Part shown: positions 1 to 64,000 of the stretch, one piece after another
Numbering within the stretch: the first letter of the stretch is position 1
Layout of the letters: each line of letters opens with the position of its first letter
Source: Bacteroidales bacterium
GTDB lineage: Bacteria; Bacteroidota; Bacteroidia; Bacteroidales; P3
Assembly (NCBI GenBank): GCA_017479385.1
Contig: JAFVCE010000013.1
Coordinates: 1 to 64,000, forward strand
Length of the DNA: 64,000 nt
Direction of reading: 5' to 3'
The notes under the pieces: model-generated
Seen by the model: the letters and a program-made list of their open reading frames with translations, nothing else
What the model was told of the DNA's origin: nothing
Databases searched by the model: none
Program-made: the position numbers and the translations under genes

Positions 1-87
1 AGGCAATCGAAGCTGAGGGTGACCGACAATCCACAGGCCGCCCACACGCCTCGCCGCCGGCAGATACAGTAGGGAGGGGTTAAGGAG

Positions 88-132
88 GGGTTAAGGTCGT
101 ATTAACATCGAAGAATGAACAAGTTTTCAACA
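88..132 (-). repeat. Dispersed repeat copy R1 (variant end)
   Basis: These 45 bases are identical to 49579-49623. They contain the repeat core TTAAGGTCGTATT (reverse orientation relative to the copies at 15.6, 24.3 and 39.8 kb) followed by ATGAACAAGTTTTCAACA. GGGAGGGGTTAAGGAGGGG at 73-90 extends the match to the other family members. Bases 1-243 hold no gene I can support. The open frame from the ATG at 115 runs into the antisense of the next gene and has no recognisable protein features; it probably exists only because this repeat end carries an ATG. A small stem CCCGAG/CTCGGG lies at 151-167. Confidence 0.8.
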
Positions 133-243
133 GCCCGAAGCACTCCGCACCCCGAGGGCTACTCGGGCACGATTGCTCCTATTCGGCATATTAGTCCCAA
201 GCCGGCCAATAGCTCTAACGAGTATCAAGTTGCGATTTTCAGT

Positions 244-1260
244 TCACAGCTCCTGCTGCGTGCGCAGGCTTTCGGAGTGAATGAGGTTGAAGAGGCGGGT
301 GGCGAAGTCGGGGTCGAGGCCGATGGCTTGAGCGGCGGCGCGGTGGTGGTCGAGCAGGGTCTGCCAGCGCTGGGGCTGGTAGAGCGGTAGGTCGAGCTGC
401 CGCTTGACGGTGGCTATGTCGCGCGCAATGTCCATACGGCGTTGCAGCAGCTGGAGCAGCTGCTGGTCAATGGCGTCGATTTGTGCGCGGCAGTCGGCCA
501 GGGCACTGTCGGCCTTCTGGCTGTCTGAGCGGCGCTCCACGAGGCCGTCGAGCACGGCTATGAACTGGTGTGGCGTCAGCTGCTGGTCGGCGTCGGTCAG
601 TGCGTCGGCAGGGTGGGGGTGAACCTCCACCATCAGGCCGTCGAGCCCCAGGTCGAGAGCGGTTTGGGCGGTGGCGGCAATGGCGTCGCGGCGGCCGGTG
701 ATGTGCGACGGGTCGCAGAGCAGCGGCAGGGACGGCATGAGGCGACGCAGCTCGAGGGCTACGTCCCACAGCGGCGCGTTGCGGTAGCCGAGGTTGTTGT
801 AGATGTCGAACCCGCGCAGTATGGCGCTCACCACGCCCGTGGTGGCTGCCTGGCAGCGCTCTATGGCCCCTGCCCAGAGGCGCACGTCGGGGCTCGGGGC
901 GTTCTTGACCATGACGGGCAGCGCGGTGCCACGCAGGGCTTGGGCTAGCTCGCTCATGGCAAAGGGGTTGGCGGTGGTGCGGGCACCAATCCAAACGGCG
1001 TCGACACCGTGGCGCAGACACATCTCTACGTGTTCGGGCAGCGCCACCTCGCAGCAGAAGGCGAATGGGCGCTCGGCTTTGAGCTCGGCCACCCACTGCA
1101 GGGCTGGCAGCCCTATGCCTTCGAACCCGCCCGGACGGGTGCGTGGCTTCCACACCCCACCGCGAACCATGGCCACGCGGCTGTCGGCTGTCAGGGTGGC
1201 GACGGCTTCGGCCAGCTGTTGGCGGCTCTCTATGCTGCAGGGTCCGGCGATGATGGTCAT
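244..1260 (-). CDS. aroF: Bifunctional DAHP synthase / chorismate mutase
   Basis: This 338-residue protein combines 3-deoxy-7-phosphoheptulonate synthase (first shikimate-pathway step: PEP plus erythrose 4-phosphate) with chorismate mutase (chorismate to prephenate). The start MTIIAGPCSIES is the classic N-terminus of the short, AroG-unrelated DAHP synthase subfamily; the longer frame upstream reads through the promoter region. The synthase domain spans about residues 1-245, with VMVKNAP, GYRN and LLCDPSHITGRR visible. A helical AroQ-type mutase follows at about 250-338 (CRAQIDAIDQQLLQLLQRRM). The fusion is common in Bacteroidota and usually couples synthase activity to prephenate or chorismate feedback. 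It is a single-gene unit with its own promoter. Confidence 0.93.
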   Translation of the reverse strand: MTIIAGPCSIESRQQLAEAVATLTADSRVAMVRGGVWKPRTRPGGFEGIGLPALQWVAELKAERPFAFCCEVALPEHVEMCLRHGVDAVWIGARTTANPFAMSELAQALRGTALPVMVKNAPSPDVRLWAGAIERCQAATTGVVSAILRGFDIYNNLGYRNAPLWDVALELRRLMPSLPLLCDPSHITGRRDAIAATAQTALDLGLDGLMVEVHPHPADALTDADQQLTPHQFIAVLDGLVERRSDSQKADSALADCRAQIDAIDQQLLQLLQRRMDIARDIATVKRQLDLPLYQPQRWQTLLDHHRAAAQAIGLDPDFATRLFNLIHSESLRTQQEL

Positions 1261-1295
1261 GGCGTTGGGTTGGTTTTGGTTCGTTTTTCGGCCTG

Positions 1296-1303
1296 CAAAG
1301 TTA
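1296..1303 (-). promoter_or_regulatory. -7 box TAACTTTG upstream of the DAHP synthase gene
   Basis: TAACTTTG on the minus strand matches the Bacteroidota -7 consensus TAnnTTTG. It sits in the extended form GTAACTTTGCA and lies 35 bases before the ATG at 1260. Confidence 0.6.
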
Positions 1304-1431
1304 CATGTTTTTTTTCGATTGCAGGAGAAAAAATCGTTCCTCGGCCGCAACCATCAGTCTGCCAGACTAACAAATTTTGCGCTTTCTCGACCTCGGGCAC
1401 AATAAAATCACTTTTTTCGCGTTATGGTGGT

Positions 1432-1992
1432 ATGAAGATGCGATTTTTCAAAATTCAAAGCTACCTCATGGGGCTCCTGCTGGGCGCCCTGGGTTTTGGC
1501 GGCTGCCGCACGGCACACAACGTGGCTGCGAAGCAACCCGCCGACGGGTCTGCAGCGCCCACCAAAGGTGGGCGCGTAGTTGTGCTCCCTCCCGAGCCCG
1601 ACACCATCGTGGTCCGCCCTCCCGAGCCGCGCGAACCCATAGCACTGATGTATGGTGTGCCCACGATGAACTTCCGCGTCCGTGGCCAGGTGCTGGCCAA
1701 AGGCAAGCCGGTGAGAGACATCCAGGTCCTCGTGCTCGACGAGGGCATCGAGGCCACGCCCGACACCATCTATGGCCCGCCCGACCGCGTGAGCCGATAC
1801 GTCGAAAGCCAGGCGGTTCGCACCCTGCCCGACGGCACCTTCGAGGTTAGTGGCCAGGGCCGCCCGCTGCCCACGGTGCGCCTCTTGGTGCGCGACACCG
1901 ACGGCTCGAACAACGGTTCCTACAAGAACCAACTGCTCGAGGTGCCCACCCATTCAGACGAGGAGGTAATCATCAACCTCGAGCGCAAATGA
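1432..1992 (+). CDS. Putative lipoprotein of the rSAM/lipoprotein system
   Basis: This 186-residue protein starts MKMRFFKIQSYLMGLLLG with a lipobox-like GFGGC at about residue 25, so it is probably a lipoprotein (ATG 1432 or 1438). A Pro-rich linker (PPEPDTIVVRPPEPREP) is followed by a compact domain beginning MYGVPTMNFRVRGQVLAKGKPV, which looks like a small beta-sandwich of the carboxypeptidase-regulatory kind and ends EEVIINLERK. The N-terminal YGVP signature and the overlap with a radical SAM gene match the paired families TIGR04134 (lipoprotein) and TIGR04133 (radical SAM) known from Bacteroidales. Its function is not established. Being the enzyme's substrate is an inference from pairing. 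The frame is open further upstream, but that part has no sensible N-terminus. Confidence 0.75.
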   Translation: MKMRFFKIQSYLMGLLLGALGFGGCRTAHNVAAKQPADGSAAPTKGGRVVVLPPEPDTIVVRPPEPREPIALMYGVPTMNFRVRGQVLAKGKPVRDIQVLVLDEGIEATPDTIYGPPDRVSRYVESQAVRTLPDGTFEVSGQGRPLPTVRLLVRDTDGSNNGSYKNQLLEVPTHSDEEVIINLERK

Positions 1993-3074
1993 GCGCCACC
2001 TCTACCCTCCCGCCGCTCTCGCCCAAGCAACGCTTGGGCCTCGAAGTGTGGCGCGGCCTGCGCCACAACGCCGCCGCCCTCCACCAGTTGCGCACCCTCT
2101 TCTGGGAGTGCACGCTGCGCTGCAATATGGCCTGCCGCCACTGTGGCAGCGACTGCAAGGCTTCGAGCGCTGTGCCCGATATGCCGGCGGATGACTTCTT
2201 GCGCGTTATCGACGGCCTTACGCCACACGTCGACCCCCATCGCACCTTCATCATCTTCACCGGAGGCGAGGCCCTGCTGCGCAACGACCTTGAGCACGTA
2301 GGCCTCGAACTCTACCGCCGCGAGTACCCGTGGGGCTTGGTCACCAACGGCCTGCTGCTCACCGCCGAACGGCTCGACAGCCTGTTGGCCTCGGGTATGC
2401 ACTCCATCACCGTCAGCCTCGATGGCCTTGACGATAGCCACAACTGGCTTCGCCGCAACCCTCAGAGTTTCGCCGCCGTTATGCGCGCCGTCGACCTCTT
2501 GACGGCAACTCCCGACCTGCTTTGGGATGTGGTTACCTGCGTCAACCCGCGCAACTACAGCCAGTTGCCTGCATTGCGCGACGAGCTCGTTGCGCGTGGG
2601 GTGAGGCGTTGGCGCATTTTTACCATCTTCCCCATGGGCCGTGCCGCTGGCGATGCCGAGCTTCAACTCTCGGCCGAGCAGCTGCGTGGCACGCTCGACT
2701 TCATTGCCCAAACCCGTGCCGAGGGGCGCATGGTGGTCAACTATGCCTGCGAAGGCTTCCTCGGCAGCTATGAGGGGCAGGTGCGCGACACCCTCTTCCA
2801 TTGTCGGGCTGGTGTCGAGGTGGCCTCGGTCTTGTGCGACGGCTCCATTTCGGGTTGCACCTCGATTCGTAGCACCATGCACCAGGGCAACATCTATCAA
2901 GACGACCTTTGGGAGGTTTGGAACAGCCGTTTCGAACCCTACCGCGACCGCTCTTGGACCCGCAAAGAGGCTTGTGCCGACTGCCGTATGTGGCGCTACT
3001 GCGAGGGTAACGGAATGCACCTCTACGACGACGATGGCCACCTGCTCCACTGCCATTACCTCGACATGAAGTGA
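1989..3074 (+). CDS. Radical SAM/SPASM protein of the rSAM/lipoprotein system
   Basis: This 361-residue radical SAM enzyme has the cluster motif CNMACRHC (Cx3Cx2C) near residue 41, preceded by LFWECTLR. A GGEALLR motif follows at about 93. The C-terminal SPASM region is Cys-rich (FHCRAG, VLCDG, SGCTS, EACADCRMWRYCEGN, LLHCHY) and should bind auxiliary 4Fe-4S clusters. SPASM proteins usually modify peptides or proteins. Its ATG overlaps the stop of the lipoprotein gene (ATGA, 1989-1992), so the two are translationally coupled. This arrangement fits TIGR04133. I see no short RiPP precursor nearby, so the lipoprotein is the natural candidate partner, but the chemistry is unknown. Confidence 0.85.
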   Translation: MSATSTLPPLSPKQRLGLEVWRGLRHNAAALHQLRTLFWECTLRCNMACRHCGSDCKASSAVPDMPADDFLRVIDGLTPHVDPHRTFIIFTGGEALLRNDLEHVGLELYRREYPWGLVTNGLLLTAERLDSLLASGMHSITVSLDGLDDSHNWLRRNPQSFAAVMRAVDLLTATPDLLWDVVTCVNPRNYSQLPALRDELVARGVRRWRIFTIFPMGRAAGDAELQLSAEQLRGTLDFIAQTRAEGRMVVNYACEGFLGSYEGQVRDTLFHCRAGVEVASVLCDGSISGCTSIRSTMHQGNIYQDDLWEVWNSRFEPYRDRSWTRKEACADCRMWRYCEGNGMHLYDDDGHLLHCHYLDMK

Positions 3075-3202
3075 CGCCAAACACGCGCTCGAGGGTCAGA
3101 ATTTAACATTTTGACTAATTTTAACATTTTTTAAGTTTCGGCGCAAAATAATATTGCGCTATGAGCGTTATTAAGTAGATAGTTTAACCAAAAAAGATAA
3201 AA

Positions 3203-3499
3203 ATGATACCCCTATTTCTCGACATCCCCAACGGCTGGAAAACAGCGATAATGATAGTGTTGATGATTTTGGTGTTCTACTTCTTCCTCATCCGCCCCCA
3301 AAGCCAGAAGACGAAGCAGGAAACCGAATACCGCAACGGCCTGAAGCCTGGCGACGAGGTGATGACCCAGGGCGGCATCCACGCCCGCTTTGTGAGCACC
3401 CAGGGCGCTATGGCTCTGGTTGATGTGGCTCCCGGCACCCGCATCAAGGTCCAACTCGCCTCGCTCAACCCCATACCCGAACGCAAGTCTAAAAAGTAG
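3203..3499 (+). CDS. yajC: Preprotein translocase subunit YajC
   Basis: This 98-residue accessory subunit of the Sec translocon (with SecDF) has one membrane helix at about residues 13-30 (AIMIVLMILVFYFFLI). The signature RPQSQKTKQ follows, then a cytosolic domain with LKPGDEVMTQGGIHA and final basic residues. Length is normal for the family. It is separated from the radical SAM gene by about 130 AT-rich bases containing two TTTTAACATTTT-like words. Confidence 0.92.
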   Translation: MIPLFLDIPNGWKTAIMIVLMILVFYFFLIRPQSQKTKQETEYRNGLKPGDEVMTQGGIHARFVSTQGAMALVDVAPGTRIKVQLASLNPIPERKSKK

Positions 3500-3550
3500 C
3501 CGCGCACTTGCTCTCTCATACCCACTAAGACACAGTATGAGGCAACAATG

Positions 3551-3581
3551 TTGCACCTAAAAAAAATATTTCGAGGTGCAA
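3551..3581. promoter_or_regulatory. Inverted repeat TTGCACCT/AGGTGCAA upstream of the efflux operon
   Basis: A perfect 8-bp inverted repeat with a 15-base AT-rich spacer lies 63-93 bases upstream of the TolC-family start. It could be an operator for an efflux repressor or a weak terminator for yajC. The AT-rich spacer and the lack of a U tract favour an operator. No regulator gene adjoins it. Confidence 0.35.
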
Positions 3582-3643
3582 TAATTGCGTCTCGAACCGT
3601 ACTAATCACTTACCAATTCGCAAAAAACACCGAACCGTTCAAA

Positions 3644-5047
3644 ATGATAAACCGAACACCAATAAGAATGACACTGACCCTGCTGCTGACGACGGTGGCC
3701 CTCGGAGCGGCGGCGCAGAACACGCTCAGCCTCTCGCTCGAACAGGCCCAGCAGTATGCCATCGAACACAACCAGACCATGCAAAACGCCAGCCTCGACG
3801 TGAAGAAGGCCGAGCTCAGCCGCTGGCAAACCATAGCCTCGATGTTGCCACAAGTGCGAGCCGGCTTCGACTACCAGAACATGATGGGCTACACCATGAA
3901 CTTTGGCGGCGGCAGCTCGATGGCAGGTATGTTTCCCGACTCGATGACCGTCAACACCCCCATGGGCCCCATGCGGGTCAGTTTTGATATGCCCGAAACC
4001 AGTGGTGAGAGCTCGAGCGAAGGTATTGCCATGAACCCCAACGGCACGTTTAGCCTCACCGTCTCGGTGGCACTGACCGGCGCCCAGATTGTGGGAGCCT
4101 TGATGCAGAACACTGCAATGCAAATCAGCGACATAACCCGTCAACAAACCGAACAGTCCACTCGCTCGGCCGTCAAGAACACATACGTCAGTATCCTCGT
4201 CATGGAGCAGACCGTTGGGCTGCTCGATTCGAGCCTTGCCAACCTCGAGCAGTTGGCCAAAACCAGCCAGGCTTCGGTCGACGTTGGAGCCGCCGAGCAG
4301 GTCGACGCCGACAAACTGCAGGTACAGGTGGCGACCCTCCGCAGCAGCATAAACAGCACTCGTCGCTCGTTGCAGGCCCTGCGCAACAGTATGTTGCTCC
4401 AGTTGGGGGCCGACGTCAACTCTACCCTCGAACTCACCACCCCGATGGACGAGATTTTGAGCGTCGACGCGGCCACGGCATTGCTCTCGCAGGGGTTCGA
4501 TATAACCCGCAACTACAACTATCGCCTGCTCGAACAGAGCGAGGAGGTGGCCCGTCGCAATGTCACAATGGCGTGGATGGACTTCACTCCCACCGTTTCG
4601 GCCTACTATCAATACAGCGCCAAAACCTACTTTGGCAAGGAAGAGGGCTTCAACATGACCCCGCCAAACATGATTGGTGCCTCGTTGTCGCTGCCTCTCT
4701 TCAGCAGCGGTAGCCGCACCGCCAACGTCAAGAGTGCCAAAATCGACCTGCAAGAGGCGGTCAACACCCGGCAACAGGCCGAGAACGGGCTACGGGTGCA
4801 GTACAACCAACTGTGTTTCGACCTCGCCTCGGCGCTCGAAACCTACGACATCCAGTCCAAGAACCTCGAGGTTACCAAGCGCGTATTCGACAACCTTACC
4901 GAGAAGTATAAGTATGGCCGCGCCTCGAGCCTCGAAGTGACCAACGCCTCGACCGACATTATTTCGGCCCAAAGTAGTTACATTCAGGCTGTTATGAGCG
5001 TGCTCTCTGCCCAAGTAGAACTCGAAAACCTTTTAAATAACGAATAA
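3644..5047 (+). CDS. TolC-family outer membrane efflux protein
   Basis: This 467-residue outer-membrane channel belongs to a tripartite RND pump. The chosen start at 3644 gives a signal peptide (MINRTPIRMTLTLLLTTVAL, cleavage after GAAA) and mature N-terminus QNTLSLSLEQAQQYAIEHN, typical of the first OEP helix. Two coiled-coil OEP repeats follow, with the usual RYKYGRAS-type motif (here EKYKYGRASSLEVTNA) near the C-terminus. An ATG at 3668 is an alternative. It is the first gene of the operon TolC-MFP-RND-PII-like. Confidence 0.9.
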   Translation: MINRTPIRMTLTLLLTTVALGAAAQNTLSLSLEQAQQYAIEHNQTMQNASLDVKKAELSRWQTIASMLPQVRAGFDYQNMMGYTMNFGGGSSMAGMFPDSMTVNTPMGPMRVSFDMPETSGESSSEGIAMNPNGTFSLTVSVALTGAQIVGALMQNTAMQISDITRQQTEQSTRSAVKNTYVSILVMEQTVGLLDSSLANLEQLAKTSQASVDVGAAEQVDADKLQVQVATLRSSINSTRRSLQALRNSMLLQLGADVNSTLELTTPMDEILSVDAATALLSQGFDITRNYNYRLLEQSEEVARRNVTMAWMDFTPTVSAYYQYSAKTYFGKEEGFNMTPPNMIGASLSLPLFSSGSRTANVKSAKIDLQEAVNTRQQAENGLRVQYNQLCFDLASALETYDIQSKNLEVTKRVFDNLTEKYKYGRASSLEVTNASTDIISAQSSYIQAVMSVLSAQVELENLLNNE

Positions 5048-5063
5048 AAAATAAAAATATTAT

Positions 5064-6095
5064 ATGAACCGCAAGATTTTATTGACCACGCTCGTCGCCG
5101 CCCTTGCCCTCGCTGGTTGCGGTGGACGTGGCGCCGACAAAGCTCCCACTACAACCAAGAAAGAAGCCGAACGCGTAAAAGTACAAGTCCTTCAGAACGA
5201 ACGCATTGCCAAATCGCTCGAACTCTCTGCCACGCTCGAAGGATACGAAACAATGAACATTTCGCCCAGCATAACCGGCCACATAGAACACATCTATGTC
5301 GAAGTTGGCAGCCGCGTGCAAAAAGGCTCTATGCTGGTGCGTATGGACCAAACGCAGCTCAACACCACTCGCATTAATTTGGCCAGCACAAAGACCGAAT
5401 ACGAGCGCGTTTCGGCCCTCAAGGCTTCGGGAAGCATAAGCGAACAAGTCTACGACCAAACCAAAGCCGGCTACGACCAGTTGGTAGAAACCGAACGCTT
5501 TCAAGATGCCAACACCTTTGTTAAAGCCCAATTTGCAGGCGTTATCAGTGCCAAAAACTACGAAGATGGCGAAATGTATACCGGTGCACCTATTCTTACC
5601 CTCACTCAGATAAGCCGCCTTAAAGCCATCATAAACATCCCCGAAACCTATTTCCCGCTCGTCAAGCAGGGTATGAAAGTAGAGGTTCATAGCGACATTT
5701 ACCCCGACCAAACGTTCCCTGCTACGATAGAAATTGTCTACCCTACCATCGACCCGCAAAGCCACACCTTCCAGGCCAAGCTTAACATACCCAACAGTGC
5801 CGAAAAAATACGTCCCGGTATGTATGTGCGTGCCACCCTTGCCGTGGGCGAGGTCGACGCCATTGTGGTGCCCTACCAGAGCGTGCTTAAGCTGACTGGC
5901 TCTAACGACCGCTACATCTTTGTGGCCGACGGTACCACTGCACGCCGAGTGCCCGTTACGCTGGGTCAGCGTTTCGACGACCGTATAGAAATCATTCCTA
6001 TCGAGGCCAACGCTCTGAAAGCCGGCGACCAACTGGTTATTACCGGCCAAGCTCGCCTTGTTGATGGTGCCACCCTTGAAATTGTAGAAGAATAA
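5064..6095 (+). CDS. RND efflux periplasmic adaptor (membrane fusion protein)
   Basis: This 343-residue HlyD/AcrA-type adaptor links the TolC-like channel to the RND pump. The lipoprotein signal is MNRKILLTTLVAALALAGCGG with the lipobox Cys at about 19. The biotinyl/lipoyl-like half-motifs GHIEHIYVEVGSRVQKGSML and FAGVISAKNYEDGEMY flank a short coiled coil, followed by a beta-barrel and the membrane-proximal domain (RPGMYVRATLAV). It sits 16 bases after the channel gene and 3 bases before the pump gene. Confidence 0.93.
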   Translation: MNRKILLTTLVAALALAGCGGRGADKAPTTTKKEAERVKVQVLQNERIAKSLELSATLEGYETMNISPSITGHIEHIYVEVGSRVQKGSMLVRMDQTQLNTTRINLASTKTEYERVSALKASGSISEQVYDQTKAGYDQLVETERFQDANTFVKAQFAGVISAKNYEDGEMYTGAPILTLTQISRLKAIINIPETYFPLVKQGMKVEVHSDIYPDQTFPATIEIVYPTIDPQSHTFQAKLNIPNSAEKIRPGMYVRATLAVGEVDAIVVPYQSVLKLTGSNDRYIFVADGTTARRVPVTLGQRFDDRIEIIPIEANALKAGDQLVITGQARLVDGATLEIVEE

Positions 6096-6098
6096 ACC

Positions 6099-9000
6099 AT
6101 GGCAATATACAAAACAGCTATCAACAAGCCCATCACCACCGGCCTTATTTTTGTGGCCGTTATCGTGCTTGGACTTTTCTCGCTGACGAGGCTGCCCATC
6201 GACCAAATGCCCGAAATGGACCCGCCCTACGTCACCGTGATGACTACCTATGCCGGTGCCAATGCCAGCGAAATAGAAACCAACATCACCAAAATTGTAG
6301 AAAACTCGCTCAACTCGGTCGATGGTCTGAAAAACATCACCTCTAATTCCCGCGACAACATTTCGGTGGTGAGCCTCGAATTTGAGTGGGGAAGCGACAT
6401 CGACGAAGCCTTGAACGACATTCGTTCTTACGTCGACCTGCTTTACGACAACCTACCTGACGGTGTGAGCCGCCCCATGATTCTGAAACTCAACTCGTCG
6501 GCAATGCCCATTATTCAATACGGTTTTACCGCCAACGAGAGTTATTCGGGCCTTGACCGTATTTTGGAAGACAACGTGGTGAACGTGCTCAACCGTATCG
6601 ACGGCATTGGTAACATTACCGTGAGCGGAGCCCCCGAGCGATATGTTTACATAGACCTTGACCCCAAGCAGCTCGATGCCTATGGCATACCTCTCGAAAT
6701 GGTGGGCAATGCCATTAGCGCCAATAATTTAGACCTTGCCTCGGGAACCGTAAAAATGGGTAAGGAGCAGTACCAAATGCGCGTCAAAGGCGAGTATATA
6801 GAGAGCTCGGAAATTGCCGATATTGTGGTTACAACCACCATGATGGGCAAACAAATTTTTGTGCGCGACTTGGCCACAGTGCGCGACACCATTAAAGACC
6901 TCTCGCTCGACGAAAAAATTAACGGACGCGACGGCGCTCGACTAATCATTACCAAGCAGACCGGTGCCAACACAGTGCAGATTGCTCGCGAGGTGCGCTC
7001 CGAAATGGAGACCATAATGAAGACCATGCCCCCCGACATCGAGGCTACCCTTATCCGCGATGGCTCCGAAGAGATTGTGAACGCCATCAACGGCTTGACC
7101 GAGAGCATTTTCTATGCGTTGCTCTTTGTGGTGCTGGTAGTTTTGGTGTTTTTGGGCAACTGGCGCAGCACCATAATCATAGCCCTCACCATTCCTATTT
7201 CGCTTGTAACATCGTTTATATATCTGCTCCTTGCCGACAGTTCGCTGAATATCATCTCCTTGGCTTCGCTCACTGTGGCCATAGGTATGGTTGTTGACGA
7301 CGCCATAGTCGTGTTAGAAAACATTACCAAACACATAGAGCGCGGCGAAAATCCGCGAGAAGCCGCCATTTGTGCCACCAACGAGGTGTGGACCTCGGTT
7401 ATTGCCACCACACTGGTGCTTGTGGCCGTGTTTGTGCCACTCACTATGCTGCCTGGCATGATGGGTATTTTTATGAAAGAGCTGGGTTGGATTATTACCA
7501 TCGTGGTGTGCGTCTCTACCACCGCAGCCATCACTCTCATACCCATGCTTAGCAGCAAAATGCTCAAAGAACGCCCCTTCTTCCTTAAGAAAGAAGACGA
7601 TGAGGCCTACCAACGCAAACAAGAGCGCAACCTTTGGAACCGCACTATCGGCCGTGCTTTCGGCGCTGTAGAAAAATGGTATGCCAATATTCTGCGCTGG
7701 TGCCTGCGCCACAAAATTATCACGCTGGGCATTGCCGTTCTGTTTTTTGTTGCCTCTGTTGTGCCCTTTGCCAGCGGGCGCATTGGTATGGACTTTATGA
7801 AGGAGCAAGATAACGGCAGCATGAGCGTCAGCGCCGAATTGCAACGTGGCACACGCATCGAAGAGACCCTTAAAACTGCTCGCCACATGGAGGAGGACAT
7901 CTACCGCCTGCTGGGCGACGACGTGCTCGTAATTTCCACATCGGCCGGTTCTAACGACGACGCAGGCTTTGCAGCTCTCTTTAACAGCACCACCAACAAC
8001 AAGATTTCTATGACCGTGCGTTGCACCAAAAAGTACCACCGCGACCGCACTATATTCGAAATGCAAGAAATTCTGCGTCAATGCTTTGCCGAATATCCGG
8101 AGATTGTAACCTACCAGGTTAACAGTGGTGGCGGAATGGGTGGCGGAAGCAACAACTCGCTGAGTGTGGAAATTTACGGCTACGATTTTGACCAAACCAC
8201 CAACTTTACACAAGAGTTGCGCAAGCGTGTTATGGACAACGTTGCCGGTGCTCGCGACACCAAAATTAGCCGCGACGAAGACCGTGCAGAGCTGAAAATA
8301 ACGCTCGACAAACAAAAACTGGCCCTGCATGGACTTAACGAGAGCACTGTGGCCCTCTATGTTCGCAACCGTGTTAACGGCATGGCGGCCGGCTATTTGA
8401 AAGAAGACGGCGAAGAATATAACATCGTGGTGCGTTTGCGCGAGGAATATCGCTCCAGTATTACCGACATTGAGCAACTCTCCATCCCCACCGCCACCGG
8501 CAGTGTAATAAAACTGGCCGAGCTGGCAAAAGTAGAAGAATACTGGTGTCCGCCCACCATCGAGCGCAAAAACCGTCAGCGCTACCTTACGCTAACCGTC
8601 ATGCCCTATCGCACTTCGCTGCAGGAACTCGCCATGGGCGTTCAGCGCGAGTTAGATGAGATGGATATGCCGCAAGGCGTCCACGTGGCTTTGGCCGGTA
8701 ACTTCAAAGACCAGCAAGACTCTATGCGCGATATGGGCCTTCTGGCAGCGCTCATCATAATGCTGGTCTACATTGTCATGGCCTCGCAGTTCGAGAGCTT
8801 CGGCAAGCCAGCCATCATCATGCTCTCCATACCCTTCGCCATCAGCGGAGCCATATTTGCGCTGCTCATTGCCAACACCAACCTCGATATGATTGGTATG
8901 CTCGGTTTGGTGCTGCTTATAGGTATCGTGGTTAAAAACGGCATTGTGCTGGTAGACTACATAAACCTGATGCGCGAGCGTGGCATGGTGCTCAACGAAG

Positions 9001-9281
9001 CCATTGCTGTGAGTGGACAAAGTCGTCTGCGCCCCGTGCTCATGACGGCCTTTACCACCATCTTAGGTATGATTCCTATGGCCACCTCGACCAGCGAAGG
9101 CTCCGAAATGTGGACCACAATGGGTATCGTGGTTATTGGCGGCCTTACCGTTTCGACATTCGTAACCCTTATCATCGTGCCAGTGCTCTACGGCGCCTTC
9201 TATCGCAAAGGCGACAAAGAAAAAGTAGAAAAAGAGCGCCGCAAGTTTGTATTTATGAACATCAACCTCGACGAAAAATGA
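6099..9281 (+). CDS. RND-family inner-membrane efflux transporter (AcrB/HAE1 type)
   Basis: This 1060-residue proton-driven exporter of hydrophobic compounds starts MAIYKTAINKPITTGLIF, the usual first transmembrane helix. Two large periplasmic loops and 12 predicted helices follow the AcrB plan. TM4 carries the adjacent acidic residues of the proton relay (IGMVVDDAIVVLENI). The second half repeats the motif in GMLGLVLLIGIVVKNGIVLVDYINLMRERG. The substrate cannot be read from the sequence, but the lack of heavy-metal signatures favours drugs, bile salts or lipids over metals. Length is normal. Confidence 0.95.
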   Translation: MAIYKTAINKPITTGLIFVAVIVLGLFSLTRLPIDQMPEMDPPYVTVMTTYAGANASEIETNITKIVENSLNSVDGLKNITSNSRDNISVVSLEFEWGSDIDEALNDIRSYVDLLYDNLPDGVSRPMILKLNSSAMPIIQYGFTANESYSGLDRILEDNVVNVLNRIDGIGNITVSGAPERYVYIDLDPKQLDAYGIPLEMVGNAISANNLDLASGTVKMGKEQYQMRVKGEYIESSEIADIVVTTTMMGKQIFVRDLATVRDTIKDLSLDEKINGRDGARLIITKQTGANTVQIAREVRSEMETIMKTMPPDIEATLIRDGSEEIVNAINGLTESIFYALLFVVLVVLVFLGNWRSTIIIALTIPISLVTSFIYLLLADSSLNIISLASLTVAIGMVVDDAIVVLENITKHIERGENPREAAICATNEVWTSVIATTLVLVAVFVPLTMLPGMMGIFMKELGWIITIVVCVSTTAAITLIPMLSSKMLKERPFFLKKEDDEAYQRKQERNLWNRTIGRAFGAVEKWYANILRWCLRHKIITLGIAVLFFVASVVPFASGRIGMDFMKEQDNGSMSVSAELQRGTRIEETLKTARHMEEDIYRLLGDDVLVISTSAGSNDDAGFAALFNSTTNNKISMTVRCTKKYHRDRTIFEMQEILRQCFAEYPEIVTYQVNSGGGMGGGSNNSLSVEIYGYDFDQTTNFTQELRKRVMDNVAGARDTKISRDEDRAELKITLDKQKLALHGLNESTVALYVRNRVNGMAAGYLKEDGEEYNIVVRLREEYRSSITDIEQLSIPTATGSVIKLAELAKVEEYWCPPTIERKNRQRYLTLTVMPYRTSLQELAMGVQRELDEMDMPQGVHVALAGNFKDQQDSMRDMGLLAALIIMLVYIVMASQFESFGKPAIIMLSIPFAISGAIFALLIANTNLDMIGMLGLVLLIGIVVKNGIVLVDYINLMRERGMVLNEAIAVSGQSRLRPVLMTAFTTILGMIPMATSTSEGSEMWTTMGIVVIGGLTVSTFVTLIIVPVLYGAFYRKGDKEKVEKERRKFVFMNINLDEK

Positions 9282-9571
9282 AAAGTATACTCATAGTATT
9301 CAACCAAGCAAGCACCGAGCGTGTGGAATATATGCTCGACACGCTCGGTGTGCGTGGCTTTACCTTTTGGGAGAATGTGCAGGGTCGTGGCAACGAGCAT
9401 GGCGACCCTCATCGTGGAACCCACACCTGGCCCGAGATGAACAACGCCGTGATGACCGTTGTGGCCGACGACCTCGTAGAGCCATTGCTCACCGCCGTAC
9501 GCAAACTCGACCGCCGCAACGAGGAGGTGGGCATCCGTGCTTTTGTGTGGAATATTGAACAGATGGTTTGA
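9278..9571 (+). CDS. PII-like small protein of the RND operon
   Basis: This 97-residue protein starts MKSILIVFNQASTERVEYML and its start overlaps the RND stop (ATGA, 9278-9281), so it is translationally coupled. The pattern of two beta-alpha-beta units with a central Gly/His-rich loop (ENVQGRGNEHGDPHRGTHTW) and ending GIRAFVWNIEQMV resembles GlnB/PII-like ferredoxin folds found beside some RND pumps. A sensor or modulator of the pump is plausible. No ligand is known to me, and the His/Asp/Glu-rich loop could bind a metal or nucleotide. Confidence 0.75.
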   Translation: MKSILIVFNQASTERVEYMLDTLGVRGFTFWENVQGRGNEHGDPHRGTHTWPEMNNAVMTVVADDLVEPLLTAVRKLDRRNEEVGIRAFVWNIEQMV

Positions 9572-9620
9572 TATTATTTGCAAATATAATAAAAAAAGTT
9601 GTAGATGATAGATTTTTTTG

Positions 9621-9628
9621 TATATTTG
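9621..9628 (+). promoter_or_regulatory. -7 box TATATTTG upstream of the coiled-coil protein gene
   Basis: TATATTTG matches the Bacteroidota -7 consensus and lies 54 bases before the ATG at 9683. A TTG about 20 bases further upstream could serve as the -33 element. The perfect palindrome TATTTGCAAATA at 9575-9586 lies just after the previous stop. Confidence 0.5.
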
Positions 9629-9682
9629 CATTTTGTAACCCAAGTGTAACCGAAGTTATAATCAATTAAAAAACAATTTGTT

Positions 9683-10417
9683 ATGTTCAAAAAAGTATTC
9701 CTTCTTTCCCTCTCGGTCGTGATGGCTTTCGGTCTCAAAGCCCAGACCATAATGGAGTCGACCGCCAAAATCGGCGAATTAACGGTGCCGGCTTTCGTCA
9801 TGTCTGTCGATAAGGACGTCAAACTAACCCAGGACGCTATGCGTCAGCGCTTGAAAGATACCAAGCTCAAAGTCAAGAACGAAGAAGGCTATGTGGCTAT
9901 CCTCGACCAGGTGGTGCCCGAAATCGCTCCTACCCCCATCAAGTTCTACACCAAAGTCGAAGAGATGGGCAAGCGCAAAGACAAGACCACCATGGTCACC
10001 GTGAGTGCCTACTCGAACGATATGACCATTGACCAGATGACGATGCAGGTCAACGTCCGCTCGTTCCTTCAGGAGTTTGCAACCTACGTCAACAAGTACG
10101 AGGCTCAGCAGAATATGCTGAACGAGGAAGGCAACCTCAAGAAAGCCCAGAAAGATGCTGCTACAGCCGCTTCGAACCTCGACAAGATTGATAAGAGCAT
10201 TGCCGCCGACCAGCAGAAGATTGCCGACAAGAAGGCCGAAATCGAAAAGTATAAGCAGAAAATCAAAGACTGCGAAAAGGAAATTAAAGACCTCGAGGCC
10301 AGCATCGAGAAGAGCAACGGCAAGCGCGTCGACGCTCAGCAGAAGGTCGATAAGGCCGGCGAGTCGGTCCGCCAAATCGAGGGCGAGGTCGACAAATACC
10401 GTCAGCAGGCTCAATAA
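9683..10417 (+). CDS. Secreted coiled-coil protein of unknown function
   Basis: This 244-residue protein has a signal peptide (MFKKVFLLSLSVVMAFGLKA, cleavage before QTIME). Residues 20-140 form a globular part. Residues 145-240 are a long Lys/Glu/Ala coiled coil (KKAEIEKYKQKIKDCEKE) rich in heptads. The globular part is conserved-looking (KIGELTVPAFVMSVDK) but I do not recognise a named domain. It stands alone between its own promoter and a strong terminator. A periplasmic structural or scaffold protein is the most I can infer. Confidence 0.75.
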   Translation: MFKKVFLLSLSVVMAFGLKAQTIMESTAKIGELTVPAFVMSVDKDVKLTQDAMRQRLKDTKLKVKNEEGYVAILDQVVPEIAPTPIKFYTKVEEMGKRKDKTTMVTVSAYSNDMTIDQMTMQVNVRSFLQEFATYVNKYEAQQNMLNEEGNLKKAQKDAATAASNLDKIDKSIAADQQKIADKKAEIEKYKQKIKDCEKEIKDLEASIEKSNGKRVDAQQKVDKAGESVRQIEGEVDKYRQQAQ

Positions 10418-10450
10418 GGCTTCGCCGACAACGGTCCGAAACTCTCTCTA

Positions 10451-10479
10451 ATGGGCCTGCGCCAGCGGCGCAGGCCCAT
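10451..10479 (+). terminator. 13-bp GC-rich hairpin after the coiled-coil gene
   Basis: ATGGGCCTGCGCC, loop AGC, GGCGCAGGCCCAT is a perfect 13-bp stem 34 bases after the stop, followed by the T-rich TCTTATTCT. The rest of the gap up to 10675 holds no gene I can support; it includes a weak CCACC-TTT-GGTGG stem near 10557-10569. Confidence 0.75.
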
Positions 10480-10675
10480 TCTTATTCTCCTGCTGTGGTG
10501 TGTAGCACAGTGCGCCGGCTTCGCTCACGGCACCCTGGTTGCCCTACAGGTTATTGCCACCTTTGGTGGGTTTAATTTATGAATAATTCATGGCTTATAC
10601 AATTTTTATTATATTGATTCTCATTAATATACGATAAACCCTATCAAAAACAGCTTTAGTATTGAAAAAAATGTG

Positions 10676-10683
10676 TATCTTTG
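10676..10683 (+). promoter_or_regulatory. -7 box TATCTTTG upstream of the giant T9SS cargo gene
   Basis: TATCTTTGCA matches the -7 consensus in an AT-rich region, 78 bases before the ATG at 10762. The implied 5' leader is about 70 bases. Confidence 0.55.
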
Positions 10684-10761
10684 CACTCGAAATTGACGTG
10701 ATACTTCGCGCGATGCAAAGAAGGTATTTATCTTTTGACAATTTATAGATACATATATGAT

Positions 10762-13700
10762 ATGAAACTAAAGAAAACATTTGCTACAATTTTAGCGCTA
10801 ACAATTCTGTCGCTATCTGCCTTTGCGCAAGCAGACGACGACACCGAGTGGCCGCAGTTCACTGGCGACTCGGTGCTGATTGTAATGGTAGATTTCCCCG
10901 ACATGCAGTTTCAACACACTTCGGCAGAACTCCTTAGCATCATATCCGAATATGGCTGCACCGGCAAGCGAGTGGTGGGGCCTTACCACTCGCCTGGCTC
11001 ACCAGCAGCCTATCAAAACCGCGACGTTTTTTTTTCACATTTCTGTGCAGATTTTGTTTATAACTCGGCAGCAGCCGATGTCGATATGACGCACTTCCCC
11101 GACAGCAACTACAAGTTTATATGTATTGTATTTCCTGGTTCTGCTGCTACCATGTATCAGCAGAACAGCCTTCTTGGGAATCTTCAGACCTATTGGAGAC
11201 ACAGATTACCAGGTAAAGAATGTATTTACCATTTCGCCAGCGAGAGTTCGTTCTTTGACGACAATGGCGATACGAGTACTTTTAGTATTGGCGATAGTAT
11301 TGTTTACTCTGGGGGGGGGTATTTTGCTGGGGATATCATAGCATTTCTGCTTGATCAGTATCCCCTGTATAACATGTCGGACTTATTCCACGGTAGAGGA
11401 GCTTCGATTATAGAGCGTTCTCAGTTAGGTTGCGCCACGATAGACACCATCACCGAAGCAGCAGACTCGATAGAGTTAAAGGTCGTTACTGGCCACAACG
11501 ACAAGGGATATTGCATAAAACTTGCTGACAACGAATATCTGGTGCTCGAAGCCCGCGCTATGCGTCCAGACGGTAGAGTCGTTGCCAACGACGGTATGTA
11601 TATCTTCTGGGTCAAAGATAGTATATTTGATACGGAGGACTCCATCTACTTCAGTGTTTGGGATTACTTGATCTCCGACTATTCGGATATCTATGAACGC
11701 GAGTACATACCCTTTGGCGCACACAGCTACCCCGACACAACATTCTTCTGGTTAGATACTATCGATTACGTCTGGCACTACCACTATCCATACATGGGTA
11801 GCAATAGCTTTACCACACAGTCGTATGTTGACAATGTGTGGATTACCAACATACGATGGAAGAACGACAGCGTGATGCTCTTCGACTTCAATTCCGACAT
11901 TCCGCACGTAGAAATCGAGGCACTTGGACAATACGGCGCAAGCAGTGTGGGCGGAAAAAAGCAGCAGGCAAAAATCATAAGCTACACAGGCAACATAGTT
12001 TCTAAGGGCATTATATACTCCCGTTCCGAAGCAGAATGCAATATGGAGCAAGGCACGGTAGTCTACGACACATCAGCGTCTACAAGCGCCATCTCGACCA
12101 GACTCGATGGCCTTGAAAAAGGAGTTACCTACTGCTATCGCGCATTTGCGAGCAACGGAACCCATACATCATTCTCGGCAGTAAAGCAATTCAAGGACGA
12201 ATACGTAACGCTGAGACACGCTTACTATGATTCCGGAAGTGATAAATTCCTTCTTGATATGGAGTTGAGCGAAGATGTGAGCTACTGCTACTATCAAAAG
12301 AATATAATCAAACTCAACTATATTCTCGGTACACATGAATTCCCATACCTATACGACACTTTGTTTCACGAATGGGATGTTATAGATACCACGGGTACAC
12401 TGCTGGAAGAGTGCCAAATAGACACGACGGAAAATACGGCCACGTTCGGGCTGTGGGTATTCACCTCGGCAGGCGACACCTTGAACTATATGTTCGAATT
12501 CGACTTTGCAGACATCGACACAATACAGATACAGCATCCCTATCTCAATACGTCGGCAACAGTGGTCAACGACACAGTAAATTTTGTAGGGCAACTCTCA
12601 TGGACGGACCAACAGGGCGGACGTTGCTGGATTGGAACAGTACCGAAATCGCCTATGTATTCCGCTTTCACATACTACACAGACGACATTATATGCAACG
12701 AATACTCCGATAGGTGCGATACCGCTGCTCAATTCAGGTCCCATCTAAACTCCAGTTTCGCCAACTATATGCTCACCCACTACACCTTTACCGAGGTGGA
12801 CGACACAAACGAAATTGCCATGCCAATATTGCACCCCGACAGCGCATTTGTAACGATAGGCATAGACCGATACGGTGCTGCAAGGGTCACAGAATGGGAC
12901 GTAACTGTGGGCATGAAGGCCGACCAGGCCATTGGCGAGGCATTCCTCACGTATAACGACTATGAAGAAGTCTACTTTACTACCGACTCGACCCTTCTGA
13001 TAGAACTCTACCCCAGCCAATACGACAACCACTACTATATGTTAGAAGGAACGGCATCGGAGTTGATGGCCCTCGACGTAACCGACACCGCAACGGCCAT
13101 CGCTTATTTCCTTGCCCACCAAGCAGAGATGATACGTCACGACTGCCCATGGCTGCTTTCTGGAGGAAATGGCATTAAGCCGATTGAACAGAGCCTCGTA
13201 CGTACCGTTATGCCTAACAGCGACTACTACATATATCTTTTCCCGTTCAATGCTGCCGGCACACGCGGCAGGGTGTCAAGGTTGCTATACCACATCACAG
13301 ACAGGTTTGCCGATGTAACGCCTGGTGGCAACGGAGACACAGCATGGTGGTACGCCGAAAATGGTGTAATCATCGGGGCGTGGAAATACAGCAGAAATGC
13401 CTACCTTAGAGACTACCACATGTACCTTGCGCCGCTTGGCTGCGTAGACAGCCTATGTGCCGCAGGCAATGTGGACTATGTGAACCTGTTGCCCTCACTT
13501 ATGCAGGCAGGGCTTACAAGAGACTATGGCAATGATTTACCATATGCTAATCATGGCTATTATCCACATTACTATAGCGATACGGCCATGCACCTACTGC
13601 CCGACACCACATACGAACTTTGCCTTTGGGCCTCCGACAATGACGGGAAAGTCTATTTTCAGCGCACCCCCATCAACACCTACGGCGCACCGAAATTTGG

Positions 13701-15150
13701 TTCGGCTGCGCTTAAAGAGCTCTATTATCGTGGAACTCGCGCTGATGCAGGCGACACTGTTTTTTATTGCTTTATCGATGCCGACGATGCCACAGCCTAC
13801 TACCACGTTATTATTGGCGAAGAGGGGGCACTTGCCACCCAGGGCATTGCATCGCTCTCCTCGGCAGGGCAATACAGCCTCACACACAGTTCCACGTTGG
13901 AGAAGTATACCCACCAAACAACCGAGATAAGATTCAAAGCCGGCACAGACGGCATTGGGAGCTCCTATGCCATTTATCTCGTGGATGATGGTGACGGATT
14001 CTATTATTATAGAGCCAGATCCTGTTGGCAGAAATACATAGACTGGACAATGAGCAACGACAGTGTGTACCGCATCTATGTAATTCCTTACGATGCCGAC
14101 GACAATCAAGGCATTGGCCGATATATACGTTTCTCCCCACTGTATGGTCGCCCCGACAGTGCCGTTTATGGCGTGGTAACGGAGTGCAGTGTGTCGGACA
14201 TCACCGAGAACTCGGCGACGCTACATGGCCGCCTGCAAGTTGGAAGTCAATCCATATCTGTAGTGGGCTTTTCCTATCGCCGTTATGACGCACCTGCAGG
14301 AACACCTATGACGACTGTAACAGTTGGCCCCATGATAGACGAAACCATCTCTTATCGCCTAAATGGTTTGCAACCCAACACAACCTATGAATATGTAGTG
14401 GCCGCGGGCTATGACACAGACACCTCGGCTGACGGAGGCTATCTCTATGATTATCGTCGCACCTTTACAACAGCCAGTTGTACTGTTGATGCCAGCATAG
14501 ACACAACCATTTGCTACAACGCTTACTATGGCAACACTCGCTACACATCAAGCCGGACGCTCGAATTTTCGTATTTGGCTGCCAACGGGTGCGACAGCCT
14601 GCTGACGGTGAACCTCACGGTGCTGCCACAACGTATAGGCTACGACACTTTGGTGCTTTGCTATGGTGAAGAGTACAACGGTTCGGCACGCTATTCCAGC
14701 ATCACACTGACAGAAACAATCCACGAGGAAGACCTCTGCGACTCGACCCATAAGCTACACCTCAAAGTGCTGCCAAAGATAACCACCACCGTTACCGACA
14801 CCATTCATGGCGAAAGCTACGAGTGGGACGACGAGTTGATTACCGAGCCAGGACGCTACACGCACGTTATAACCGCCGCCAACGGCTGCGACAGCACCAT
14901 AGTACTCACACTCCTGCCCGAATCGCACGAAGGCATCGACGATGTGCAAGGCATAGCAGCACACATAGAAATAGAAGGGAACCTCATCATAGTTACTGGT
15001 GCCGAAGGGCAGATGGTTACAATATACGATGCCACTGGCCGTATGCTCTCCACACGTCGCGACGGTATCCGCTTCGAAGTGCCATCGACTGGGACATATA
15101 TTGTGCAAGTCAGCAGCTATCCAGCACAGCGCATCGTCGTGGTGCACTGA
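10762..15150 (+). CDS. Giant secreted protein with T9SS type A sorting domain
   Basis: This 1462-residue surface or secreted protein has a signal peptide (MKLKKTFATILALTILSLSAFA) before QADDDTEW. The N-terminal 300 residues resemble a peptidase-like domain (HFPDSNYKFICIVFPGSA, GYCIKLADNEYLVLEARA), but I see no clear HExxH. Fibronectin III-like segments follow (GLEKGVTYCYRAFASNGTH at about 455; GLQPNTTYEYVVAAGY at about 1200). Three short repeats end in NGCDS or CDS (about 1250-1385). The last 75 residues form a type A C-terminal sorting domain (VTIYDATGRML, STGTYIVQVSS, QRIVVVH). It contains a G9 tract in frame at 11311-11319 and a T9 tract at 11027-11035. It is AT-richer than its neighbours. 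Confidence 0.85.
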   Translation: MKLKKTFATILALTILSLSAFAQADDDTEWPQFTGDSVLIVMVDFPDMQFQHTSAELLSIISEYGCTGKRVVGPYHSPGSPAAYQNRDVFFSHFCADFVYNSAAADVDMTHFPDSNYKFICIVFPGSAATMYQQNSLLGNLQTYWRHRLPGKECIYHFASESSFFDDNGDTSTFSIGDSIVYSGGGYFAGDIIAFLLDQYPLYNMSDLFHGRGASIIERSQLGCATIDTITEAADSIELKVVTGHNDKGYCIKLADNEYLVLEARAMRPDGRVVANDGMYIFWVKDSIFDTEDSIYFSVWDYLISDYSDIYEREYIPFGAHSYPDTTFFWLDTIDYVWHYHYPYMGSNSFTTQSYVDNVWITNIRWKNDSVMLFDFNSDIPHVEIEALGQYGASSVGGKKQQAKIISYTGNIVSKGIIYSRSEAECNMEQGTVVYDTSASTSAISTRLDGLEKGVTYCYRAFASNGTHTSFSAVKQFKDEYVTLRHAYYDSGSDKFLLDMELSEDVSYCYYQKNIIKLNYILGTHEFPYLYDTLFHEWDVIDTTGTLLEECQIDTTENTATFGLWVFTSAGDTLNYMFEFDFADIDTIQIQHPYLNTSATVVNDTVNFVGQLSWTDQQGGRCWIGTVPKSPMYSAFTYYTDDIICNEYSDRCDTAAQFRSHLNSSFANYMLTHYTFTEVDDTNEIAMPILHPDSAFVTIGIDRYGAARVTEWDVTVGMKADQAIGEAFLTYNDYEEVYFTTDSTLLIELYPSQYDNHYYMLEGTASELMALDVTDTATAIAYFLAHQAEMIRHDCPWLLSGGNGIKPIEQSLVRTVMPNSDYYIYLFPFNAAGTRGRVSRLLYHITDRFADVTPGGNGDTAWWYAENGVIIGAWKYSRNAYLRDYHMYLAPLGCVDSLCAAGNVDYVNLLPSLMQAGLTRDYGNDLPYANHGYYPHYYSDTAMHLLPDTTYELCLWASDNDGKVYFQRTPINTYGAPKFGSAALKELYYRGTRADAGDTVFYCFIDADDATAYYHVIIGEEGALATQGIASLSSAGQYSLTHSSTLEKYTHQTTEIRFKAGTDGIGSSYAIYLVDDGDGFYYYRARSCWQKYIDWTMSNDSVYRIYVIPYDADDNQGIGRYIRFSPLYGRPDSAVYGVVTECSVSDITENSATLHGRLQVGSQSISVVGFSYRRYDAPAGTPMTTVTVGPMIDETISYRLNGLQPNTTYEYVVAAGYDTDTSADGGYLYDYRRTFTTASCTVDASIDTTICYNAYYGNTRYTSSRTLEFSYLAANGCDSLLTVNLTVLPQRIGYDTLVLCYGEEYNGSARYSSITLTETIHEEDLCDSTHKLHLKVLPKITTTVTDTIHGESYEWDDELITEPGRYTHVITAANGCDSTIVLTLLPESHEGIDDVQGIAAHIEIEGNLIIVTGAEGQMVTIYDATGRMLSTRRDGIRFEVPSTGTYIVQVSSYPAQRIVVVH

Positions 15151-15205
15151 CGAGGATTTGTCTCTGCTCCGCGCAACAACCGAGCTGACACTTTGACAAC
15201 TTGAG

Positions 15206-15236
15206 GCTGAGTGCGGCGCGAAGCGCCGCACTCAGC
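15206..15236. terminator. 14-bp hairpin after the T9SS cargo gene
   Basis: GCTGAGTGCGGCGC, loop GAA, GCGCCGCACTCAGC lies 55 bases after the stop at 15150. It is followed on the plus strand by AGTTTTTC about 10 bases later. It sits in a convergent gap (plus gene, then minus HPF gene), so it can act in both directions. Confidence 0.6.
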
Positions 15237-15291
15237 ACCAGCCGAAGTTTTTCAGCCTCCATAGAAGTTCAGAGCAGCTCATAATAAGAGA

Positions 15292-15329
15292 CCGACCGCC
15301 GCCGAGCCGTATGGCTCGGCGGCGGTCGG
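15292..15329. terminator. 17-bp GC-rich hairpin in the convergent gap
   Basis: CCGACCGCCGCCGAGCC, loop GTAT, GGCTCGGCGGCGGTCGG is a perfect 17-bp stem without a U tract. The gap 15330-15570 holds no gene I can support. It has two degenerate copies of a GCGCCAAGTTACGGTCG-like word (about 15353 and 15389) and a CCAGGGG/CCCCTGG stem with a C8 tract at 15479-15486. Confidence 0.5.
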
Positions 15330-15570
15330 GGTAGGGTAGAGTGTGCGCAAGGAGGCGCCAAGTTACGGTCGAAGAGGCGTCGAGAAGGTGCCAAGTTGCA
15401 GTCGTGAATGCGTTGGGTTGCCACGCCATTGAGTTCGTATTGGCCTGCAGGTGGCTTCTGGCCAGCCAGGGGTTAGAGCCCCCCCCTGGCATGGGGTTTG
15501 CAACGACTGCGCAAGGCCTCAAACTGGCCTTACGGAGGGTTCTGCGTCGGGACGGCGAGGCGCCAAAACT

Positions 15571-15670
15571 GGCCAAAAATCGAGGGCTAACTGCCTCAGT
15601 ATCAAGCCTTGTTCGACCTCAATACGACCCTAACCCCTCTTTAATACCTCCTCAATACTGTGAATCAAGA
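15571..15670 (+). repeat. Dispersed repeat copy R2
   Basis: This near full-length copy starts GGCCAAAAATCGAGG, continues CTCAGTATCAAG and TTGTTCGACCTCAATACGACC, then TAACCCCTCTTTAA. It ends 3 bases before the HPF stop codon, on the 3' side of the gene. Confidence 0.85.
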
Positions 15671-15672
15671 CG

Positions 15673-15966
15673 TTAGCGGTTGCGCTCTTTGAACTTTTCG
15701 ACCTGCACTTTCATCGCGTCGACACACTCGGCAACGGCCTGCTCGAAGCTGTCGGCCTGCTTGGCAATGAAGAGGGTTTGGCCGGGCATGGCGAGCGAGA
15801 TTTCGGCTATCTTGTTGTTTGTGCTTTCGGGTTTCTCTACCTTGAGGGTGACCTCGCAGGCGGTGGCCGATTCGGCTATGCGGTCGAGTTTGGCAACTTT
15901 GTCGGCGATGAATTTTTCGAGTTTTTCGTCGGCTTTGAATTTCACTGCGTTGATGGTTGTTTTCAT
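15673..15966 (-). CDS. hpf: Ribosome hibernation promoting factor (HPF/YfiA family)
   Basis: This 97-residue short-form HPF binds the small ribosomal subunit and promotes ribosome inactivation in stationary phase. The start MKTTINAVKFKADEKLEKFI and the beta-alpha-beta pattern with EVTLKVEKPES and EISLAMPGQTLFIAKQADSFEQAV are characteristic. It lies 3 bases after the recombinase gene, so the two are cotranscribed; this pairing is common in Bacteroidota. Confidence 0.9.
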   Translation of the reverse strand: MKTTINAVKFKADEKLEKFIADKVAKLDRIAESATACEVTLKVEKPESTNNKIAEISLAMPGQTLFIAKQADSFEQAVAECVDAMKVQVEKFKERNR

Positions 15967-15969
15967 GGT

Positions 15970-16887
15970 TTATTCCTCCTTATTATTTTGGGTGAGTGAT
16001 TTTGCGCGTGGGTGTGCGTGGCGGTAGGCTTCGCCAATGTGGGCTGGGTCGAGGTGGGTGTAGACCTGCGTGGCGTTGAGGTTAGAGTGGCCCAGCAGGT
16101 GGCTAATGGCCATGAGGTCGCCGCCATTTGCCAGCAGGTGGCTGGCAAAGCTGTGGCGAAAAACGTGTGGGCTCACGCGGTTGGCTGTGGTGAGGGCGGT
16201 CATTCGTTTGGTCACAATATAGTTCACTGCCGATGGCGCGAGGGGTTGCCCTTTAGGGCTCACGATTAGGGCCGGGCAATTGGGCGCGAGGCGGTGTTTC
16301 TGGTCGAGGTAGGCGGCAATGCGGTGTGCCAGTTCGGGCTCGATGGGCACCAGTCGGTGCTTGTTGCGCTTGCCGAGCACTTTGATGTAGAGTGCCGCGA
16401 GGTCGACGTCGGCCTCGGTCAGTGCAGCCAGTTCGGCGCGGCGCATACCGGTCTCGTAGAGCAGCATCAGCACCAATCGGTCGCGCGTGGTAGCGAAGTC
16501 GGCTGCCCACAACTCGTCGTCGTAGAGGTGTGCCGCCTCGCCCTCTTTGTAGGTCACCGGCAGGCGTTTGGGCAGCTTGGGGGCCGAGAGTTTGGCTGTG
16601 AGGTCGGCCTCGACGAGGCTATTTTGCCTCATCCAGTGGCACCAATGGCGCACTGCCGAGAGCTCTCTGCGCAGCGTGGTGGCGGCCTTGCCGCTCTCGC
16701 TTTGGGCCATCAGCCACTGGCGTAGTTGTTGGGATGAGAGGACCTCAACGGTGTGGATTCCAGCCTCTTGCAGATGGCGGCAGAGCTCGTGCAGGGTGCG
16801 CGAGTACTGCTCTACGGTGCCAGGTGCGCGTCGCAGTTCGGTGGCGGCATAAAGCTCGAATTGTGCTATAGACTCCTCGATATTCAC
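15970..16887 (-). CDS. xerC: Tyrosine recombinase (XerC type)
   Basis: This 305-residue site-specific recombinase probably acts in chromosome-dimer resolution at dif. The N-terminal SAM-like domain begins NIEESIAQFELYAATELR. The catalytic domain shows TGMRRAEL (Arg I), HVFRHSFASHLL (HxxR), LGHSNLNATQVYTH (His and nucleophilic Tyr). I chose the GTG at 16887. The longer frame to 16935 would read across the -7 box at 16893-16900 and codes an unlikely N-terminus. The promoter is so close that the mRNA may be leaderless. Bacteroidota usually carry two Xer paralogues; C versus D cannot be settled here. Confidence 0.87.
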   Translation of the reverse strand: MNIEESIAQFELYAATELRRAPGTVEQYSRTLHELCRHLQEAGIHTVEVLSSQQLRQWLMAQSESGKAATTLRRELSAVRHWCHWMRQNSLVEADLTAKLSAPKLPKRLPVTYKEGEAAHLYDDELWAADFATTRDRLVLMLLYETGMRRAELAALTEADVDLAALYIKVLGKRNKHRLVPIEPELAHRIAAYLDQKHRLAPNCPALIVSPKGQPLAPSAVNYIVTKRMTALTTANRVSPHVFRHSFASHLLANGGDLMAISHLLGHSNLNATQVYTHLDPAHIGEAYRHAHPRAKSLTQNNKEE

Positions 16888-16892
16888 GTATG

Positions 16893-16900
16893 CAAAGTTA
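16893..16900 (-). promoter_or_regulatory. -7 box TAACTTTG abutting the recombinase start
   Basis: The extended box GTAACTTTGCA leaves only 5 bases to the GTG at 16887. The expected transcription start would fall on or beside the start codon. Confidence 0.55.
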
Positions 16901-16971
16901 CGCAAATTTTTTTGATTGTGTGCAAAAAAAATCAATCAAATTTTTTCGCTCCCCGGCTTAGGGGCTGAGGG

Positions 16972-18177
16972 TCACAGTCGTGAGTGCCTAACGGTGAGGG
17001 CCACGGCGCAGCTCGAAATGACGCTCACCAGCAGGAACGAGGCCACAAAGTCGGTGGCTTTCATGGCCACAGGGAAGGCTCGGACCACGAAGTTGCCATC
17101 GCCCATGCGCACCAGGCCGAACTGTTGCTGCACGAAACAGAGCACGAAGCCCACGGCCAGCCCCACGAGGGTGGCTGTGAGGCATATCATCACCCCTTCG
17201 GCAAAGAAGGTGCGGCGCACAGCGTTTCGGGTCATGCCGAGGCTCTGCAGTAGCTGGGCGTCGCGCTGCTTGTCGATTATCAGCAGCGAGAGCGAGGCCA
17301 CAAGGCTCAGTGTCGAAATGAAGACAATCAAGGCCAAGATGATGTAGATGCCGAGGCGTTCGGAGCGGAATATCTTGTAGTAGAGTGGTTGCTGCTCGTA
17401 GCGGTCGAGCACCTTGCAGTCGGGGCCAATCAGTTCGGCCACCTGTCGTTGCACCCGGCCCACTTTGGCCCGCGGTTCCAGCCCAATGGCAATGGCGGTG
17501 CAGAGTGTACTGTCGTAGTCGAGCAGGTAGCGCACCGTGGCAATTGGCGCCACGGCATAGCGCTGGTCTATGTCTTGCTGAATGAGGAAGTTGCCGGCAG
17601 GCAACACGTTGGCCGAGCGAAAGGCGTCGGCCACCGAACTGCCCAATGGGCCTTGGCGGTTGGGAATGAGCAGGGTGGCTGTGATGTTGGTGTGAGGCGA
17701 CATTCCGAGGTCGTAGTATATGTCGGCTCCGAGCAGTAGGCTGGGCAGCGCGCCAGCTTCGGTTTCGGCAAAGGGGTAGTAGCCGTCGTAGAGCAGTGTG
17801 TCGAGCCCCGTAACGAGGTGGTAGGCCGTGTCTACGCCGCGCAGGGCCACTATGGCTTGGCGGTCGCGGAAGGTGAGCCAGGCGTTCTCCTCGACAAAGG
17901 GGCTCACTGTTGCCACGCCCTCAATGCGGCGCAGGGCGTCGAGGCTCGTGGTGCTCAAGGTCTTGCCCTGGGTGGGTTGCACGATGAGTGGCGGGTCGAA
18001 CGAGTTGAAGAGGCTTTGCGTTACCTGCCCAATGCCGTTATAGACCGACAGCACCACTATGAGCGCCATGGCCGACACGGCCAGCCCGATGAGCGAAATC
18101 CACGATATGACGTTAACCACCGACCGTTGGCGGCGTGCAAAGAGGTATCGCGAGGCTATGAACAAGGGTAGTCGCAC
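16972..18177 (-). CDS. FtsX-like ABC permease (LolC/LolE family)
   Basis: This 401-residue inner-membrane permease is of the MacB/LolCE type. The N-terminus MRLPLFIASRYLFARRQRSVVNVISWIS enters the first membrane helix (IGLAVSAMALIVVLSV), then a large periplasmic domain, then three C-terminal helices with the FtsX-type IDKQRDAQLLQSLGMTRNAVRRTFFAEG. By homology it would help extract outer-membrane-bound lipoproteins, although no ATPase gene is adjacent. It follows rbfA by about 30 bases, an association common in Bacteroidota. Confidence 0.85.
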   Translation of the reverse strand: MRLPLFIASRYLFARRQRSVVNVISWISLIGLAVSAMALIVVLSVYNGIGQVTQSLFNSFDPPLIVQPTQGKTLSTTSLDALRRIEGVATVSPFVEENAWLTFRDRQAIVALRGVDTAYHLVTGLDTLLYDGYYPFAETEAGALPSLLLGADIYYDLGMSPHTNITATLLIPNRQGPLGSSVADAFRSANVLPAGNFLIQQDIDQRYAVAPIATVRYLLDYDSTLCTAIAIGLEPRAKVGRVQRQVAELIGPDCKVLDRYEQQPLYYKIFRSERLGIYIILALIVFISTLSLVASLSLLIIDKQRDAQLLQSLGMTRNAVRRTFFAEGVMICLTATLVGLAVGFVLCFVQQQFGLVRMGDGNFVVRAFPVAMKATDFVASFLLVSVISSCAVALTVRHSRL

Positions 18178-18207
18178 GGCTGGTGAGGTTGGACTATGGT
18201 TGGCGGT

Positions 18208-18552
18208 TTATTGTTTCAGTAGGCGTTCGATGTTCTCGATGTAGTCGAGCGAGTCGTCGAGGTAGAACTCGAGTTGAGGGATGATGCGTAGCTGCTTGCC
18301 TTCGCGCAGGCCGAGGCGGCGACGCAGGTCGGCAGTGTTTTGCAGTATGAGTTGCATAACCTCTTCTTTTTTTGCGCCGCCGAGGGGCATGATGCTCACG
18401 TGGACGCGTGCAATCGAGAGGTCGGGGGTTATGCGGACCCCGGTAACGGTCACCATCGAGGGGCCGAGTGTGGGCTTCATCTCGCGCAGGAAAATGTCGC
18501 CCAAGTCTTGCTGTATGAGGCGCGATATTTTGTTCTGTCGTGTGGTCTGCAT
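18208..18552 (-). CDS. rbfA: 30S ribosome-binding factor RbfA
   Basis: This 114-residue late 30S assembly factor has a KH-like fold. The start MQTTRQNKISRLIQQDLGDIFLRE, the middle VTVTGVRITPDLSIARVHVSIM and the end LEFYLDDSLDYIENIERLL are diagnostic. It sits between the outer-membrane protein gene and the permease gene on the minus strand. Confidence 0.93.
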   Translation of the reverse strand: MQTTRQNKISRLIQQDLGDIFLREMKPTLGPSMVTVTGVRITPDLSIARVHVSIMPLGGAKKEEVMQLILQNTADLRRRLGLREGKQLRIIPQLEFYLDDSLDYIENIERLLKQ

Positions 18553-18593
18553 GGGGGTAGTTTTTGTGGGGTGTTAGCTATCGGGCTTTGGGT

Positions 18594-19202
18594 TTAGAGG
18601 CGCCAGCCGAGGCGCACGGGCAGGAACACGGTTTGTTGCATATAGGCCACGCCGAGTTGCAGGTAGAGGCTGCGCCAGTTGTGCTCCATGTTGCGCAGGC
18701 CGTGGCGGTAGTACCAGTTCACTCCGGCATAGATTTCGCCGTAGGGGGTGAGGTTGGTCGAGTAGCGGTTGGCGTCGTCGAGCAGTACGCTGGCGCCGCC
18801 ACGCAGGCCAGCCATGGGCGCAAAGCGGAAGGTTTGCGGTATGTGGTCGGCTCCGACACCGGTCCAAATGGGGCGAAAGTCGAGGTCGACAAAGAGGGTG
18901 GCCGCAATTTTGAAGTCGGCAGGGGTGCTGATGTTGGCCACGTAGTAGCCCGAAGCGCCGACGCCGAGCATGAAGTCTTGGCTCAGATTGCGGCCCACGA
19001 TGGCGCTCAAGCCGGCGGCCGACTCGTAGTTACCGAGGTAGTATCCGTAGTTGCCCGATTGGCCTAAATTGCCCATAAATGGCATAACGCCCAACTCGAA
19101 TTTGGCCATCCACTGGGTTCTTTCGTTCTGAAGAAATTGGGCCTCGGCGTCGAGGCTGAACAGCAACAAAGCGGTGATGCAGAGTATCTTGATGTTTTTC
19201 AT
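18594..19202 (-). CDS. Outer membrane beta-barrel protein, unknown function
   Basis: This 202-residue protein has a signal peptide (MKNIKILCITALLLFSLDAEA before QFLQNE). Alternating hydrophobic strands (FELGVMPFMGNLGQSGNYGYYLGNY; GEIYAGVNWYYRHGL) and the final WRSLYLQLGVAYMQQTVFLPVRLGWRL indicate a small 8-stranded barrel of the OmpA-like/PorT class. Its ATG overlaps the stop of the aminopeptidase gene (ATGA), so translation is coupled. The exact function is not recognisable. Confidence 0.75.
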   Translation of the reverse strand: MKNIKILCITALLLFSLDAEAQFLQNERTQWMAKFELGVMPFMGNLGQSGNYGYYLGNYESAAGLSAIVGRNLSQDFMLGVGASGYYVANISTPADFKIAATLFVDLDFRPIWTGVGADHIPQTFRFAPMAGLRGGASVLLDDANRYSTNLTPYGEIYAGVNWYYRHGLRNMEHNWRSLYLQLGVAYMQQTVFLPVRLGWRL

Positions 19203-21484
19203 AACACTATTAATTGCGACTGCAAAGATAAGAAATTATTTTTGATTTTCACAATATAACTTCCGGCCGGCAGGTTGTGGCTCAGTGGCGAGCCACTGCG
19301 ATAGCCTGTTTGGCGAAGCACGGTGCGACCATGTATGTCGCTGATTGTGAGCGTGGAAGGTTCGCCGTCGAATATGGCGCGGAGCTCGCCTCCATTAGGG
19401 TTGGGGGCTATCAAAAGTTTGTTGTTTCCGGCCTCGGGCGAGGGGGCTGTGGCAAGAATATTGGTGTCGATAACGGCCAAGATGTACTCGCCCGTGCGCA
19501 AGTGGGGGTCGGTGTAGAAGCCTTGCATCAGGTTGTTCGAGTGGTGACGGGTGGCTACGGTCCAGGGTTCGGCTGGCGAGTGGCGGTAGAGCAGGGCCAT
19601 CGAGTCTATCGACTGCTGGCTCCAGTAGAATCCTTCGTCAAGTTCGCGGTAGGTGAGGGTGCCGTAGCCGCTTTCGGCGTAGTGAAATCGGCCGGCGATG
19701 TTGGCTTCCCACGGCAGGGTGCCGTTCACAACCCAGTAGCGTCGGGCGGTGCGCACAATGCCCTCTTGGTTTGTGCCGCCTGGTTGGCCCCAGTGGTGCT
19801 CGACGAGCAGGTGGGCCTCGGTGCTGTCGTAAACCCTTACGCCAAAGTGGGTTAGGTGGTAGTCGGTTATGCCAGTGGTGGTGACGAACTCGGCGTTGGT
19901 GGCTGCGTCGGCGTCGCGGTGGTTGTAGTCTACTGCCCAAAACACTGGCTCGAACGGTATGGCGAAGGTGGCTACAGCGGTGTCGCCAACAAAGTCGAGC
20001 TGCACGTCGTGGTGGCCGAAGTCCCAGTCGAATAGCGATACCTCTATGGTCGAGGGTATCTCGATTTCGGCTTGGTAGCCAATGCGTTGACGACTAACAC
20101 GCACCGTGGCTTCGTGGTTGGCATAGCCCACCGAGTCTATGTGGTAGTTGAAAAAGCCTGGGGTGAAAACGTAGTTGTCGAAGAATGCAGTTAGGTCGGT
20201 GCTGCTAATGGCACTGAGTGTGTCGCGCAGGGCGTAGGCGTCGAAGTTGGCGTAGCGGTTGCGGGTAAATAGTTGGTTCATGGTCTGGTAGAAGAGCGAG
20301 TCGCCCAGTAGGCCGCGCAGCGAGTGCCAAGCCAACGAGCCCTGTTTGTAGGTGGTGGTGCCGTAGGTGTGGGCGTGGGGCATATCGTGGAGCGAGCGGT
20401 AGGCGCCATCGGTCACGTGGGCCAGGCGTAGCACTTGTTCGAGGGTTGTTTGGTAGTAGTCGATGGCGGCTTGGTGGCCTCGGCAGGCCTCGATGGCAAC
20501 CTCTTCGCAGAACGATGCTCCGCCTTCGTTTATCCACATATCGCCACTTTCGGCGCAGGTTATGGTGTTGCCGAACCAGGCGTGGCCCAGTTCGTGGCTC
20601 ACGGTGCCGAATTGGGCCGTCTCGCTCATGTCGCCAATGGCTTGTTCGGCCAAGGCTATGTTCATCACGTGTTCCATCGAGCCGAGGTGGGTGGCGCAGT
20701 AGCCAATGCGTTGCCAGATGTAGGGGCCAAAGGCGTGTTCGTAGGCTGGGAGCACGGTGTCGAGCAAGGCAAAGGTGTTGCTCACCGTGGCGCTGTCTTG
20801 CGAGATGTAGGCAAAGGTGGCTGGGTAGCTGGTTTCGCGCCCGCGCACGTTGCGCTCAATAGTGTTCCACTGCGCAGCGGCTACCGATACGAGGTAGGGT
20901 GGGGTGGGGTGGTCGAGTGCCCATTCTGAGGTGGTAGAGCCGTCGGGGTTGTGGCTTTCGGCCGTTAACAGCCCTCCACACTGGGCGCTCCAACCCGGCT
21001 TGGTGGTGACCCGCAGGCTGTATAGCGCCTTGTCGGTGAAGTTGTCGCGCGTGGGGAACCAGGCTCGTGCAATGCTGTGGGGCGAGTCGTCAAAGGCTAC
21101 GCCGAGGTTGTAGTAGAGGTCGTTGTCGAAGTGGAAACCGCCCCAGCCGTAGTTTTCTACATAGCCCGAGGCGTGGTAGGCTATGTGTAGATGGGCGGTG
21201 TCGCCGGCGGCGAGGTTGGCGGTACCGATGTTGTCGAGCTGGCAGTCGAGCACTTGGCCGTCGAGGGCAATGGTGTCGGCCGTACCTTCGAGCAAAAGGC
21301 TGATGGTGGTGCAGGGGCGTAGGAGCCGCAGAGTGATGTCGGCCGTACCGACGATGGTGTTGGGTTGGCTGTGGCCGAGGTCGACGGCAATGTCGTAGCG
21401 CAGTATGTCGACCGAGTCGGCGTTCTGGCTGTGGGCCGAAAGCGTTAGCCCGAGCAGTAAGGCTATGAGTATCAGACGTTTCAT
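19199..21484 (-). CDS. M1-family metallopeptidase with T9SS sorting domain
   Basis: This 761-residue zinc aminopeptidase is predicted to be secreted. It has a signal peptide (MKRLILIALLLGLTLSAHS). The catalytic motif HELGHAWFGNT, with the third zinc ligand in WINEGGA 18 residues later, matches M1 (HExxH-x18-E). The M1 exopeptidase motif appears as GSMEH rather than GAMEN, so aminopeptidase specificity is uncertain. The last 75 residues form a type A T9SS sorting domain (LLIAPNPNGGELRA, LTISDIHGRTVL, LPAGSYIVKIKN). The product is therefore exported by T9SS and probably surface-anchored. It is cotranscribed with the barrel gene downstream. Confidence 0.88.
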   Translation of the reverse strand: MKRLILIALLLGLTLSAHSQNADSVDILRYDIAVDLGHSQPNTIVGTADITLRLLRPCTTISLLLEGTADTIALDGQVLDCQLDNIGTANLAAGDTAHLHIAYHASGYVENYGWGGFHFDNDLYYNLGVAFDDSPHSIARAWFPTRDNFTDKALYSLRVTTKPGWSAQCGGLLTAESHNPDGSTTSEWALDHPTPPYLVSVAAAQWNTIERNVRGRETSYPATFAYISQDSATVSNTFALLDTVLPAYEHAFGPYIWQRIGYCATHLGSMEHVMNIALAEQAIGDMSETAQFGTVSHELGHAWFGNTITCAESGDMWINEGGASFCEEVAIEACRGHQAAIDYYQTTLEQVLRLAHVTDGAYRSLHDMPHAHTYGTTTYKQGSLAWHSLRGLLGDSLFYQTMNQLFTRNRYANFDAYALRDTLSAISSTDLTAFFDNYVFTPGFFNYHIDSVGYANHEATVRVSRQRIGYQAEIEIPSTIEVSLFDWDFGHHDVQLDFVGDTAVATFAIPFEPVFWAVDYNHRDADAATNAEFVTTTGITDYHLTHFGVRVYDSTEAHLLVEHHWGQPGGTNQEGIVRTARRYWVVNGTLPWEANIAGRFHYAESGYGTLTYRELDEGFYWSQQSIDSMALLYRHSPAEPWTVATRHHSNNLMQGFYTDPHLRTGEYILAVIDTNILATAPSPEAGNNKLLIAPNPNGGELRAIFDGEPSTLTISDIHGRTVLRQTGYRSGSPLSHNLPAGSYIVKIKNNFLSLQSQLIVL

Positions 21485-21520
21485 GTCGATAGGTGCAGGA
21501 TGTTGGTGTTAATCGGACTG

Positions 21521-21528
21521 CAAAGTTA
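21521..21528 (-). promoter_or_regulatory. -7 box TAACTTTG upstream of the M1 peptidase gene
   Basis: The extended GTAACTTTGCA on the minus strand lies 36 bases before the ATG at 21484, in the divergent gap with the ECF sigma gene. Confidence 0.6.
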
Positions 21529-21603
21529 CGTAAAAAAATCCATTTCCCGAAAAAAAAGTTGAGCTAAGGTGTAATATTTTCCGCTTTTTTTCGTCTATTA
21601 AGT

Positions 21604-22074
21604 ATGACCTGCAAGGAATACAACACCAGTGTAAGCAATTTGAGCGACGGTCTTTACCGTTTCGCGCTGCGCTATACGGGCGATGGCGACGCGAGTCGCG
21701 ACGCTGTGCAGGACAGTTTTGTGGTGTTGTGGGAACACCGGCGCGAGGTTTCGGCCGAGGGCGCCAAGGCATACCTCTACCGGGTGCTCTATTACCGCTT
21801 GGTCGACGCCCACCGCCGCGAGCAGCACTTCGACCGCGTTGCCTCGCCCGAGCCGCAAGTGCAGGCCAACAACGCCTTCGAGCTTCACGACTCGTTGCAG
21901 CAAGCTCTTGATGCCTTGAACGAGGTGCAACGCTCGCTGGTGTTGCTGCGCGACCTTGAGGGCTACTCCTACAAAGAGATGGCTGCCATGCTTTCGCTCT
22001 CCGAACAACAGGTGATGGTTTACCTTTACAGGGCCAGAAAGACGATGAAACAAATTTTGAACGAAATATTATGA
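21604..22074 (+). CDS. RNA polymerase sigma-70 factor, ECF subfamily
   Basis: This 156-residue ECF sigma factor has region 2 at about residues 10-75 (LYRFALRYTGD, AVQDSFVVLWEHR, YLYRVLYYRLVDAHRR) and region 4 at about 100-156 (LNEVQRSLVLLRDLEGYSYKEMAAMLSLSEQQVMVYLYRARKTM). Its stop overlaps the start of the next gene (ATGA), the standard sigma/anti-sigma layout. The regulon may include the third gene of the operon; this is an inference from context. Confidence 0.92.
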   Translation: MTCKEYNTSVSNLSDGLYRFALRYTGDGDASRDAVQDSFVVLWEHRREVSAEGAKAYLYRVLYYRLVDAHRREQHFDRVASPEPQVQANNAFELHDSLQQALDALNEVQRSLVLLRDLEGYSYKEMAAMLSLSEQQVMVYLYRARKTMKQILNEIL

Positions 22075-22832
22075 TAGACCTGAAGAACATAGAGCAACTG
22101 CTCGACCGCTTTGCCGAAGGCACTCTCTCGCCCGACGAGGAAGCCAAGGTGCAGGCATGGCTCGAAGCCAACGCCGAGTTGCTCAGCACCCCCCTGGTGG
22201 CTCCCCATCAGGCCCAAGCCACCATGCCAGGCAAGGAACACCTCTACCGCCGGCCGCTGTTGGCGCCTGTGTGGCGCGCCGTGGCCGCCGCCTGCGTGGT
22301 GGCTGTGGTTGCCACCGTGCCGCTCTGGCACCGCCAACCTGCCGAGCCTGCCCCGATGATGGCTTCGGCCGAAGAAATAGAGGCCGCTGAACCCGAAATT
22401 AATACCGAAATTAGTACCGAGAGCCATGCCGCAATCAGCACTGCACCAGCCGCTCCAGCCCCTGCACGGCAGCCGCAGCGAGTCGCCCCCCAGACTCTAC
22501 ACCCCGCTCCCAGTCGCGCCAACGACCCCGCTGTCGCGCCTCAACAGTTGCTGGCCGCTGCCCCAATGCTCGCCCAGCCGCAGGCCTTGCCTCTGCCCGT
22601 GAGGGAAAGCATAGTGGTGCAGGCCGACGAGATGGTGGCTTGGGTGGCCGACACCATTGCTTACGACGAGATGGTGGCCTATTCGCTGCAACTGGGCAAC
22701 CAGCAGTGGCTCGAGCCCGTGGCGGCACCGCTTTACTACCGTTTTGAGGAGGAGCGCCAGCGCTTGGGCGACTCGTTGCTCGCTTTCGTCGAACGCCACT
22801 CACAACCTTTAATGCAATTAATTAAAAAATAA
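22071..22832 (+). CDS. Putative anti-sigma factor (single-pass membrane protein)
   Basis: This 253-residue protein has a cytosolic N-terminus with an anti-sigma-like helix pattern (IEQLLDRFAEGTLSPDEEAKVQAWLE). One membrane helix at about 68-88 (AVAAACVVAVVATVPLW) precedes a long Pro/Ala-rich, low-complexity periplasmic stretch (about 90-180) and a C-terminal helical end. Coupling to the ECF gene and this topology support anti-sigma function. No zinc-binding HxxxCxxC is present. Confidence 0.75.
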   Translation: MIDLKNIEQLLDRFAEGTLSPDEEAKVQAWLEANAELLSTPLVAPHQAQATMPGKEHLYRRPLLAPVWRAVAAACVVAVVATVPLWHRQPAEPAPMMASAEEIEAAEPEINTEISTESHAAISTAPAAPAPARQPQRVAPQTLHPAPSRANDPAVAPQQLLAAAPMLAQPQALPLPVRESIVVQADEMVAWVADTIAYDEMVAYSLQLGNQQWLEPVAAPLYYRFEEERQRLGDSLLAFVERHSQPLMQLIKK

Positions 22833-22841
22833 ATCACCAAT

Positions 22842-24155
22842 ATGAAAAAGACAATCCTTCTGCTGTTCGTCGCTGTGGGCTTGGTAGCCGCTGCACAGCA
22901 ACCCAAGGTTTTTAGAACCGATTTTAAACCTCAGACCATGATAACCAATGTTGTGGTAAAAGATGGCGCAAAGGTGACCGTGCTACCCGACACCGAGGTC
23001 TACCTCTTGCTCAAGAGCGACAACATGGTGGAAATTCCACAAGAGGTGGTAACAGTGCTGCGCAACACCATTGTTTTCGACAATGAGATTGAGCCTTACG
23101 GCGTTGAGCTTCATGTAAATACGCCAAAGCTGACCATCACCATCGAGGATAATGCCACGCTCGTGCTCGACATGAGTAGCGACACTGCCAAAGCGGGGCT
23201 CCAAGTGCTGACTATCTCGGCCGAAGACCATTCGCAGACAACCGTCAAGGCCTCGACCGACACGCTGCAATTGGTCTCGCTCGACCTCGAGGCCGAAGAC
23301 GGTGCCACGATTGTGGTCGAACCATTTGTCAGCACTTTGAAGAGCAGGATGAGCCTCGACGACGACGCCCGAATATCCTACAACGGCATCGTCTACCGGC
23401 CTACCACCAGCGTAACTGATATGATGGACCGCCGTGCCGACACCGACGACCTTGCCGGCTCGAAGCGTACCAAAAAGAGTGACGAGTCTTTCCCCATGGT
23501 AGGCTCTCACGCGCAGTTCCTTTGGGGCTGGAACAACTGGGGCGAGCGCCCGATGGCTGGCCTGTTCAGCGTTGATGGCGACGACGAGGTGGTAACCACC
23601 TTCCAGTCGTTCCAATTGGGATATGTGGTAGAGTTTGCGCTGTCGCGTTTCTTGTCGCTCGAGGCAGGCCTGGAATACGAGAGCGATATTTACCGTTTTG
23701 CCGCGCAGCTGGTTGATTTCCATCCCACTGGCAACGCTGGCGAGGCGGCTTTTGTCGACGTCACTCCGGCGCTGACCGACTACAAGGCGCGCTCGCGCTT
23801 CGTGACACGCTACATCACGCTGCCGGTAGCCGTGGCGATGGCCATACCGGTGGGCAAGGGCAAGAAGGACCGCCTGTGTCTGGCCCTGGCTGCGGTGCCC
23901 GGCTTGGGCTTCAGCAGTGGCTCTACCGGCCTGAAAACCAGGGAGACCACCGTTGGCCATACCACTCGCTCCACCTCGCCTGTGGCCAACCACTACATGA
24001 ATCCGTATAAGTTCGACGTGCGCCTGTCGGCCGGCTTCGACCACTTCTATTTCTTCGTGCAGCCGTCGCTGTTGCCCGTGTTCAAAACCGACGGCGACAA
24101 GCACTTGAACCACGAACTCTACCCCATAAAGTTCGGTTTCCAACTGGGTCTCTGA
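22842..24155 (+). CDS. Outer membrane barrel protein with N-terminal auto-adhesin-like domain
   Basis: This 437-residue exported protein has a signal peptide (MKKTILLLFVAVGLVAAA). Residues 30-185 show short repeating beta-helix-like turns (ITIEDNATLVLDMSSDT, LTISAEDHSQTTVKAST, LDLEAEDGATIVVEP) like DUF2807/head-GIN domains. A linker (RRADTDDLAGSKRTKKSDE) leads to an outer-membrane beta-barrel (FQLGYVVEFALSRFLSLEAGLEYES; FYFFVQPSLLPVF, ending IKFGFQLGL). As third gene after the sigma/anti-sigma pair it is a likely target of that regulator. Confidence 0.7.
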   Translation: MKKTILLLFVAVGLVAAAQQPKVFRTDFKPQTMITNVVVKDGAKVTVLPDTEVYLLLKSDNMVEIPQEVVTVLRNTIVFDNEIEPYGVELHVNTPKLTITIEDNATLVLDMSSDTAKAGLQVLTISAEDHSQTTVKASTDTLQLVSLDLEAEDGATIVVEPFVSTLKSRMSLDDDARISYNGIVYRPTTSVTDMMDRRADTDDLAGSKRTKKSDESFPMVGSHAQFLWGWNNWGERPMAGLFSVDGDDEVVTTFQSFQLGYVVEFALSRFLSLEAGLEYESDIYRFAAQLVDFHPTGNAGEAAFVDVTPALTDYKARSRFVTRYITLPVAVAMAIPVGKGKKDRLCLALAAVPGLGFSSGSTGLKTRETTVGHTTRSTSPVANHYMNPYKFDVRLSAGFDHFYFFVQPSLLPVFKTDGDKHLNHELYPIKFGFQLGL

Positions 24156-24180
24156 CAGTCAACAATGTAAAGCATACGCC

Positions 24181-24209
24181 AGCCGGCCGCGCAGCGGCCG
24201 GCTTTTTTT
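24181..24209 (+). terminator. Rho-independent terminator of the ECF operon
   Basis: AGCCGGCCGC, loop GCA, GCGGCCGGCT followed by a T7 run. It lies 26 bases after the stop. This is the clearest classical terminator in the window. Confidence 0.9.
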
Positions 24210-24265
24210 GCGCTTTGTGGCCTCTTATCATCGCTCCAACAATGGGTTTGGGAGGGGTGGAAATC

Positions 24266-24364
24266 GGCCAAAAATCGATGTCTAAGTGGCTCAGTATCAA
24301 GTGTTGTTCGACCTCAATACGACCTTAACCCCTCTTTAACCCCTCCTCAACCCTGAATATCAGG
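24266..24364 (+). repeat. Dispersed repeat copy R3 (near full length)
   Basis: The copy begins GGCCAAAAATCGATG, then CTAAGTGGCTCAGTATCAAG, TGTTGTTCGACCTCAATACG, ACCTTAACCCCTCTTTAACC and CCTCCTCAACCCTGAATATC. The last 13 bases form a small hairpin CCTGA-ATA-TCAGG (24352-24364), also present in R4. It lies in the convergent gap between the ECF operon and purD. Confidence 0.88.
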
Positions 24365-24383
24365 CTCTTGCAGAGAGGGTATG

Positions 24384-24424
24384 TAGCGGTGAGGGGCGGC
24401 GCGCAGCGCCGCCCCTCACCGCTA
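24384..24424. terminator. 19-bp GC-rich hairpin downstream of purD
   Basis: TAGCGGTGAGGGGCGGCGC, loop GCA, and its perfect complement. It lies 68 bases after the purD stop on the minus strand. The outer stem and loop resemble the hairpin at 32901-32942. There is no U tract. A convergent bidirectional terminator is the likely role. Confidence 0.55.
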
Positions 24425-24491
24425 TGTCGAAGGCTGATTATTTTGTTGGATAGGCGTGGGGTGTTCTGCTACCCGTCGGCCCTCCTCCTCG

Positions 24492-25814
24492 TTAGAGGGG
24501 TTGGCGGTCTATCATCATCCGCAACAGGTCTTGGCCAATGTCGTGGCGGTAGTAGCGGCCGCTCCATTTGATGTGCTCTGCCGCATAGTAGCTCTTGAGC
24601 AACGCTTCGGGCAGCGACTCGGAGAGCGTGGTTGTACAAATCACGCGTCCGCCGTTGGTGAGCAGGCGCCCCTCGGCGTCGCGGCGTGTGCCGGCGTGGA
24701 ACACGAGGCTCCCTTCAACCTCGTCGACACCGCTTATTTCGCGCCCTTTGGCATATTTTTCGGGGTAGCCTTTGGCCACCATCATCACGCAGGCGGCATA
24801 GCGCGGGTCGATGTCGAGCGTAGCCTTGTCGAGTGTGCCGTTGGCGGCGTGGATAAAGAGGTCTACCACGTCGCTCTTTATGCGCGGAAAAACGCTCTCG
24901 GTCTCGGGGTCGCCCATGCGCACGTTGTATTCGATGACGTAGGGGTCGGGGCCGTCGGCCGACTGCATATTGCAGCACATCAGCCCGATGAAGATGAAAC
25001 CGCAGTAAGGCGTCTTCTCTTTTGCCAATCCCTTCACGGTCGGAGCCACGATGAGACGCTCCACTTTGCGCATAAACTCTTTGTCGGCAAATGGCACGGG
25101 GCTCACCGAGCCCATGCCGCCGGTGTTCAAACCGGTGTCGCCCTCGCCAATGCGCTTGTAGTCCTTGGCGGTGGGTAGAATTTTGTAGTTGTGGCCGTCG
25201 GTGAGCACAAATACGCTCATCTCGACCCCTTCGAGGTATTCTTCAATCACCACACGGCTGCTGGCTTGGCCAAATTTGCCACCCTCAACCATGTTGTGCA
25301 ATTCCTGCTTGGCTTCGGCCAAGTCGTTGATAATCAGCACGCCCTTGCCTGCTGCCAAGCCGTCGGCCTTAAGCACATAGGGCGGTTGCAGGCTTTCGAG
25401 AAATTGCTCGCCCTCGGCCACGTTTTCGGCCGTGAAGGTGCGGTAGCGGGCTGTGGGGATGGCGTGGCGCGCCATAAAAGCCTTGGCGTGGTCTTTGCTG
25501 CCCTCGAGGGCGGCACCGGCCTTCGAAGGGCCAATCAGCTTCACGTTGCGCAGGCTCTCTTCGGCGGCAAAAAAATCGGCAATTCCGGCCACCAATGGTG
25601 CCTCGGGCCCAACCACAACCATGCCAATATGTTTCTCCTCGACACACTTTTTCACCCCCTCGAAATCCTCGGGGTTAAGGTCAAGGTTGGTGCCGCACGC
25701 GGCAGTGCCAGCATTGCCAGGGGCTATATAAAGGTTCTGACACTGAGCGCTTTGGCTCAATTTGTAGGCTATGGCGTGTTCGCGTCCGCCCGATCCAAGT
25801 AGGAGTATATTCAT
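24492..25814 (-). CDS. purD: Phosphoribosylamine-glycine ligase
   Basis: This 440-residue GAR synthetase joins phosphoribosylamine and glycine using ATP in purine synthesis. The chosen start MNILLLGSGGREHAIAYKL is the canonical N-terminus; the longer frame reads across the promoter. ATP-grasp features are VGPEAPLVAGIADFF, GPSKAGAALEGSKDHAKAFM, LKADGLAAGKGV, NTGGMGSVSPVPF and EYNVRMGDPETE. Length and domain order are normal. Confidence 0.96.
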   Translation of the reverse strand: MNILLLGSGGREHAIAYKLSQSAQCQNLYIAPGNAGTAACGTNLDLNPEDFEGVKKCVEEKHIGMVVVGPEAPLVAGIADFFAAEESLRNVKLIGPSKAGAALEGSKDHAKAFMARHAIPTARYRTFTAENVAEGEQFLESLQPPYVLKADGLAAGKGVLIINDLAEAKQELHNMVEGGKFGQASSRVVIEEYLEGVEMSVFVLTDGHNYKILPTAKDYKRIGEGDTGLNTGGMGSVSPVPFADKEFMRKVERLIVAPTVKGLAKEKTPYCGFIFIGLMCCNMQSADGPDPYVIEYNVRMGDPETESVFPRIKSDVVDLFIHAANGTLDKATLDIDPRYAACVMMVAKGYPEKYAKGREISGVDEVEGSLVFHAGTRRDAEGRLLTNGGRVICTTTLSESLPEALLKSYYAAEHIKWSGRYYRHDIGQDLLRMMIDRQPL

Positions 25815-25841
25815 CGCTCTTCTTTTACTGTTGTTAGGTTG

Positions 25842-25849
25842 CAAAGTTA
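25842..25849 (-). promoter_or_regulatory. -7 box TAACTTTG upstream of purD
   Basis: Extended GTAACTTTGCA lies 27 bases before the purD ATG at 25814. Confidence 0.6.
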
Positions 25850-25930
25850 CGCTTTTTTTTCGAATCGGAGCCAAATTTTTTCAGCCTTTTTTGGCCCTCT
25901 CCACAATGGTGCTGACAATCAGGGCAATAA

Positions 25931-26665
25931 CTACCCTTCGATAACGCCCTGCGACTGCAGTCGGCGGTAGGTTTTTTCGGCTGCCTGCTGCTCTGCGGCC
26001 TTGATGGTGAAGTCGACAGCTGTGTCGTACTGTTTGCCGTCGACTATGGCGCAGCATTCGTAGTGAATGCGCTTGTTCGGCCCTTGGGCGAAGCGCCGCG
26101 TAACTTCGAACGCCACGGTGTGGCGCGTTTTTTGCCCCCAGTCTATCAGTTTGCTCTTGAAATTCCAGTCGGTGGCAGCAATGTCGTCTATGTCGATGTG
26201 GCGTGCTATTATACGGTCTATCACCACTTTACGCGTAAATCGGTAGCCTTTTTCGAGGTATATGGCGCCCACCAAAGCCTCGAAGGCGTCGCCCTCTATC
26301 GATTTGAACACGCCTTGCGACTCGCGGTTATATTGTATCAGCTGAGCCAATCCAATCGTGTGTGCCAGGCTGTTCAGGCTGCGGCGGCTTACAATCTTGG
26401 CGCGCAGTTCGGTCAAGTAGCCTTCGCCTTTGTAGGGGTAGCGGCGGTAGAGCATCTCGGCCACCATGGCGGTGAGCAGCGCGTCGCCCAAATATTCTAA
26501 CCGTTCGTTGTTTATGCGCTGGCCTTGCGAGGTGAGTTCCGACTTCGACTTGTGGATGAGCGCAACTTGGTAGAGGTGTGGCTTGCGCGGGGTGAACCCC
26601 AACTCGCGCCTACAGAAGTTGTAGAACTCCTTGTGCTCTCGCCTGTCGCGCAGTAGGTTCCACAT
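25931..26665 (-). CDS. rnc: Ribonuclease III
   Basis: This 244-residue double-stranded RNA endonuclease acts in rRNA and mRNA processing. The RNase III signature NNERLEYLGDALLTAM lies at about residues 53-68, with the second acidic site in DAFEALVGAIYLEKG at about 125. A dsRNA-binding domain occupies the C-terminal 80 residues (DWGQKTRHTVAFEVTRR, AAEQQAAEKTYRRL). It sits downstream of fabF and acpP, the gene order seen widely in Bacteroidota (acpP-fabF-rnc). Confidence 0.95.
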   Translation of the reverse strand: MWNLLRDRREHKEFYNFCRRELGFTPRKPHLYQVALIHKSKSELTSQGQRINNERLEYLGDALLTAMVAEMLYRRYPYKGEGYLTELRAKIVSRRSLNSLAHTIGLAQLIQYNRESQGVFKSIEGDAFEALVGAIYLEKGYRFTRKVVIDRIIARHIDIDDIAATDWNFKSKLIDWGQKTRHTVAFEVTRRFAQGPNKRIHYECCAIVDGKQYDTAVDFTIKAAEQQAAEKTYRRLQSQGVIEG

Positions 26666-26743
26666 TGTCAGTCGCTATTTGGTGTGTCGGAGCGGCCTGC
26701 TATCAACTTTGTGTTGAACATCGAACAGTTCTTTTCCCGTTTC

Positions 26744-27985
26744 TCAATATTTGCGGAACGCCAGGCAGGCGTTGTGTCCACCAAAGCCAAAGGCGTTGCT
26801 CAGGGCGAACTCCACATTGCGCACCGTGGGGCGGTTAAAGGTGAAGTCGAGCGGAGCAATCTCGGGGTCGTCGGTAAAGTGGTTGATTGTTGGCGGAACC
26901 ACACCGTTCTTTATGGCCAAGATGGTGGCAATGGCTTCGACCGCACCGGCGGCACCAAGCAGGTGGCCCGTCATCGACTTGGTCGAGTTGACGCTGATTT
27001 TCTGGGCATGGTCGCCGAAGAGGGCGGCTATGGCTTTGGGCTCCGATATGTCGCCCACTGGCGTCGAGGTGCCGTGTGTGTTGATGTGGTCGACATCGGT
27101 AATCTGCATTCCAGAGTCCTCAATAGCCTGACGCATAGCCTGTTGTGCTCCCAACCCGTCGGGGTGCGAGGCGGTGATGTGGTAGGCGTCGGCGGTAAGA
27201 CCCGAGCCGGTTATTTCGGCGTAGATGTGTGCGCCACGCGCTTTGGCGTGCTCCAACTCTTCGAGGATGATGGCGCCAGCACCTTCGCCAAGCACAAAAC
27301 CGTCGCGGTCCTTGTCGTAGGGGCGCGAGGCGGTGGCAGGGTCGTCGTTACGGGTCGAGAGGGCCTGCATATTGGCAAAGCCACCAATGCCGCACTCGGT
27401 GACGGCTGCTTCGGAGCCTCCGGCAATCATGGCGTCGGCCTTGCCGAGGCGTATGGTGTTGAACGCGTCGCTTATGGCCATTGCCGACGAGGCGCAGGCG
27501 GCTACGGTAGCGTAGTTTGGCCCACGAAAACCATATTTTATGGCCATCATGCCGGCGCAGATGTCGATAATGGTTTTGGGCACGAAGAAGGGGCTAAAGC
27601 GCGGCGACTCGCTGCGTGCGAAGTCGCTCACTTCCTGCTGGAACGTGGTAACACCACCCATACCCGAGCCCCAAATAATGCCAACGCGGTCGGGGTCGGG
27701 TTTGGCTTCGGCCAATCCCGAGTCGGCCATAGCCTCGTCGGCTGCCACCATACCGTATTGGGTAAAGAGGTCCATCTTGCGAGCCTCCTTGCGGTCAAAG
27801 TGGTTGGTGGGGTCAAAGCCTTTCAGTTCGCAGGCTATGTGACATTTATATTTCTCCGGGTCGAATCGGGTTATGAGGCTTGCACCACTTACCCCGGCCA
27901 GCAGATTTTGCCAGAAGGTTTTTGCGTCGTTTCCGACCGGGGTGAGTGTGCCGATGCCTGTTACAACTACTCGTTTCAAATTCAT
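26744..27985 (-). CDS. fabF: 3-oxoacyl-[acyl-carrier-protein] synthase II
   Basis: This 413-residue elongating ketosynthase of type II fatty acid synthesis starts MNLKRVVVTGIGTLTPVGND. The active-site Cys lies in TVAACASSAMAISDAF, and the two His residues in NTHGTSTPVGD and KSMTGHLLGAAGA. It follows acpP by about 55 bases and precedes rnc. Confidence 0.96.
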   Translation of the reverse strand: MNLKRVVVTGIGTLTPVGNDAKTFWQNLLAGVSGASLITRFDPEKYKCHIACELKGFDPTNHFDRKEARKMDLFTQYGMVAADEAMADSGLAEAKPDPDRVGIIWGSGMGGVTTFQQEVSDFARSESPRFSPFFVPKTIIDICAGMMAIKYGFRGPNYATVAACASSAMAISDAFNTIRLGKADAMIAGGSEAAVTECGIGGFANMQALSTRNDDPATASRPYDKDRDGFVLGEGAGAIILEELEHAKARGAHIYAEITGSGLTADAYHITASHPDGLGAQQAMRQAIEDSGMQITDVDHINTHGTSTPVGDISEPKAIAALFGDHAQKISVNSTKSMTGHLLGAAGAVEAIATILAIKNGVVPPTINHFTDDPEIAPLDFTFNRPTVRNVEFALSNAFGFGGHNACLAFRKY

Positions 27986-28040
27986 GATGATGAATTAGCG
28001 GGCGATGTTAGTGTAGTTTTTCTTAGGATTACCTAAAAAG

Positions 28041-28277
28041 TTATTTTTTTGCGTTTTCGATGTAGCTGATAGCGTCACCAACGGTGGCAATGTGCTCGGC
28101 AGCGTCGTCGGGAATTTCAATGTCGAATTCTTTTTCAAGCTCCATGATGAGCTCGACGGTATCGAGAGAATCGGCTCCCAAGTCGTTGGTGAAACTTGCT
28201 TCGAGCTTAACATCTTTTTCGTCAACGCCAAGTTTATCAACAATGATGGCTTTTACTTTGTTTTCAATTTCGGACAT
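28041..28277 (-). CDS. acpP: Acyl carrier protein (housekeeping)
   Basis: This 78-residue acidic four-helix carrier has the phosphopantetheine Ser in [19 protein letters not shown]. It starts [23 protein letters not shown]. It is first gene of acpP-fabF-rnc. It contrasts with the two divergent carrier proteins in the glycan locus (54034 and 59444). Confidence 0.96.
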
Positions 28278-28509
28278 TTTCTTTCAGTTTTTAGTTATTA
28301 AACAAAGTGCAAAGAAACGAATTTTTTTTCAATTGTGAAAAAAAATTAACATTTTATTTTTCACATAAAGTGGTTAAGTCGCTGTTAATAAGGGCTATAA
28401 GTTATTTTTAGGCACACAATAATTTTACCATTCTGACGTTATTTTTACTGCTAAAAGTGCGATTGGCTTACCGTTTTTTTGCAAAATTTGCCCCTCGGCT
28501 CGTCGTTGT

Positions 28510-30351
28510 TCAGAACGCCAAACGCAGTTGTAGTTTGATGGTGTGGGCCGTAGGTGCGTCGCTCTTGACGGTGGCGGCATATTTGGCCGAGAGGTTAATG
28601 TTTCGCGTGGGCGCGTAGGAGGCCACTATGTAGCACCTCACGCCCTGCCCGAGCAACATCGGGGTGCTGAAATTGTAGGCCAAGTCGCTCTCGCTCATGT
28701 AGATAGCTGCGTCGTAGGCCTCGCTGTCGAAGAGGGCAACCCGAGCTGTGAAGCTCAGTGGCACCCCCTGTGCCGCGTATCGCAGGTCTTGAGCCACGAG
28801 CATCGAGCCGAGGCTCTCGTGCATTTGGCACGAAAACCATATAAATTGTACGCGCGTACGCGTGTGCCAGTTGCCTTCGGCAAAGGTGAGGTCTGCCTGA
28901 ACTTGGCGCTTGTAGGTGGCCCCGGTTTGGTAGTTGGGTTGGGGCTCTACAACTCCGTTGCGCTCTTTCATGCGGTAACGGTAACGTGCTGTGAACCTGG
29001 TGTTTGGTCCAATAGGTTGCGAAAGTTGCAGCCTCATGTCGGCCCCCGTAGTGGGGCTGTAGGCTCCGTAGCGCAAGTAGGGAAAGCGGGCAACGTCGGC
29101 CGAGGCGGCAACCTCGGTGCGCGAGGGAAGGGTTGTGGCAATGTCGAAGCGGGCACCCTGCTCGTCGGAGGTGGAACTGCCAAGTCCGTAGGCGTTAGCG
29201 TAAGGAGCTTGATAATCAGCGCTGTAGTGTCTCAGCATGACGCCTGCCGAGGTGTTGCTACTCGCCATCAATCGTCCTCCGGCGACGGCCGCCAGCGACC
29301 CATTGCCGTCGATGGCGGCTTCGGCAAAGAAGAGGGCGTTGCGCCAAACTTGGGTGGCGTTGAGGCTGACATTTTGGCAGTCGCGTTCGCGCAAGGTATA
29401 GTAATTGTAGGGGTAGGGTCGTGGCGATGGCGTGGTGTCGAAATGGGTAAAAGCGGCTGTTAGCCCAACCGAGAGGTTGCCAGAGGTGTATGCGAGGTTC
29501 GCACCAGCGAGTTGAGCTCCCGAGGCGTGGCTGTAGAAGCCTGTAACCGAGCCTTTTCGCAGCACTCGGAACGTAGCAGCAGCCCCTTGCAGCCAGCCGC
29601 TTTCGGCAAAGGCCGAGGCCCCTCGAACAGCCTGCCCGATGCGCAGCGGCGTTGAGCCGACCGAGGCGAATGGGGCAAATCCAGTCCAGAGGGCCAACCC
29701 CTGCCCAAACTGCAGGTTGTAGCGCCCAACAATGGCTCGCCGCAACGGACCTAAATCGCTGGCAATGAGATGGCCAGAGTAGTGGTTCTCGGCCGAGAAC
29801 CATCGCTCGCCAGCGTCGCGGTCGGCCGAAAATTGCAGCTGCCAGTGTCCGCCGAGGTCGAGCCGCAGTCGCGAGTAGGCGTGCCACGGGTCGCTGTTGT
29901 TTGGGGTAGCGGTGGCGCCAAGCAGGTAATGGAGCTTCGGGTGGCCAACGAGTTCTTTGAAATTCAATGAATTAGGTTTAGGTAAAGGACCTGCCACAAC
30001 AAGTGGTATTACGACTGACAAAGTGGCAGAGTCTAATCCCGGCACGAGGTAGAGCTCTGCTGTCGAGGCTATCCGGCCGTAGAGACGCAGATAGGCCCGG
30101 AGTGCGGCGACTTGGAACGGCGATACGAGGCCAACCTCTTGCAGTCGAAGGTCGTCGGTATCGTTGATGTTGACTGGCGTTTCGCGCAGCGAGGCCATCA
30201 GGTCGGCCAGTTGTTCGGCCGCCACCTGCGCCCCACCATCGTCGAGCCACTGCTCGAGTGCGTCTTCGAGTGCGTCGGCCTCGTTCTGGGCCACAGCCGC
30301 CCTGGTCGCAACAAGCAGTAGAACGATTAAGACGAGCTGGCGCAGACGCAT
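28510..30351 (-). CDS. Helix-hairpin-helix protein fused to an outer-membrane barrel
   Basis: This 613-residue exported protein has a signal peptide (MRLRQLVLIVLLLVATRAAVA). Residues 55-120 contain two helix-hairpin-helix-like motifs (PVNINDTDDLRLQEVGLVSPFQ; IASTAELYLVPGLDSATLSVV) of the ComEA type. From about 140 to the end are alternating amphipathic strands (GHWQLQFSADRDAGERW, GRYNLQFGQGLALW, ending TIKLQLRLAF), typical of a large barrel. The family occurs across Bacteroidota without a proven role. It lies 18 bases after the PorV-like gene, and the two are probably cotranscribed. Confidence 0.72.
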   Translation of the reverse strand: MRLRQLVLIVLLLVATRAAVAQNEADALEDALEQWLDDGGAQVAAEQLADLMASLRETPVNINDTDDLRLQEVGLVSPFQVAALRAYLRLYGRIASTAELYLVPGLDSATLSVVIPLVVAGPLPKPNSLNFKELVGHPKLHYLLGATATPNNSDPWHAYSRLRLDLGGHWQLQFSADRDAGERWFSAENHYSGHLIASDLGPLRRAIVGRYNLQFGQGLALWTGFAPFASVGSTPLRIGQAVRGASAFAESGWLQGAAATFRVLRKGSVTGFYSHASGAQLAGANLAYTSGNLSVGLTAAFTHFDTTPSPRPYPYNYYTLRERDCQNVSLNATQVWRNALFFAEAAIDGNGSLAAVAGGRLMASSNTSAGVMLRHYSADYQAPYANAYGLGSSTSDEQGARFDIATTLPSRTEVAASADVARFPYLRYGAYSPTTGADMRLQLSQPIGPNTRFTARYRYRMKERNGVVEPQPNYQTGATYKRQVQADLTFAEGNWHTRTRVQFIWFSCQMHESLGSMLVAQDLRYAAQGVPLSFTARVALFDSEAYDAAIYMSESDLAYNFSTPMLLGQGVRCYIVASYAPTRNINLSAKYAATVKSDAPTAHTIKLQLRLAF

Positions 30352-30369
30352 AACGTGATGATAATGAGG

Positions 30370-31233
30370 TTAGAACGAGAAGTAGGAGGCAACCTGCGGA
30401 GTGAAGCCCAACACGGGGTGTAGCTGAGCAGCGAGGTCTACACCATATCCATCCCAATCTACCGCCATACCGAAAGCGTAGACAAGTGGCTCGTTAGCCA
30501 CGCCAGCACGTAGTTTGAAGTGTTCGAGAAAGGTGTATTCCAGCCCAGCGCGAACCTGCAATTTGGAGGTTAGTTCCTTGTCGATTTGTACGCGCGCAAG
30601 CAGTTGAGGCGCAACGCGATAGGAGGCACCCAGGGTGGCCAACGCCGGCGATTGGGCTCGCTGTTCGGCACCGAAGCTGACGGCGTAGGGGTTGAAGAGG
30701 TTGAAGTCGACCGTCAGCCCCTCGGCAGGCCTCGCGGCGAGCGATATGGTGGCGGAGAGCATACGAAGCGAGTTGTAGTGTGGGTCGTCGGCGCCGGTGT
30801 AGAAGTAGTTGAGCGTTAGGCCGAGTGCAATGTCGCGCCCCAGGTGCATGGCATAGCCCGCCGACGTGTATTGCTGGTTGAATGTGGCGTTGCCCGAATG
30901 GCTGTATGCGGCTGCTGTAACGCCGAATTCGCCCACGGGGGAAATGAAGGTAAACGACTTGTAGGCCAGTTCTTTGAGTGCGAAAGGCCTCACGTAGGCC
31001 AGCCCTATCATGACTTTTGGCGAAAAGACGGCTTGTGCCAGCGAGGCCGCGTCTGAGAAGGGCTCGCCCCCCATGTTGCAGCCTGCCGTTCCCCACGCGG
31101 CTCCACCTGTTGTGGGTGGCACAAATTGGGCTCGAGCCGGCACGGCGAGCAGCAGTAGCGCGAGGAATAAAAAACAAGGCGTCCTGCAACAGAACGCCTT
31201 GTTTTTGTGTCTTGATTGTTGCTTATTGAGCAT
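30370..31233 (-). CDS. Outer membrane protein, PorV/PorQ-like barrel
   Basis: This 287-residue protein starts MLNKQQSRHKNKAFCCRT followed by a hydrophobic core FLFLALLLLAVPARA, then QFVPPTTGGAAWGTAGCN. The body reads as a beta-barrel (FTFISPVGEFGVTAAAYSHSG, ALGLTLNYFYTG, ending VASYFSF), similar in style to PorV/PorQ/FadL-like proteins. The only ATG compatible with a signal peptide is at 31233, inside the last codons of the upstream lipoprotein gene. A 12-bp hairpin lies within the signal-peptide codons, which is odd. A non-ATG start further downstream cannot be excluded. Confidence 0.65.
   Translation of the reverse strand: MLNKQQSRHKNKAFCCRTPCFLFLALLLLAVPARAQFVPPTTGGAAWGTAGCNMGGEPFSDAASLAQAVFSPKVMIGLAYVRPFALKELAYKSFTFISPVGEFGVTAAAYSHSGNATFNQQYTSAGYAMHLGRDIALGLTLNYFYTGADDPHYNSLRMLSATISLAARPAEGLTVDFNLFNPYAVSFGAEQRAQSPALATLGASYRVAPQLLARVQIDKELTSKLQVRAGLEYTFLEHFKLRAGVANEPLVYAFGMAVDWDGYGVDLAAQLHPVLGFTPQVASYFSF
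31165..31206 (-). terminator. Hairpin inside the signal-peptide codons of the PorV-like gene
   Basis: On the minus strand AAAACAAGGCGT, an 11-base loop and ACGCCTTGTTTT form a 12-bp stem followed by TTATT, a good terminator shape. It begins 18 bases after the lipoprotein stop. It also overlaps codons of the next gene, so it may attenuate downstream expression. Confidence 0.7.
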
Positions 31234-32080
31234 TGAGTTGGTTGATGAAGTCTTGAACGTCGGTGCGGATGCTGACGACCGTGCCGTTGAAGGTGAGGCT
31301 GCTGAAGATGGAGCCGGGGTTGGCAACAATGTTGTCGAAGGCTTCTTTGGCCTCGATGCCGGCTTGGATTTCGTCGGCGTGTTCGATGCGGGTGGCTTGG
31401 TCGGCGCCGTTATAGGAGGCGGCATTCTTGATGGTCTCGATGAGGTCGTTGATGTTGTCCAACTGGTATTGGCACACATAGTAGGCCTTCACGTTGTTGA
31501 GCTTGGCTTTCATTTTGTCGCCCATTTCGGGGTAGGTCTCGATGTCGAACTCGCCAGCGTAGGCCACGTACCACGAAGTGTCGCTGAGCATGACACCAAA
31601 GAGGTTTTCGTCGGAGCCTTGGGTGATGAGGGCGCTGAAGTCGAAGTTCATCATGATGTTGGTGTCGGCAAAGGGGTTACTCATCATGTGGCGGCCAGAA
31701 ATGGTGTCGCGGGTCTTGATGCCGATGAGGGGGTAGTTGTTCTCGAGGTCCACATTGTTGTCGGTGAGCGAGATGTTGGCACCGAGCACAAAGGTGTTCA
31801 CGCCGTGGTAGGTGTCGACGTCGATAGAATCGGCCAGGTCGCCAAGATCGATGGTGTCGGTCACCACACCGTTGACGCAGGCTTTGAATTTCAGACTGTC
31901 TTGGCCAGCCAGTGGGCTTTCGCCTTGAGCGCCGCTGATGGCGAGGTCTACATTGCCAATGTTGTTGTCGATGTCGTCGACAATGTCTTTGACGATGTCG
32001 TTGATGTCAAGTTCGTCGCACGAGGTGGCTCCCAGTGCAACTGCAAAAGCACAGGCTAAAGCGATAAATGTTTTTTTCAT
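31223..32080 (-). CDS. Lipoprotein of unknown function
   Basis: This 285-residue protein has a lipoprotein signal MKKTFIALACAFAVALGATSC. The mature part is acidic (DELDINDIVKDIVDDIDNN) and rich in beta-strand-like stretches (HGVNTFVLGANISLTDNNVDL), ending with helical segments (TIKNAASYNGADQATRIEHA). I do not recognise the family. It has its own promoter and is followed by a hairpin that overlaps the next gene. Confidence 0.75.
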   Translation of the reverse strand: MKKTFIALACAFAVALGATSCDELDINDIVKDIVDDIDNNIGNVDLAISGAQGESPLAGQDSLKFKACVNGVVTDTIDLGDLADSIDVDTYHGVNTFVLGANISLTDNNVDLENNYPLIGIKTRDTISGRHMMSNPFADTNIMMNFDFSALITQGSDENLFGVMLSDTSWYVAYAGEFDIETYPEMGDKMKAKLNNVKAYYVCQYQLDNINDLIETIKNAASYNGADQATRIEHADEIQAGIEAKEAFDNIVANPGSIFSSLTFNGTVVSIRTDVQDFINQLNAQ

Positions 32081-32123
32081 AACTGGAGTTGTTTGTTGTT
32101 GATTTTTTCACGTTAAATTTTTG

Positions 32124-32131
32124 CAAAGGTA
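32124..32131 (-). promoter_or_regulatory. -7 box TACCTTTG upstream of the acidic lipoprotein gene
   Basis: TACCTTTGCA on the minus strand matches TAnnTTTG, 43 bases before the ATG at 32080. Confidence 0.5.
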
Positions 32132-32211
32132 CGAACTTTTTTCGAACCAGCAATTTTTTTTTGCAGATTTAACAATTTTTTTGTTCTCCGACCGTTATCT
32201 ATAGGTGCCGA

Positions 32212-32541
32212 TTAGGCCTTGCCTATCATGTCGTAGGGCACCGTGTCGCCTATTGCGCGAGGAGTGGGTTCGACAATCTTACCATACTGGTTTTCAAACT
32301 TTTGAAGGTTGTCGGCCAGGGCCATCATCAGGCGTTTGGCGTGGAGTGGGTGCATGATGACGCGGCTGCGCACGTTGGCGTTTTGGGTGCCGGGGAGCAC
32401 TTGGGCAAAATCGAGTACAATTTCGGCCGGAGTGTGCGAGATGACAGCCAAATTGCTGTAAACGCCTTGGGCCACTTCGAGCGAGATGTCGAGGTTGAGG
32501 TTGGGTTGTTGTTGGTTGGGGTTGTTGTTGTCTTTTGCCAT
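32212..32541 (-). CDS. DUF3467 domain protein
   Basis: This 109-residue cytosolic protein starts MAKDNNNPNQQQPNLNLDIS; an ATG nine bases upstream is an alternative. The body (SLEVAQGVYSNLAVISHTPAEIVLDFAQVLPG, SRVIMHPLHAKRLMMALADNLQKFE) matches the short DUF3467 family, which is widespread in Bacteroidota and of unknown function. It is monocistronic with its own promoter. Confidence 0.85.
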   Translation of the reverse strand: MAKDNNNPNQQQPNLNLDISLEVAQGVYSNLAVISHTPAEIVLDFAQVLPGTQNANVRSRVIMHPLHAKRLMMALADNLQKFENQYGKIVEPTPRAIGDTVPYDMIGKA

Positions 32542-32634
32542 GGTGGTCAATGTTTTATCCGACCCTGGTTGTTAAGGCGCTGGGTTGCCACGATGGGTCG
32601 GTGAGGTCGCGGCTCCGGCTTGCGAAAGTTTTTG

Positions 32635-32642
32635 CAAAATTA
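32635..32642 (-). promoter_or_regulatory. -7 box TAATTTTG upstream of the DUF3467 gene
   Basis: TAATTTTGCA lies 93 bases before the ATG at 32541 on the minus strand. Confidence 0.45.
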
Positions 32643-32703
32643 CACAAAAAATTTCAAATATGCGGTGTGTGCCGAAAAAACTTTTCTACGCATCGCGCAA
32701 CGG

Positions 32704-32802
32704 CCTGATTTTCAGGGTTGAAGTCGTGTTAAGGAGGGGTTAGGGTCGTATTGAGGTCGAACAAGCCTTGATACAGAGCTACTTACGCCTCGATTTTTGG
32801 CC
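32704..32802 (-). repeat. Dispersed repeat copy R4 (near full length, reverse)
   Basis: Read on the minus strand it starts GGCCAAAAATCGAGG, then CTGTATCAAGGCTTG, TTCGACCTCAATACG and CCCTAACCCCTCCTTAA. It ends in the same small hairpin CCTGA-AAA-TCAGG (32704-32716) as R3. The gap 32803-32900 holds only several GGCCGAT-like words and no gene. Confidence 0.88.
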
Positions 32803-32900
32803 GGTTTCTGGCTGATTTTTTACCTGTGTGAGGCCGATTTCAAGCCGATGTTGGGCCGACTGGCGGCCGATGTTGGGGCGGTTGTGGCTGGTGGTTTAAG

Positions 32901-32942
32901 TAGCGAGGGGCGCCGCCTGCAAGGCGGCGCCCCTCGCGCGCT
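32901..32942. terminator. GC-rich hairpin downstream of the M49-like gene
   Basis: GCGAGGGGCGCCGCCT, loop GCA, AGGCGGCGCCCCTCGC is a perfect 16-bp stem (32903-32937) flanked by TA...CTA. It begins about 30 bases after the stop of the minus-strand gene at 32968. It resembles the hairpin at 24384-24424 in loop and outer stem. Confidence 0.6.
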
Positions 32943-32967
32943 ATAGTGCTCTGTGTTAGGCTGTTGA

Positions 32968-34614
32968 TTAGAGGCCCAGCACCGAGGCACCCTGTTTGTA
33001 GACTATGTCGCGGGGGATGTTGGCATCGCGAATCATGTCGAGGTCGCGTTGCAGGTCGGCACCCACCTTGCCATTGCGGTCGCTGTAGGCTTTGGCGGCG
33101 GCCATATCGCCCTCGCCCTCCATGGCAATGATGATGGCAGCCCAGCCACGAGCGGCTTCGCGAGCCTTGTCTACGTCGATAACATACTTGCCGTCGGCAT
33201 TGCGGCTAAAGGCACCATGCTCGTAGAAGTAGTTGTAGCACATGATGTTGGCCACGCCGTGGGCCTCGGTGGCGCCGAAGCGTACCGAGCGCAGAATGCC
33301 GGCGATGAAGGTGATGTAGTTCTGGGCTACGGTGGTGTTGGTTATCTCGCCGCGCTCGATGAGTTGTTCGGTGAGGAAGAGGCCACAAACGTCGGCTTTA
33401 GCCTCCTCCCAAGCGCTGTATTGTGCGCCGAGGGCTTGGCGGCAGGGGCCGCGACCGGTCACGGTGTTCTTAATGCCCAGACCGTGGGCCACTTCGTGGT
33501 AGCAGGTGTTGCCAAAGAAGGCGTTGAAGGTGACGCTGTCGACCTGTTCGGGGCAGACCATGAGGTTGGCAATGGGCACCATGATGTTGTCGAACTTGGC
33601 TTGCATGGCGTTTTTGAGTTGCAGGCGGCGGCTGCCTTTGGCCAGTTGCACGCGCTCGTCGTTGGGCAGGTTGATGGCGATGGTCTTGGAACCGGCATTG
33701 CAGTCGCCGGCATAGTAGACCACGTCGTAGACGTTGATGTCGCAGTCGGTGCCCGGCACCTCTTTTTTATACTTGGGGTCGCAGGGCAGGAGTTTCTGCA
33801 TTTCGGGCAGCATGGCGGCAAATTTGCTCAGGCTGTTGCTCCACTCCTCGTCTTTGACGAGCACGAAAGCTTCGTGCGAGCATTTGAGGCCGTGCAGGGC
33901 GTCGTCGTAGTTCTCGATGGGGCCGACAACAAAGTCTAATTTGCTGTCTTTCATATCCATCCACACCATGTCGCTCTCAAAATAGTCGTCGGTCTTGAAG
34001 GCTTCGCGACGGGCTTCGAGGTAGCGTTTCAGGCCGGCGTTGTCGGCCAGGGCAATGGCTTTTTCGAGCAGGGCGTCGACTTTGGCCAGCTCTTCTTTAT
34101 AAGCCTCGTGGTAGGGCAGGACGTAGAGTTTGCCGTTCTCGTCGCGGCGTATCACGCTGTATTGGTCGTTCTTGAGCGGGTCGGCGAGGGCTTCGAACTC
34201 CTCGGCAGTCATGTCGGTGGGGTAGAAGTTGGCTCCCAGCGGGCGCTCACCGAAGCCGGGCAGGAAGGGGCGCTCGCTGTCGAGGCGGTCCCAAGCGCCA
34301 TACTGAATGCGGGCAAAGGCGCGCATGGCGGGGTCGCACAGCGTGTCGAGGGCCTCGCGATTGGCGTAGCCGAAATACTCGTCCCAGTAGATGTCGTCCA
34401 TCACTTGGCCGATTTCGATAAAGATTTTGACCAGTTCCTTCTCGTTTGCCGAGAGGTTTTGGATGAGGTCCGACTTCAGCTCAAACTCGGCATACTCGTC
34501 CACTTTTTGTTGAATTTCGGGGTCGGGGGTGCAGTCGGCAGAGCTTTTTTTGCCCTTGCAACCCACGGCGGCTAACACTGTAATAGCCATGACGGTAATA
34601 AATAACTTTTTCAT
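32968..34614 (-). CDS. M49-like zinc metallopeptidase lipoprotein
   Basis: This 548-residue protein has a lipoprotein signal MKKLFITVMAITVLAAVGC. The C-terminal half contains NTCYHEVAHGLGIK and, about 28 residues later, AWEEAKADVCGLF. These resemble the two zinc motifs of dipeptidyl peptidase III (M49), although the first is HExxH here instead of the DPP III HExxxH. Bacteroidales homologues are often misannotated as dihydrofolate reductase. The predicted role is cleavage of peptides at the cell envelope, and the substrate is unknown. It has its own promoter and terminator. Confidence 0.78.
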   Translation of the reverse strand: MKKLFITVMAITVLAAVGCKGKKSSADCTPDPEIQQKVDEYAEFELKSDLIQNLSANEKELVKIFIEIGQVMDDIYWDEYFGYANREALDTLCDPAMRAFARIQYGAWDRLDSERPFLPGFGERPLGANFYPTDMTAEEFEALADPLKNDQYSVIRRDENGKLYVLPYHEAYKEELAKVDALLEKAIALADNAGLKRYLEARREAFKTDDYFESDMVWMDMKDSKLDFVVGPIENYDDALHGLKCSHEAFVLVKDEEWSNSLSKFAAMLPEMQKLLPCDPKYKKEVPGTDCDINVYDVVYYAGDCNAGSKTIAINLPNDERVQLAKGSRRLQLKNAMQAKFDNIMVPIANLMVCPEQVDSVTFNAFFGNTCYHEVAHGLGIKNTVTGRGPCRQALGAQYSAWEEAKADVCGLFLTEQLIERGEITNTTVAQNYITFIAGILRSVRFGATEAHGVANIMCYNYFYEHGAFSRNADGKYVIDVDKAREAARGWAAIIIAMEGEGDMAAAKAYSDRNGKVGADLQRDLDMIRDANIPRDIVYKQGASVLGL

Positions 34615-34667
34615 TATCAATAATTTAGTTGTTATTTCGCTCGTTTTAGACTTGCCTAATGTGGTTG

Positions 34668-34675
34668 CAAATTTA
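34668..34675 (-). promoter_or_regulatory. -7 box TAAATTTG upstream of the M49-like gene
   Basis: TAAATTTGCA on the minus strand lies 53 bases before the ATG at 34614. Confidence 0.5.
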
Positions 34676-34783
34676 CACAAAATTCTCGACATACGCGCCC
34701 TCGCGCGAAACTATTTTTTGTCTTTTTTCGTCTTTTTGTCTTTTTTCGTCGCCATCGCTCCAGGTGGCACTCTTGTTGGTGCC

Positions 34784-37048
34784 TCACCGCCTACTGCCAT
34801 TGTTGTAGAGTTCTTGTTTGTCGCACACCAAGGCCAGCTGCTGCACGGTCTGGGTATTGGTGTAGCGCTTCCAAAGTGTGTCGTATCGTCCGAGACGCAG
34901 GTTGTAGCGAGCGCGTGCCTCGTCGCTACGCAGTGTGCGAAAAGCTTTTCTGCGCAGCAGGTGCACGGCGGCATCGGCGCGATGTTTATAGGGCGAACCT
35001 TCGATAGACACCCGGCATTCGGGCGACCGGTCCTTCTTGGCCCATACCCCGCTTTCGGCATACCTGCTCTTGCCGTATGAGGTGAGCCACCAGCACATAT
35101 CGAAGCTGTTCTCCAAGCCGATGGTGTATTCGAGCATGGCCAAACCGCGGCGGTCGGCATCGGGGTCGAGCAGCATGGCGTGCTGCAGCGAGTCCATACG
35201 CTGGGCAAAGTGGAGCTTATAGTGCGTGCTGTCGTGGCTGGGTTTGGAGTAATCTATGCTGAAGGGGTCTGTCCAGCAGCTCAGGTTCATGCGGCGTTGG
35301 TATTCGGGACTGACGTGGCGCAGGTGTGCCGCTGCGGCGGCATAGTTGCGCTCGCGCATGTAGTGAGTGCCGATGATGTCCTGCCAGTAGTCGCCAGCTG
35401 TGTAGGAGTGGGCATTCATCCATCGGTCGGTCTTGTCCTGTGGGCGCAGGATGTGTTGGCGGTACTGCTCCAGCGTGGCGGCGCACATAGTGTCGGCCAA
35501 GAAGAAGAGACCGTTGCTGTAGTCGTTATTGTTAAAATAATAGGCGTAGGGGTGGTGTGCCTCGTCTGGTAAAACGGTGGTGTCGGCACGTGAGGCCAAA
35601 TGGTATGAGCGATCGCAATCCCTTGTTCGGTCGTAGTAATGGCAATGGTAGATACTGTCGGTCGAGGTGCGCAGTTTCTTTATCGCTTGGTTGTCGGTCA
35701 TCTGATAGATGTAGTTGCAGGCAACGTTGGCCATCTGCAATGCACGCACGCCGTAGCCCGACGCGGCCATGCGGTAGGCAAGTCCAGTCTCGTCGTCGAG
35801 CAAGATGCGTTGCATGGCGCTTAGGGCAAAACATTGGCCAAGTTGGTCTGTGCAACCCCAGTGAAGAGTGCCGTTGGTGTGGGCCACTTGCTGCTTTACA
35901 TCGTTGGGCATCGCGCTGTATTCGCGTTGCATCTCGGCGGTGAGCCATTGCACCTCGCCAACAGCGTAGGCCACAAAGGCATCGTCGATGCTGTCCACCT
36001 GTCCGTGCAGGTGCAGGGTGAGTGCGCGGATGGATTTGCGCAGGAAGGCGTCTCCGCCTTCGGCATCGCTTAGCATGGCGAGGGCTTCGGCAGGCCGACC
36101 GAGGTAGTCGAGGCAACATGCCGCCGCATAGCGCCACATTGCCTTGTTGCTCACCGATGGCATTGCTGTGGCCTGCTGCGACAGGCCGATAATCTTCTTC
36201 GCCAATGCGCGGTGTATATGCTCATCGTAGTTGCCGTAGGTTTTTGCGGCTCGCCCTCTCTCGATATTGGAAAGTGCCTCCTGTAGCAGTCCGCTGAACT
36301 GAGCCGAGTTTGGGTAAAGTCGCAGGCTTGTGGCGTCGAGCTGTACGGGCATTTTTCCCTGCCGCAGGTAGATGGCATCGGCTTCGGCCTTGCGCCCCAG
36401 TCGCGTCAGGCTGCGTGCCACGTAGTCCTCCGCCTCGTCGTAGAAGATAGTGCCGCGCAGCTGCCCTTTCTGCTTCTGCCATGCGGCAAGCACCACGCTG
36501 TCCTCGTGCGCAGCCCAGGCGCATTTTATCAGTAGGAAGTGGTGCCGAGCAGCATGGCGTTTCGGGGTACTCGTCGCCACCTCTTTATAGAGTGCCTGCA
36601 TCTGTTCGTTTTCGTCCGATATGCGGCTATTGTAGTGCCACGGCGAGCGCATCTGGTCGCGGATGTTTTCGTAGAGCTTCGATCGGTAGAGCAGTTCGAT
36701 GGCCTCCGTGTCGCCGCTCTGTTTCAGGTGCTTCGCAAAGAGGTTGTTCTTGAACCACTCCGAGGCCTCATCACCCTTGCCGGCCATCCATTCCCAGTCG
36801 GCCAGCGCACCCTTGTAGATGGCCGCCTCTATCTTGTGGTCGGCGAAACCTGTCTGCTTTGCCCATAGGCTGATGTTCTTGTCGGCAAAACTTTCTTTCT
36901 CCGCTGCTGACTGACGAGCCGCAGTCTGGTAGGCGGGCATAATTCGGTATAGCCGATAGTCGGCGGGGAAGTAATAATATGGCCCGCAGGCCATGGCGGC
37001 GTGGCTAACGAGCAGCAGGCCGAGTGCTATACATCTCTTCAATTTCAT
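34784..37048 (-). CDS. Large exported protein of unknown function (CGPYYY family)
   Basis: This 754-residue protein has a signal sequence MKLKRCIALGLLLVSHAAMA directly followed by CGPYYYFPADYRLYRIMP, so it may be a lipoprotein with an unusual lipobox (AMAC). The rest is helical and Ala/Tyr/Trp-rich with a repeating look (RSLTRLGRKAEADAIYLRQ, WRYAAACCLDYLGRPAEALA), suggesting TPR/SEL1-like solenoid repeats. I recognise no enzyme motif. Its start overlaps the end of the upstream lipoprotein gene by 44 bases, so the pair is tightly coupled. The 70 bases after the stop contain GTCTTTTTTCGTC-like tandem units (34718-34750). Confidence 0.7.
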   Translation of the reverse strand: MKLKRCIALGLLLVSHAAMACGPYYYFPADYRLYRIMPAYQTAARQSAAEKESFADKNISLWAKQTGFADHKIEAAIYKGALADWEWMAGKGDEASEWFKNNLFAKHLKQSGDTEAIELLYRSKLYENIRDQMRSPWHYNSRISDENEQMQALYKEVATSTPKRHAARHHFLLIKCAWAAHEDSVVLAAWQKQKGQLRGTIFYDEAEDYVARSLTRLGRKAEADAIYLRQGKMPVQLDATSLRLYPNSAQFSGLLQEALSNIERGRAAKTYGNYDEHIHRALAKKIIGLSQQATAMPSVSNKAMWRYAAACCLDYLGRPAEALAMLSDAEGGDAFLRKSIRALTLHLHGQVDSIDDAFVAYAVGEVQWLTAEMQREYSAMPNDVKQQVAHTNGTLHWGCTDQLGQCFALSAMQRILLDDETGLAYRMAASGYGVRALQMANVACNYIYQMTDNQAIKKLRTSTDSIYHCHYYDRTRDCDRSYHLASRADTTVLPDEAHHPYAYYFNNNDYSNGLFFLADTMCAATLEQYRQHILRPQDKTDRWMNAHSYTAGDYWQDIIGTHYMRERNYAAAAAHLRHVSPEYQRRMNLSCWTDPFSIDYSKPSHDSTHYKLHFAQRMDSLQHAMLLDPDADRRGLAMLEYTIGLENSFDMCWWLTSYGKSRYAESGVWAKKDRSPECRVSIEGSPYKHRADAAVHLLRRKAFRTLRSDEARARYNLRLGRYDTLWKRYTNTQTVQQLALVCDKQELYNNGSRR

Positions 37049-37979
37049 TATCGGTATAGTGTTTTAGGTTTTCTTCATCAAGGTGATAAAGTACAACGGT
37101 GTTTTCGCGCATCTGCGGCAGGTTCTGCTTTACGCGGCGCACCTCTTTTGGCTCACCCCATTCGACGCGTCTGTTCGAGCTATCCGCTGGCTTGGTGAGG
37201 TGCGAAAAGTGTCCTTCTGCGTCGAACTGCACGCCCCAGCCGTAGGCCGGCCAGGCTATGTCGTAGCCCCGCAGTGTGCTGCTGTCCACTCCCTGCAGGT
37301 ATGGCTTCACGTCGTCGTAGTCGAGGATTGAGTTGTGCGTTTTGCTGTCTTGCAGCCGGCCGGTGTTGTAGCACATCAGCAGCTTGCGGTCGAATGGTAT
37401 CTCCTCGTCTTTCAGCTGGTGCAGACGCACCGTGCCGCTGAGGATGGCACCGCGCTCGTTCAGACAGTCTTCGACTCTCCTGCACAGCCTGAAGAAGTCA
37501 TATCGCGTGGAGGCAGTCCAGTCGCAGTCGAGTTGCACCTCCTTCACCTCGCCGCCCCAATGCTCTTCCGTCATGGCATATACGCGCTCCACAAGCAGTT
37601 CTGCAAGCCTCTCCATAGTCTCGTATGACGAGCCGTTCATTGCACGTATGGCATCGACGGTGATATACACCACCGGCACCACCTCCGTCTCCTTCGGCAG
37701 CGGCTGTTCAAAGCGCGTCGTTGCCACCGGCACCATGCGCCAATCGTCGTAGCCATGCTTGCTGCCGGCATCAACTTCAAAGAGCTTCACGTAGAGACGG
37801 TCCACATGGTGCCGATTTATCCATTCTTTCTCCCACTCGGTGGGGTTGTAGGTGGTCTTCCAGTGGTATATGCCACGATTGGCTGCGGTTTGGGTAACTG
37901 TGTGCCTGCTACACGAGTAGAGCACCAGCAGTGCCACCATGGCGACGAGTGTTAGGGTCGTTATTCGGGTTGTTCTCAT
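37005..37979 (-). CDS. Lipoprotein of unknown function coupled to the CGPYYY protein
   Basis: This 324-residue protein has a lipoprotein signal (MRTTRITTLTLVAMVALLVLYSCS, lipobox LYSC). The body has a glycosidase-like TIM-barrel feel (HVDRLYVKLFEVDAG, VVPVVYITVDAI, EVQLDCDWTASTRYDFF, GTVRLHQLKD, LMCYNTGR), with strands ending in acidic residues. No catalytic pair can be assigned. The Bacteroidota -7 box ends only 4 bases before its ATG. It overlaps the next gene by 44 bases, an unusually long overlap that suggests strict co-expression. Confidence 0.7.
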   Translation of the reverse strand: MRTTRITTLTLVAMVALLVLYSCSRHTVTQTAANRGIYHWKTTYNPTEWEKEWINRHHVDRLYVKLFEVDAGSKHGYDDWRMVPVATTRFEQPLPKETEVVPVVYITVDAIRAMNGSSYETMERLAELLVERVYAMTEEHWGGEVKEVQLDCDWTASTRYDFFRLCRRVEDCLNERGAILSGTVRLHQLKDEEIPFDRKLLMCYNTGRLQDSKTHNSILDYDDVKPYLQGVDSSTLRGYDIAWPAYGWGVQFDAEGHFSHLTKPADSSNRRVEWGEPKEVRRVKQNLPQMRENTVVLYHLDEENLKHYTDNEIEEMYSTRPAAR

Positions 37980-37983
37980 GCTG

Positions 37984-37991
37984 CAAAGTTA
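37984..37991 (-). promoter_or_regulatory. -7 box TAACTTTG abutting the lipoprotein start
   Basis: Extended GTAACTTTGCA leaves 4 bases to the ATG at 37979, so the transcript may be leaderless or nearly so. Confidence 0.55.
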
Positions 37992-38138
37992 CGAAGAAAA
38001 ATTCACTTGTTGCAACATTTTTTTTGCCATTGTATGAAATGTCTGTCTCCCTGTACGAAATGTCCTGTCTACTGTTTAAAATGGATTTAAGCAGGTTCTT
38101 TTTTTGCCTATGAAAGCGCTGCGGGGGGGACTCGTTTT

Positions 38139-38999
38139 TTACTGTTTGCGGAACACCATATAATTAATGTATTTGTGGTTTTTAGTCCATTTCGAGCCCA
38201 GCTGGGTCGCGTGAGAGTCGGTGTCGCGATACCAGCCGTCGGCCATGCCACCCACGAGCAGTATGGCATTGTCTGCGCCAAGTTTGACCAGCGAAGTGCT
38301 GAAGTCGTTCATCAGCACGCGGTCGAGGCATACCACAAGGCTCACCTTGCCGTCGAGCAAACACAGTGCGCGTCGGGTCGAGGCGTTCTCCGGATTGTTG
38401 GGCACCATCTTCCCACCGTCTACCGCTGCATATTGGCGAAAGAAATAGCCACCACGCTCCGTGGCTTGTTCGAAGAGGGGAGAGTTCTCGGCCGTGCCGA
38501 GTGTGAGTTGCCCGTCTATTATGGCGCAGTAGCCTTTCTTCGAAAGGCCCCACGAGAGGGGTTCGCCAGCCAGCACAAAGGCGCCCACAATCTTGCCATT
38601 GTCGCGTCGCAGGTCGGCTGCCATCGTGGCGAGAACAATGTCGCGGTCGTTGGTGTCGAGCTTGCCCACGTGCAGTTCTGGCGTCGCGTTGTAGGGGGTG
38701 AGAATGCGCAGGTGCAGGCTGTCAATAACCGTGTCGCGAACCACGGTAGCGGCGGGCATAGAGGCGTCGACGTTGTTGAACCAGATACTTCGGGTTTCTG
38801 TTTCTGTCTCGGTCTTTGCTGCAGTTGCAGCCGGCTCGGCGTTTCGCGGCTCGTGATACAGTAAGTGGAAGGCTACCAGTAGCGCGATGGCACATACCAC
38901 CGCCCAAATCCACTTGGGAAATGGCTTTTTGTCCCCGCCGTTGCTTTCGGTTCCGACGACGCGGATTTCGTTCTCGTTTATGTCGCCCGTGGTGTTCAT
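38139..38999 (-). CDS. Membrane-anchored protein with phosphodiester glycosidase (NAGPA)-like domain
   Basis: This 286-residue protein has a cytosolic N-terminus and one membrane helix at about 32-49 (IWAVVCAIALLVAFHLL). The exported domain shows DSLHLRILTPYNATPELHVG, KGYCAIIDGQLTLG, RRALCLLDGKVSLVVCLDRVL and ADNAILLVGGMADGWY. This pattern (strand, DG turn, then a Gly-rich loop after an Asn/Asp-Ala-Ile strand) resembles NAGPA/DUF2233 domains, though the usual DGGGS is VGGMA. The start overlaps the stop of the LytTR gene (ATGA), so the regulator and membrane protein are coupled. Confidence 0.6.
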   Translation of the reverse strand: MNTTGDINENEIRVVGTESNGGDKKPFPKWIWAVVCAIALLVAFHLLYHEPRNAEPAATAAKTETETETRSIWFNNVDASMPAATVVRDTVIDSLHLRILTPYNATPELHVGKLDTNDRDIVLATMAADLRRDNGKIVGAFVLAGEPLSWGLSKKGYCAIIDGQLTLGTAENSPLFEQATERGGYFFRQYAAVDGGKMVPNNPENASTRRALCLLDGKVSLVVCLDRVLMNDFSTSLVKLGADNAILLVGGMADGWYRDTDSHATQLGSKWTKNHKYINYMVFRKQ

Positions 39000-39358
39000 T
39001 TCGTCTCTTTCTCTATAAGTTCTTTCAATTGCCGGAGCGCCTCTTTCGAGGCCGAGAGTGTGTGGCTAACCATCTGCCCGGCTGTAAGCACCAGCAACTG
39101 TTTGTGGAGGTTGATGTAGTGAATGTACAACCTATTGATAATAAGGCTTTTGCCTATTCGGATGAAGTTGCTTCCGCTTTGCGGAAGTTGTTTGGCCAGC
39201 AGGCGCTCTACTTGGCCCAGCTGTAGGGTCACTATGCGCGACTCGCTGCTCGCGAATACGAACGAAGAGTAGTTGCCGTCCGACGAAACAAAGACTATGT
39301 CGTCCGACGCCACGCGCACCAAGTCGACGCTTGTCGATATGACCAGAAACTCCTGCAT
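38996..39358 (-). CDS. LytTR-type DNA-binding regulator without receiver domain
   Basis: This 120-residue protein is a lone LytTR domain: DIVFVSSDGNYSSFVF near the N-terminus, LPQSGSNFIRIGKSLIINRLYI in the middle, and a C-terminal helix (SASKEALRQLKELIEKE). No response-regulator domain precedes it. Stand-alone LytTR proteins coupled to a membrane protein often form a regulator/membrane-inhibitor pair (LytTR regulatory systems), which could apply to the gene overlapping its end. Confidence 0.82.
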   Translation of the reverse strand: MQEFLVISTSVDLVRVASDDIVFVSSDGNYSSFVFASSESRIVTLQLGQVERLLAKQLPQSGSNFIRIGKSLIINRLYIHYINLHKQLLVLTAGQMVSHTLSASKEALRQLKELIEKETK

Positions 39359-39532
39359 TGTCGTATTTTATAACGACAGACCTCTTTTTTTATTGCCCAT
39401 GTGGCTCAAATTTTTTGCACTTTGCAGCATGGTGCCGATTTTATTTCGCCCACAACTGGTTGAAAATTAGTTATATCTGCCATAAATTAGGGCCGAAATG
39501 TCTTTTTTTTTTCGCAAAACAAAAAAAAATCG

Positions 39533-39540
39533 TACTTTTG
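39533..39540 (+). promoter_or_regulatory. -7 box TACTTTTG upstream of tRNA-Ser
   Basis: TACTTTTGCA matches TAnnTTTG, 18 bases before the first tRNA base, in an A/T-rich run. Confidence 0.6.
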
Positions 39541-39558
39541 CAAAAATTTTCAACCAAC

Positions 39559-39646
39559 GGAAAGGTGCTCGAGTGGTTGAAGAGGCCCGCCTGGAAAGCG
39601 AGTAAGCGTTAAAAGCGCTTCAAGGGTTCGAATCCCTTCCTTTCCG
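39559..39646 (+). tRNA. tRNA-Ser (anticodon GGA)
   Basis: The cloverleaf has acceptor stem GGAAAGG/CCTTTCC with discriminator G, a serine-type D arm (CTCGAGTGGTTGAAGAG), anticodon loop CTGGAAA (GGA, reads UCC/UCU), a long type II variable arm, and T loop TTCGAAT between AAGGG and CCCTT. CCA is not encoded. The anticodon stem CCCGC/GCGAG has a C-A mismatch at the second pair. Confidence 0.95.
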
Positions 39647-39657
39647 CAGAAAAGATG

Positions 39658-39688
39658 AGGAGCCGCGACGCAGTAGTCGGCGGCTCCT
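39658..39688 (+). terminator. Hairpin after tRNA-Ser
   Basis: AGGAGCCGC, a 13-base loop and GCGGCTCCT, followed by TGCTGTTTC, lies 11 bases after the tRNA. Confidence 0.5.
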
Positions 39689-39760
39689 TGCTGTTTCTCG
39701 GCGGTTTTGCTTGCTCGTTTGCTTCGGCCAGAGAGGCCCGAACGAGGGGTTCGGTTCGGG

Positions 39761-39844
39761 GGCTAAGTGGTTCAGTATCAAGCGTTGTTCGACCTCAATA
39801 CGACCTTAACCCCTCTTTAACACGACCGCACCGCTGTCAATCAG
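39761..39844 (+). repeat. Dispersed repeat copy R5
   Basis: GGCTAAGTGGTTCAGTATCA continues into AGCGTTGTTCGACCTCAATA, CGACCTTAACCCCTCTTTAA. The 3' end diverges (CACGACCGCACCGCTGTCAATCAG). It lies between tRNA-Ser and the KamC-like gene; the rest of that gap holds no gene I can support. Confidence 0.88.
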
Positions 39845-39907
39845 TTTGTTACGAAAGTGCAAACTAACCCTCTTTTGGGGCTGCTGCGGTTGGGTTTCGA
39901 GGAGTGG

Positions 39908-41344
39908 TCAGTCGAGGCCTTCGTTTTGGCATACACATCGCGAGGCGAGCTCCACGAGGTCGGTGTTGCAACCCAGAATGCTGGCAATGCGCAGCGCCTC
40001 CTGCGGCACCTCGTCGCTTTGGTCGGGGATGAGCGAGTAGTCGATAAAGCGGTTGATGTTCTGCGGGTTGATGGGGACGTTGACCATCGATTCTACAAAT
40101 CCTCGTACGCGAAGGCGGTTACAGTTGGAGCCTAACTGGCTGTAGTGGGTGGTTATCATGGTGGGTGAAGGTCTTGATTCCATGATACTTATGAGCGATT
40201 GCACTATCGCCTTGCCCTCGATTGGGTTGGTGGTGCGCGCAGGCTCGTCTATGAGTACCAGCAGGCGCGACTGGGTGGTGAGCTCGATGGCACGGCTGAT
40301 TTTGATGATTTCTGACGCGAACGACGACAGGCCGTTCATCTCGTCCTGCTCGTCGCCAATCGAGCAGTAGATGTCGTCGACAATGGTTATAACTGCCTTG
40401 CTTGTAGGCACATACATACCAAACTGGGCCATGGCCTGAGCTGTTGCAATGCTTTTGAGCAGCACGGTTTTGCCGGCCATATTGGCACCTGTTATGAGCG
40501 TCACTCCGTCGCTAAACGCCACATCGATAGGCTGATAGCGCAAGCCAGCCTTCTCGTTGCGCTCGCGCAGGCGTGGGTTGACGAGCATGGCGAATTCGCT
40601 GCTCTCGCCAATGGTCGGCCGACACAGGTTCCAGTTAATGGTGAGTTCGGCTTCGGCCAGCAGTATGTCGGCGTAACCCATTTGTTCCATGGCAGTTACG
40701 AGTTTGTCGTGGTGCGCAAAGAGCTTGTCGCTCAAGTCGCGACAGATGGCGTTTTGCAGCTCGTTTTGCGCTGCCAGCAGGTCCGAAATGCGTTGCGCCG
40801 TGGGTGTGTAGTTCTCGTCGTTCTGCGACAGCGAGGCTAAGAGGCTTTGCTGCGAGCGCAGTTCGTGGCGAATGGGTGTAAGCCTTTCGTCGTAACTATC
40901 ATAGATATAGAAGTTTGCGATGCCGGTGTGGTCGGGATCGAGCAGGGCGAATGGCTCGCCGAGGTCGGGCAGTTGCAGAATGTCGTCGAGGCCAAGCTCG
41001 GCAGCAGCCCGGCGGGCTTGATTTACGACGTGCGTAAAACTCTTGGTTTCAAATAGTTCTACCTCGTCGAGCACTGTGTGAGAAGCCAAGTTGTTAAAAG
41101 TTCCCGAAAGGTCGTGTAGCTCCATCAACCGATGGCGTAAGTCGTTGTAAGCATGGCGTTTAGTTTCGTCTTTGGTAACCTCGACTGCGGCTGCAATGTT
41201 GTCGTACTCGGTTTCGAGGTCGCTCGGGTTGGTCAGCCAAGGGCGCGAAAGGAGCGTTCGGCGGCCCACCGACGACATTATTTCGAGGTGGTCGACAACG
41301 TATTGCAGTCCTGCATCAGTTTTTATCTTCTCTTTTAGTATCAT
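39908..41344 (-). CDS. MutS-related ATPase, KamC-like
   Basis: This 478-residue protein has a MutS core/lever region without the mismatch-recognition domain, then a MutS-type ATPase: TLITGANMAGKTVLLKSIA (Walker A), GDEQDEMNGLSSFASEI (signature), LLVLIDEPARTTNPIEGKAI (Walker B) and TTHYSQLG. This architecture next to the upstream P-loop protein matches KamB/KamC of the lysine-fermentation cluster, described as reactivating lysine 5,6-aminomutase. No kamA, kamD or kamE gene lies in the window. A general MutS-like repair role is the alternative. Confidence 0.75.
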   Translation of the reverse strand: MILKEKIKTDAGLQYVVDHLEIMSSVGRRTLLSRPWLTNPSDLETEYDNIAAAVEVTKDETKRHAYNDLRHRLMELHDLSGTFNNLASHTVLDEVELFETKSFTHVVNQARRAAAELGLDDILQLPDLGEPFALLDPDHTGIANFYIYDSYDERLTPIRHELRSQQSLLASLSQNDENYTPTAQRISDLLAAQNELQNAICRDLSDKLFAHHDKLVTAMEQMGYADILLAEAELTINWNLCRPTIGESSEFAMLVNPRLRERNEKAGLRYQPIDVAFSDGVTLITGANMAGKTVLLKSIATAQAMAQFGMYVPTSKAVITIVDDIYCSIGDEQDEMNGLSSFASEIIKISRAIELTTQSRLLVLIDEPARTTNPIEGKAIVQSLISIMESRPSPTMITTHYSQLGSNCNRLRVRGFVESMVNVPINPQNINRFIDYSLIPDQSDEVPQEALRIASILGCNTDLVELASRCVCQNEGLD

Positions 41345-41440
41345 CTTCTTTAAGTGCTTGAAAGTATGATGTTTAGCCCTCGGGCGTGGTTTTCTTTAAA
41401 ATTTGCCTAAATTGCTTGTAAGTATCTTGTTCTATGATGT

Positions 41441-42466
41441 TTATGGTATCTTTACGGAGTCGGGTCTCATAACGTCGTAGACTGGCAACTCGAGGGCATC
41501 GCTCAGTGCCTTGCAGGCCTCCTCTGAGTTCAGCCGGTAGCCTTTGGGCGAGGTGGGGTTGAGGCAGACGGCTACCAAGCGCGACTGCTGTATGACCTCG
41601 ATTGTGGCGCCGGTGCGAGTGTAGTCGGCGAAGGCCTCTGGCGAGACAAAAAGTTTGGTAAAGTCTCTTGCTATCAGGCGAATACGCCCGGCGTTGGGTT
41701 GACTGGCCAGTATGCGAAGCAGGCGGTCGCTCACGGCGCCCGATACGAAAAGCGTTGTGCCATAGCGAAATAGCGACTCTGTGTGTTCGCCAATTAGAAA
41801 CACCGAGGCGATGTTCAGGTCGTGGGCAAGTCCGTTGTCGTCTATGGCCCATAGCCCTGATTCTATGGTATTTAGCTGCTGTTTCAGCTCTCGGCTTACC
41901 TCTGGCAGGCCAATCAGTCGGCAGGTGTACTTGGTGCGTGCAATAAGGTTTTTGATGTTTGGCGACACTGCTGCTCCGGTGGCCAGTATCATGGCCTCGG
42001 TTACGGTGGGCGAGGCGAGGCTCAGACGCGACAGGGCGCCGTCGACTATGGCCAGGCTAACACCCATGGAATGAAATAGTTGTATCTGTTTTTTTAGCCG
42101 TTCGGTGGTGGCTGCCCCCGAGAGCAGAACCTTGCCACAAGTAAGCGCCTTGGCGGTGACCAACTGGCCGAGCGAGGTGCGTTGCTCGTCGACGGCCAAA
42201 ATCTCGCTCAGCAGTTGACGCTTGCGGTAGTGCAGTTCGGAGGTGTTGAACATCATGCCCTCATAGAGTGTAATCTCGGGTTTTGCGGTAGCAAAAACGG
42301 CATCGGTTTGCTCGCCGTCGACCCCTATCGAGGTCACGCCAGTGGTTGCTTTCAGCTGGTTTAGTCGACGCAATAAGTAGTTGAGACACACGGTTTTGCC
42401 GGTGTTTTTATCGAGCCCCACAATGGCGAGGCTCCGGTAGTTCAGTATGTCTTTTACGAACGGCAT
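41441..42466 (-). CDS. P-loop protein, KamB-like
   Basis: This 341-residue protein starts MPFVKDILNYRSLAIVGLDK with a Walker A-like GLDKNTGKTVCLNYLL at about 17-32. DGEQTDAVF and VDGALSRLSLASP follow. It pairs with the MutS-like gene 96 bases downstream, as KamB does with KamC in lysine-degradation clusters. The predicted role is a reactivase partner for a B12/PLP aminomutase. The assignment rests on overall pattern and gene pairing. Confidence 0.65.
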   Translation of the reverse strand: MPFVKDILNYRSLAIVGLDKNTGKTVCLNYLLRRLNQLKATTGVTSIGVDGEQTDAVFATAKPEITLYEGMMFNTSELHYRKRQLLSEILAVDEQRTSLGQLVTAKALTCGKVLLSGAATTERLKKQIQLFHSMGVSLAIVDGALSRLSLASPTVTEAMILATGAAVSPNIKNLIARTKYTCRLIGLPEVSRELKQQLNTIESGLWAIDDNGLAHDLNIASVFLIGEHTESLFRYGTTLFVSGAVSDRLLRILASQPNAGRIRLIARDFTKLFVSPEAFADYTRTGATIEVIQQSRLVAVCLNPTSPKGYRLNSEEACKALSDALELPVYDVMRPDSVKIP

Positions 42467-42488
42467 GGCGTCGCTTCTTTTCGAACTG

Positions 42489-42496
42489 CAAAGTTA
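42489..42496 (-). promoter_or_regulatory. -7 box TAACTTTG upstream of the KamB-like gene
   Basis: Extended GTAACTTTGCA lies 22 bases before the ATG at 42466. Confidence 0.6.
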
Positions 42497-42588
42497 CGAA
42501 AAAAAACGCGAAGGCTTCACTTTTTTTTATCGCTCACCATTTGTTACTCTACTTGTGCTGCTGTAAGTTATTGAGAGATAGTATTTTA

Positions 42589-42598
42589 CCCCCCCCCC
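42589..42598. repeat. C10 homopolymer in the promoter region of the glycan locus
   Basis: Ten consecutive C in otherwise AT-rich intergenic DNA, 69 bases upstream of the -7 box at 42667 and between divergent operons. Such tracts are prone to slipped-strand length change. Confidence 0.9.
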
Positions 42599-42666
42599 GT
42601 TTTTAATTCACAATGCGATGTTAAGAAAATGTTTTTATTGGTAATTTTTATTTAACAAAAATTTGC

Positions 42667-42674
42667 TAATTTTG
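42667..42674 (+). promoter_or_regulatory. -7 box TAATTTTG of the surface-glycan locus
   Basis: TAATTTTGCA lies 124 bases before the ATG at 42799, implying a leader of about 115 bases. UpxY-type proteins are known to act on the 5' untranslated region of their own operon, so a long leader fits. The leader contains TGTAACATCTTGTAACT (a TGTAAC direct repeat) just ahead of the gene. Confidence 0.55.
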
Positions 42675-42798
42675 CAATGCAAAACGACGGCGCCAAAATC
42701 GTTTCTTGGATAGGAGACGCATGGTGGAGGCGGAACCCAAAAATGCCGCACAGACCGTTCAGTGTAACATCTTGTAACTACTTGATGGAGTGAGAAGT

Positions 42799-43284
42799 AT
42801 GTATCAAAATAAGAGCACAGTAAGCTGGTTTGCAGCCAAGGTTTTCTACAACAGAACCTTGCCCGTGAAGCGTGCCCTCGACGAAGCAAAAATCGAGTAC
42901 TATTGCCCCGAAAAAGTGGTTCAGTCGCTGATTTTCATTAAAACCGACACCCTTTCGGCAAGATTGTTAGAGCAACGTTTTTTCAGTAAAATGTGGTTCT
43001 ATCGCACCATGGACGGTGCAGGGCTGGCTCGGATAGCCGACCGCGAGATGGAGTTGTTCATGTTCGTAACCTCGTCGGGCGAAAAGGGGCTGACCTACCT
43101 CGGCGACGACAAGCCCGAGTACCACACTGGCGACCGCGTTAGAGTTATCGATGGCCCTTTCAAAGGGGCCGAAGGCTACATAAAACGAATTAAAAAAGAC
43201 CGCCGATTGGTGGTGTCTGTGGCCGGCGTTGCTGCCGTCGCCACGTCATTTATACATCCTGATTTTCTGGAGATTATAAGCTAA
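42799..43284 (+). CDS. NusG-like antiterminator (UpxY family)
   Basis: This 161-residue specialised NusG paralogue has an N-terminal NGN domain (VSWFAAKVFYNRTLPVKRAL, QSLIFIKTD) and a C-terminal KOW domain (TGDRVRVIDGPFKGAEGYIKRIKKDRRLVVSVAG). UpxY proteins head capsule loci in Bacteroides and prevent premature termination of that operon. I chose ATG 42799 (GGAG about 11 bases upstream) over an in-frame GTG at 42790. It is the first gene of a plus-strand locus that extends past the window edge. Confidence 0.88.
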   Translation: MYQNKSTVSWFAAKVFYNRTLPVKRALDEAKIEYYCPEKVVQSLIFIKTDTLSARLLEQRFFSKMWFYRTMDGAGLARIADREMELFMFVTSSGEKGLTYLGDDKPEYHTGDRVRVIDGPFKGAEGYIKRIKKDRRLVVSVAGVAAVATSFIHPDFLEIIS

Positions 43285-43294
43285 GCCTAACTAC

Positions 43295-44467
43295 ATGAAA
43301 GAACCTTTGTTTCCACTACGATACGAGCCCGACATGGTCGAGAACTACACCGAGGATGGTGTGGTCAACGGAGCGCGGCTTGATTTGTCGTCGGTGGAAG
43401 ATGAAGAGGTGCGCAACTTCTTTGCCACAGTGAAAGATATGTCGTTTGCCGACACGCTGTTGTGGCTTAGCCGCAATGCTTCGCGGTTGGGGCAAAACAT
43501 ATTTGTGACCGATGTTGCCACTTGCACTACCGAGGAGATGAAGCGCGCTGCCGCAGGCGACCGTCCGAAGCTTATCGTCATCTCGCGTCCGCTCCATACT
43601 ATCCAGTATTTAGACGAATTTCTCACTACCGCCAACAGCATTCTGGCCGATGGCGGTTACCTCTATTGCAACGCCATGACGGCCGTCTTGAAACGCCAGA
43701 TGCTATTGCGTCGTTGGCCGTGGGGTGTGTCGCACCTCCTCGTGATGCTGCATTATGTGTGGCACAGAGTCATGCCCAAACTCAAGGCTACCAAAGGCCT
43801 GTATTATGCCGTGACGGGTGGCAAGAACCGCACCTTTAATCGTGTCGAGATTATGGGCCGTGTTTATAAGGCAGGTTTCGACGTCGAGGACGAGCAGTTC
43901 CGCAGTGGCCACTATTTCGTTACTGGCCGCAAGGCTCGCAAACCCATCGTGGGCAACGAGCCAAGCGAGTCGCCAGTCGTAGCCTTGCGTCGCGTGGGTA
44001 AAGGCGGGCAAGACATTGTGGTCTATAAATTCAGAACCATGTATTCCTATTCCGAATACATACAGCCCTACGTATATGAGCGCCAAAACCTCAAAGTTGG
44101 TGGCAAGATGAAGGACGATTACCGCATAAACTTCATTGGCAGGCTATTACGACCAATATGGCTCGACGAGCTGCCCATGATATACAACCTGATTAGGGGC
44201 GATATCAAGCTTATTGGTGTTCGCCCGCTGTCGCACCACTATTTCGGTCTCTACACCCCCGAAATGCAGGAACTCCGAGTTAGGGTGAGGCCGGGCCTAC
44301 TCCCACCGTTCTACTATGAGCGGCAGTTGCCACGTACGCTCGACGAGATTCAGGCCTCGGAACGTCGCTACATCGAAGCCTACTTGGAACACCCGTTCCG
44401 CACCGACTGGCGGTACTTTTGGGGTATTTTGTTCAATATCATTTTCCGACGCCACCGCAGCTCATGA
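43295..44467 (+). CDS. Sugar-phosphate transferase-like protein with methyltransferase-like N-terminus
   Basis: This 390-residue protein has a C-terminal half carrying signatures of polyisoprenyl-phosphate sugar-1-phosphate transferases (WbaP/PglC type): RRVGKGGQDIVVYKFRTMYS, RINFIGRLLRPIWLDELPMI, GDIKLIGVRPLS. The N-terminal half (about 30-200) looks like a methyltransferase-fold domain (ILADGGYLYCNA, RVEIMGRVYKAGFDVEDEQF) and replaces the usual membrane-anchoring helices. It probably starts glycan assembly on undecaprenyl phosphate, or is a non-membrane relative with a changed role. Its stop overlaps the next start. Confidence 0.75.
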   Translation: MKEPLFPLRYEPDMVENYTEDGVVNGARLDLSSVEDEEVRNFFATVKDMSFADTLLWLSRNASRLGQNIFVTDVATCTTEEMKRAAAGDRPKLIVISRPLHTIQYLDEFLTTANSILADGGYLYCNAMTAVLKRQMLLRRWPWGVSHLLVMLHYVWHRVMPKLKATKGLYYAVTGGKNRTFNRVEIMGRVYKAGFDVEDEQFRSGHYFVTGRKARKPIVGNEPSESPVVALRRVGKGGQDIVVYKFRTMYSYSEYIQPYVYERQNLKVGGKMKDDYRINFIGRLLRPIWLDELPMIYNLIRGDIKLIGVRPLSHHYFGLYTPEMQELRVRVRPGLLPPFYYERQLPRTLDEIQASERRYIEAYLEHPFRTDWRYFWGILFNIIFRRHRSS

Positions 44468-45324
44468 AAAACGACGACAAATATTGGTCGACAGTCATCA
44501 AGCCCAAGTCGAGCCTGTTTTCGGTCGACTGGGGCGAGTTGTGGCAATACCGCGACTTGGCGGCCATGTTTGTGCGTCGCAACATCACCACACAGTATAA
44601 GCAAACCGTACTTGGACCGCTTTGGTACTTGGTGCAACCAGTGCTGACGGTGGTGATGTATATGTTTGTTTTTGGCGGTATAGCCAAGATTTCGACCGAT
44701 GGGTTGCCACAGCCGCTGTTCTACCTTTCGGGAGTGTGCTTGTGGGGATATTTCAGCGATTGCTTGAATAGGACCTCGAACACGTTTGTCGATAACGCTG
44801 GCATTTTTGGCAAGGTCTATTTCCCCCGATTGATTGTCCCTATAGCCAATGTGATTTCTAATTTGGTTCGCTTCGGAATTCAGTTGGGCCTGTTCTTGAT
44901 AGTGTATTTGGTCTATCAGCTCTTCGTAATGCCGGGCCAAATCCACACCAACATCTACGCGCTACTCTTCCCGCTGCTGGTCGTCATGTTGGCCGGCCTT
45001 GCGCTGGGTTTCGGAATACTTTTTTCGAGCCTCACTACCAAGTATCGCGACCTGCAGCTCTTGCTCTCGTTTTTTGTCTCGCTATGGATGTATGCCACCC
45101 CGATAATATACCCCATGAGTACCGTGACCAATAGCTATGCCAAGCTCGCCATGTCGCTCAATCCGCTCACTGGCATCGTCGAGGCGTTCAGGTACGGGGT
45201 GCTCGGCGTAGGCAACTTCAGTTGGGGCTTGCTGGCCTACAGTTTTGTTTTTATGGTTGTGTTGCTGCTGGTGGGAGTGGTTCTGTTCAACAGGGTGCAA
45301 CGCTCGTTTATGGATACGGTATGA
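44464..45324 (+). CDS. wzm: ABC polysaccharide exporter permease (Wzm)
   Basis: This 286-residue inner-membrane permease exports undecaprenyl-linked O-polysaccharide. The N-terminal motif LAAMFVRRNITTQYKQTVLGPLWYLVQPVLTVV is diagnostic of ABC-2/Wzm, followed by six membrane helices. It couples to the flanking genes by ATGA overlaps at 44464 and 45321. The ATPase partner Wzt is two genes downstream. Confidence 0.93.
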   Translation: MKNDDKYWSTVIKPKSSLFSVDWGELWQYRDLAAMFVRRNITTQYKQTVLGPLWYLVQPVLTVVMYMFVFGGIAKISTDGLPQPLFYLSGVCLWGYFSDCLNRTSNTFVDNAGIFGKVYFPRLIVPIANVISNLVRFGIQLGLFLIVYLVYQLFVMPGQIHTNIYALLFPLLVVMLAGLALGFGILFSSLTTKYRDLQLLLSFFVSLWMYATPIIYPMSTVTNSYAKLAMSLNPLTGIVEAFRYGVLGVGNFSWGLLAYSFVFMVVLLLVGVVLFNRVQRSFMDTV

Positions 45325-46346
45325 CCCATGTCGAGCAAAGCAACTGTTTGTTAGCCTTATTGCGAAGCGCATGGCATTTGCCAACGGGCTACGATTTCAA
45401 GCCGCTCGCTGCCAGCGAGTGGCAACAACTGTTCAGAACGGCGTGCGACAACAACGTCCGCGCCATAGTGGCCGACGGGGTCCGAAACGCAGGCCTCGAG
45501 GTGCCTCGAAATGTTTGGCTGCCATGGCTTGCCGAAGTGGCAGCGGTTGAGGAGCGCTACGCCGAGCAACGCGAGGCGATGGCAACCTTGTCTGCATTCT
45601 TTTCGGCCCACGGGTTGCCTGTTTTGGAACTCAAAGGGGGCACACTTGCAGCGCTCTATCCAGAGCCCAAGCACCGCGAGTCGACAGACCTCGACATCTA
45701 CCTCTTCGGTCAGCACCGCCAAGCCGACGCCCTACTGCGCGCCGAATTCGGTATTGATATTATGGACGACGGCTATCACCACACCAAGTTCGCTTTCTGT
45801 GGCGTAACGGTCGAGAACCACTACGCTTTTCTCAACACCACGGTTCGCAACCGTGGCTACGAGCAGCGTCTGCAGCAGCACGTGCCATCGGCCACGTTCA
45901 ACGCCCTCTTCCTTTTGCGCCACATGGCCGACCACTTCGCCTCGTCGCGCATAGGGCTACGCCACTTGCTCGACTGGATGGCCTTTGCCGAGCAGGCTCG
46001 CGCCGAAGTGGATTGGGACGAAGTGGCCTCGGCAGTCGCGCCAATGGCACAGTTTGTGGGAGCGGTGCAGACTTTAGTGCACCGCTGGCTGCAGCAAGAA
46101 CCCATCGGCCAGTTGCCCTATAGCCACGACGAAGAGCTCTTAGTTCGCGTGGCGAACGACATAGTTTATGGCGAATTTGCGCAGCGCCACCACGACAACG
46201 AGGACCTCTCGCGCCTTGTGTGGAAGTGGCACCGCTACCATGCCAATAGCTGGAAACGGCACCTGGTGGGCAACACCGCTGCCGACACACTCGGCGCAGT
46301 GCTTTTCCACCTGCGTCATCCGCACACCATATTGCATAAATCATAA
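45321..46346 (+). CDS. Nucleotidyltransferase-fold family protein
   Basis: This 341-residue protein matches the uncharacterised nucleotidyltransferase family seen in Bacteroidota glycan loci (PF14907-like). LELKGGTLAALYPEPKHRESTDLDIYLF carries the DxD of the catalytic site. LFLLRHMADHFASSRIGLRHLLDWMAF is a helical C-terminal signature. The substrate is unknown. It lies between wzm and wzt, with an ATGA overlap to wzm. Confidence 0.8.
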   Translation: MTHVEQSNCLLALLRSAWHLPTGYDFKPLAASEWQQLFRTACDNNVRAIVADGVRNAGLEVPRNVWLPWLAEVAAVEERYAEQREAMATLSAFFSAHGLPVLELKGGTLAALYPEPKHRESTDLDIYLFGQHRQADALLRAEFGIDIMDDGYHHTKFAFCGVTVENHYAFLNTTVRNRGYEQRLQQHVPSATFNALFLLRHMADHFASSRIGLRHLLDWMAFAEQARAEVDWDEVASAVAPMAQFVGAVQTLVHRWLQQEPIGQLPYSHDEELLVRVANDIVYGEFAQRHHDNEDLSRLVWKWHRYHANSWKRHLVGNTAADTLGAVLFHLRHPHTILHKS

Positions 46347-46357
46347 TAAGAACACCA

Positions 46358-47650
46358 ATGGCAACCGCCATCGAATTCGAAAATATTGGCAAACTCTACC
46401 GCTTGGGGCTCGTCGGCACAGGCACCTTGAGCCACGACCTGAAGCGGTGGTGGACGACCTCAATACGACGTCAACCCGACCCTTACCTGAGGATAGGGGA
46501 GCAGAACGACCGCTCTGTTCGAGGCCAAAGCGACTATGTTTGGGCACTGAAAGATATCGACTTCAAAGTAGAACAGGGCGACGTGGTGGGCATCATCGGT
46601 CGCAACGGGGCCGGCAAAAGTACCCTGCTCAAAATCCTTTCGCGCGTCACAGCTCCCACAACAGGCACCATCCGAGCCCGAGGCCGCATTGGGTCGCTGC
46701 TCGAAGTGGGCACTGGTTTCCACCCCGAGATGACAGGCCGCGAGAACATCTACCTCAACGGCGCCATCCTCGGCATGACCAAAGAAGAGATAACTCGCAA
46801 ACTCGACGAAATAATCGACTTTAGTGGCTGCGAGCGCTACATCGACACCCCTGTCAAGCGCTATTCGAGCGGCATGATGGTGCGTCTCGGCTTTGCTGTA
46901 GCCGCCCACCTCGACCCCGAGATACTGGTGGTCGACGAAGTCTTGGCCGTCGGCGACGCCGAATTCCAAAAAAAAGCCATCGGCAAGATGCAAGACATAA
47001 GCAAAGGCGAAGGCCGCACCGTGCTCTTAGTCAGCCACAATATGGCAAACATTCGAAGCCTCTGTAACAGGTGTGTGGTGCTTGATAAGGGCGTAACAAC
47101 ATTTGTTGGCGATACCGGCGAAGCCGTTGCCTACTACACTCAGACGTTCAACATTGTTAAGTCACAACACGTGGTTGTTACCGACGCAATGCGCGACATG
47201 GGTAGAACTATGGCTGCTAAAATGATTTCTGTCAGCCAAGTGAAAGAAAGTTGCACCTATGCCTCCGACGAGGACATTGTGCTGAGAATCAAGATTGAGT
47301 CGAGCATAAACATTTCGGAATGCAGGGTGAATTGTACGATTGATTCGTCGTCAGATACTCCAATCTGTACAAATTCGTCGGTTAATTTCTTCGATATATC
47401 GGCTGGCGAGACCAAAGAGATAGAATATACAATATTGAACCCTGGCCTTACTTGGGGCAAGTATTCGGTCTCTTTCTCGGTTGGGACAGGCAACATGACC
47501 ACGGGCGAAACCAATTTCGACGTGGTAAGGAACGCAATTTTTTTCGAGATAGACCGCCCATCGGCAACTTCGAACACTGCTTATGCCAAGTGGAACGCCG
47601 ATAGTTGGGGCAATATCTACCTCCACACAAAGCAAAAAATCATCAGTTAG
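46358..47650 (+). CDS. wzt: ABC polysaccharide exporter ATPase (Wzt) with C-terminal carbohydrate-binding-like domain
   Basis: This 430-residue protein has an ATPase domain with GIIGRNGAGKSTLLKILSR (Walker A), RYSSGMMVRLGFAVAAHLDPEILVVDEVL (signature, Walker B) and VSHN (switch His). Residues 250-425 form a Wzt-C-like beta-sandwich that would recognise the finished glycan. A 15-base match to the dispersed repeat core (CGACCTCAATACGAC, 46454-46468) falls in the variable loop before the Walker A (residues about 33-37). GC falls sharply in the C-terminal domain, as expected for a variable specificity module. Confidence 0.92.
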   Translation: MATAIEFENIGKLYRLGLVGTGTLSHDLKRWWTTSIRRQPDPYLRIGEQNDRSVRGQSDYVWALKDIDFKVEQGDVVGIIGRNGAGKSTLLKILSRVTAPTTGTIRARGRIGSLLEVGTGFHPEMTGRENIYLNGAILGMTKEEITRKLDEIIDFSGCERYIDTPVKRYSSGMMVRLGFAVAAHLDPEILVVDEVLAVGDAEFQKKAIGKMQDISKGEGRTVLLVSHNMANIRSLCNRCVVLDKGVTTFVGDTGEAVAYYTQTFNIVKSQHVVVTDAMRDMGRTMAAKMISVSQVKESCTYASDEDIVLRIKIESSINISECRVNCTIDSSSDTPICTNSSVNFFDISAGETKEIEYTILNPGLTWGKYSVSFSVGTGNMTTGETNFDVVRNAIFFEIDRPSATSNTAYAKWNADSWGNIYLHTKQKIIS

Positions 47651-47652
47651 GC

Positions 47653-48561
47653 ATGGAATATGTGTCTATAGCAAAGCTTGCCGAGATAATCAGGCGCAAC
47701 ATAAGTCGCGTTCCACGAACTACCGACCTTGTGGTTGGCGTACCCCGTAGTGGGATGATTCCTGCTGCCATCATTGCGCTCAGCCTCAACCTAAGGTTCA
47801 CCGACCTCGACTCGTTCGTTGAAGGGCATATCTATGGAGCAGGGCATAGCAGTGAATCAATTCGGCATAATGACTACAGAAACATACTCGTTGTTGACGA
47901 CAGTATTGCCACTGGCCGTTCTATGGATGAGGTAAAAGAACGCCTCAAACCGTTTGAGGGGGAATATAATATTACCTATGCCGCAATACTGGCCTCCGAT
48001 GTAGACCATCCGCAAATCGATTTTTACATGGAAGTGATTCCTCATCCACGCTTTTTCGAGTGGAATATCTGGAGAAACCACGTCATGCACTCTACAATGG
48101 TAGATATTGATGGCGTGTTGTGCGAAGACCCAGAAATTGACGATGACGGCAAAGAGTACATCAATTTCCTCAACACTGCAGCTCCAAAATATATACCACA
48201 TCTAAAAGTCGACACCATAATTAGTTGCAGGTTAGAGAAATACCGTCAACCGACAGTCAATTGGCTCTCGGCCAACAAGGTTGAATATAACAACCTTGTT
48301 CTACTTGATTTGCCCGATAAGGCTTCTCGCATAAAATGGGGTAATCATGGCCAGTGGAAGGCTTCTCACTACGCTAATAGCGATGCAACACTGTTTATCG
48401 AGAGCTCGGCGCGGCAAGCCGAGATTATTGCGCGGCTTTCCTACAAGCCGGTGTTCTGTATAGAGACCAACCAACTGCTACATACCCTCCCGCAGCCGTC
48501 TCTAATCAAGAGGGCTAAGCGCAGAGCAAAGAATATTATGAGCGCCCTATGCAATATGTAG
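47653..48561 (+). CDS. Phosphoribosyltransferase-HAD fusion protein
   Basis: This 302-residue protein has an N-terminal type I phosphoribosyltransferase domain with VVGVPRSGMIPA and the PRPP loop ILVVDDSIATGRSM. From about 150 a HAD-like domain begins MVDIDGVLCEDP (DxDG motif I) and continues VDTIISCRLEKYR (motif II-like). The start at 47653 lies 2 bases after wzt. It is AT-richer than its neighbours and probably imported with the end of wzt. It may make or process a ribose-phosphate-derived glycan precursor; the substrate is unknown. Confidence 0.75.
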   Translation: MEYVSIAKLAEIIRRNISRVPRTTDLVVGVPRSGMIPAAIIALSLNLRFTDLDSFVEGHIYGAGHSSESIRHNDYRNILVVDDSIATGRSMDEVKERLKPFEGEYNITYAAILASDVDHPQIDFYMEVIPHPRFFEWNIWRNHVMHSTMVDIDGVLCEDPEIDDDGKEYINFLNTAAPKYIPHLKVDTIISCRLEKYRQPTVNWLSANKVEYNNLVLLDLPDKASRIKWGNHGQWKASHYANSDATLFIESSARQAEIIARLSYKPVFCIETNQLLHTLPQPSLIKRAKRRAKNIMSALCNM

Positions 48562-48659
48562 GGTTCTGAAAATAAAGTATCATGAGCAGGTTAGGCATCG
48601 TTGTCGGGCCGAAGTACAGATTGTTAACGGTTTCATAAAAGTAAAAACAGGTTCCGGTT

Positions 48660-49529
48660 ATGGCTGATTTGTGTGCAGAAGGGCTCTATGTTGTCACCGC
48701 TCGGGTTTGCGAGCGGCGGCCACTTTTGGGCACGATTGAGGGCAACGAAGAGGCGGCCACAGTCCGGCTCTCGCCCCTCGGTGGCGCGGTCGAGGCCGAA
48801 ATCGAAGCCCTCGGTAGTCTGCACCGCCTCGTTGCGGTGTGCCAACACGTCGTCATGCCCGACCATGTTCACTTCATCCTGCAACTGCTTGGCCGTGTGC
48901 CGCGGTCGTTTTCGGCCGCTGCGGTGGCCGACGCATGGTGCCATCGCTGCAACGAGGCGGCCGGCCTGCCCTCGCCGCTGTTCGACGAAGGGTGCGCCAT
49001 CAGCCCCATCGCTTCCGAAGGGCAGTACCTGCGCCTGGCGCGATATATAGAGGATAACCCCCGCCGACGCATTGTCGAGCAGGCTCATGCCGAGTGGTTC
49101 ACCCTTAGGCGTGGCCTCGAAGTGGGCGGACACACGTTCGACGCCATCGGCAACACAGCCCTCCTCGGCCGCTCCATGATGGCTGTTCGCTGCCACAGCC
49201 GTTGGAGCGACGAGCACTTGGCCGACTACACACGCCGTTGCCTCATCGCGGCGCGGCAGGGTTGGGTGCTGGTCGGGGCTTTCATTTCCGACGCCGAAGC
49301 GGCCATCGGTATCGGCGCCGTCGAAGACGGCGCCGCAATCATCCACCTCGTCCGAGGCGGCCTCGCCAACGGCTACAAACCCACCATCAACGCCTTCTAC
49401 ACCTGTGCCGAGGGCCGTCTGCTCCACCTTTCGCCCTTCGCTCCCGACGAGCCCCGTCGCCTTTCGCGCACCAAGTGCCAAACCCTAAATTCGCTGGCCG
49501 AGCAGCTGGCCGCAACCAACCCCGAATAG
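48660..49529 (+). CDS. RAYT/Y1-transposase-like HUH protein with C-terminal DprA-like extension
   Basis: This 289-residue protein has an N-terminal REP-associated tyrosine transposase-like domain: GLYVVTARVCERRPLLG, then the HUH motif VVMPDHVHFILQLL, and RYIEDNPRRRIVEQ. The segment where RAYTs carry the nucleophilic Tyr reads PLFDEGCAISPIASEGQ and lacks a Tyr, so strand cleavage may be lost or displaced. Residues 185-285 (GWVLVGAFISDAEAAIGIGA, GGLANGYKP, CAEGRLLHLSPF) recall a DprA/SLOG-type Rossmann domain. A dispersed repeat copy starts about 26 bases after the stop. It interrupts the glycan operon. Confidence 0.75.
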   Translation: MADLCAEGLYVVTARVCERRPLLGTIEGNEEAATVRLSPLGGAVEAEIEALGSLHRLVAVCQHVVMPDHVHFILQLLGRVPRSFSAAAVADAWCHRCNEAAGLPSPLFDEGCAISPIASEGQYLRLARYIEDNPRRRIVEQAHAEWFTLRRGLEVGGHTFDAIGNTALLGRSMMAVRCHSRWSDEHLADYTRRCLIAARQGWVLVGAFISDAEAAIGIGAVEDGAAIIHLVRGGLANGYKPTINAFYTCAEGRLLHLSPFAPDEPRRLSRTKCQTLNSLAEQLAATNPE

Positions 49530-49555
49530 GCCCGCAAACCAACCCTCCTCGGCTC

Positions 49556-49623
49556 CCAATTAAAGAGGGGTCAAGGTCGGGTTAAGGTCGTATTAACATC
49601 GAAGAATGAACAAGTTTTCAACA
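49556..49623 (-). repeat. Dispersed repeat copy R6 overlapping a glycosyltransferase start
   Basis: AGAGGGGTCAAGGTC and the 45-base block 49579-49623 identical to 88-132. The block includes the ATG at 49606 and the first six codons (MNKFST) of the next gene. Confidence 0.88.
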
Positions 49624-50505
49624 ACCTCAGGCGCAACCCAACACCCACTCTTCTCGGTCCTCATTGCCAACTACAACAATGGCCGCTACCTGCAGGAGGC
49701 TATCGACAGCGTCCTCTCCCAGACCTACACCAATTGGGAGGTGATAATTGTCGACGACGGCTCCACCGACCATTCGCCAGAAGTCTACGCCCGCTACCAG
49801 TCCGACCCGCGGTTCCACATCTACTACAACGAGCGTAACCGCGGCTGTGGCTACACCAAGCGCCGCTGCGCCGAGCTGGCCAATGGCGACATCTGCGGCT
49901 TCCTCGACGCCGACGACGAGCTCCTTCCCGCCGCCCTAACCCTCCACACTGAGGCCCACTTGGCCAACCCCAAAATAGCCCTTGTCTTCTCTCGCAGTCG
50001 CCATTACGACGAGGAAGGCAATGCCGTTGGCGAGTGCGCACCAATAGTTCTCGAAGATGGTGAGACTATCTTATCTCACAAAGACAAGGCGGCTTGGAAT
50101 TTCTCTTCATACAGCAACGAGTTGTATCACAAAACCGAAGGAATATCGGCAAAATTGCAGGCCGGAGTCGACCAAGATTTATATTTCAAACTCGAGGAAG
50201 TCGGCGAGGTCAAGACCATCGATGCCTTTACCTACAAATATAACCATCGCAACGACAAAGCCATTACAAATCAAACTGTCAAGCTTTGGTACTGGAACAT
50301 GGTTGCGTTGAAAGATGCATACCTCCGTCGAGGTCTGAACCCGGATACAGAGATGTACGAGTACTGGGAGCGTGTTGTCGCAAGCTTAGAAAGCGACGCA
50401 GCCTACCGCAAAGAGTTAGAAATCCGAAACACAACCACCTACCGCCTGGGTCGAGCGTTGATGACTCCAGCGCGGCTTGTCAAAAAACTCTTTTCTCATG
50501 AATGA
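49606..50505 (+). CDS. Glycosyltransferase family 2
   Basis: This 299-residue GT-A enzyme has FSVLIANYNNGRYLQEAIDS, VIIVDDGSTDHSPEV, GCGYTKRRCAELANGDICGF and the nucleotide-sugar motif LDADDELL. The first residues MNKFSTTSGATQH come partly from repeat R6; the canonical fold starts at about residue 16. The C-terminal tail TTYRLGRALMTPARLVKKLF recurs in the next two enzymes. It overlaps the next gene by 8 bases. Confidence 0.92.
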   Translation: MNKFSTTSGATQHPLFSVLIANYNNGRYLQEAIDSVLSQTYTNWEVIIVDDGSTDHSPEVYARYQSDPRFHIYYNERNRGCGYTKRRCAELANGDICGFLDADDELLPAALTLHTEAHLANPKIALVFSRSRHYDEEGNAVGECAPIVLEDGETILSHKDKAAWNFSSYSNELYHKTEGISAKLQAGVDQDLYFKLEEVGEVKTIDAFTYKYNHRNDKAITNQTVKLWYWNMVALKDAYLRRGLNPDTEMYEYWERVVASLESDAAYRKELEIRNTTTYRLGRALMTPARLVKKLFSHE

Positions 50506-51376
50506 ACCATTAGTTTCGGTCGTCATACCGTGCCACAATCATGGCCGCTTTTTGGCACAAGCCATCGATTCGGTCTTTGCTCAAACCTATAGCAACGTCG
50601 AGTGCGTTGTGGTCGACGATGGCTCCGACGATAATACCTGCGAAGTAGCCAATCAATACGCCAGTCGCCCTCACTTCGTATTCATCCATAAGCCCGAAGT
50701 GGGGGGGGTGGCAAAAGCACGCAACAGCGCCATACAGGCCTCGGCTGGTAGCTATATACTGTCACTCGATGCCGACGACTACATACTGCCGACGTTTGTC
50801 GAAAAAGCCATGGGGTGGTTCCTCGCCCACCCAAGCACCAAGTTGGTCTATTCCAAAGTCCAGACTTTTGGCGAATCAGAGGGGCCATTGGGTTTGGACG
50901 AGTACGATTACCGCAAGTTCATCTTCAACAACTGCATACCCGCCACCGCGCTCTTTCGCCGGGAGGACTATGACCAAACACATGGCTACAACCCCAATAT
51001 GCAGCATGGACTCGAGGATTGGGACTTCTTTCTCTCGCTGCTCGAAGAGGGCGACGAGGTTCATTGTATCGACGAGTGTCTATTCTGCTATCGTCAGGTT
51101 TATGGTTCGAGGAACAGTAACATTGTGCTCTTTGAGCGAGATTTATACCGTCAGTTGTATCATAACCACAGCGAGTTGTACGACAAATATTTAGCCACGC
51201 TCGAGGGTGACCGATTACTCTTTGCCGTCTCTCATGCCCCGCTCTACGAGCAGGCGACGCAAGAAAGCCGTCGGCTCAACGATGAGCTAAAAGCCATTCG
51301 CAGCTCGCGGGCCTACCGCTTGGGTAAGGCTCTACTGCGACCCATCAAAGTCTTTAAAGAAAAATGGTATCGATAA
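50498..51376 (+). CDS. Glycosyltransferase family 2
   Basis: This 292-residue GT-A enzyme starts MNEPLVSVVIPCHNHGRFLA, with VVVDDGSDDNT, GGVAKARNSAIQAS and LSLDADDYILPTF, then HGLEDWDFFLSLLEEG in the acceptor region. It contains an in-frame G8 tract (50701-50708). The tail is SRAYRLGKALLRPIKVFKEK. It overlaps the next gene by 13 bases. Confidence 0.92.
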   Translation: MNEPLVSVVIPCHNHGRFLAQAIDSVFAQTYSNVECVVVDDGSDDNTCEVANQYASRPHFVFIHKPEVGGVAKARNSAIQASAGSYILSLDADDYILPTFVEKAMGWFLAHPSTKLVYSKVQTFGESEGPLGLDEYDYRKFIFNNCIPATALFRREDYDQTHGYNPNMQHGLEDWDFFLSLLEEGDEVHCIDECLFCYRQVYGSRNSNIVLFERDLYRQLYHNHSELYDKYLATLEGDRLLFAVSHAPLYEQATQESRRLNDELKAIRSSRAYRLGKALLRPIKVFKEKWYR

Positions 51377-52206
51377 TAGTCTGCTCCCGAACGCTGGACA
51401 TCTCTCCACAGCAGCGCAGCAACATTGCAACCACAGTGGGCTGCGACCACGAAATTGTTGTCATAGACAATTCGCTGGGGCGTTACAGCATTTTCGCGGC
51501 TTACAATGAGGGGGTAAGACGTTCGCAGGGCGACATACTTTGCTTTGTCCACGACGATGTGGAGTTCTGCTCGGCAGGTTGGGGCGAAGCCATAGCTTCG
51601 CTCTTTGGCGACGAAAGTATTGGCCTTATTGGCTTCGGCGGAGCCCACTTCATGCCCAACTCGCCCCTGTATTGGCTCGGTATGCCGTATATCTCAGAGT
51701 TTAATCAGAACCTCGACAATGGTCGGTTGGTCGATTGCTATGAAACGACCTACTTCCACGGCAGCCTGGCCGACGTGGCTGTGGTCGACGGTATGTGCTT
51801 CTTCGTCCCGCGGCGGCTGTTTTCGACCATACGTTTCGACGAGGAATACTACTCTGGTTTCCATGCCTACGATATGGACATCTGTATGCAGGTGCAGCAA
51901 GCGGGCTATCGCGTGTGCGTGAACCGCGAGGTGAAAATCGTTCACCGCTGGTCGGAACAGGCTGCTCCCACCAAGCGAGGAATGAACCTTTTCGAACACA
52001 ACCTGGAACTTTTTTGCCGCAAGTGGCAACCCATGCTCCCCATAGTGAGGGGCATAGAACTGCCCGAACGCACCATTCGCAACCTCAACAACCTGTGTGC
52101 CTTAGCCTACGACGCCACTTTGGCTCGCCGCTCGGCCTCATACCAGCTGGGTAGAACCCTGCTCGCACCAGCCCGATGGTTGAAAAGGGTGGTACGCAAG
52201 GACTGA
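51364..52206 (+). CDS. Glycosyltransferase (GT2-like, PF13712 type)
   Basis: This 280-residue protein starts MVSIIVCSRTLDISPQQRSN, followed by EIVVIDNSLGRYSIFAAYNEG, ILCFVHDDVEFCSAGWGEAI and GFHAYDMDICMQVQQAGYRV. This is the pattern of the PF13712 glycosyltransferase-like family common in capsule loci. The tail SASYQLGRTLLAPARWLKRV matches its neighbours. Confidence 0.87.
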   Translation: MVSIIVCSRTLDISPQQRSNIATTVGCDHEIVVIDNSLGRYSIFAAYNEGVRRSQGDILCFVHDDVEFCSAGWGEAIASLFGDESIGLIGFGGAHFMPNSPLYWLGMPYISEFNQNLDNGRLVDCYETTYFHGSLADVAVVDGMCFFVPRRLFSTIRFDEEYYSGFHAYDMDICMQVQQAGYRVCVNREVKIVHRWSEQAAPTKRGMNLFEHNLELFCRKWQPMLPIVRGIELPERTIRNLNNLCALAYDATLARRSASYQLGRTLLAPARWLKRVVRKD

Positions 52207-52229
52207 CACCTACCGTAAAGAAAATCAAC

Positions 52230-53042
52230 GTGATACCTAAAATAATACACTACTGTTGGTTTGGCCGTGGGCCTATGCCCAAGTCGCAGAAAGACTGCAT
52301 TCGTGGTTGGAGGCGCCTCATGCCCGACTACACCTTTATGCGCTGGGACGAAAAAACCTTCTCCCTTGCCGAGCACCCCCTTGCCGAGAGCGCTTGCAGA
52401 GTGAGAAAGTTCGCCCTAACATCGGATATATGTCGCTACAACGTGTTGGCACACTATGGCGGAATATATCTCGACACCGACGTCGAACTCTTCCAACGCC
52501 TCGACCAGTTTATGGATTGTAACTTCTTCTCTGCCATAGAGTTGTACGAAGAGTTCGAGCAAAAACACATTGCCGACCTCTACCTCAACCCCGACGGCAC
52601 GCCCAAAGACCCGTCAGCCGACGTGCCTCACCTCGAGATATTGACCTCGACCATGGGGTGCGCCCCAGGCAACGAGCTGATAACCAGCCTCCGCAACTAC
52701 TATAACGCCATTCCACCCTCCGACGACTGGGCTTTGAACTACCGCCAACACGTCAACAACGACCGCCTCGTGGCTCGCCACTTGGTGCCATACGGCTTTC
52801 GCTATGTAGACCAAACGCAGCGTCTGGCCGACAACATGGTGGTCTACGCCACCGGAACGTTCGGCTACGCCTTTTGCCCCAACCCTAATTGCCCCGTGTC
52901 GTATCACCACAACGCCGCCACTTGGGATATCGACAGTTGGAGCCGTACCCAGCGTATGGACCATTTTATGGACATCTTGGGGCTGAAAAACACCTATCAG
53001 AAATTGCGCCAAATGAGGCGCAAACTCATTAGCCATGAATAA
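52230..53042 (+). CDS. Glycosyltransferase with DXD sugar-binding region (GT32-like)
   Basis: This 270-residue protein has the canonical N-terminus IPKIIHYCWFGRGPMPKSQ, then SDICRYNVLAHYGGIYLDTDVELF with the DXD (DTD). I prefer the GTG at 52230, which gives (V/M)IPKIIHY; an in-frame ATG at 52176 would add 18 atypical residues overlapping the previous gene. By homology it transfers hexose from a nucleotide sugar. Confidence 0.87.
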   Translation: MIPKIIHYCWFGRGPMPKSQKDCIRGWRRLMPDYTFMRWDEKTFSLAEHPLAESACRVRKFALTSDICRYNVLAHYGGIYLDTDVELFQRLDQFMDCNFFSAIELYEEFEQKHIADLYLNPDGTPKDPSADVPHLEILTSTMGCAPGNELITSLRNYYNAIPPSDDWALNYRQHVNNDRLVARHLVPYGFRYVDQTQRLADNMVVYATGTFGYAFCPNPNCPVSYHHNAATWDIDSWSRTQRMDHFMDILGLKNTYQKLRQMRRKLISHE

Positions 53043-53994
53043 AACAGAGACAACCCAACCCGAAATATCAATCGTGTCGCCCGTCTACCGCGCCGAGAAG
53101 TTGGTGGCCGAGCTCGTTGCTCGTTGCTGCGCTGCCGTCGAGGGCATGGGCGTGAGCTACGAGATTGTGCTCGTCAACGACGCTTCTCCCGACGCCTCGT
53201 GGCAGGCCATAGCTGCCCAGTGTGCTGCCAATCAGTATGTTAAAGGGCTCGACCTTAGCCGCAATTTTGGCCAACACTATGCCATCACCGCCGGCCTTCG
53301 CTATGCCGCCGGTCGTTGGGTGGTGGTGATGGACTGCGACCTGCAAGACCGCCCCGAAGAGATTCCGAACCTTTACCGCAAGGCTCAAGAGGGGTTCGAC
53401 ATTGTTTATGCTCGCCGCGCACAGCGCCAAGACACGTGGCTCAAACGCCAGTCGTCGAACCTTTTCCGTATGGTCTACGATTGGCTCAGCGGCAACCATT
53501 CCGACAACGCCATTGCCAACTTCGGCATCTACAGCCAGGACGTAATTCGCCACTACAACACAATGCCCGAGGTGTCGCGCTCGTTCGGGTCGCTGGTGCG
53601 ATACTTGGGGTTCCGCTCCACAGCAATAGACGTGCAGCACTCGGCCCGTGCCGAAGGCCACACCACCTACACTCTGCATAAACTGCTCAAACTCAGCTTC
53701 GACGTCATTCTTTCCAACTCCAACAAGCCACTGCGTATGGCTGTTGGTCTGGGCCTCGCTATGTCGGGAGTTAGTTTCATGCTGGCAGCCTACAACATCG
53801 TGGCGCGCATGGTGGGCATAATCAGCGTTCAGGGCTACACCACCACCATCTTCTCCATCTGGTTTGTAGGCGGGTTGCTGTTGTTCGTGATGGGCATTTT
53901 GGGCCTATACATCAGCAAGATATTCGACCAAGTTAAGGGCCGTCCCCTCTTCGTGGTGCGCCAAGCGCTCAATGTCGACGAAGCCGATAGATAG
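53035..53994 (+). CDS. Polyprenyl-phosphate glycosyltransferase (GtrB/ArnC/DPM1-like)
   Basis: This 319-residue GT2 enzyme has ISIVSPVYRAEKLVAELV, IVLVNDASPDASW, GLDLSRNFGQHYAITAGLRY and VVMDCDLQDRPEEI, then two C-terminal membrane helices (about 232-300). This is the layout of enzymes that load a sugar onto undecaprenyl phosphate at the inner membrane. With the SMR-type pair (60410, 60775) and GT-C-like protein (61152) it could form a flip-and-transfer decoration route. Confidence 0.9.
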   Translation: MNKTETTQPEISIVSPVYRAEKLVAELVARCCAAVEGMGVSYEIVLVNDASPDASWQAIAAQCAANQYVKGLDLSRNFGQHYAITAGLRYAAGRWVVVMDCDLQDRPEEIPNLYRKAQEGFDIVYARRAQRQDTWLKRQSSNLFRMVYDWLSGNHSDNAIANFGIYSQDVIRHYNTMPEVSRSFGSLVRYLGFRSTAIDVQHSARAEGHTTYTLHKLLKLSFDVILSNSNKPLRMAVGLGLAMSGVSFMLAAYNIVARMVGIISVQGYTTTIFSIWFVGGLLLFVMGILGLYISKIFDQVKGRPLFVVRQALNVDEADR

Positions 53995-54033
53995 CCTTCT
54001 CTTGAAAATATTTTATCTTATAAATAACGCATT

Positions 54034-54270
54034 ATGAAAAGTTTAGATGAATTTTGCCAACTGGTTGCCGAGCAGTTCGAAAATACCCCCTCCTCGAGCA
54101 TCAGCCCCAGCACCGAATTTAAGAAAATCGACGAATACCGCTCGCTTGTCGCGCTGTCGATTTTGGCAATGATTGACGAAGAATTCGACGTTCAGCTACG
54201 CAGCGACGATATGCGCTCGGCCAGCACGGTCGAAGACCTCTACAACAAAGTTAAAAGCTACTGCGAATAA
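54034..54270 (+). CDS. Divergent acyl carrier protein
   Basis: This 78-residue carrier has the pattern MKSLDEFCQLVAEQFE and EYRSLVALSILAMIDEEFDVQL. The phosphopantetheine Ser is likely in RSL, not the usual DSL. It is a glycan-locus paralogue of acpP. Its stop overlaps the start of the first KAS III gene by one base. Confidence 0.85.
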   Translation: MKSLDEFCQLVAEQFENTPSSSISPSTEFKKIDEYRSLVALSILAMIDEEFDVQLRSDDMRSASTVEDLYNKVKSYCE

Positions 54271-55328
54271 TGGCCTACCTTACGTTTCCTCATGTTGCGG
54301 TGACCGGCGTTGCGGCCTGTGTTCCGAAACAGATAGAGGACATACGCCGCCTCGACCTCATTCCCGCTTCGGAGCGCGAGCAGCACGTGGCACAGATAGG
54401 CATAACGCAGCGCCGCGTGGCCCCCGAAGGGCTCTGCTCGTCTGACCTCTGCTACCATTCGGCCGAACGCCTCATTGCTGATTTGGGTTGGAACAAAGCC
54501 GAGGTCGACGCCCTGCTCTTTGTCTCGCAAACGCCAGACTACATTCTCCCAGCCACCGCCTGCTTGCTCCAACAGCGGCTTGGCCTCCCCAAGGAGTGTC
54601 TTGCCTTCGACGTGGCACTGGGCTGCTCGGGCTGGGTCTACGGCCTCTCAACGCTCGCGGCCTATGTAGACAGTGGGAGCGTGCGTAAAGCGTTGCTGCT
54701 GGTTGGCGACTGCCCCACGCGCAACACTTCGCCCCGCAGTACGGCCGACTGGCCGCTCTTTGGCGACGCCGGCACCTGCACGGCGCTCGAATTCTGCCCC
54801 GACCATGGCGGCAACCTCTGTTTCCATCTCGGTACAGACGGCGCAGGCTACGCCGACATAATTATACCCGACGGCGGTTTCCGCAATCCGGTGCAGCCGT
54901 CGAGTTTCGACTACGAGGATGTGGGCAACGGCAACTATGCAACGCGCCTGCAGACAAGGATGGACGGCATGAATGTTTTTGCGTTCGCCCTATCGACCGC
55001 CCCGAAAAGCATCAAGCGCCTTTGCGAGAGATTCGCCGTCGACATAGACTCTGTAGACTACTTCTTCCTCCACCAGGCCAACAAGATGATTAACGACAAT
55101 ATTTGCAAGAAGTTGGCTCTCGTGCCCGGCCGCTGCCCCTCGTCGATGAACCTTTTTGGCAACACTTCGTGCGCCAGCATACCGCTGACCATGGTCACAC
55201 AGAGCGCCCACGACCTTGCCACACGGAGGCTGAAGAACATTGCCAGCGGCTTCGGCGTAGGCCTCTCGTGGGCCACCGCCTATTTCGAAACCAACAGCAT
55301 TACGGTACCCCAATTAATCGAAATATAA
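54270..55328 (+). CDS. 3-oxoacyl-ACP synthase III-like (first copy)
   Basis: This 352-residue thiolase-fold condensing enzyme has the nucleophilic Cys in ALGCSGWVYGLS, His in VDYFFLHQANKM and Asn in FGNTSCASIPLT, so the full Cys-His-Asn triad is present. IGITQRRVAPEG is typical of KAS III relatives. It is coupled to the ACP gene before it and the SDR gene after it (TAATG). It likely forms a short 3-oxoacyl chain on the dedicated ACP. Confidence 0.9.
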   Translation: MAYLTFPHVAVTGVAACVPKQIEDIRRLDLIPASEREQHVAQIGITQRRVAPEGLCSSDLCYHSAERLIADLGWNKAEVDALLFVSQTPDYILPATACLLQQRLGLPKECLAFDVALGCSGWVYGLSTLAAYVDSGSVRKALLLVGDCPTRNTSPRSTADWPLFGDAGTCTALEFCPDHGGNLCFHLGTDGAGYADIIIPDGGFRNPVQPSSFDYEDVGNGNYATRLQTRMDGMNVFAFALSTAPKSIKRLCERFAVDIDSVDYFFLHQANKMINDNICKKLALVPGRCPSSMNLFGNTSCASIPLTMVTQSAHDLATRRLKNIASGFGVGLSWATAYFETNSITVPQLIEI

Positions 55329-56098
55329 TGTATAATCCATTCAGCCTCAATGGCAAAACCATACTCGTCACCGGCGCTTCGAGCGGCATAGGCCGCGCCA
55401 CGGCCATAGAGTGTTCGCGCCTCGGAGCAAACCTGCTTGTCACCGCCCGCAATGAGGCTCGCCTGAACGAAACGCTGCAGTTGCTCGACACCTCGACCTC
55501 GGGTCAAACCCACACAGCCCTCTGTGCCGACCTCGCCAGTGTGGAGGGGATAAACAGCATTGTGGCCGCCGCTACGGCGCTCGACGGCGTCTTCAGCAAT
55601 GCCGGCATACTCAGTGCGCCGCTACCGGTCAAGTTTTTGAAAGACAATGATATAGACGGTGTTCTGGGGCTAAACCTCGTGTCGCATATGCGCCTTGCGC
55701 GCGAGCTATTCAAAAAGAAAAAACTTGCCGAGGGAGCCTCCTATGTCTTCACCGCCTCGACCAGCGGAGTGGCAACTCACTGCGTCGGCAACTCGATATA
55801 CGACGCCTCGAAAGCCGCCCTCAACTCGTTTGCCAAGTCGTGTGCCGTCGATTTTGCCAGCCGCCACATACGCGTCAACACCGTATGCCCAGGCATGATT
55901 CGCACCCCAATGACCGAACCCACCGGCGTGCTCGACGAGGAGTACTACAAGCGCGACATTGCCAACCACTATCTGCTGGGGCGCTACGGCAAACCCGACG
56001 AGGTGGCGCGCGTTGTGGCCTTCCTGCTCGGCGACGGGGCCTCGTTCGTAACCGGAGCCACCATTATGGTCGACGGCGGAGTATCGATAATACATTAG
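55328..56098 (+). CDS. SDR-family oxidoreductase (FabG-like)
   Basis: This 256-residue classical short-chain dehydrogenase starts MYNPFSLNGKTILVTGASSG with the TGxxxGIG cofactor loop (TGASSGIGRA). SNAGILSAP, the catalytic Ser in TASTSGVATH and YDASKAALNSF (YxxxK) follow, ending ATIMVDGGVSIIH. In this context it would reduce the 3-oxoacyl-ACP made by the KAS III enzyme. The open frame begins 225 bases earlier, but that part overlaps the preceding gene. Confidence 0.92.
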   Translation: MYNPFSLNGKTILVTGASSGIGRATAIECSRLGANLLVTARNEARLNETLQLLDTSTSGQTHTALCADLASVEGINSIVAAATALDGVFSNAGILSAPLPVKFLKDNDIDGVLGLNLVSHMRLARELFKKKKLAEGASYVFTASTSGVATHCVGNSIYDASKAALNSFAKSCAVDFASRHIRVNTVCPGMIRTPMTEPTGVLDEEYYKRDIANHYLLGRYGKPDEVARVVAFLLGDGASFVTGATIMVDGGVSIIH

Positions 56099-56163
56099 CG
56101 ATAAGCGCCCCAAAACACGCTGTTCGCCCCCATCATAACAGCGTGATATTCAATGTTGAGGAC

Positions 56164-56222
56164 CTGTTAAAGAGGGGTTAAGGTCGTATTGAGGTCGAAC
56201 AACACTTGATATTCAGCCCTTT
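56164..56222 (-). repeat. Dispersed repeat copy R7
   Basis: Minus-strand reading: CTGAATATCAAGTGTTG, TTCGACCTCAATACG, ACCTTAACCCCTCTTTAAC. It sits in a 230-base gap that splits the acyl operon between the SDR and second KAS III genes; nothing else is seen in the gap. Confidence 0.88.
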
Positions 56223-56328
56223 AGCAGCGCTCGAAAACCCCATTTTTCCAGCCTCCCAAACCCCTCAAATCGATAAACAAAGTCATCGCCTCCGGCACCA
56301 TAACCCATACTCATCAGCCCCCTACCCA

Positions 56329-57372
56329 ATGGCAACCCTACGCTTTAAAGATATAGGCATACGCGCCATGGCGGCCTGTGTGCCTCGCCAAGTGGTCTCG
56401 AACCGCGACCTCGGCTACCTCATACCCGACGATGAGATAGACTTCACCATACGCAACATTGGCGTCGAGCAACGTCGCATTGCCGACCCCGGCTGCTGCG
56501 CGAGCGACCTCTGTTTCGCTGCGGCGCAGCGCCTGATGCAGGATAACGACATTGCCCCGTCGAGCATAGACGTGCTCCTCTTCATGAGCCAAACGGCCGA
56601 CTATCGCATTCCCGCCACAGCGCCGTTACTCCAACATCGGCTCGGCCTCCCCACCTCCACCATGGCCATGGACCTCTCGCTGGGCTGCTCGGGATGGGTC
56701 TATGCCCTCTCTGCCGCCTATGCCTATGCTGCCCAGGGCCTGCGCGTGCTCCTACTCGACGGCGAAACGTTCAGCAAAATCGTCAACCGCTTCGACAAGG
56801 TAGACTGGCCCCTCTATGGCGACGCCGGCACCGCCACGCTGGTCGAGGCAGGCCCCTTCGGCGAGTCTCTCTTCATGCTCCACAGCGACGGTTCGGGCCG
56901 CGATGCGGTCATCGTCAGCGACGGAATGCGCAACCCGGTCACGGCCAATTCGCTGGCCGAACTCAAAACTGCCAACGGCGACATCCATTCAGGCCTCGAG
57001 GTCTATATGGACGGCATGGAGGTTTTCAACTTCGCCATGAAACGTGTGCCCAAAAGCATCAAAGACCTGGCTGCCGAGGGTGGCTTCACGCTCGACGAGG
57101 TAGACCACCTCGTCTTCCACCAGGCCAACCGCTTCATGACCGACTTCTTTGTCAAAAAACTCAAATTCCCACCCGAACGCGTGCCCTACTGCCTCGACCG
57201 CTACGGCAACACCTCGTCGGCCAGCGTGCCGCTCACCATGGTCAGCGAGTTGCCCTCTCGCCTGAACGACGGAGCCCGCCTCGTTCTGAGCAGTTTCGGA
57301 GCCGGCCTCTCGTGGGCTGCGGCCAGCATCATAATGCAGCGCTGCTCATTCTCGCCCGTCATCGAATACTGA
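56329..57372 (+). CDS. 3-oxoacyl-ACP synthase III-like (second copy)
   Basis: This 347-residue paralogue of the enzyme at 54270 starts MATLRFKDIGIRAMAACVPR. Cys lies in SLGCSGWVYALS, His in VDHLVFHQANRF and Asn in YGNTSSASVPLT. IGVEQRRIADPG matches the first copy. Upstream in-frame sequence runs through the repeat gap and is not likely coding. Two intact copies suggest a second condensation or an acyltransfer role for one of them. Confidence 0.9.
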   Translation: MATLRFKDIGIRAMAACVPRQVVSNRDLGYLIPDDEIDFTIRNIGVEQRRIADPGCCASDLCFAAAQRLMQDNDIAPSSIDVLLFMSQTADYRIPATAPLLQHRLGLPTSTMAMDLSLGCSGWVYALSAAYAYAAQGLRVLLLDGETFSKIVNRFDKVDWPLYGDAGTATLVEAGPFGESLFMLHSDGSGRDAVIVSDGMRNPVTANSLAELKTANGDIHSGLEVYMDGMEVFNFAMKRVPKSIKDLAAEGGFTLDEVDHLVFHQANRFMTDFFVKKLKFPPERVPYCLDRYGNTSSASVPLTMVSELPSRLNDGARLVLSSFGAGLSWAAASIIMQRCSFSPVIEY

Positions 57373-57378
57373 ACCACC

Positions 57379-57798
57379 ATGCTCCCCGAATTCGAATTCC
57401 ACCATATCGGCGTGGCCGTCTGCAACATCGACGCCACCGCCCAAATCTATGCAAAGGCAGGCTACAGCCGTTCGCAAACCGTGTTCGACCCGTTGCAGAA
57501 AGTGCGCGTCTGCTGGCTAACCCGAGACGGCAGCCCGACGATAGAGCTGCTCGAGCCCGTCGACGACAATTCGCCCATCTCGGCCACACTCAAAAAAAAC
57601 GGCGTCACACCCTATCACCTCTGTTATGCAGTGCCCGACCTCGACGCCGCCACGGCGGCGCTGCGTGCCATACACTACGCGATGGTTGCCCGTCCACAAC
57701 CGGCCGTTGCCATCGGCGGCAGCCGCGTAGCCTTCTTTTTCCACAAAGACACAGGCCTAATCGAACTGGTTGAGCCTCCGGCACTGATAGTTACCTAA
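57379..57798 (+). CDS. VOC-family (glyoxalase-like) protein
   Basis: This 139-residue protein has two beta-alpha-beta-beta-beta modules: FHHIGVAVCNIDATAQIYAK, PTIELLEPVDDN, PYHLCYAVPDLDAATAAL and TGLIELVEPP. Metal ligands His9, Glu (IELLEP), His (YHLC) and Glu (IELVEP) are all present, as in methylmalonyl-CoA epimerase/glyoxalase relatives. It lies 6 bases after the KAS III gene and probably acts on an acyl intermediate (epimerase or isomerase). Confidence 0.82.
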   Translation: MLPEFEFHHIGVAVCNIDATAQIYAKAGYSRSQTVFDPLQKVRVCWLTRDGSPTIELLEPVDDNSPISATLKKNGVTPYHLCYAVPDLDAATAALRAIHYAMVARPQPAVAIGGSRVAFFFHKDTGLIELVEPPALIVT

Positions 57799-57861
57799 CC
57801 TCAGCACCAAATTCCATAAGTTGCCTATAGTAAAACCCTACTAAAAACCCAGCAGAGCGTT

Positions 57862-59439
57862 ATGCCGTATTTTGTACTTCGAAACAACACGGTCGAGCCG
57901 TTCTTCCCAAAGACCTACAGCTTTTCGGGCTACGAAGATTTGTCGTTGGTGCCAGGTGGGGCCGACCTCTGTGTTTGGTTCTACCAAGCTCCAGTGTGTG
58001 CCGATACTGCTAATGCAGCCAACCAGGTGAGGGGCTATGGCGAGGCCTTTCGCTACTTGCTCGGGGTGTTGCCGAGCGTTGTGCCTGTGGTGGCTCTTAC
58101 CATGGTCTGCACTTATAGTGCCAACCCTGTGGTGGGCAACTCGGAATTGGCGCAGGCTGTGGCCGACTATAACGCCATGTTGTGGCGCGAGTCGGCCAAC
58201 AGAACAAATCTCAAAGTTGTCGATTTTGCAGCATTCACCTCGCAATATCCGGCCAACGAGTTGATGGATTGGAAGTTTTACTTTATGGGACAAATGGCGC
58301 TCAACCCGAAACTGGCAAAAGATTTTGGCCACTGGTGGACAAGACAACTCGACAGCATAGCCCTCAAACGTAAAAAATGCCTTGTGCTTGACCTCGACAA
58401 CACCCTTTGGGGTGGCGTGCTTGGCGAGGAGGGGACAGATGGAATAAAGATTGGCGGAGCCTACCCTGGCAGTGCCTACCTGTTTTTTCAGCAGGTGTTG
58501 CTCTCGCTCCAACAGAGCGGAGTGGTACTAACCGTGTGCTCAAAAAATAACGAGGCCGACGTACTTGCCTGCTGGCAGAATAACCCCAACCTCATGCTAC
58601 GCCAAGAACACTTTGTGGCAACACGCATAAACTGGGACGACAAGGCTACCAATATACGAAGCCTTGCTGCCGAACTGAACATTGGCCTCGACAGTATGGT
58701 ATTTGTAGACGACAACCCATCAGAGCGCGAGTTGGTTCGGCAAATTTTGCCCGAGGTCACGGTGCCCGAATTCCCACAGCAGCCATATCAGTTGCCAGAG
58801 TTTGCCCGAAAGTTGGTAGAAGCCTATTTCAGCGTCTACGCCGTCACGACCGAAGATATGGACAAAACGGCCCAATATCGCGCTAACGCCCAACGGGCTG
58901 AGGCTCAGCGTGGTTATGCCGATTATGACAGCTACCTGACAAGCCTTGACCTGCAGCTAACCATCGAGCCAGCTAATGCCCACACTGTTGCACGAGTGGC
59001 GCAGATGACACAAAAAACCAACCAGTTTAACCTCACCACACACCGCTATACCGAGGCCGATATAGCCAATTTCATTCTACAAGGAGGCCACGTGTGGACC
59101 CTCGGTGTGGCCGACCGCTTTGGCAACAGCGGTATTACGGGTTGCCTTATGCTAACCGACAACCGTATAGACTCCCTGCTCCTCAGTTGTCGGGTGTTGG
59201 GCAAAGGCATTGAAAAGGCCTTCGTCAGGTGGGTTCTGGCCGCACTCAAAGCCGAAGGTATGCGCACCGTGCAAGCCGACTACGTAGCCACTGCCAAAAA
59301 CCAGCAAGCGGCAAACTTTTACGAAAGTTTAGGCTTTATGCTTGAAAATCAGCAGTCTGATGGTCAGAAACATTATTTGGCCAACCTCGACATAATAAAT
59401 CTCGAGATTGAGCGTTACTACCATATCAACACCAAATAA
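57862..59439 (+). CDS. FkbH-like HAD-IIIC enzyme with GNAT domain
   Basis: This 525-residue protein has an N-terminal SGNH-like region, then HAD motifs KCLVLDLDNTLWGGVLGEEG, LTVCSKNNEAD and MVFVDDNPSERELV, and a C-terminal GNAT-like domain (about 400-520; GNSGITGCLMLTDN, NQQAANFYESLGF). FkbH-type proteins take a phosphoglyceryl group from 1,3-bisphosphoglycerate, dephosphorylate it and load glyceryl onto an ACP. The carrier gene 4 bases downstream fits. A lactoyl or other hydroxyacyl group is possible. Confidence 0.9.
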   Translation: MPYFVLRNNTVEPFFPKTYSFSGYEDLSLVPGGADLCVWFYQAPVCADTANAANQVRGYGEAFRYLLGVLPSVVPVVALTMVCTYSANPVVGNSELAQAVADYNAMLWRESANRTNLKVVDFAAFTSQYPANELMDWKFYFMGQMALNPKLAKDFGHWWTRQLDSIALKRKKCLVLDLDNTLWGGVLGEEGTDGIKIGGAYPGSAYLFFQQVLLSLQQSGVVLTVCSKNNEADVLACWQNNPNLMLRQEHFVATRINWDDKATNIRSLAAELNIGLDSMVFVDDNPSERELVRQILPEVTVPEFPQQPYQLPEFARKLVEAYFSVYAVTTEDMDKTAQYRANAQRAEAQRGYADYDSYLTSLDLQLTIEPANAHTVARVAQMTQKTNQFNLTTHRYTEADIANFILQGGHVWTLGVADRFGNSGITGCLMLTDNRIDSLLLSCRVLGKGIEKAFVRWVLAALKAEGMRTVQADYVATAKNQQAANFYESLGFMLENQQSDGQKHYLANLDIINLEIERYYHINTK

Positions 59440-59443
59440 ACTA

Positions 59444-59665
59444 ATGGAACAAAAAATTTTAACAATAATGCAGCGCGTCTTCGAAACGCCCAGCCTCGAC
59501 GCCTCTTGCTCGCAAAACAACTGTCCTCAATGGGACTCTATGGGGCAGCTCAACCTCGTGGTAGAGCTCGAAACAGAGTTCGACATCAACCTCGAGCCCG
59601 AAGAGATTGGCGATATGAGGTGCTTCGACGATGTGGTGCGCATTGTGAAATCCAAACAGCAATGA
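59444..59665 (+). CDS. Acyl carrier protein paired with the FkbH-like enzyme
   Basis: This 73-residue carrier starts MEQKILTIMQRVFETPSLD with the attachment Ser in CPQWDSMGQLNLVVELETEF. Its stop overlaps the next start (ATGA). The tight FkbH-ACP spacing supports a dedicated partner. Confidence 0.88.
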   Translation: MEQKILTIMQRVFETPSLDASCSQNNCPQWDSMGQLNLVVELETEFDINLEPEEIGDMRCFDDVVRIVKSKQQ

Positions 59666-60399
59666 AGGTTACGAACTGCACATGGGAACTGGCTAACCTC
59701 GGTCGCCGCACCGTCGAAATCCTCATCGAACCCACCGACGCGCCCGACCCCACAGCCCTCGCACAGGCCACCAAAGGCTACGAATACATCGTGGTTAAGG
59801 TGCCTGCCGGCCGTGTGGACTACAACATAATGCTCGCCAAAGAGCAATATTTCCTTATCGAGACACAAATATCCCTGACACAAAATATAAGCAACTTCGA
59901 TTTCGACGACCGATTGGTGCGATGCGTGTCACGCAATTTGGAACTACCCATATTAGAGTCGGACCACGACTTCTATGCCGCTCTCGAGCACGTAACCCCC
60001 GGAATGTTTGTTGCCGACCGCATTGCCCTCGACCCGCACTTCTCGCTCGAAGATAGCTGTCGACGCTACAAAAACTGGTTCACCTCGGCCCACAATGACC
60101 GCTCTGCCACCGTGATAGGCTACAAGGTGAATGGCACACTCGTCGGTATGGGGATGCACCGCCTTGTGGGCGATGTGCTCTACGGTTTGCTGGGCGGCAC
60201 CTTTGCCGACACACCTATGGGCCTTGGATTGCTGACGGTCTGCGCTGGGCAGCTCTTTGTCAGAGCCAACAACCTGCCAGTCAAGACGATAGAAACAAAC
60301 ATCTCGGCCAACAACACGCAGGTTGCAGAACTCTATAGCTACTGCCATTACACTTTTAGGGCCTATACGCAAGTCTATGTAAAGCACGTAACTATCTGA
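59662..60399 (+). CDS. GNAT-family N-acyltransferase (WecD-like)
   Basis: This 245-residue protein has a C-terminal GNAT-like half (VIGYKVNGTLVGMGMHRLVG, FADTPMGLGLLTVCAGQLFV, TIETNISANNTQVAELYSYCHYTFRAY) similar to WecD and related amino-sugar acyltransferases. The N-terminal 110 residues (YEYIVVKVPAGRVDYNIML) resemble the WecD lid region. Coupled to the carrier-protein gene, it is the best candidate to move an ACP-bound acyl group onto the 4-amino sugar made by the WecE-type enzyme at 62754. Confidence 0.8.
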   Translation: MKVTNCTWELANLGRRTVEILIEPTDAPDPTALAQATKGYEYIVVKVPAGRVDYNIMLAKEQYFLIETQISLTQNISNFDFDDRLVRCVSRNLELPILESDHDFYAALEHVTPGMFVADRIALDPHFSLEDSCRRYKNWFTSAHNDRSATVIGYKVNGTLVGMGMHRLVGDVLYGLLGGTFADTPMGLGLLTVCAGQLFVRANNLPVKTIETNISANNTQVAELYSYCHYTFRAYTQVYVKHVTI

Positions 60400-60409
60400 A
60401 AGCCATACC

Positions 60410-60745
60410 TTGAAACGTCGCTACATATACATCATACTGCTGGCAATTAACCTGCTCTACGCTTCGGTCTCTATCGCCAGTCGCTGGGCGGCCGCTCACC
60501 CTTTCGCCAGCTGGCCCTACCTGGGTGGCTTGGTGGCAGTGGGGTCGGTGCTGACGCTCTACGCCTTGGCGTGGCAGTGGGTGCTGACCAAGGTGCCTAT
60601 GGCAACGGCTTATATGTTCAAAGGTAGCAGCTTGGTGTTTGTTCTCGTTCTGTCGACCCTGCTTTTTGACGAGGGGGTGACGGTGGGCAACATTGCTGGT
60701 GCAGCCCTCATAATCAGTGGGATAGCGATGGCTGCCCGATGTTAA
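60410..60745 (+). CDS. SMR/EamA-type small membrane transporter, first half
   Basis: This 111-residue protein has four membrane helices (YIYIILLAINLLYASVSI; LGGLVAVGSVLTLYALAW; TAYMFKGSSLVFVLVLS; NIAGAALIISGIAMAAR). The only suitable start is TTG at 60410 (LKRRYIYII). Its stop TAA at 60743 lies inside repeat R8. Size and pairing recall ArnE/ArnF, which flip undecaprenyl-phosphate-linked sugars. Confidence 0.75.
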   Translation: MKRRYIYIILLAINLLYASVSIASRWAAAHPFASWPYLGGLVAVGSVLTLYALAWQWVLTKVPMATAYMFKGSSLVFVLVLSTLLFDEGVTVGNIAGAALIISGIAMAARC

Positions 60746-60774
60746 TACGACCTCAATACGACCCTAACCCCTCT
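60737..60774 (+). repeat. Dispersed repeat fragment R8 between the two SMR genes
   Basis: CGATGTTAATACGACC, as in R1/R6 read in reverse, is joined to TCAATACGACCCTAACCCCTCT as in R2-R5. It provides the stop codon of the first SMR gene and ends directly before the ATG of the second. Confidence 0.85.
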
Positions 60775-61119
60775 ATGTTGCTCAGTATCTATCACTTAGT
60801 GTGTGGCCTCGCGGTGCTCTCATCGGCCGGTGCACAAATGCTGCTCAAAAAGGGTGCCACGATGGGCTACGAGCCCCTGTGGCGGCGCTACGTAAACCCC
60901 TGGGTTATAGGTGGTTACGCGGTGATGGGAGTGGCAATGGTGGTCAATATTTTTTGCATGAGCCACGGCGTGAAGGTCAAGGAACTGGGCGCCATCGAGG
61001 CTCTGAGCTACCTGTTTGTGCCGCTACTGGCGTGGCTGCTTCTTGGCGAGGCGGTGTCGCGCCGCAAAGCTGTCGCCATTGCCCTTGTGGTGGTTGGCGT
61101 GGTGGTATTTTTTCTTTAG
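60775..61119 (+). CDS. SMR/EamA-type small membrane transporter, second half
   Basis: This 114-residue protein has four helices, starting MLLSIYHLVCGLAVLSSAGA and ending AVAIALVVVGVVVFFL, with the conserved EALSYLFVPLLAWLLLGE. The start is the ATG at 60775, just after the repeat; a longer frame would begin inside the repeat. It likely forms a heterodimer with the preceding protein. Confidence 0.8.
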   Translation: MLLSIYHLVCGLAVLSSAGAQMLLKKGATMGYEPLWRRYVNPWVIGGYAVMGVAMVVNIFCMSHGVKVKELGAIEALSYLFVPLLAWLLLGEAVSRRKAVAIALVVVGVVVFFL

Positions 61120-61151
61120 ATTAGTACCTAAATAAAGACTTTGCTTTCACC

Positions 61152-62753
61152 ATGAATAAAAAAATTATCAACTACCTGTTTTTGGCCGGATTTGGCTGCG
61201 TGGTGTTGGCGGTGTTGCTGCTGTCGCTCAACGGCTATTGGGTTGGCGACGACTACAGTATGCGTATGAACCAACATGGCGAGCGCATTGCCACCCTGGG
61301 CCAGCTGTTCTCGATGTTGTGGTGGCGCTACATGAATTGGGGAGCTGGCTTTGCCACCTTTTTCCAGTTGCTCTTCTGTGGCGTGTTGGCCGAGCACCGC
61401 TGGGTATTCGAGGTTGCCAACGCTGTGGTGTTTGCCCTCTTTTGTTATACTTGCACGCTGTTGGTCTCCCAAAAGTCGCGCCACAGGGCGTTGTTGCTGG
61501 TTGCCTTCGCGTTGCTGTTTTGGTTCCTGGTGCCGCAGGGCGACGAAACACTGTTTTGGCTCACTGGTTCTACGGCCTATTTGTGGAACAATGCCTGTGT
61601 ATTCTTGTTCTTGCTGCTCTACTGTCGCTATCGCGATGGCAACGGTTCGTGGTGGGCGAAGTGCCTGTTGGCCGTGCTTGCCGTGCTGTTGGCGCAGGGC
61701 ACCATTGGCTGTGTCTCTGTTTGTGGCGCTTTTGTAGTCTACTATCTTCCGCGGCTCAAGCAGTTGCGTGGCAACGCCTTGCCGCTCGTTATTGGCTTTG
61801 TGATTGGCACCGTGATAGGTCTTATTGCTCCGGGCAATTATGTTCGCGCAGCGCAAGACTTCAGGATGACTAATCCTCAGACTCACCTCAACCTCTTTCT
61901 CCACCCCCTCGACGAGCTGGCCCACTACCGCGCCCTCTGGCTGCTGGCGGTGGCCGTGGTGGCCGCTCTGATTGTAGACCGAGCTGCTTTGCGCCGTTGG
62001 CTCAAGGCCGACAGCTTGTTGCTCGTGGCATTGAGCTGGAGTTTTGTGGCGTTCAGCATAGTGTTTGTGCCATTCCCGAGGGCGTTGTTTTTCGGCGAAG
62101 CGTTGGCCGTGGTGCTCACACTGCGCCTTGTTGCAGCCGTTTTCTGGCCGCTGATGGCCGTCAGGCGTGCCGCGCCGTGGCTGGTGGGCGTGGTGTTTGC
62201 GGCTTTTGTTGCCGACGCACACCACGCTTTGGCCGACACCCGCGTTCAGCACCAGCTCGACACCCAATACCTCGCTCGCCTTAAGGCCGAGGGTGGTAGC
62301 GCTGCGCTCAACGACAGCTCTATCAAAACTCACCGTCTGGCTCTGCGCCAAGGCTATCCCGATTGGGCATGGTGTGGTATGGCCGACCGCCTGGGAATAG
62401 ACAGCGTCGAGGTGCTGCCCGACTATTGCGACGAGACCTATTGGCGTGAAGCCGTGCAGTCGGGTCCAGCCCAGTATGTCCTCAGACCCAATCACCACGA
62501 AGGCATTGGCGTGGTAATTGTCAGGCTGCGGTGCGAGAACGAGTGTGGCATCGAGGCTGTGGCTCGATATCAGCGTCCGCACAACCTGCTCCACACTGTG
62601 AGAGAGAAGACCTTCGGCTACCGCTACGACCGCTCTTTCACCATACAGCAGTCTGAGCCCGAGTTTGCGCGCGACGGCTGGTGCTACTATCGCTTTTTTG
62701 CCTCTCAAAGTACCACCAAAAACATAACCGAAATTACTATCTACTCTATCTGA
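61152..62753 (+). CDS. Multi-pass membrane protein, GT-C-like (DUF6056 type)
   Basis: This 533-residue protein has about 9-10 membrane helices in residues 1-370. After the first helix comes GYWVGDDYSMRMNQH with the DD motif expected in the first periplasmic loop of GT-C enzymes. TGSTAYLWNNACVFLFLLLYC and GLIAPGNYVRAA match DUF6056. A periplasmic C-terminal domain follows (about 390-533). It is probably a transferase using lipid-linked sugar in the periplasm. Confidence 0.8.
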   Translation: MNKKIINYLFLAGFGCVVLAVLLLSLNGYWVGDDYSMRMNQHGERIATLGQLFSMLWWRYMNWGAGFATFFQLLFCGVLAEHRWVFEVANAVVFALFCYTCTLLVSQKSRHRALLLVAFALLFWFLVPQGDETLFWLTGSTAYLWNNACVFLFLLLYCRYRDGNGSWWAKCLLAVLAVLLAQGTIGCVSVCGAFVVYYLPRLKQLRGNALPLVIGFVIGTVIGLIAPGNYVRAAQDFRMTNPQTHLNLFLHPLDELAHYRALWLLAVAVVAALIVDRAALRRWLKADSLLLVALSWSFVAFSIVFVPFPRALFFGEALAVVLTLRLVAAVFWPLMAVRRAAPWLVGVVFAAFVADAHHALADTRVQHQLDTQYLARLKAEGGSAALNDSSIKTHRLALRQGYPDWAWCGMADRLGIDSVEVLPDYCDETYWREAVQSGPAQYVLRPNHHEGIGVVIVRLRCENECGIEAVARYQRPHNLLHTVREKTFGYRYDRSFTIQQSEPEFARDGWCYYRFFASQSTTKNITEITIYSI

Positions 62754-63884
62754 ATGATTAACATCCCTTTCAATAAACCATTTCTCACGGGACGTGAAAC
62801 CGAGTATATACGCCAAGCCGTAGAGTTTGGCAAACTGTCTGGCAACGGCGAGTTCACGCAGCGCTGTCAAAACTACTTCGAACAGCGCTACGGTTTTGGC
62901 CGTTGTTTGCTCACCACGTCGTGTACCGACGCGCTCGAGATGGCTGCGTTGCTCTGCCAACTGGAGCCGGGCGACGAGGTTATTGTCCCCTCCTACACCT
63001 TTGTCAGCACAGCTCTGGCCTTTGTTAGGGTAGGGGCGAAGGTGGTTTTTGCAGATAGCTGTACAAACAATCCCAACCTCGATACCGAGGCACTCGAAGC
63101 ACTGGTGACACCACGTACAAAGGTCATTGTGCCAGTGCATTATGCTGGCGTGGCCTGCGATATGGATGCCGTTATGAACGTGGCTCGGTGCCACAACCTG
63201 ATGGTTGTCGAAGACGCTGCACAAGCCATCGATTCGTACTATAAGGGGCGTCCGCTGGGCTCGATAGGCCATCTGGCCGCTTTCTCGTTCCACGAAACCA
63301 AGAACATCATTGCCGGCGAGGGCGGTATGCTGGTCATCAACGACCCAGCACTGGTGGCCCGAGCCGAGATTATTTGGGAGAAAGGGACCAACAGGGCCGA
63401 GTTTTTCCGTGGCGAGGCCAACAAGTATGGTTGGGTCGATATTGGCAGTTCGTTTCTTCCAAGCGAACTGACAGCCGCTTTTCTCTGGGCCCAAATAGAG
63501 CAGTTGGGTGCCATTCAGGCCCGTCGTCAAGCTTTGTGGCAGCACTATAGCGAGCGGCTCGCTCCGCTCGCCGCTTCGGGCCAATTCGAATTGCCCACCA
63601 TTCCCGATTATGCTACCAATAATGCTCATATGTTCTATTTGGTTTGTCACAGCCTCGACGAACGTAGTAACCTCATTGCCAGGCTCAAAGCCGCAGGAGT
63701 ATTGGCGGTGTTCCACTACTTGTGCTTGCACCGGAGCCCCTATTATGCCTCGCACCACGACGGTCGACCTTTGCCAAACTGCGACCGCTACGAGGATTGC
63801 CTGGTTCGCCTGCCAATGTACTATGAGTTGACGTTCGACGATATTGATTTTATCTGCAAAAACTGTGCCAATCATGACCTTTAA
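62754..63884 (+). CDS. wecE: dTDP-4-amino-4,6-dideoxygalactose transaminase (WecE/RffA type)
   Basis: This 376-residue PLP-dependent sugar aminotransferase (DegT/DnrJ/EryC1 family) starts MINIPFNKPFLTGRETEYIR. VPSYTFVSTALAFV, VVEDAAQAIDSYYKGRPLGS and the PLP lysine in SFHETKNIIAGEGG (most DegT enzymes have HPxK) agree with WecE. It converts a dTDP-4-keto-6-deoxyhexose to the 4-amino sugar. The RmlA/RmlB enzymes it needs are not in the window. Confidence 0.92.
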   Translation: MINIPFNKPFLTGRETEYIRQAVEFGKLSGNGEFTQRCQNYFEQRYGFGRCLLTTSCTDALEMAALLCQLEPGDEVIVPSYTFVSTALAFVRVGAKVVFADSCTNNPNLDTEALEALVTPRTKVIVPVHYAGVACDMDAVMNVARCHNLMVVEDAAQAIDSYYKGRPLGSIGHLAAFSFHETKNIIAGEGGMLVINDPALVARAEIIWEKGTNRAEFFRGEANKYGWVDIGSSFLPSELTAAFLWAQIEQLGAIQARRQALWQHYSERLAPLAASGQFELPTIPDYATNNAHMFYLVCHSLDERSNLIARLKAAGVLAVFHYLCLHRSPYYASHHDGRPLPNCDRYEDCLVRLPMYYELTFDDIDFICKNCANHDL

Positions 63885-64000
63885 AGAGTTTTTTTGGCGT
63901 TTTCGTTGGCCGTTATTGCTTTTGCTCAACACTGCCATCTGTGTGCTGGTGGTGCTATTCATGCCGTTCGGGTACGCAGCAAACGACGATACTACCATGG
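63874..64000 (+). CDS. Membrane protein, truncated by the window edge
   Basis: Only the first 42 codons are visible: MTFKEFFWRFRWPLLLLLNT, a hydrophobic helix, then FGYAANDDTTM. The NDD after the first helix resembles the GT-C-type signature (compare GDDYSM in the protein at 61152). Its ATG lies 11 bases before the end of wecE, so it continues the operon. Confidence 0.65.
   Translation, partial: MTFKEFFWRFRWPLLLLLNTAICVLVVLFMPFGYAANDDTTM

Follow-up and report, generated by a model that had tools for sequence, protein, structure and literature searches.

A Y1/HUH-type protein with a predicted DprA/ShosA-like fusion domain, probably kept in Bacteroidales sugar-coat operons and probably not the mobiliser of the repeat array beside it

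The window analysed here (the first 64,000 nucleotides of Bacteroidales contig JAFVCE010000013.1, from the genome designated G000 below) encodes a protein that we read, with moderate confidence, as a TnpA_Y1-superfamily Y1/HUH protein with a DprA/ShosA-like fusion domain that is kept in O-antigen/capsule-type operons and is not the mobiliser of the array of 11-bp repeats next to its gene. The recurring partner of this HUH-DprA protein is the sugar-coat operon and not the repeat. The features on which this reading rests are collected in Table 1.

Table 1 Features of the window that bear on the HUH-DprA gene and the dispersed repeat.
Feature	Position	Strand	Details
Array copy; 62 bp, among them the initial bases of the downstream glycosyltransferase gene, match 49565-49626 at 93.5%	74..135	+	
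Long repeat copy, array with flanks	15557..15675	-	
Long repeat copy, array with flanks	24252..24371	-	
Long repeat copy, array with flanks	32696..32808	+	
Long repeat copy, array with flanks	39733..39854	-	
Wzt-type O-antigen ABC transporter ATPase	46358..47650	+	PF00005 + PF14524; 69% identical in G039
Phosphoribosyltransferase (PRTase)-domain gene directly upstream of the HUH-DprA gene	47653..48561	+	PF00156, E 2e-11; C-terminal half HAD-like by eye only
Y1/HUH nuclease-like protein gene with C-terminal DprA-like domain	48660..49529	+	Intact ORF, 289 aa
HUH motif MPDHVH, residues 66-71	48855..48872	+	H69 and H71 invariant in 34/34
Presumed catalytic tyrosine Y129 within RYIEDNPRR	49044..49046	+	Y129, N133 and P134 invariant in 34/34
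DprA/ShosA-like Rossmann domain, residues 145-289	49092..49526	+	
Dispersed 11-bp repeat, copy with array only	~49560..49606	+	Gap before next gene; some 30 bp past stop codon
Family 2 glycosyltransferase, next gene of cluster	49606..50505	+	PF00535, E 9.5e-32
Family 2 glycosyltransferase	50477..51376	+	PF00535, E 1.3e-30
Family 2-like glycosyltransferase	51364..52206	+	PF13712, E 7.5e-30
Long repeat copy, array with flanks	56133..56225	+	
Array-only copy, start of predicted reading frame	60737..60774	-	

The first-pass annotation described a Y1/RAYT-like gene with the HUH motif MPDHVHF, and this is borne out by an intact 289-aa ORF that contains H69 and H71 and matches the NCBIfam REP_Tyr_transpos model NF047646 (E 3.2e-5), although at 23.9 bits the match lies below the model's curated cut-off of 80. 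The same model matches all 34 aligned sequences, this protein included, at E values up to 0.1, and none of five genomes exceeds the cut-off. The remark that the nucleophile region has no tyrosine was wrong, because Y129 occupies the Y-x-x-x-NP position and is present in 34 of 34 sequences; M66, P67, H69, H71, N133 and P134 are also invariant across the alignment. The stretch originally assigned to the feature, 48660..49623, overruns by about 18 bases into the next gene. Y---NP is the signature of class 2 TnpA_Y1 proteins in the passages of PMC6006769 covered here, and for E. coli TnpA_REP the catalytic mutant given in PMC8266576 is Y115F. Y129 is the presumed counterpart of Y115, as judged from the motif and not from residue-level superposition.

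The predicted model of the protein is confident (pLDDT 95) and comprises an IS200/RAYT-type Y1 domain, the predicted fold of which resembles TnpA_REP, followed by a C-terminal DprA/ShosA-like Rossmann domain, a call that is among the matches listed in the Foldseek ranking of the model. Pfam gave no match to the protein even at E 10; DNA_processg_A, which had no match in it, was found (E 0.059) in a single C-terminal domain among 12, and Y1_Tnp had none in the genome at E 0.001. A PHROGs search gave no useful match, and no second copy of the gene was found in its own genome.

With TnpA_REP/RAYT proteins (class 2 TnpA_Y1; PDB 4er8) the HUH-DprA protein has the HUH motif and the tyrosine in Y---NP in common, but it adds a DprA-like domain of ~145 residues and scores far under the NF047646 cut-off; furthermore, no GTAA palindrome was found alongside the gene, and the abundant adjacent array also occurs without it. 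Unlike the IS200/IS605 TnpA proteins of IS608 and ISDra2, it has Y---NP and not Y---Q, and its gene is present once instead of in several near-identical copies. From DprA and ShosA it differs in having the Rossmann-type part only, fused to an HUH domain, and it has no PADLOC match. In the covered passages of PMC6006769, TnpA_Y1 subclasses 2.1 and 2.3 are also Y1 proteins that extend far at the C terminus, and REPs do not flank them; there the extensions are HTH/DnaA-like or subclass-specific, the motifs are NHVH/NHYH and the hosts are mainly Proteobacteria, whereas the present family has DHVH, DNPRR and a DprA-like fold and is mainly found in Bacteroidales. None of the 12 subclasses is described with a DprA-like domain in those passages, and the words DprA and Rossmann have 0 hits in the paper's main text. 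Among the matches listed in a literature search of titles and abstract openings, neither a Y1-DprA fusion nor 11-bp Bacteroidales arrays appeared.

Homologues were found in 54 of the 190 genomes of the family by a single-sequence search and in 86 by a profile of 34 sequences, many of the latter matching the Y1 half only. The nearest, in G039, is 43-44% identical. Named relatives are gut and rumen Bacteroidales, several of them titled Paludibacteraceae, and more distant ones belong to Muribaculaceae, Prevotella relatives and Kiritimatiellae/Verrucomicrobia; for Clostridia and others, similarity is confined to the Y1 half.

Association with glycosyltransferases was assessed by using the three in the window as queries around 55 distinct homologues, near-duplicates and matches of fewer than 150 residues having been dropped. 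A glycosyltransferase-2-like ORF lies within 1.45 kb of six homologues (G000, G039, G029, G120, G093 and G096) and none was found near the remaining 49; G120 also has another homologue (38% identical), from which the closest ORF of this kind is ~2.5 kb away. For comparison, of 3,000 random placements, roughly a tenth of which fell on stretches too short to use, ~0.7% were near a glycosyltransferase. Five of the six form one clade with support 100/99, G096 not being part of the tree, and the pattern therefore represents one retained association and not six events. All six share the strand of the neighbouring glycosyltransferase. Counted from the first stop-codon base, the next gene, a glycosyltransferase, starts at -1, -1, +5, +22, +22 and +79 (the +22 taken directly from the sequence). 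Gene ends beside glycosyltransferases are thus often overlapping or nearly touching, and the genes are co-directional across most of the clade, a spacing which suggests that the HUH-DprA gene is co-transcribed with its neighbours.

The PRTase and glycosyltransferase neighbours are found again in two other clusters. The G039 cluster runs Wzt (69%), PRTase (49%), two glycosyltransferases, the HUH-DprA homologue (43%) and another glycosyltransferase, so that in G000 and G039 the gene occupies different places within its cluster, as would be expected if it were mobile. In G072 (L059) the order is PRTase (44%), a truncated copy whose HUH half is 38% identical, and glycosyltransferase (45%). This copy ends after the HUH half, the tyrosine and DprA parts being absent from the frame, and the operon therefore tolerates its loss.

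The dispersed repeat occurs far above chance: with up to 3 mismatches its core has 244 matches in the genome (118 + 126), and the reversed control has 0. Long copies run from a palindrome (GTAA..TG..TGA-n-TCA) through 11-bp units (GTTGAGG-AGGG, GTTAAAG-AGGG, GTTAAGG-TCGT and ATTGAGG-TCGA) to an inverse palindrome ending in TTAC. A looser pattern found 88 arrays in 834 kb of the genome, 14 of them inside predicted ORFs according to crude ORF calls. Of the 72 intergenic arrays, 34 are in convergent gaps and 8 in divergent gaps, compared with 68 and 78 of 321 background gaps of 60 bp or more; for G070 the corresponding counts are 21 and 0 of 38 arrays, against 38 and 38 of 159 gaps. TGA-n-TCA palindromes occur within 70 bp upstream of 28/88 arrays and downstream of 26/88 (3.5 and 3.7 in shuffles), with both sides occupied at 10 arrays and neither at 44. 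Between sampled parts of G000 and G070 (69 reciprocal best hits), agreement of array positions was not significant for 3' gaps (p 0.40); the value for both sides together (p 0.012) is confounded by the arrays' preference for 3' ends and was left unused.

Tandem arrays with a sharply defined period of 11 bp, dispersed and for the most part intergenic, are seen across the genus, with a unit sequence that varies by genome (for example L193:10001-10092, L223:14414-14569, L214:11200-11355 and G039:C2:24863-24965, the last in L175), and some form long palindromes. Ten genomes were sampled over 699 kb, in which 29 arrays had a primitive period of 11, 24 of them outside ORFs of at least 100 aa; no such array appeared when 20 of the 40 stretches were shuffled five times. 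Periods 7, 8, 9, 10 and 12 gave 39, 9, 7, 2 and 2 arrays in the same 699 kb, and period 13 none. The 80 kb read of G105 holds 7-bp arrays (20) and no 11-bp arrays. G037 has one exact copy of the G000 repeat core and GTAA palindrome on a single, possibly stray contig (L101, G037:C34), and is otherwise without the repeat and without a homologue. Like REPIN/BIME repeats, the 11-bp arrays are many, short, mostly intergenic and partly palindromic, and a study of Beggiatoaceae, PMC4679880, reportedly describes heptamer direct repeats in dispersed short tandem arrays. The arrays here differ from both in their 11-bp units, the sequence of which varies between species while the period is constant.

The claim that a member of this repeat family lies directly behind the gene is correct as to presence, about 30 bp past the stop codon, but only partly so as to the element: the copy at 49560-49606 is an 11-bp array only (AATTAAAGAGG / GGTCAAGGTCG / GGTTAAGGTCG / TATTAACATCG), without the flanking TGA-n-TCA palindromes found at other copies. 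It lies in the 76-bp gap between the two genes and stops at the ATG (49606) of the glycosyltransferase gene. The right flank of the HUH-DprA gene thus holds a palindrome-free array alone, the left 500 bp has no repeat elsewhere in the 64-kb window, and the array is absent from the syntenic G072 junction. No glycosyltransferase frame is listed after the related copy at 74-135.

If the gene had spread the repeat, repeat number was proposed to track its presence in relatives. A pattern loose enough for the variants of three species was applied to 190 genomes and gave 333 matches in G000, 325 in G070 and 78 in G106, with 0-2 in the other 187, like the reversed control (0-2, one genome 7); the 85 other gene-bearing genomes all have 0-2. 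Repeat number does not follow the gene over these relatives, since searches with the single sequence, the profile and NF047646 all failed to find a homologue in array-rich G070 (90% complete) or G106 (79%). Homologues are not preferentially flanked by the repeat either: an 11-bp array lies within 300 bp of 4/59 homologues and of 80/943 other ORFs, loci chosen for the repeat being excluded from these controls (p 0.75). The G000 copy, too degenerate for the lag-11 test, is outside the 4/59, and adding it by hand gives 5/60. Spread of the array by the HUH-DprA gene was rejected because arrays occur in G070 and G106, where no homologue was found, and are not enriched at homologues.

Array densities per 100 kb (threshold 20) were 1.6 in G000; 5.0, 0 (17 kb only), 6.6, 0, 3.8, 10.9, 8.0, 6.4 and 2.0 in G041, G074, G076, G105, G099, G039, G120, G091 and G100, which have homologues and of which the last four were sampled partly around them; and 2.5, 6.5, 11.2, 0 and 3.8 in G027, G024, G113, G122 and G118, which have none. 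In favour of a link, an array accompanies two of seven cluster loci (G000 and G039; by the lag-11 test not G029, G120, G093, G096 or G072). That of G039 is a 100-bp palindromic array of 11-bp units ~65 bp upstream of the homologue's ATG, and the 92 kb read contain seven copies of it in all. Repeats flanking the homologues of G120, G091 and G100 were considered as REPs and rejected, as by eye they look like pieces of coding genes: two glycosyltransferases in G120, and in G100 a 128-bp copy of the upstream gene's end. In the latter case (G100:C6:111917-112045 and 112772-112900; L188) the 3' end of the gene is partly duplicated 0.86 kb apart, and the partial copy, directly upstream of the homologue, is a possible insertion scar. 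Taken together, the array next to the HUH-DprA gene is probably there by coincidence and not because of the gene.

A different relationship to the repeat would be that the protein is a true RAYT acting not on the array but on the GTAA-footed TGA-NNN-TCA palindromes, with palindrome-array-palindrome as a REPIN-like unit spread in its own species only. The strict palindrome pattern STAAVTGNYTGANNNTCAR indeed has 41 matches in G000 (reversed control 1) and is special to it among the three array-bearing genomes, G070 having 0 and G106 1, both with no gene found. With up to 1 mismatch, 47 of 55 matches of a like pattern in 834 kb of G000 lie beside an array (control 1), compared with one of 3 in 392 kb of G070 (control 1). 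REPs favour convergent gaps, as these arrays do; TGA-n-TCA sequences are enriched near the arrays, and the HUH-DprA protein is the sole Y1 protein found in the genome. However, within 1 kb of the gene there is no GTAA palindrome even when 1 mismatch is allowed, and the 4 GTRG-N14-CYAC pairs of the window, one of which lies 0.6 kb upstream of the gene, within the PRTase gene, are about what chance predicts (3.2). The 5-bp hairpin shows no compensatory changes beyond TGA/TCA (12/16 paired, 12.5 expected), and gene-less G070 also has TGA-n-TCA palindromes upstream of its arrays (16/48, 2.7 in shuffles). Gene-bearing genomes elsewhere in the genus contain 0-1 GTAA palindromes; G136 contains 7 and G166 14. 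Expansion in one species amounts to one event. We consider this explanation unlikely.

The protein could also be a passenger, or a decaying transposase, hitchhiking in horizontally exchanged polysaccharide clusters without a present role. This is consistent with the truncated G072 copy, the stop codons counted within some other profile matches, the patchy distribution (86/190 genomes) and the differing place in the cluster. Against it, the catalytic residues are invariant in 34/34 sequences over long branches, gene ends nearly overlap in several genomes, and the genome has no second copy; a lack of present role is therefore quite unlikely in our view.

Most doubtful is that the protein is the ssDNA-sensing partner of the upstream PRTase in a ShosTA/defence-kind pair with an added HUH domain: a PRTase gene does adjoin a DprA-like gene, as in ShosTA-type systems, and has homologues in the G039 and G072 clusters, but PADLOC has no model for the HUH-DprA protein or for three further proteins, the similarity of the PRTase to ShosT is limited to 38 residues (E 0.031), the PRTase was not found in short stretches of G029, G093 and G096 or in 100 kb of G120, and among glycosyltransferases it may serve sugar chemistry.

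The HUH-DprA protein is probably an operon-embedded ssDNA-processing fusion, domesticated in or carried by sugar-coat loci. It would nick and rejoin single-stranded DNA by the usual HUH-tyrosine chemistry, with the DprA-like part binding or guiding the strand, and would be domesticated or semi-domesticated instead of an active transposon. The array behind the gene is one of some hundreds of mostly intergenic 11-bp-unit arrays and sits in this intergenic gap. A bolder proposal, which we offer as improbable, is a new HUH nuclease-DprA class in polysaccharide operons, encoded beside a PRTase gene. Its members would sense or process ssDNA that is incoming or displaced, and would either guard the surface-sugar locus in a ShosTA-like manner or help glycosyltransferase genes to be exchanged through ssDNA recombination.

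The presence of a repeat next to a RAYT-like gene should not be taken as evidence of its spread by that gene, as the array seen here thrives in relatives without the gene. RAYTs are regarded as domesticated transposases of the Y1 type. A Y1 protein with a DprA/ShosA-like fusion domain, probably kept in sugar-coat operons, would offer a concrete place to ask what role they have in the host.
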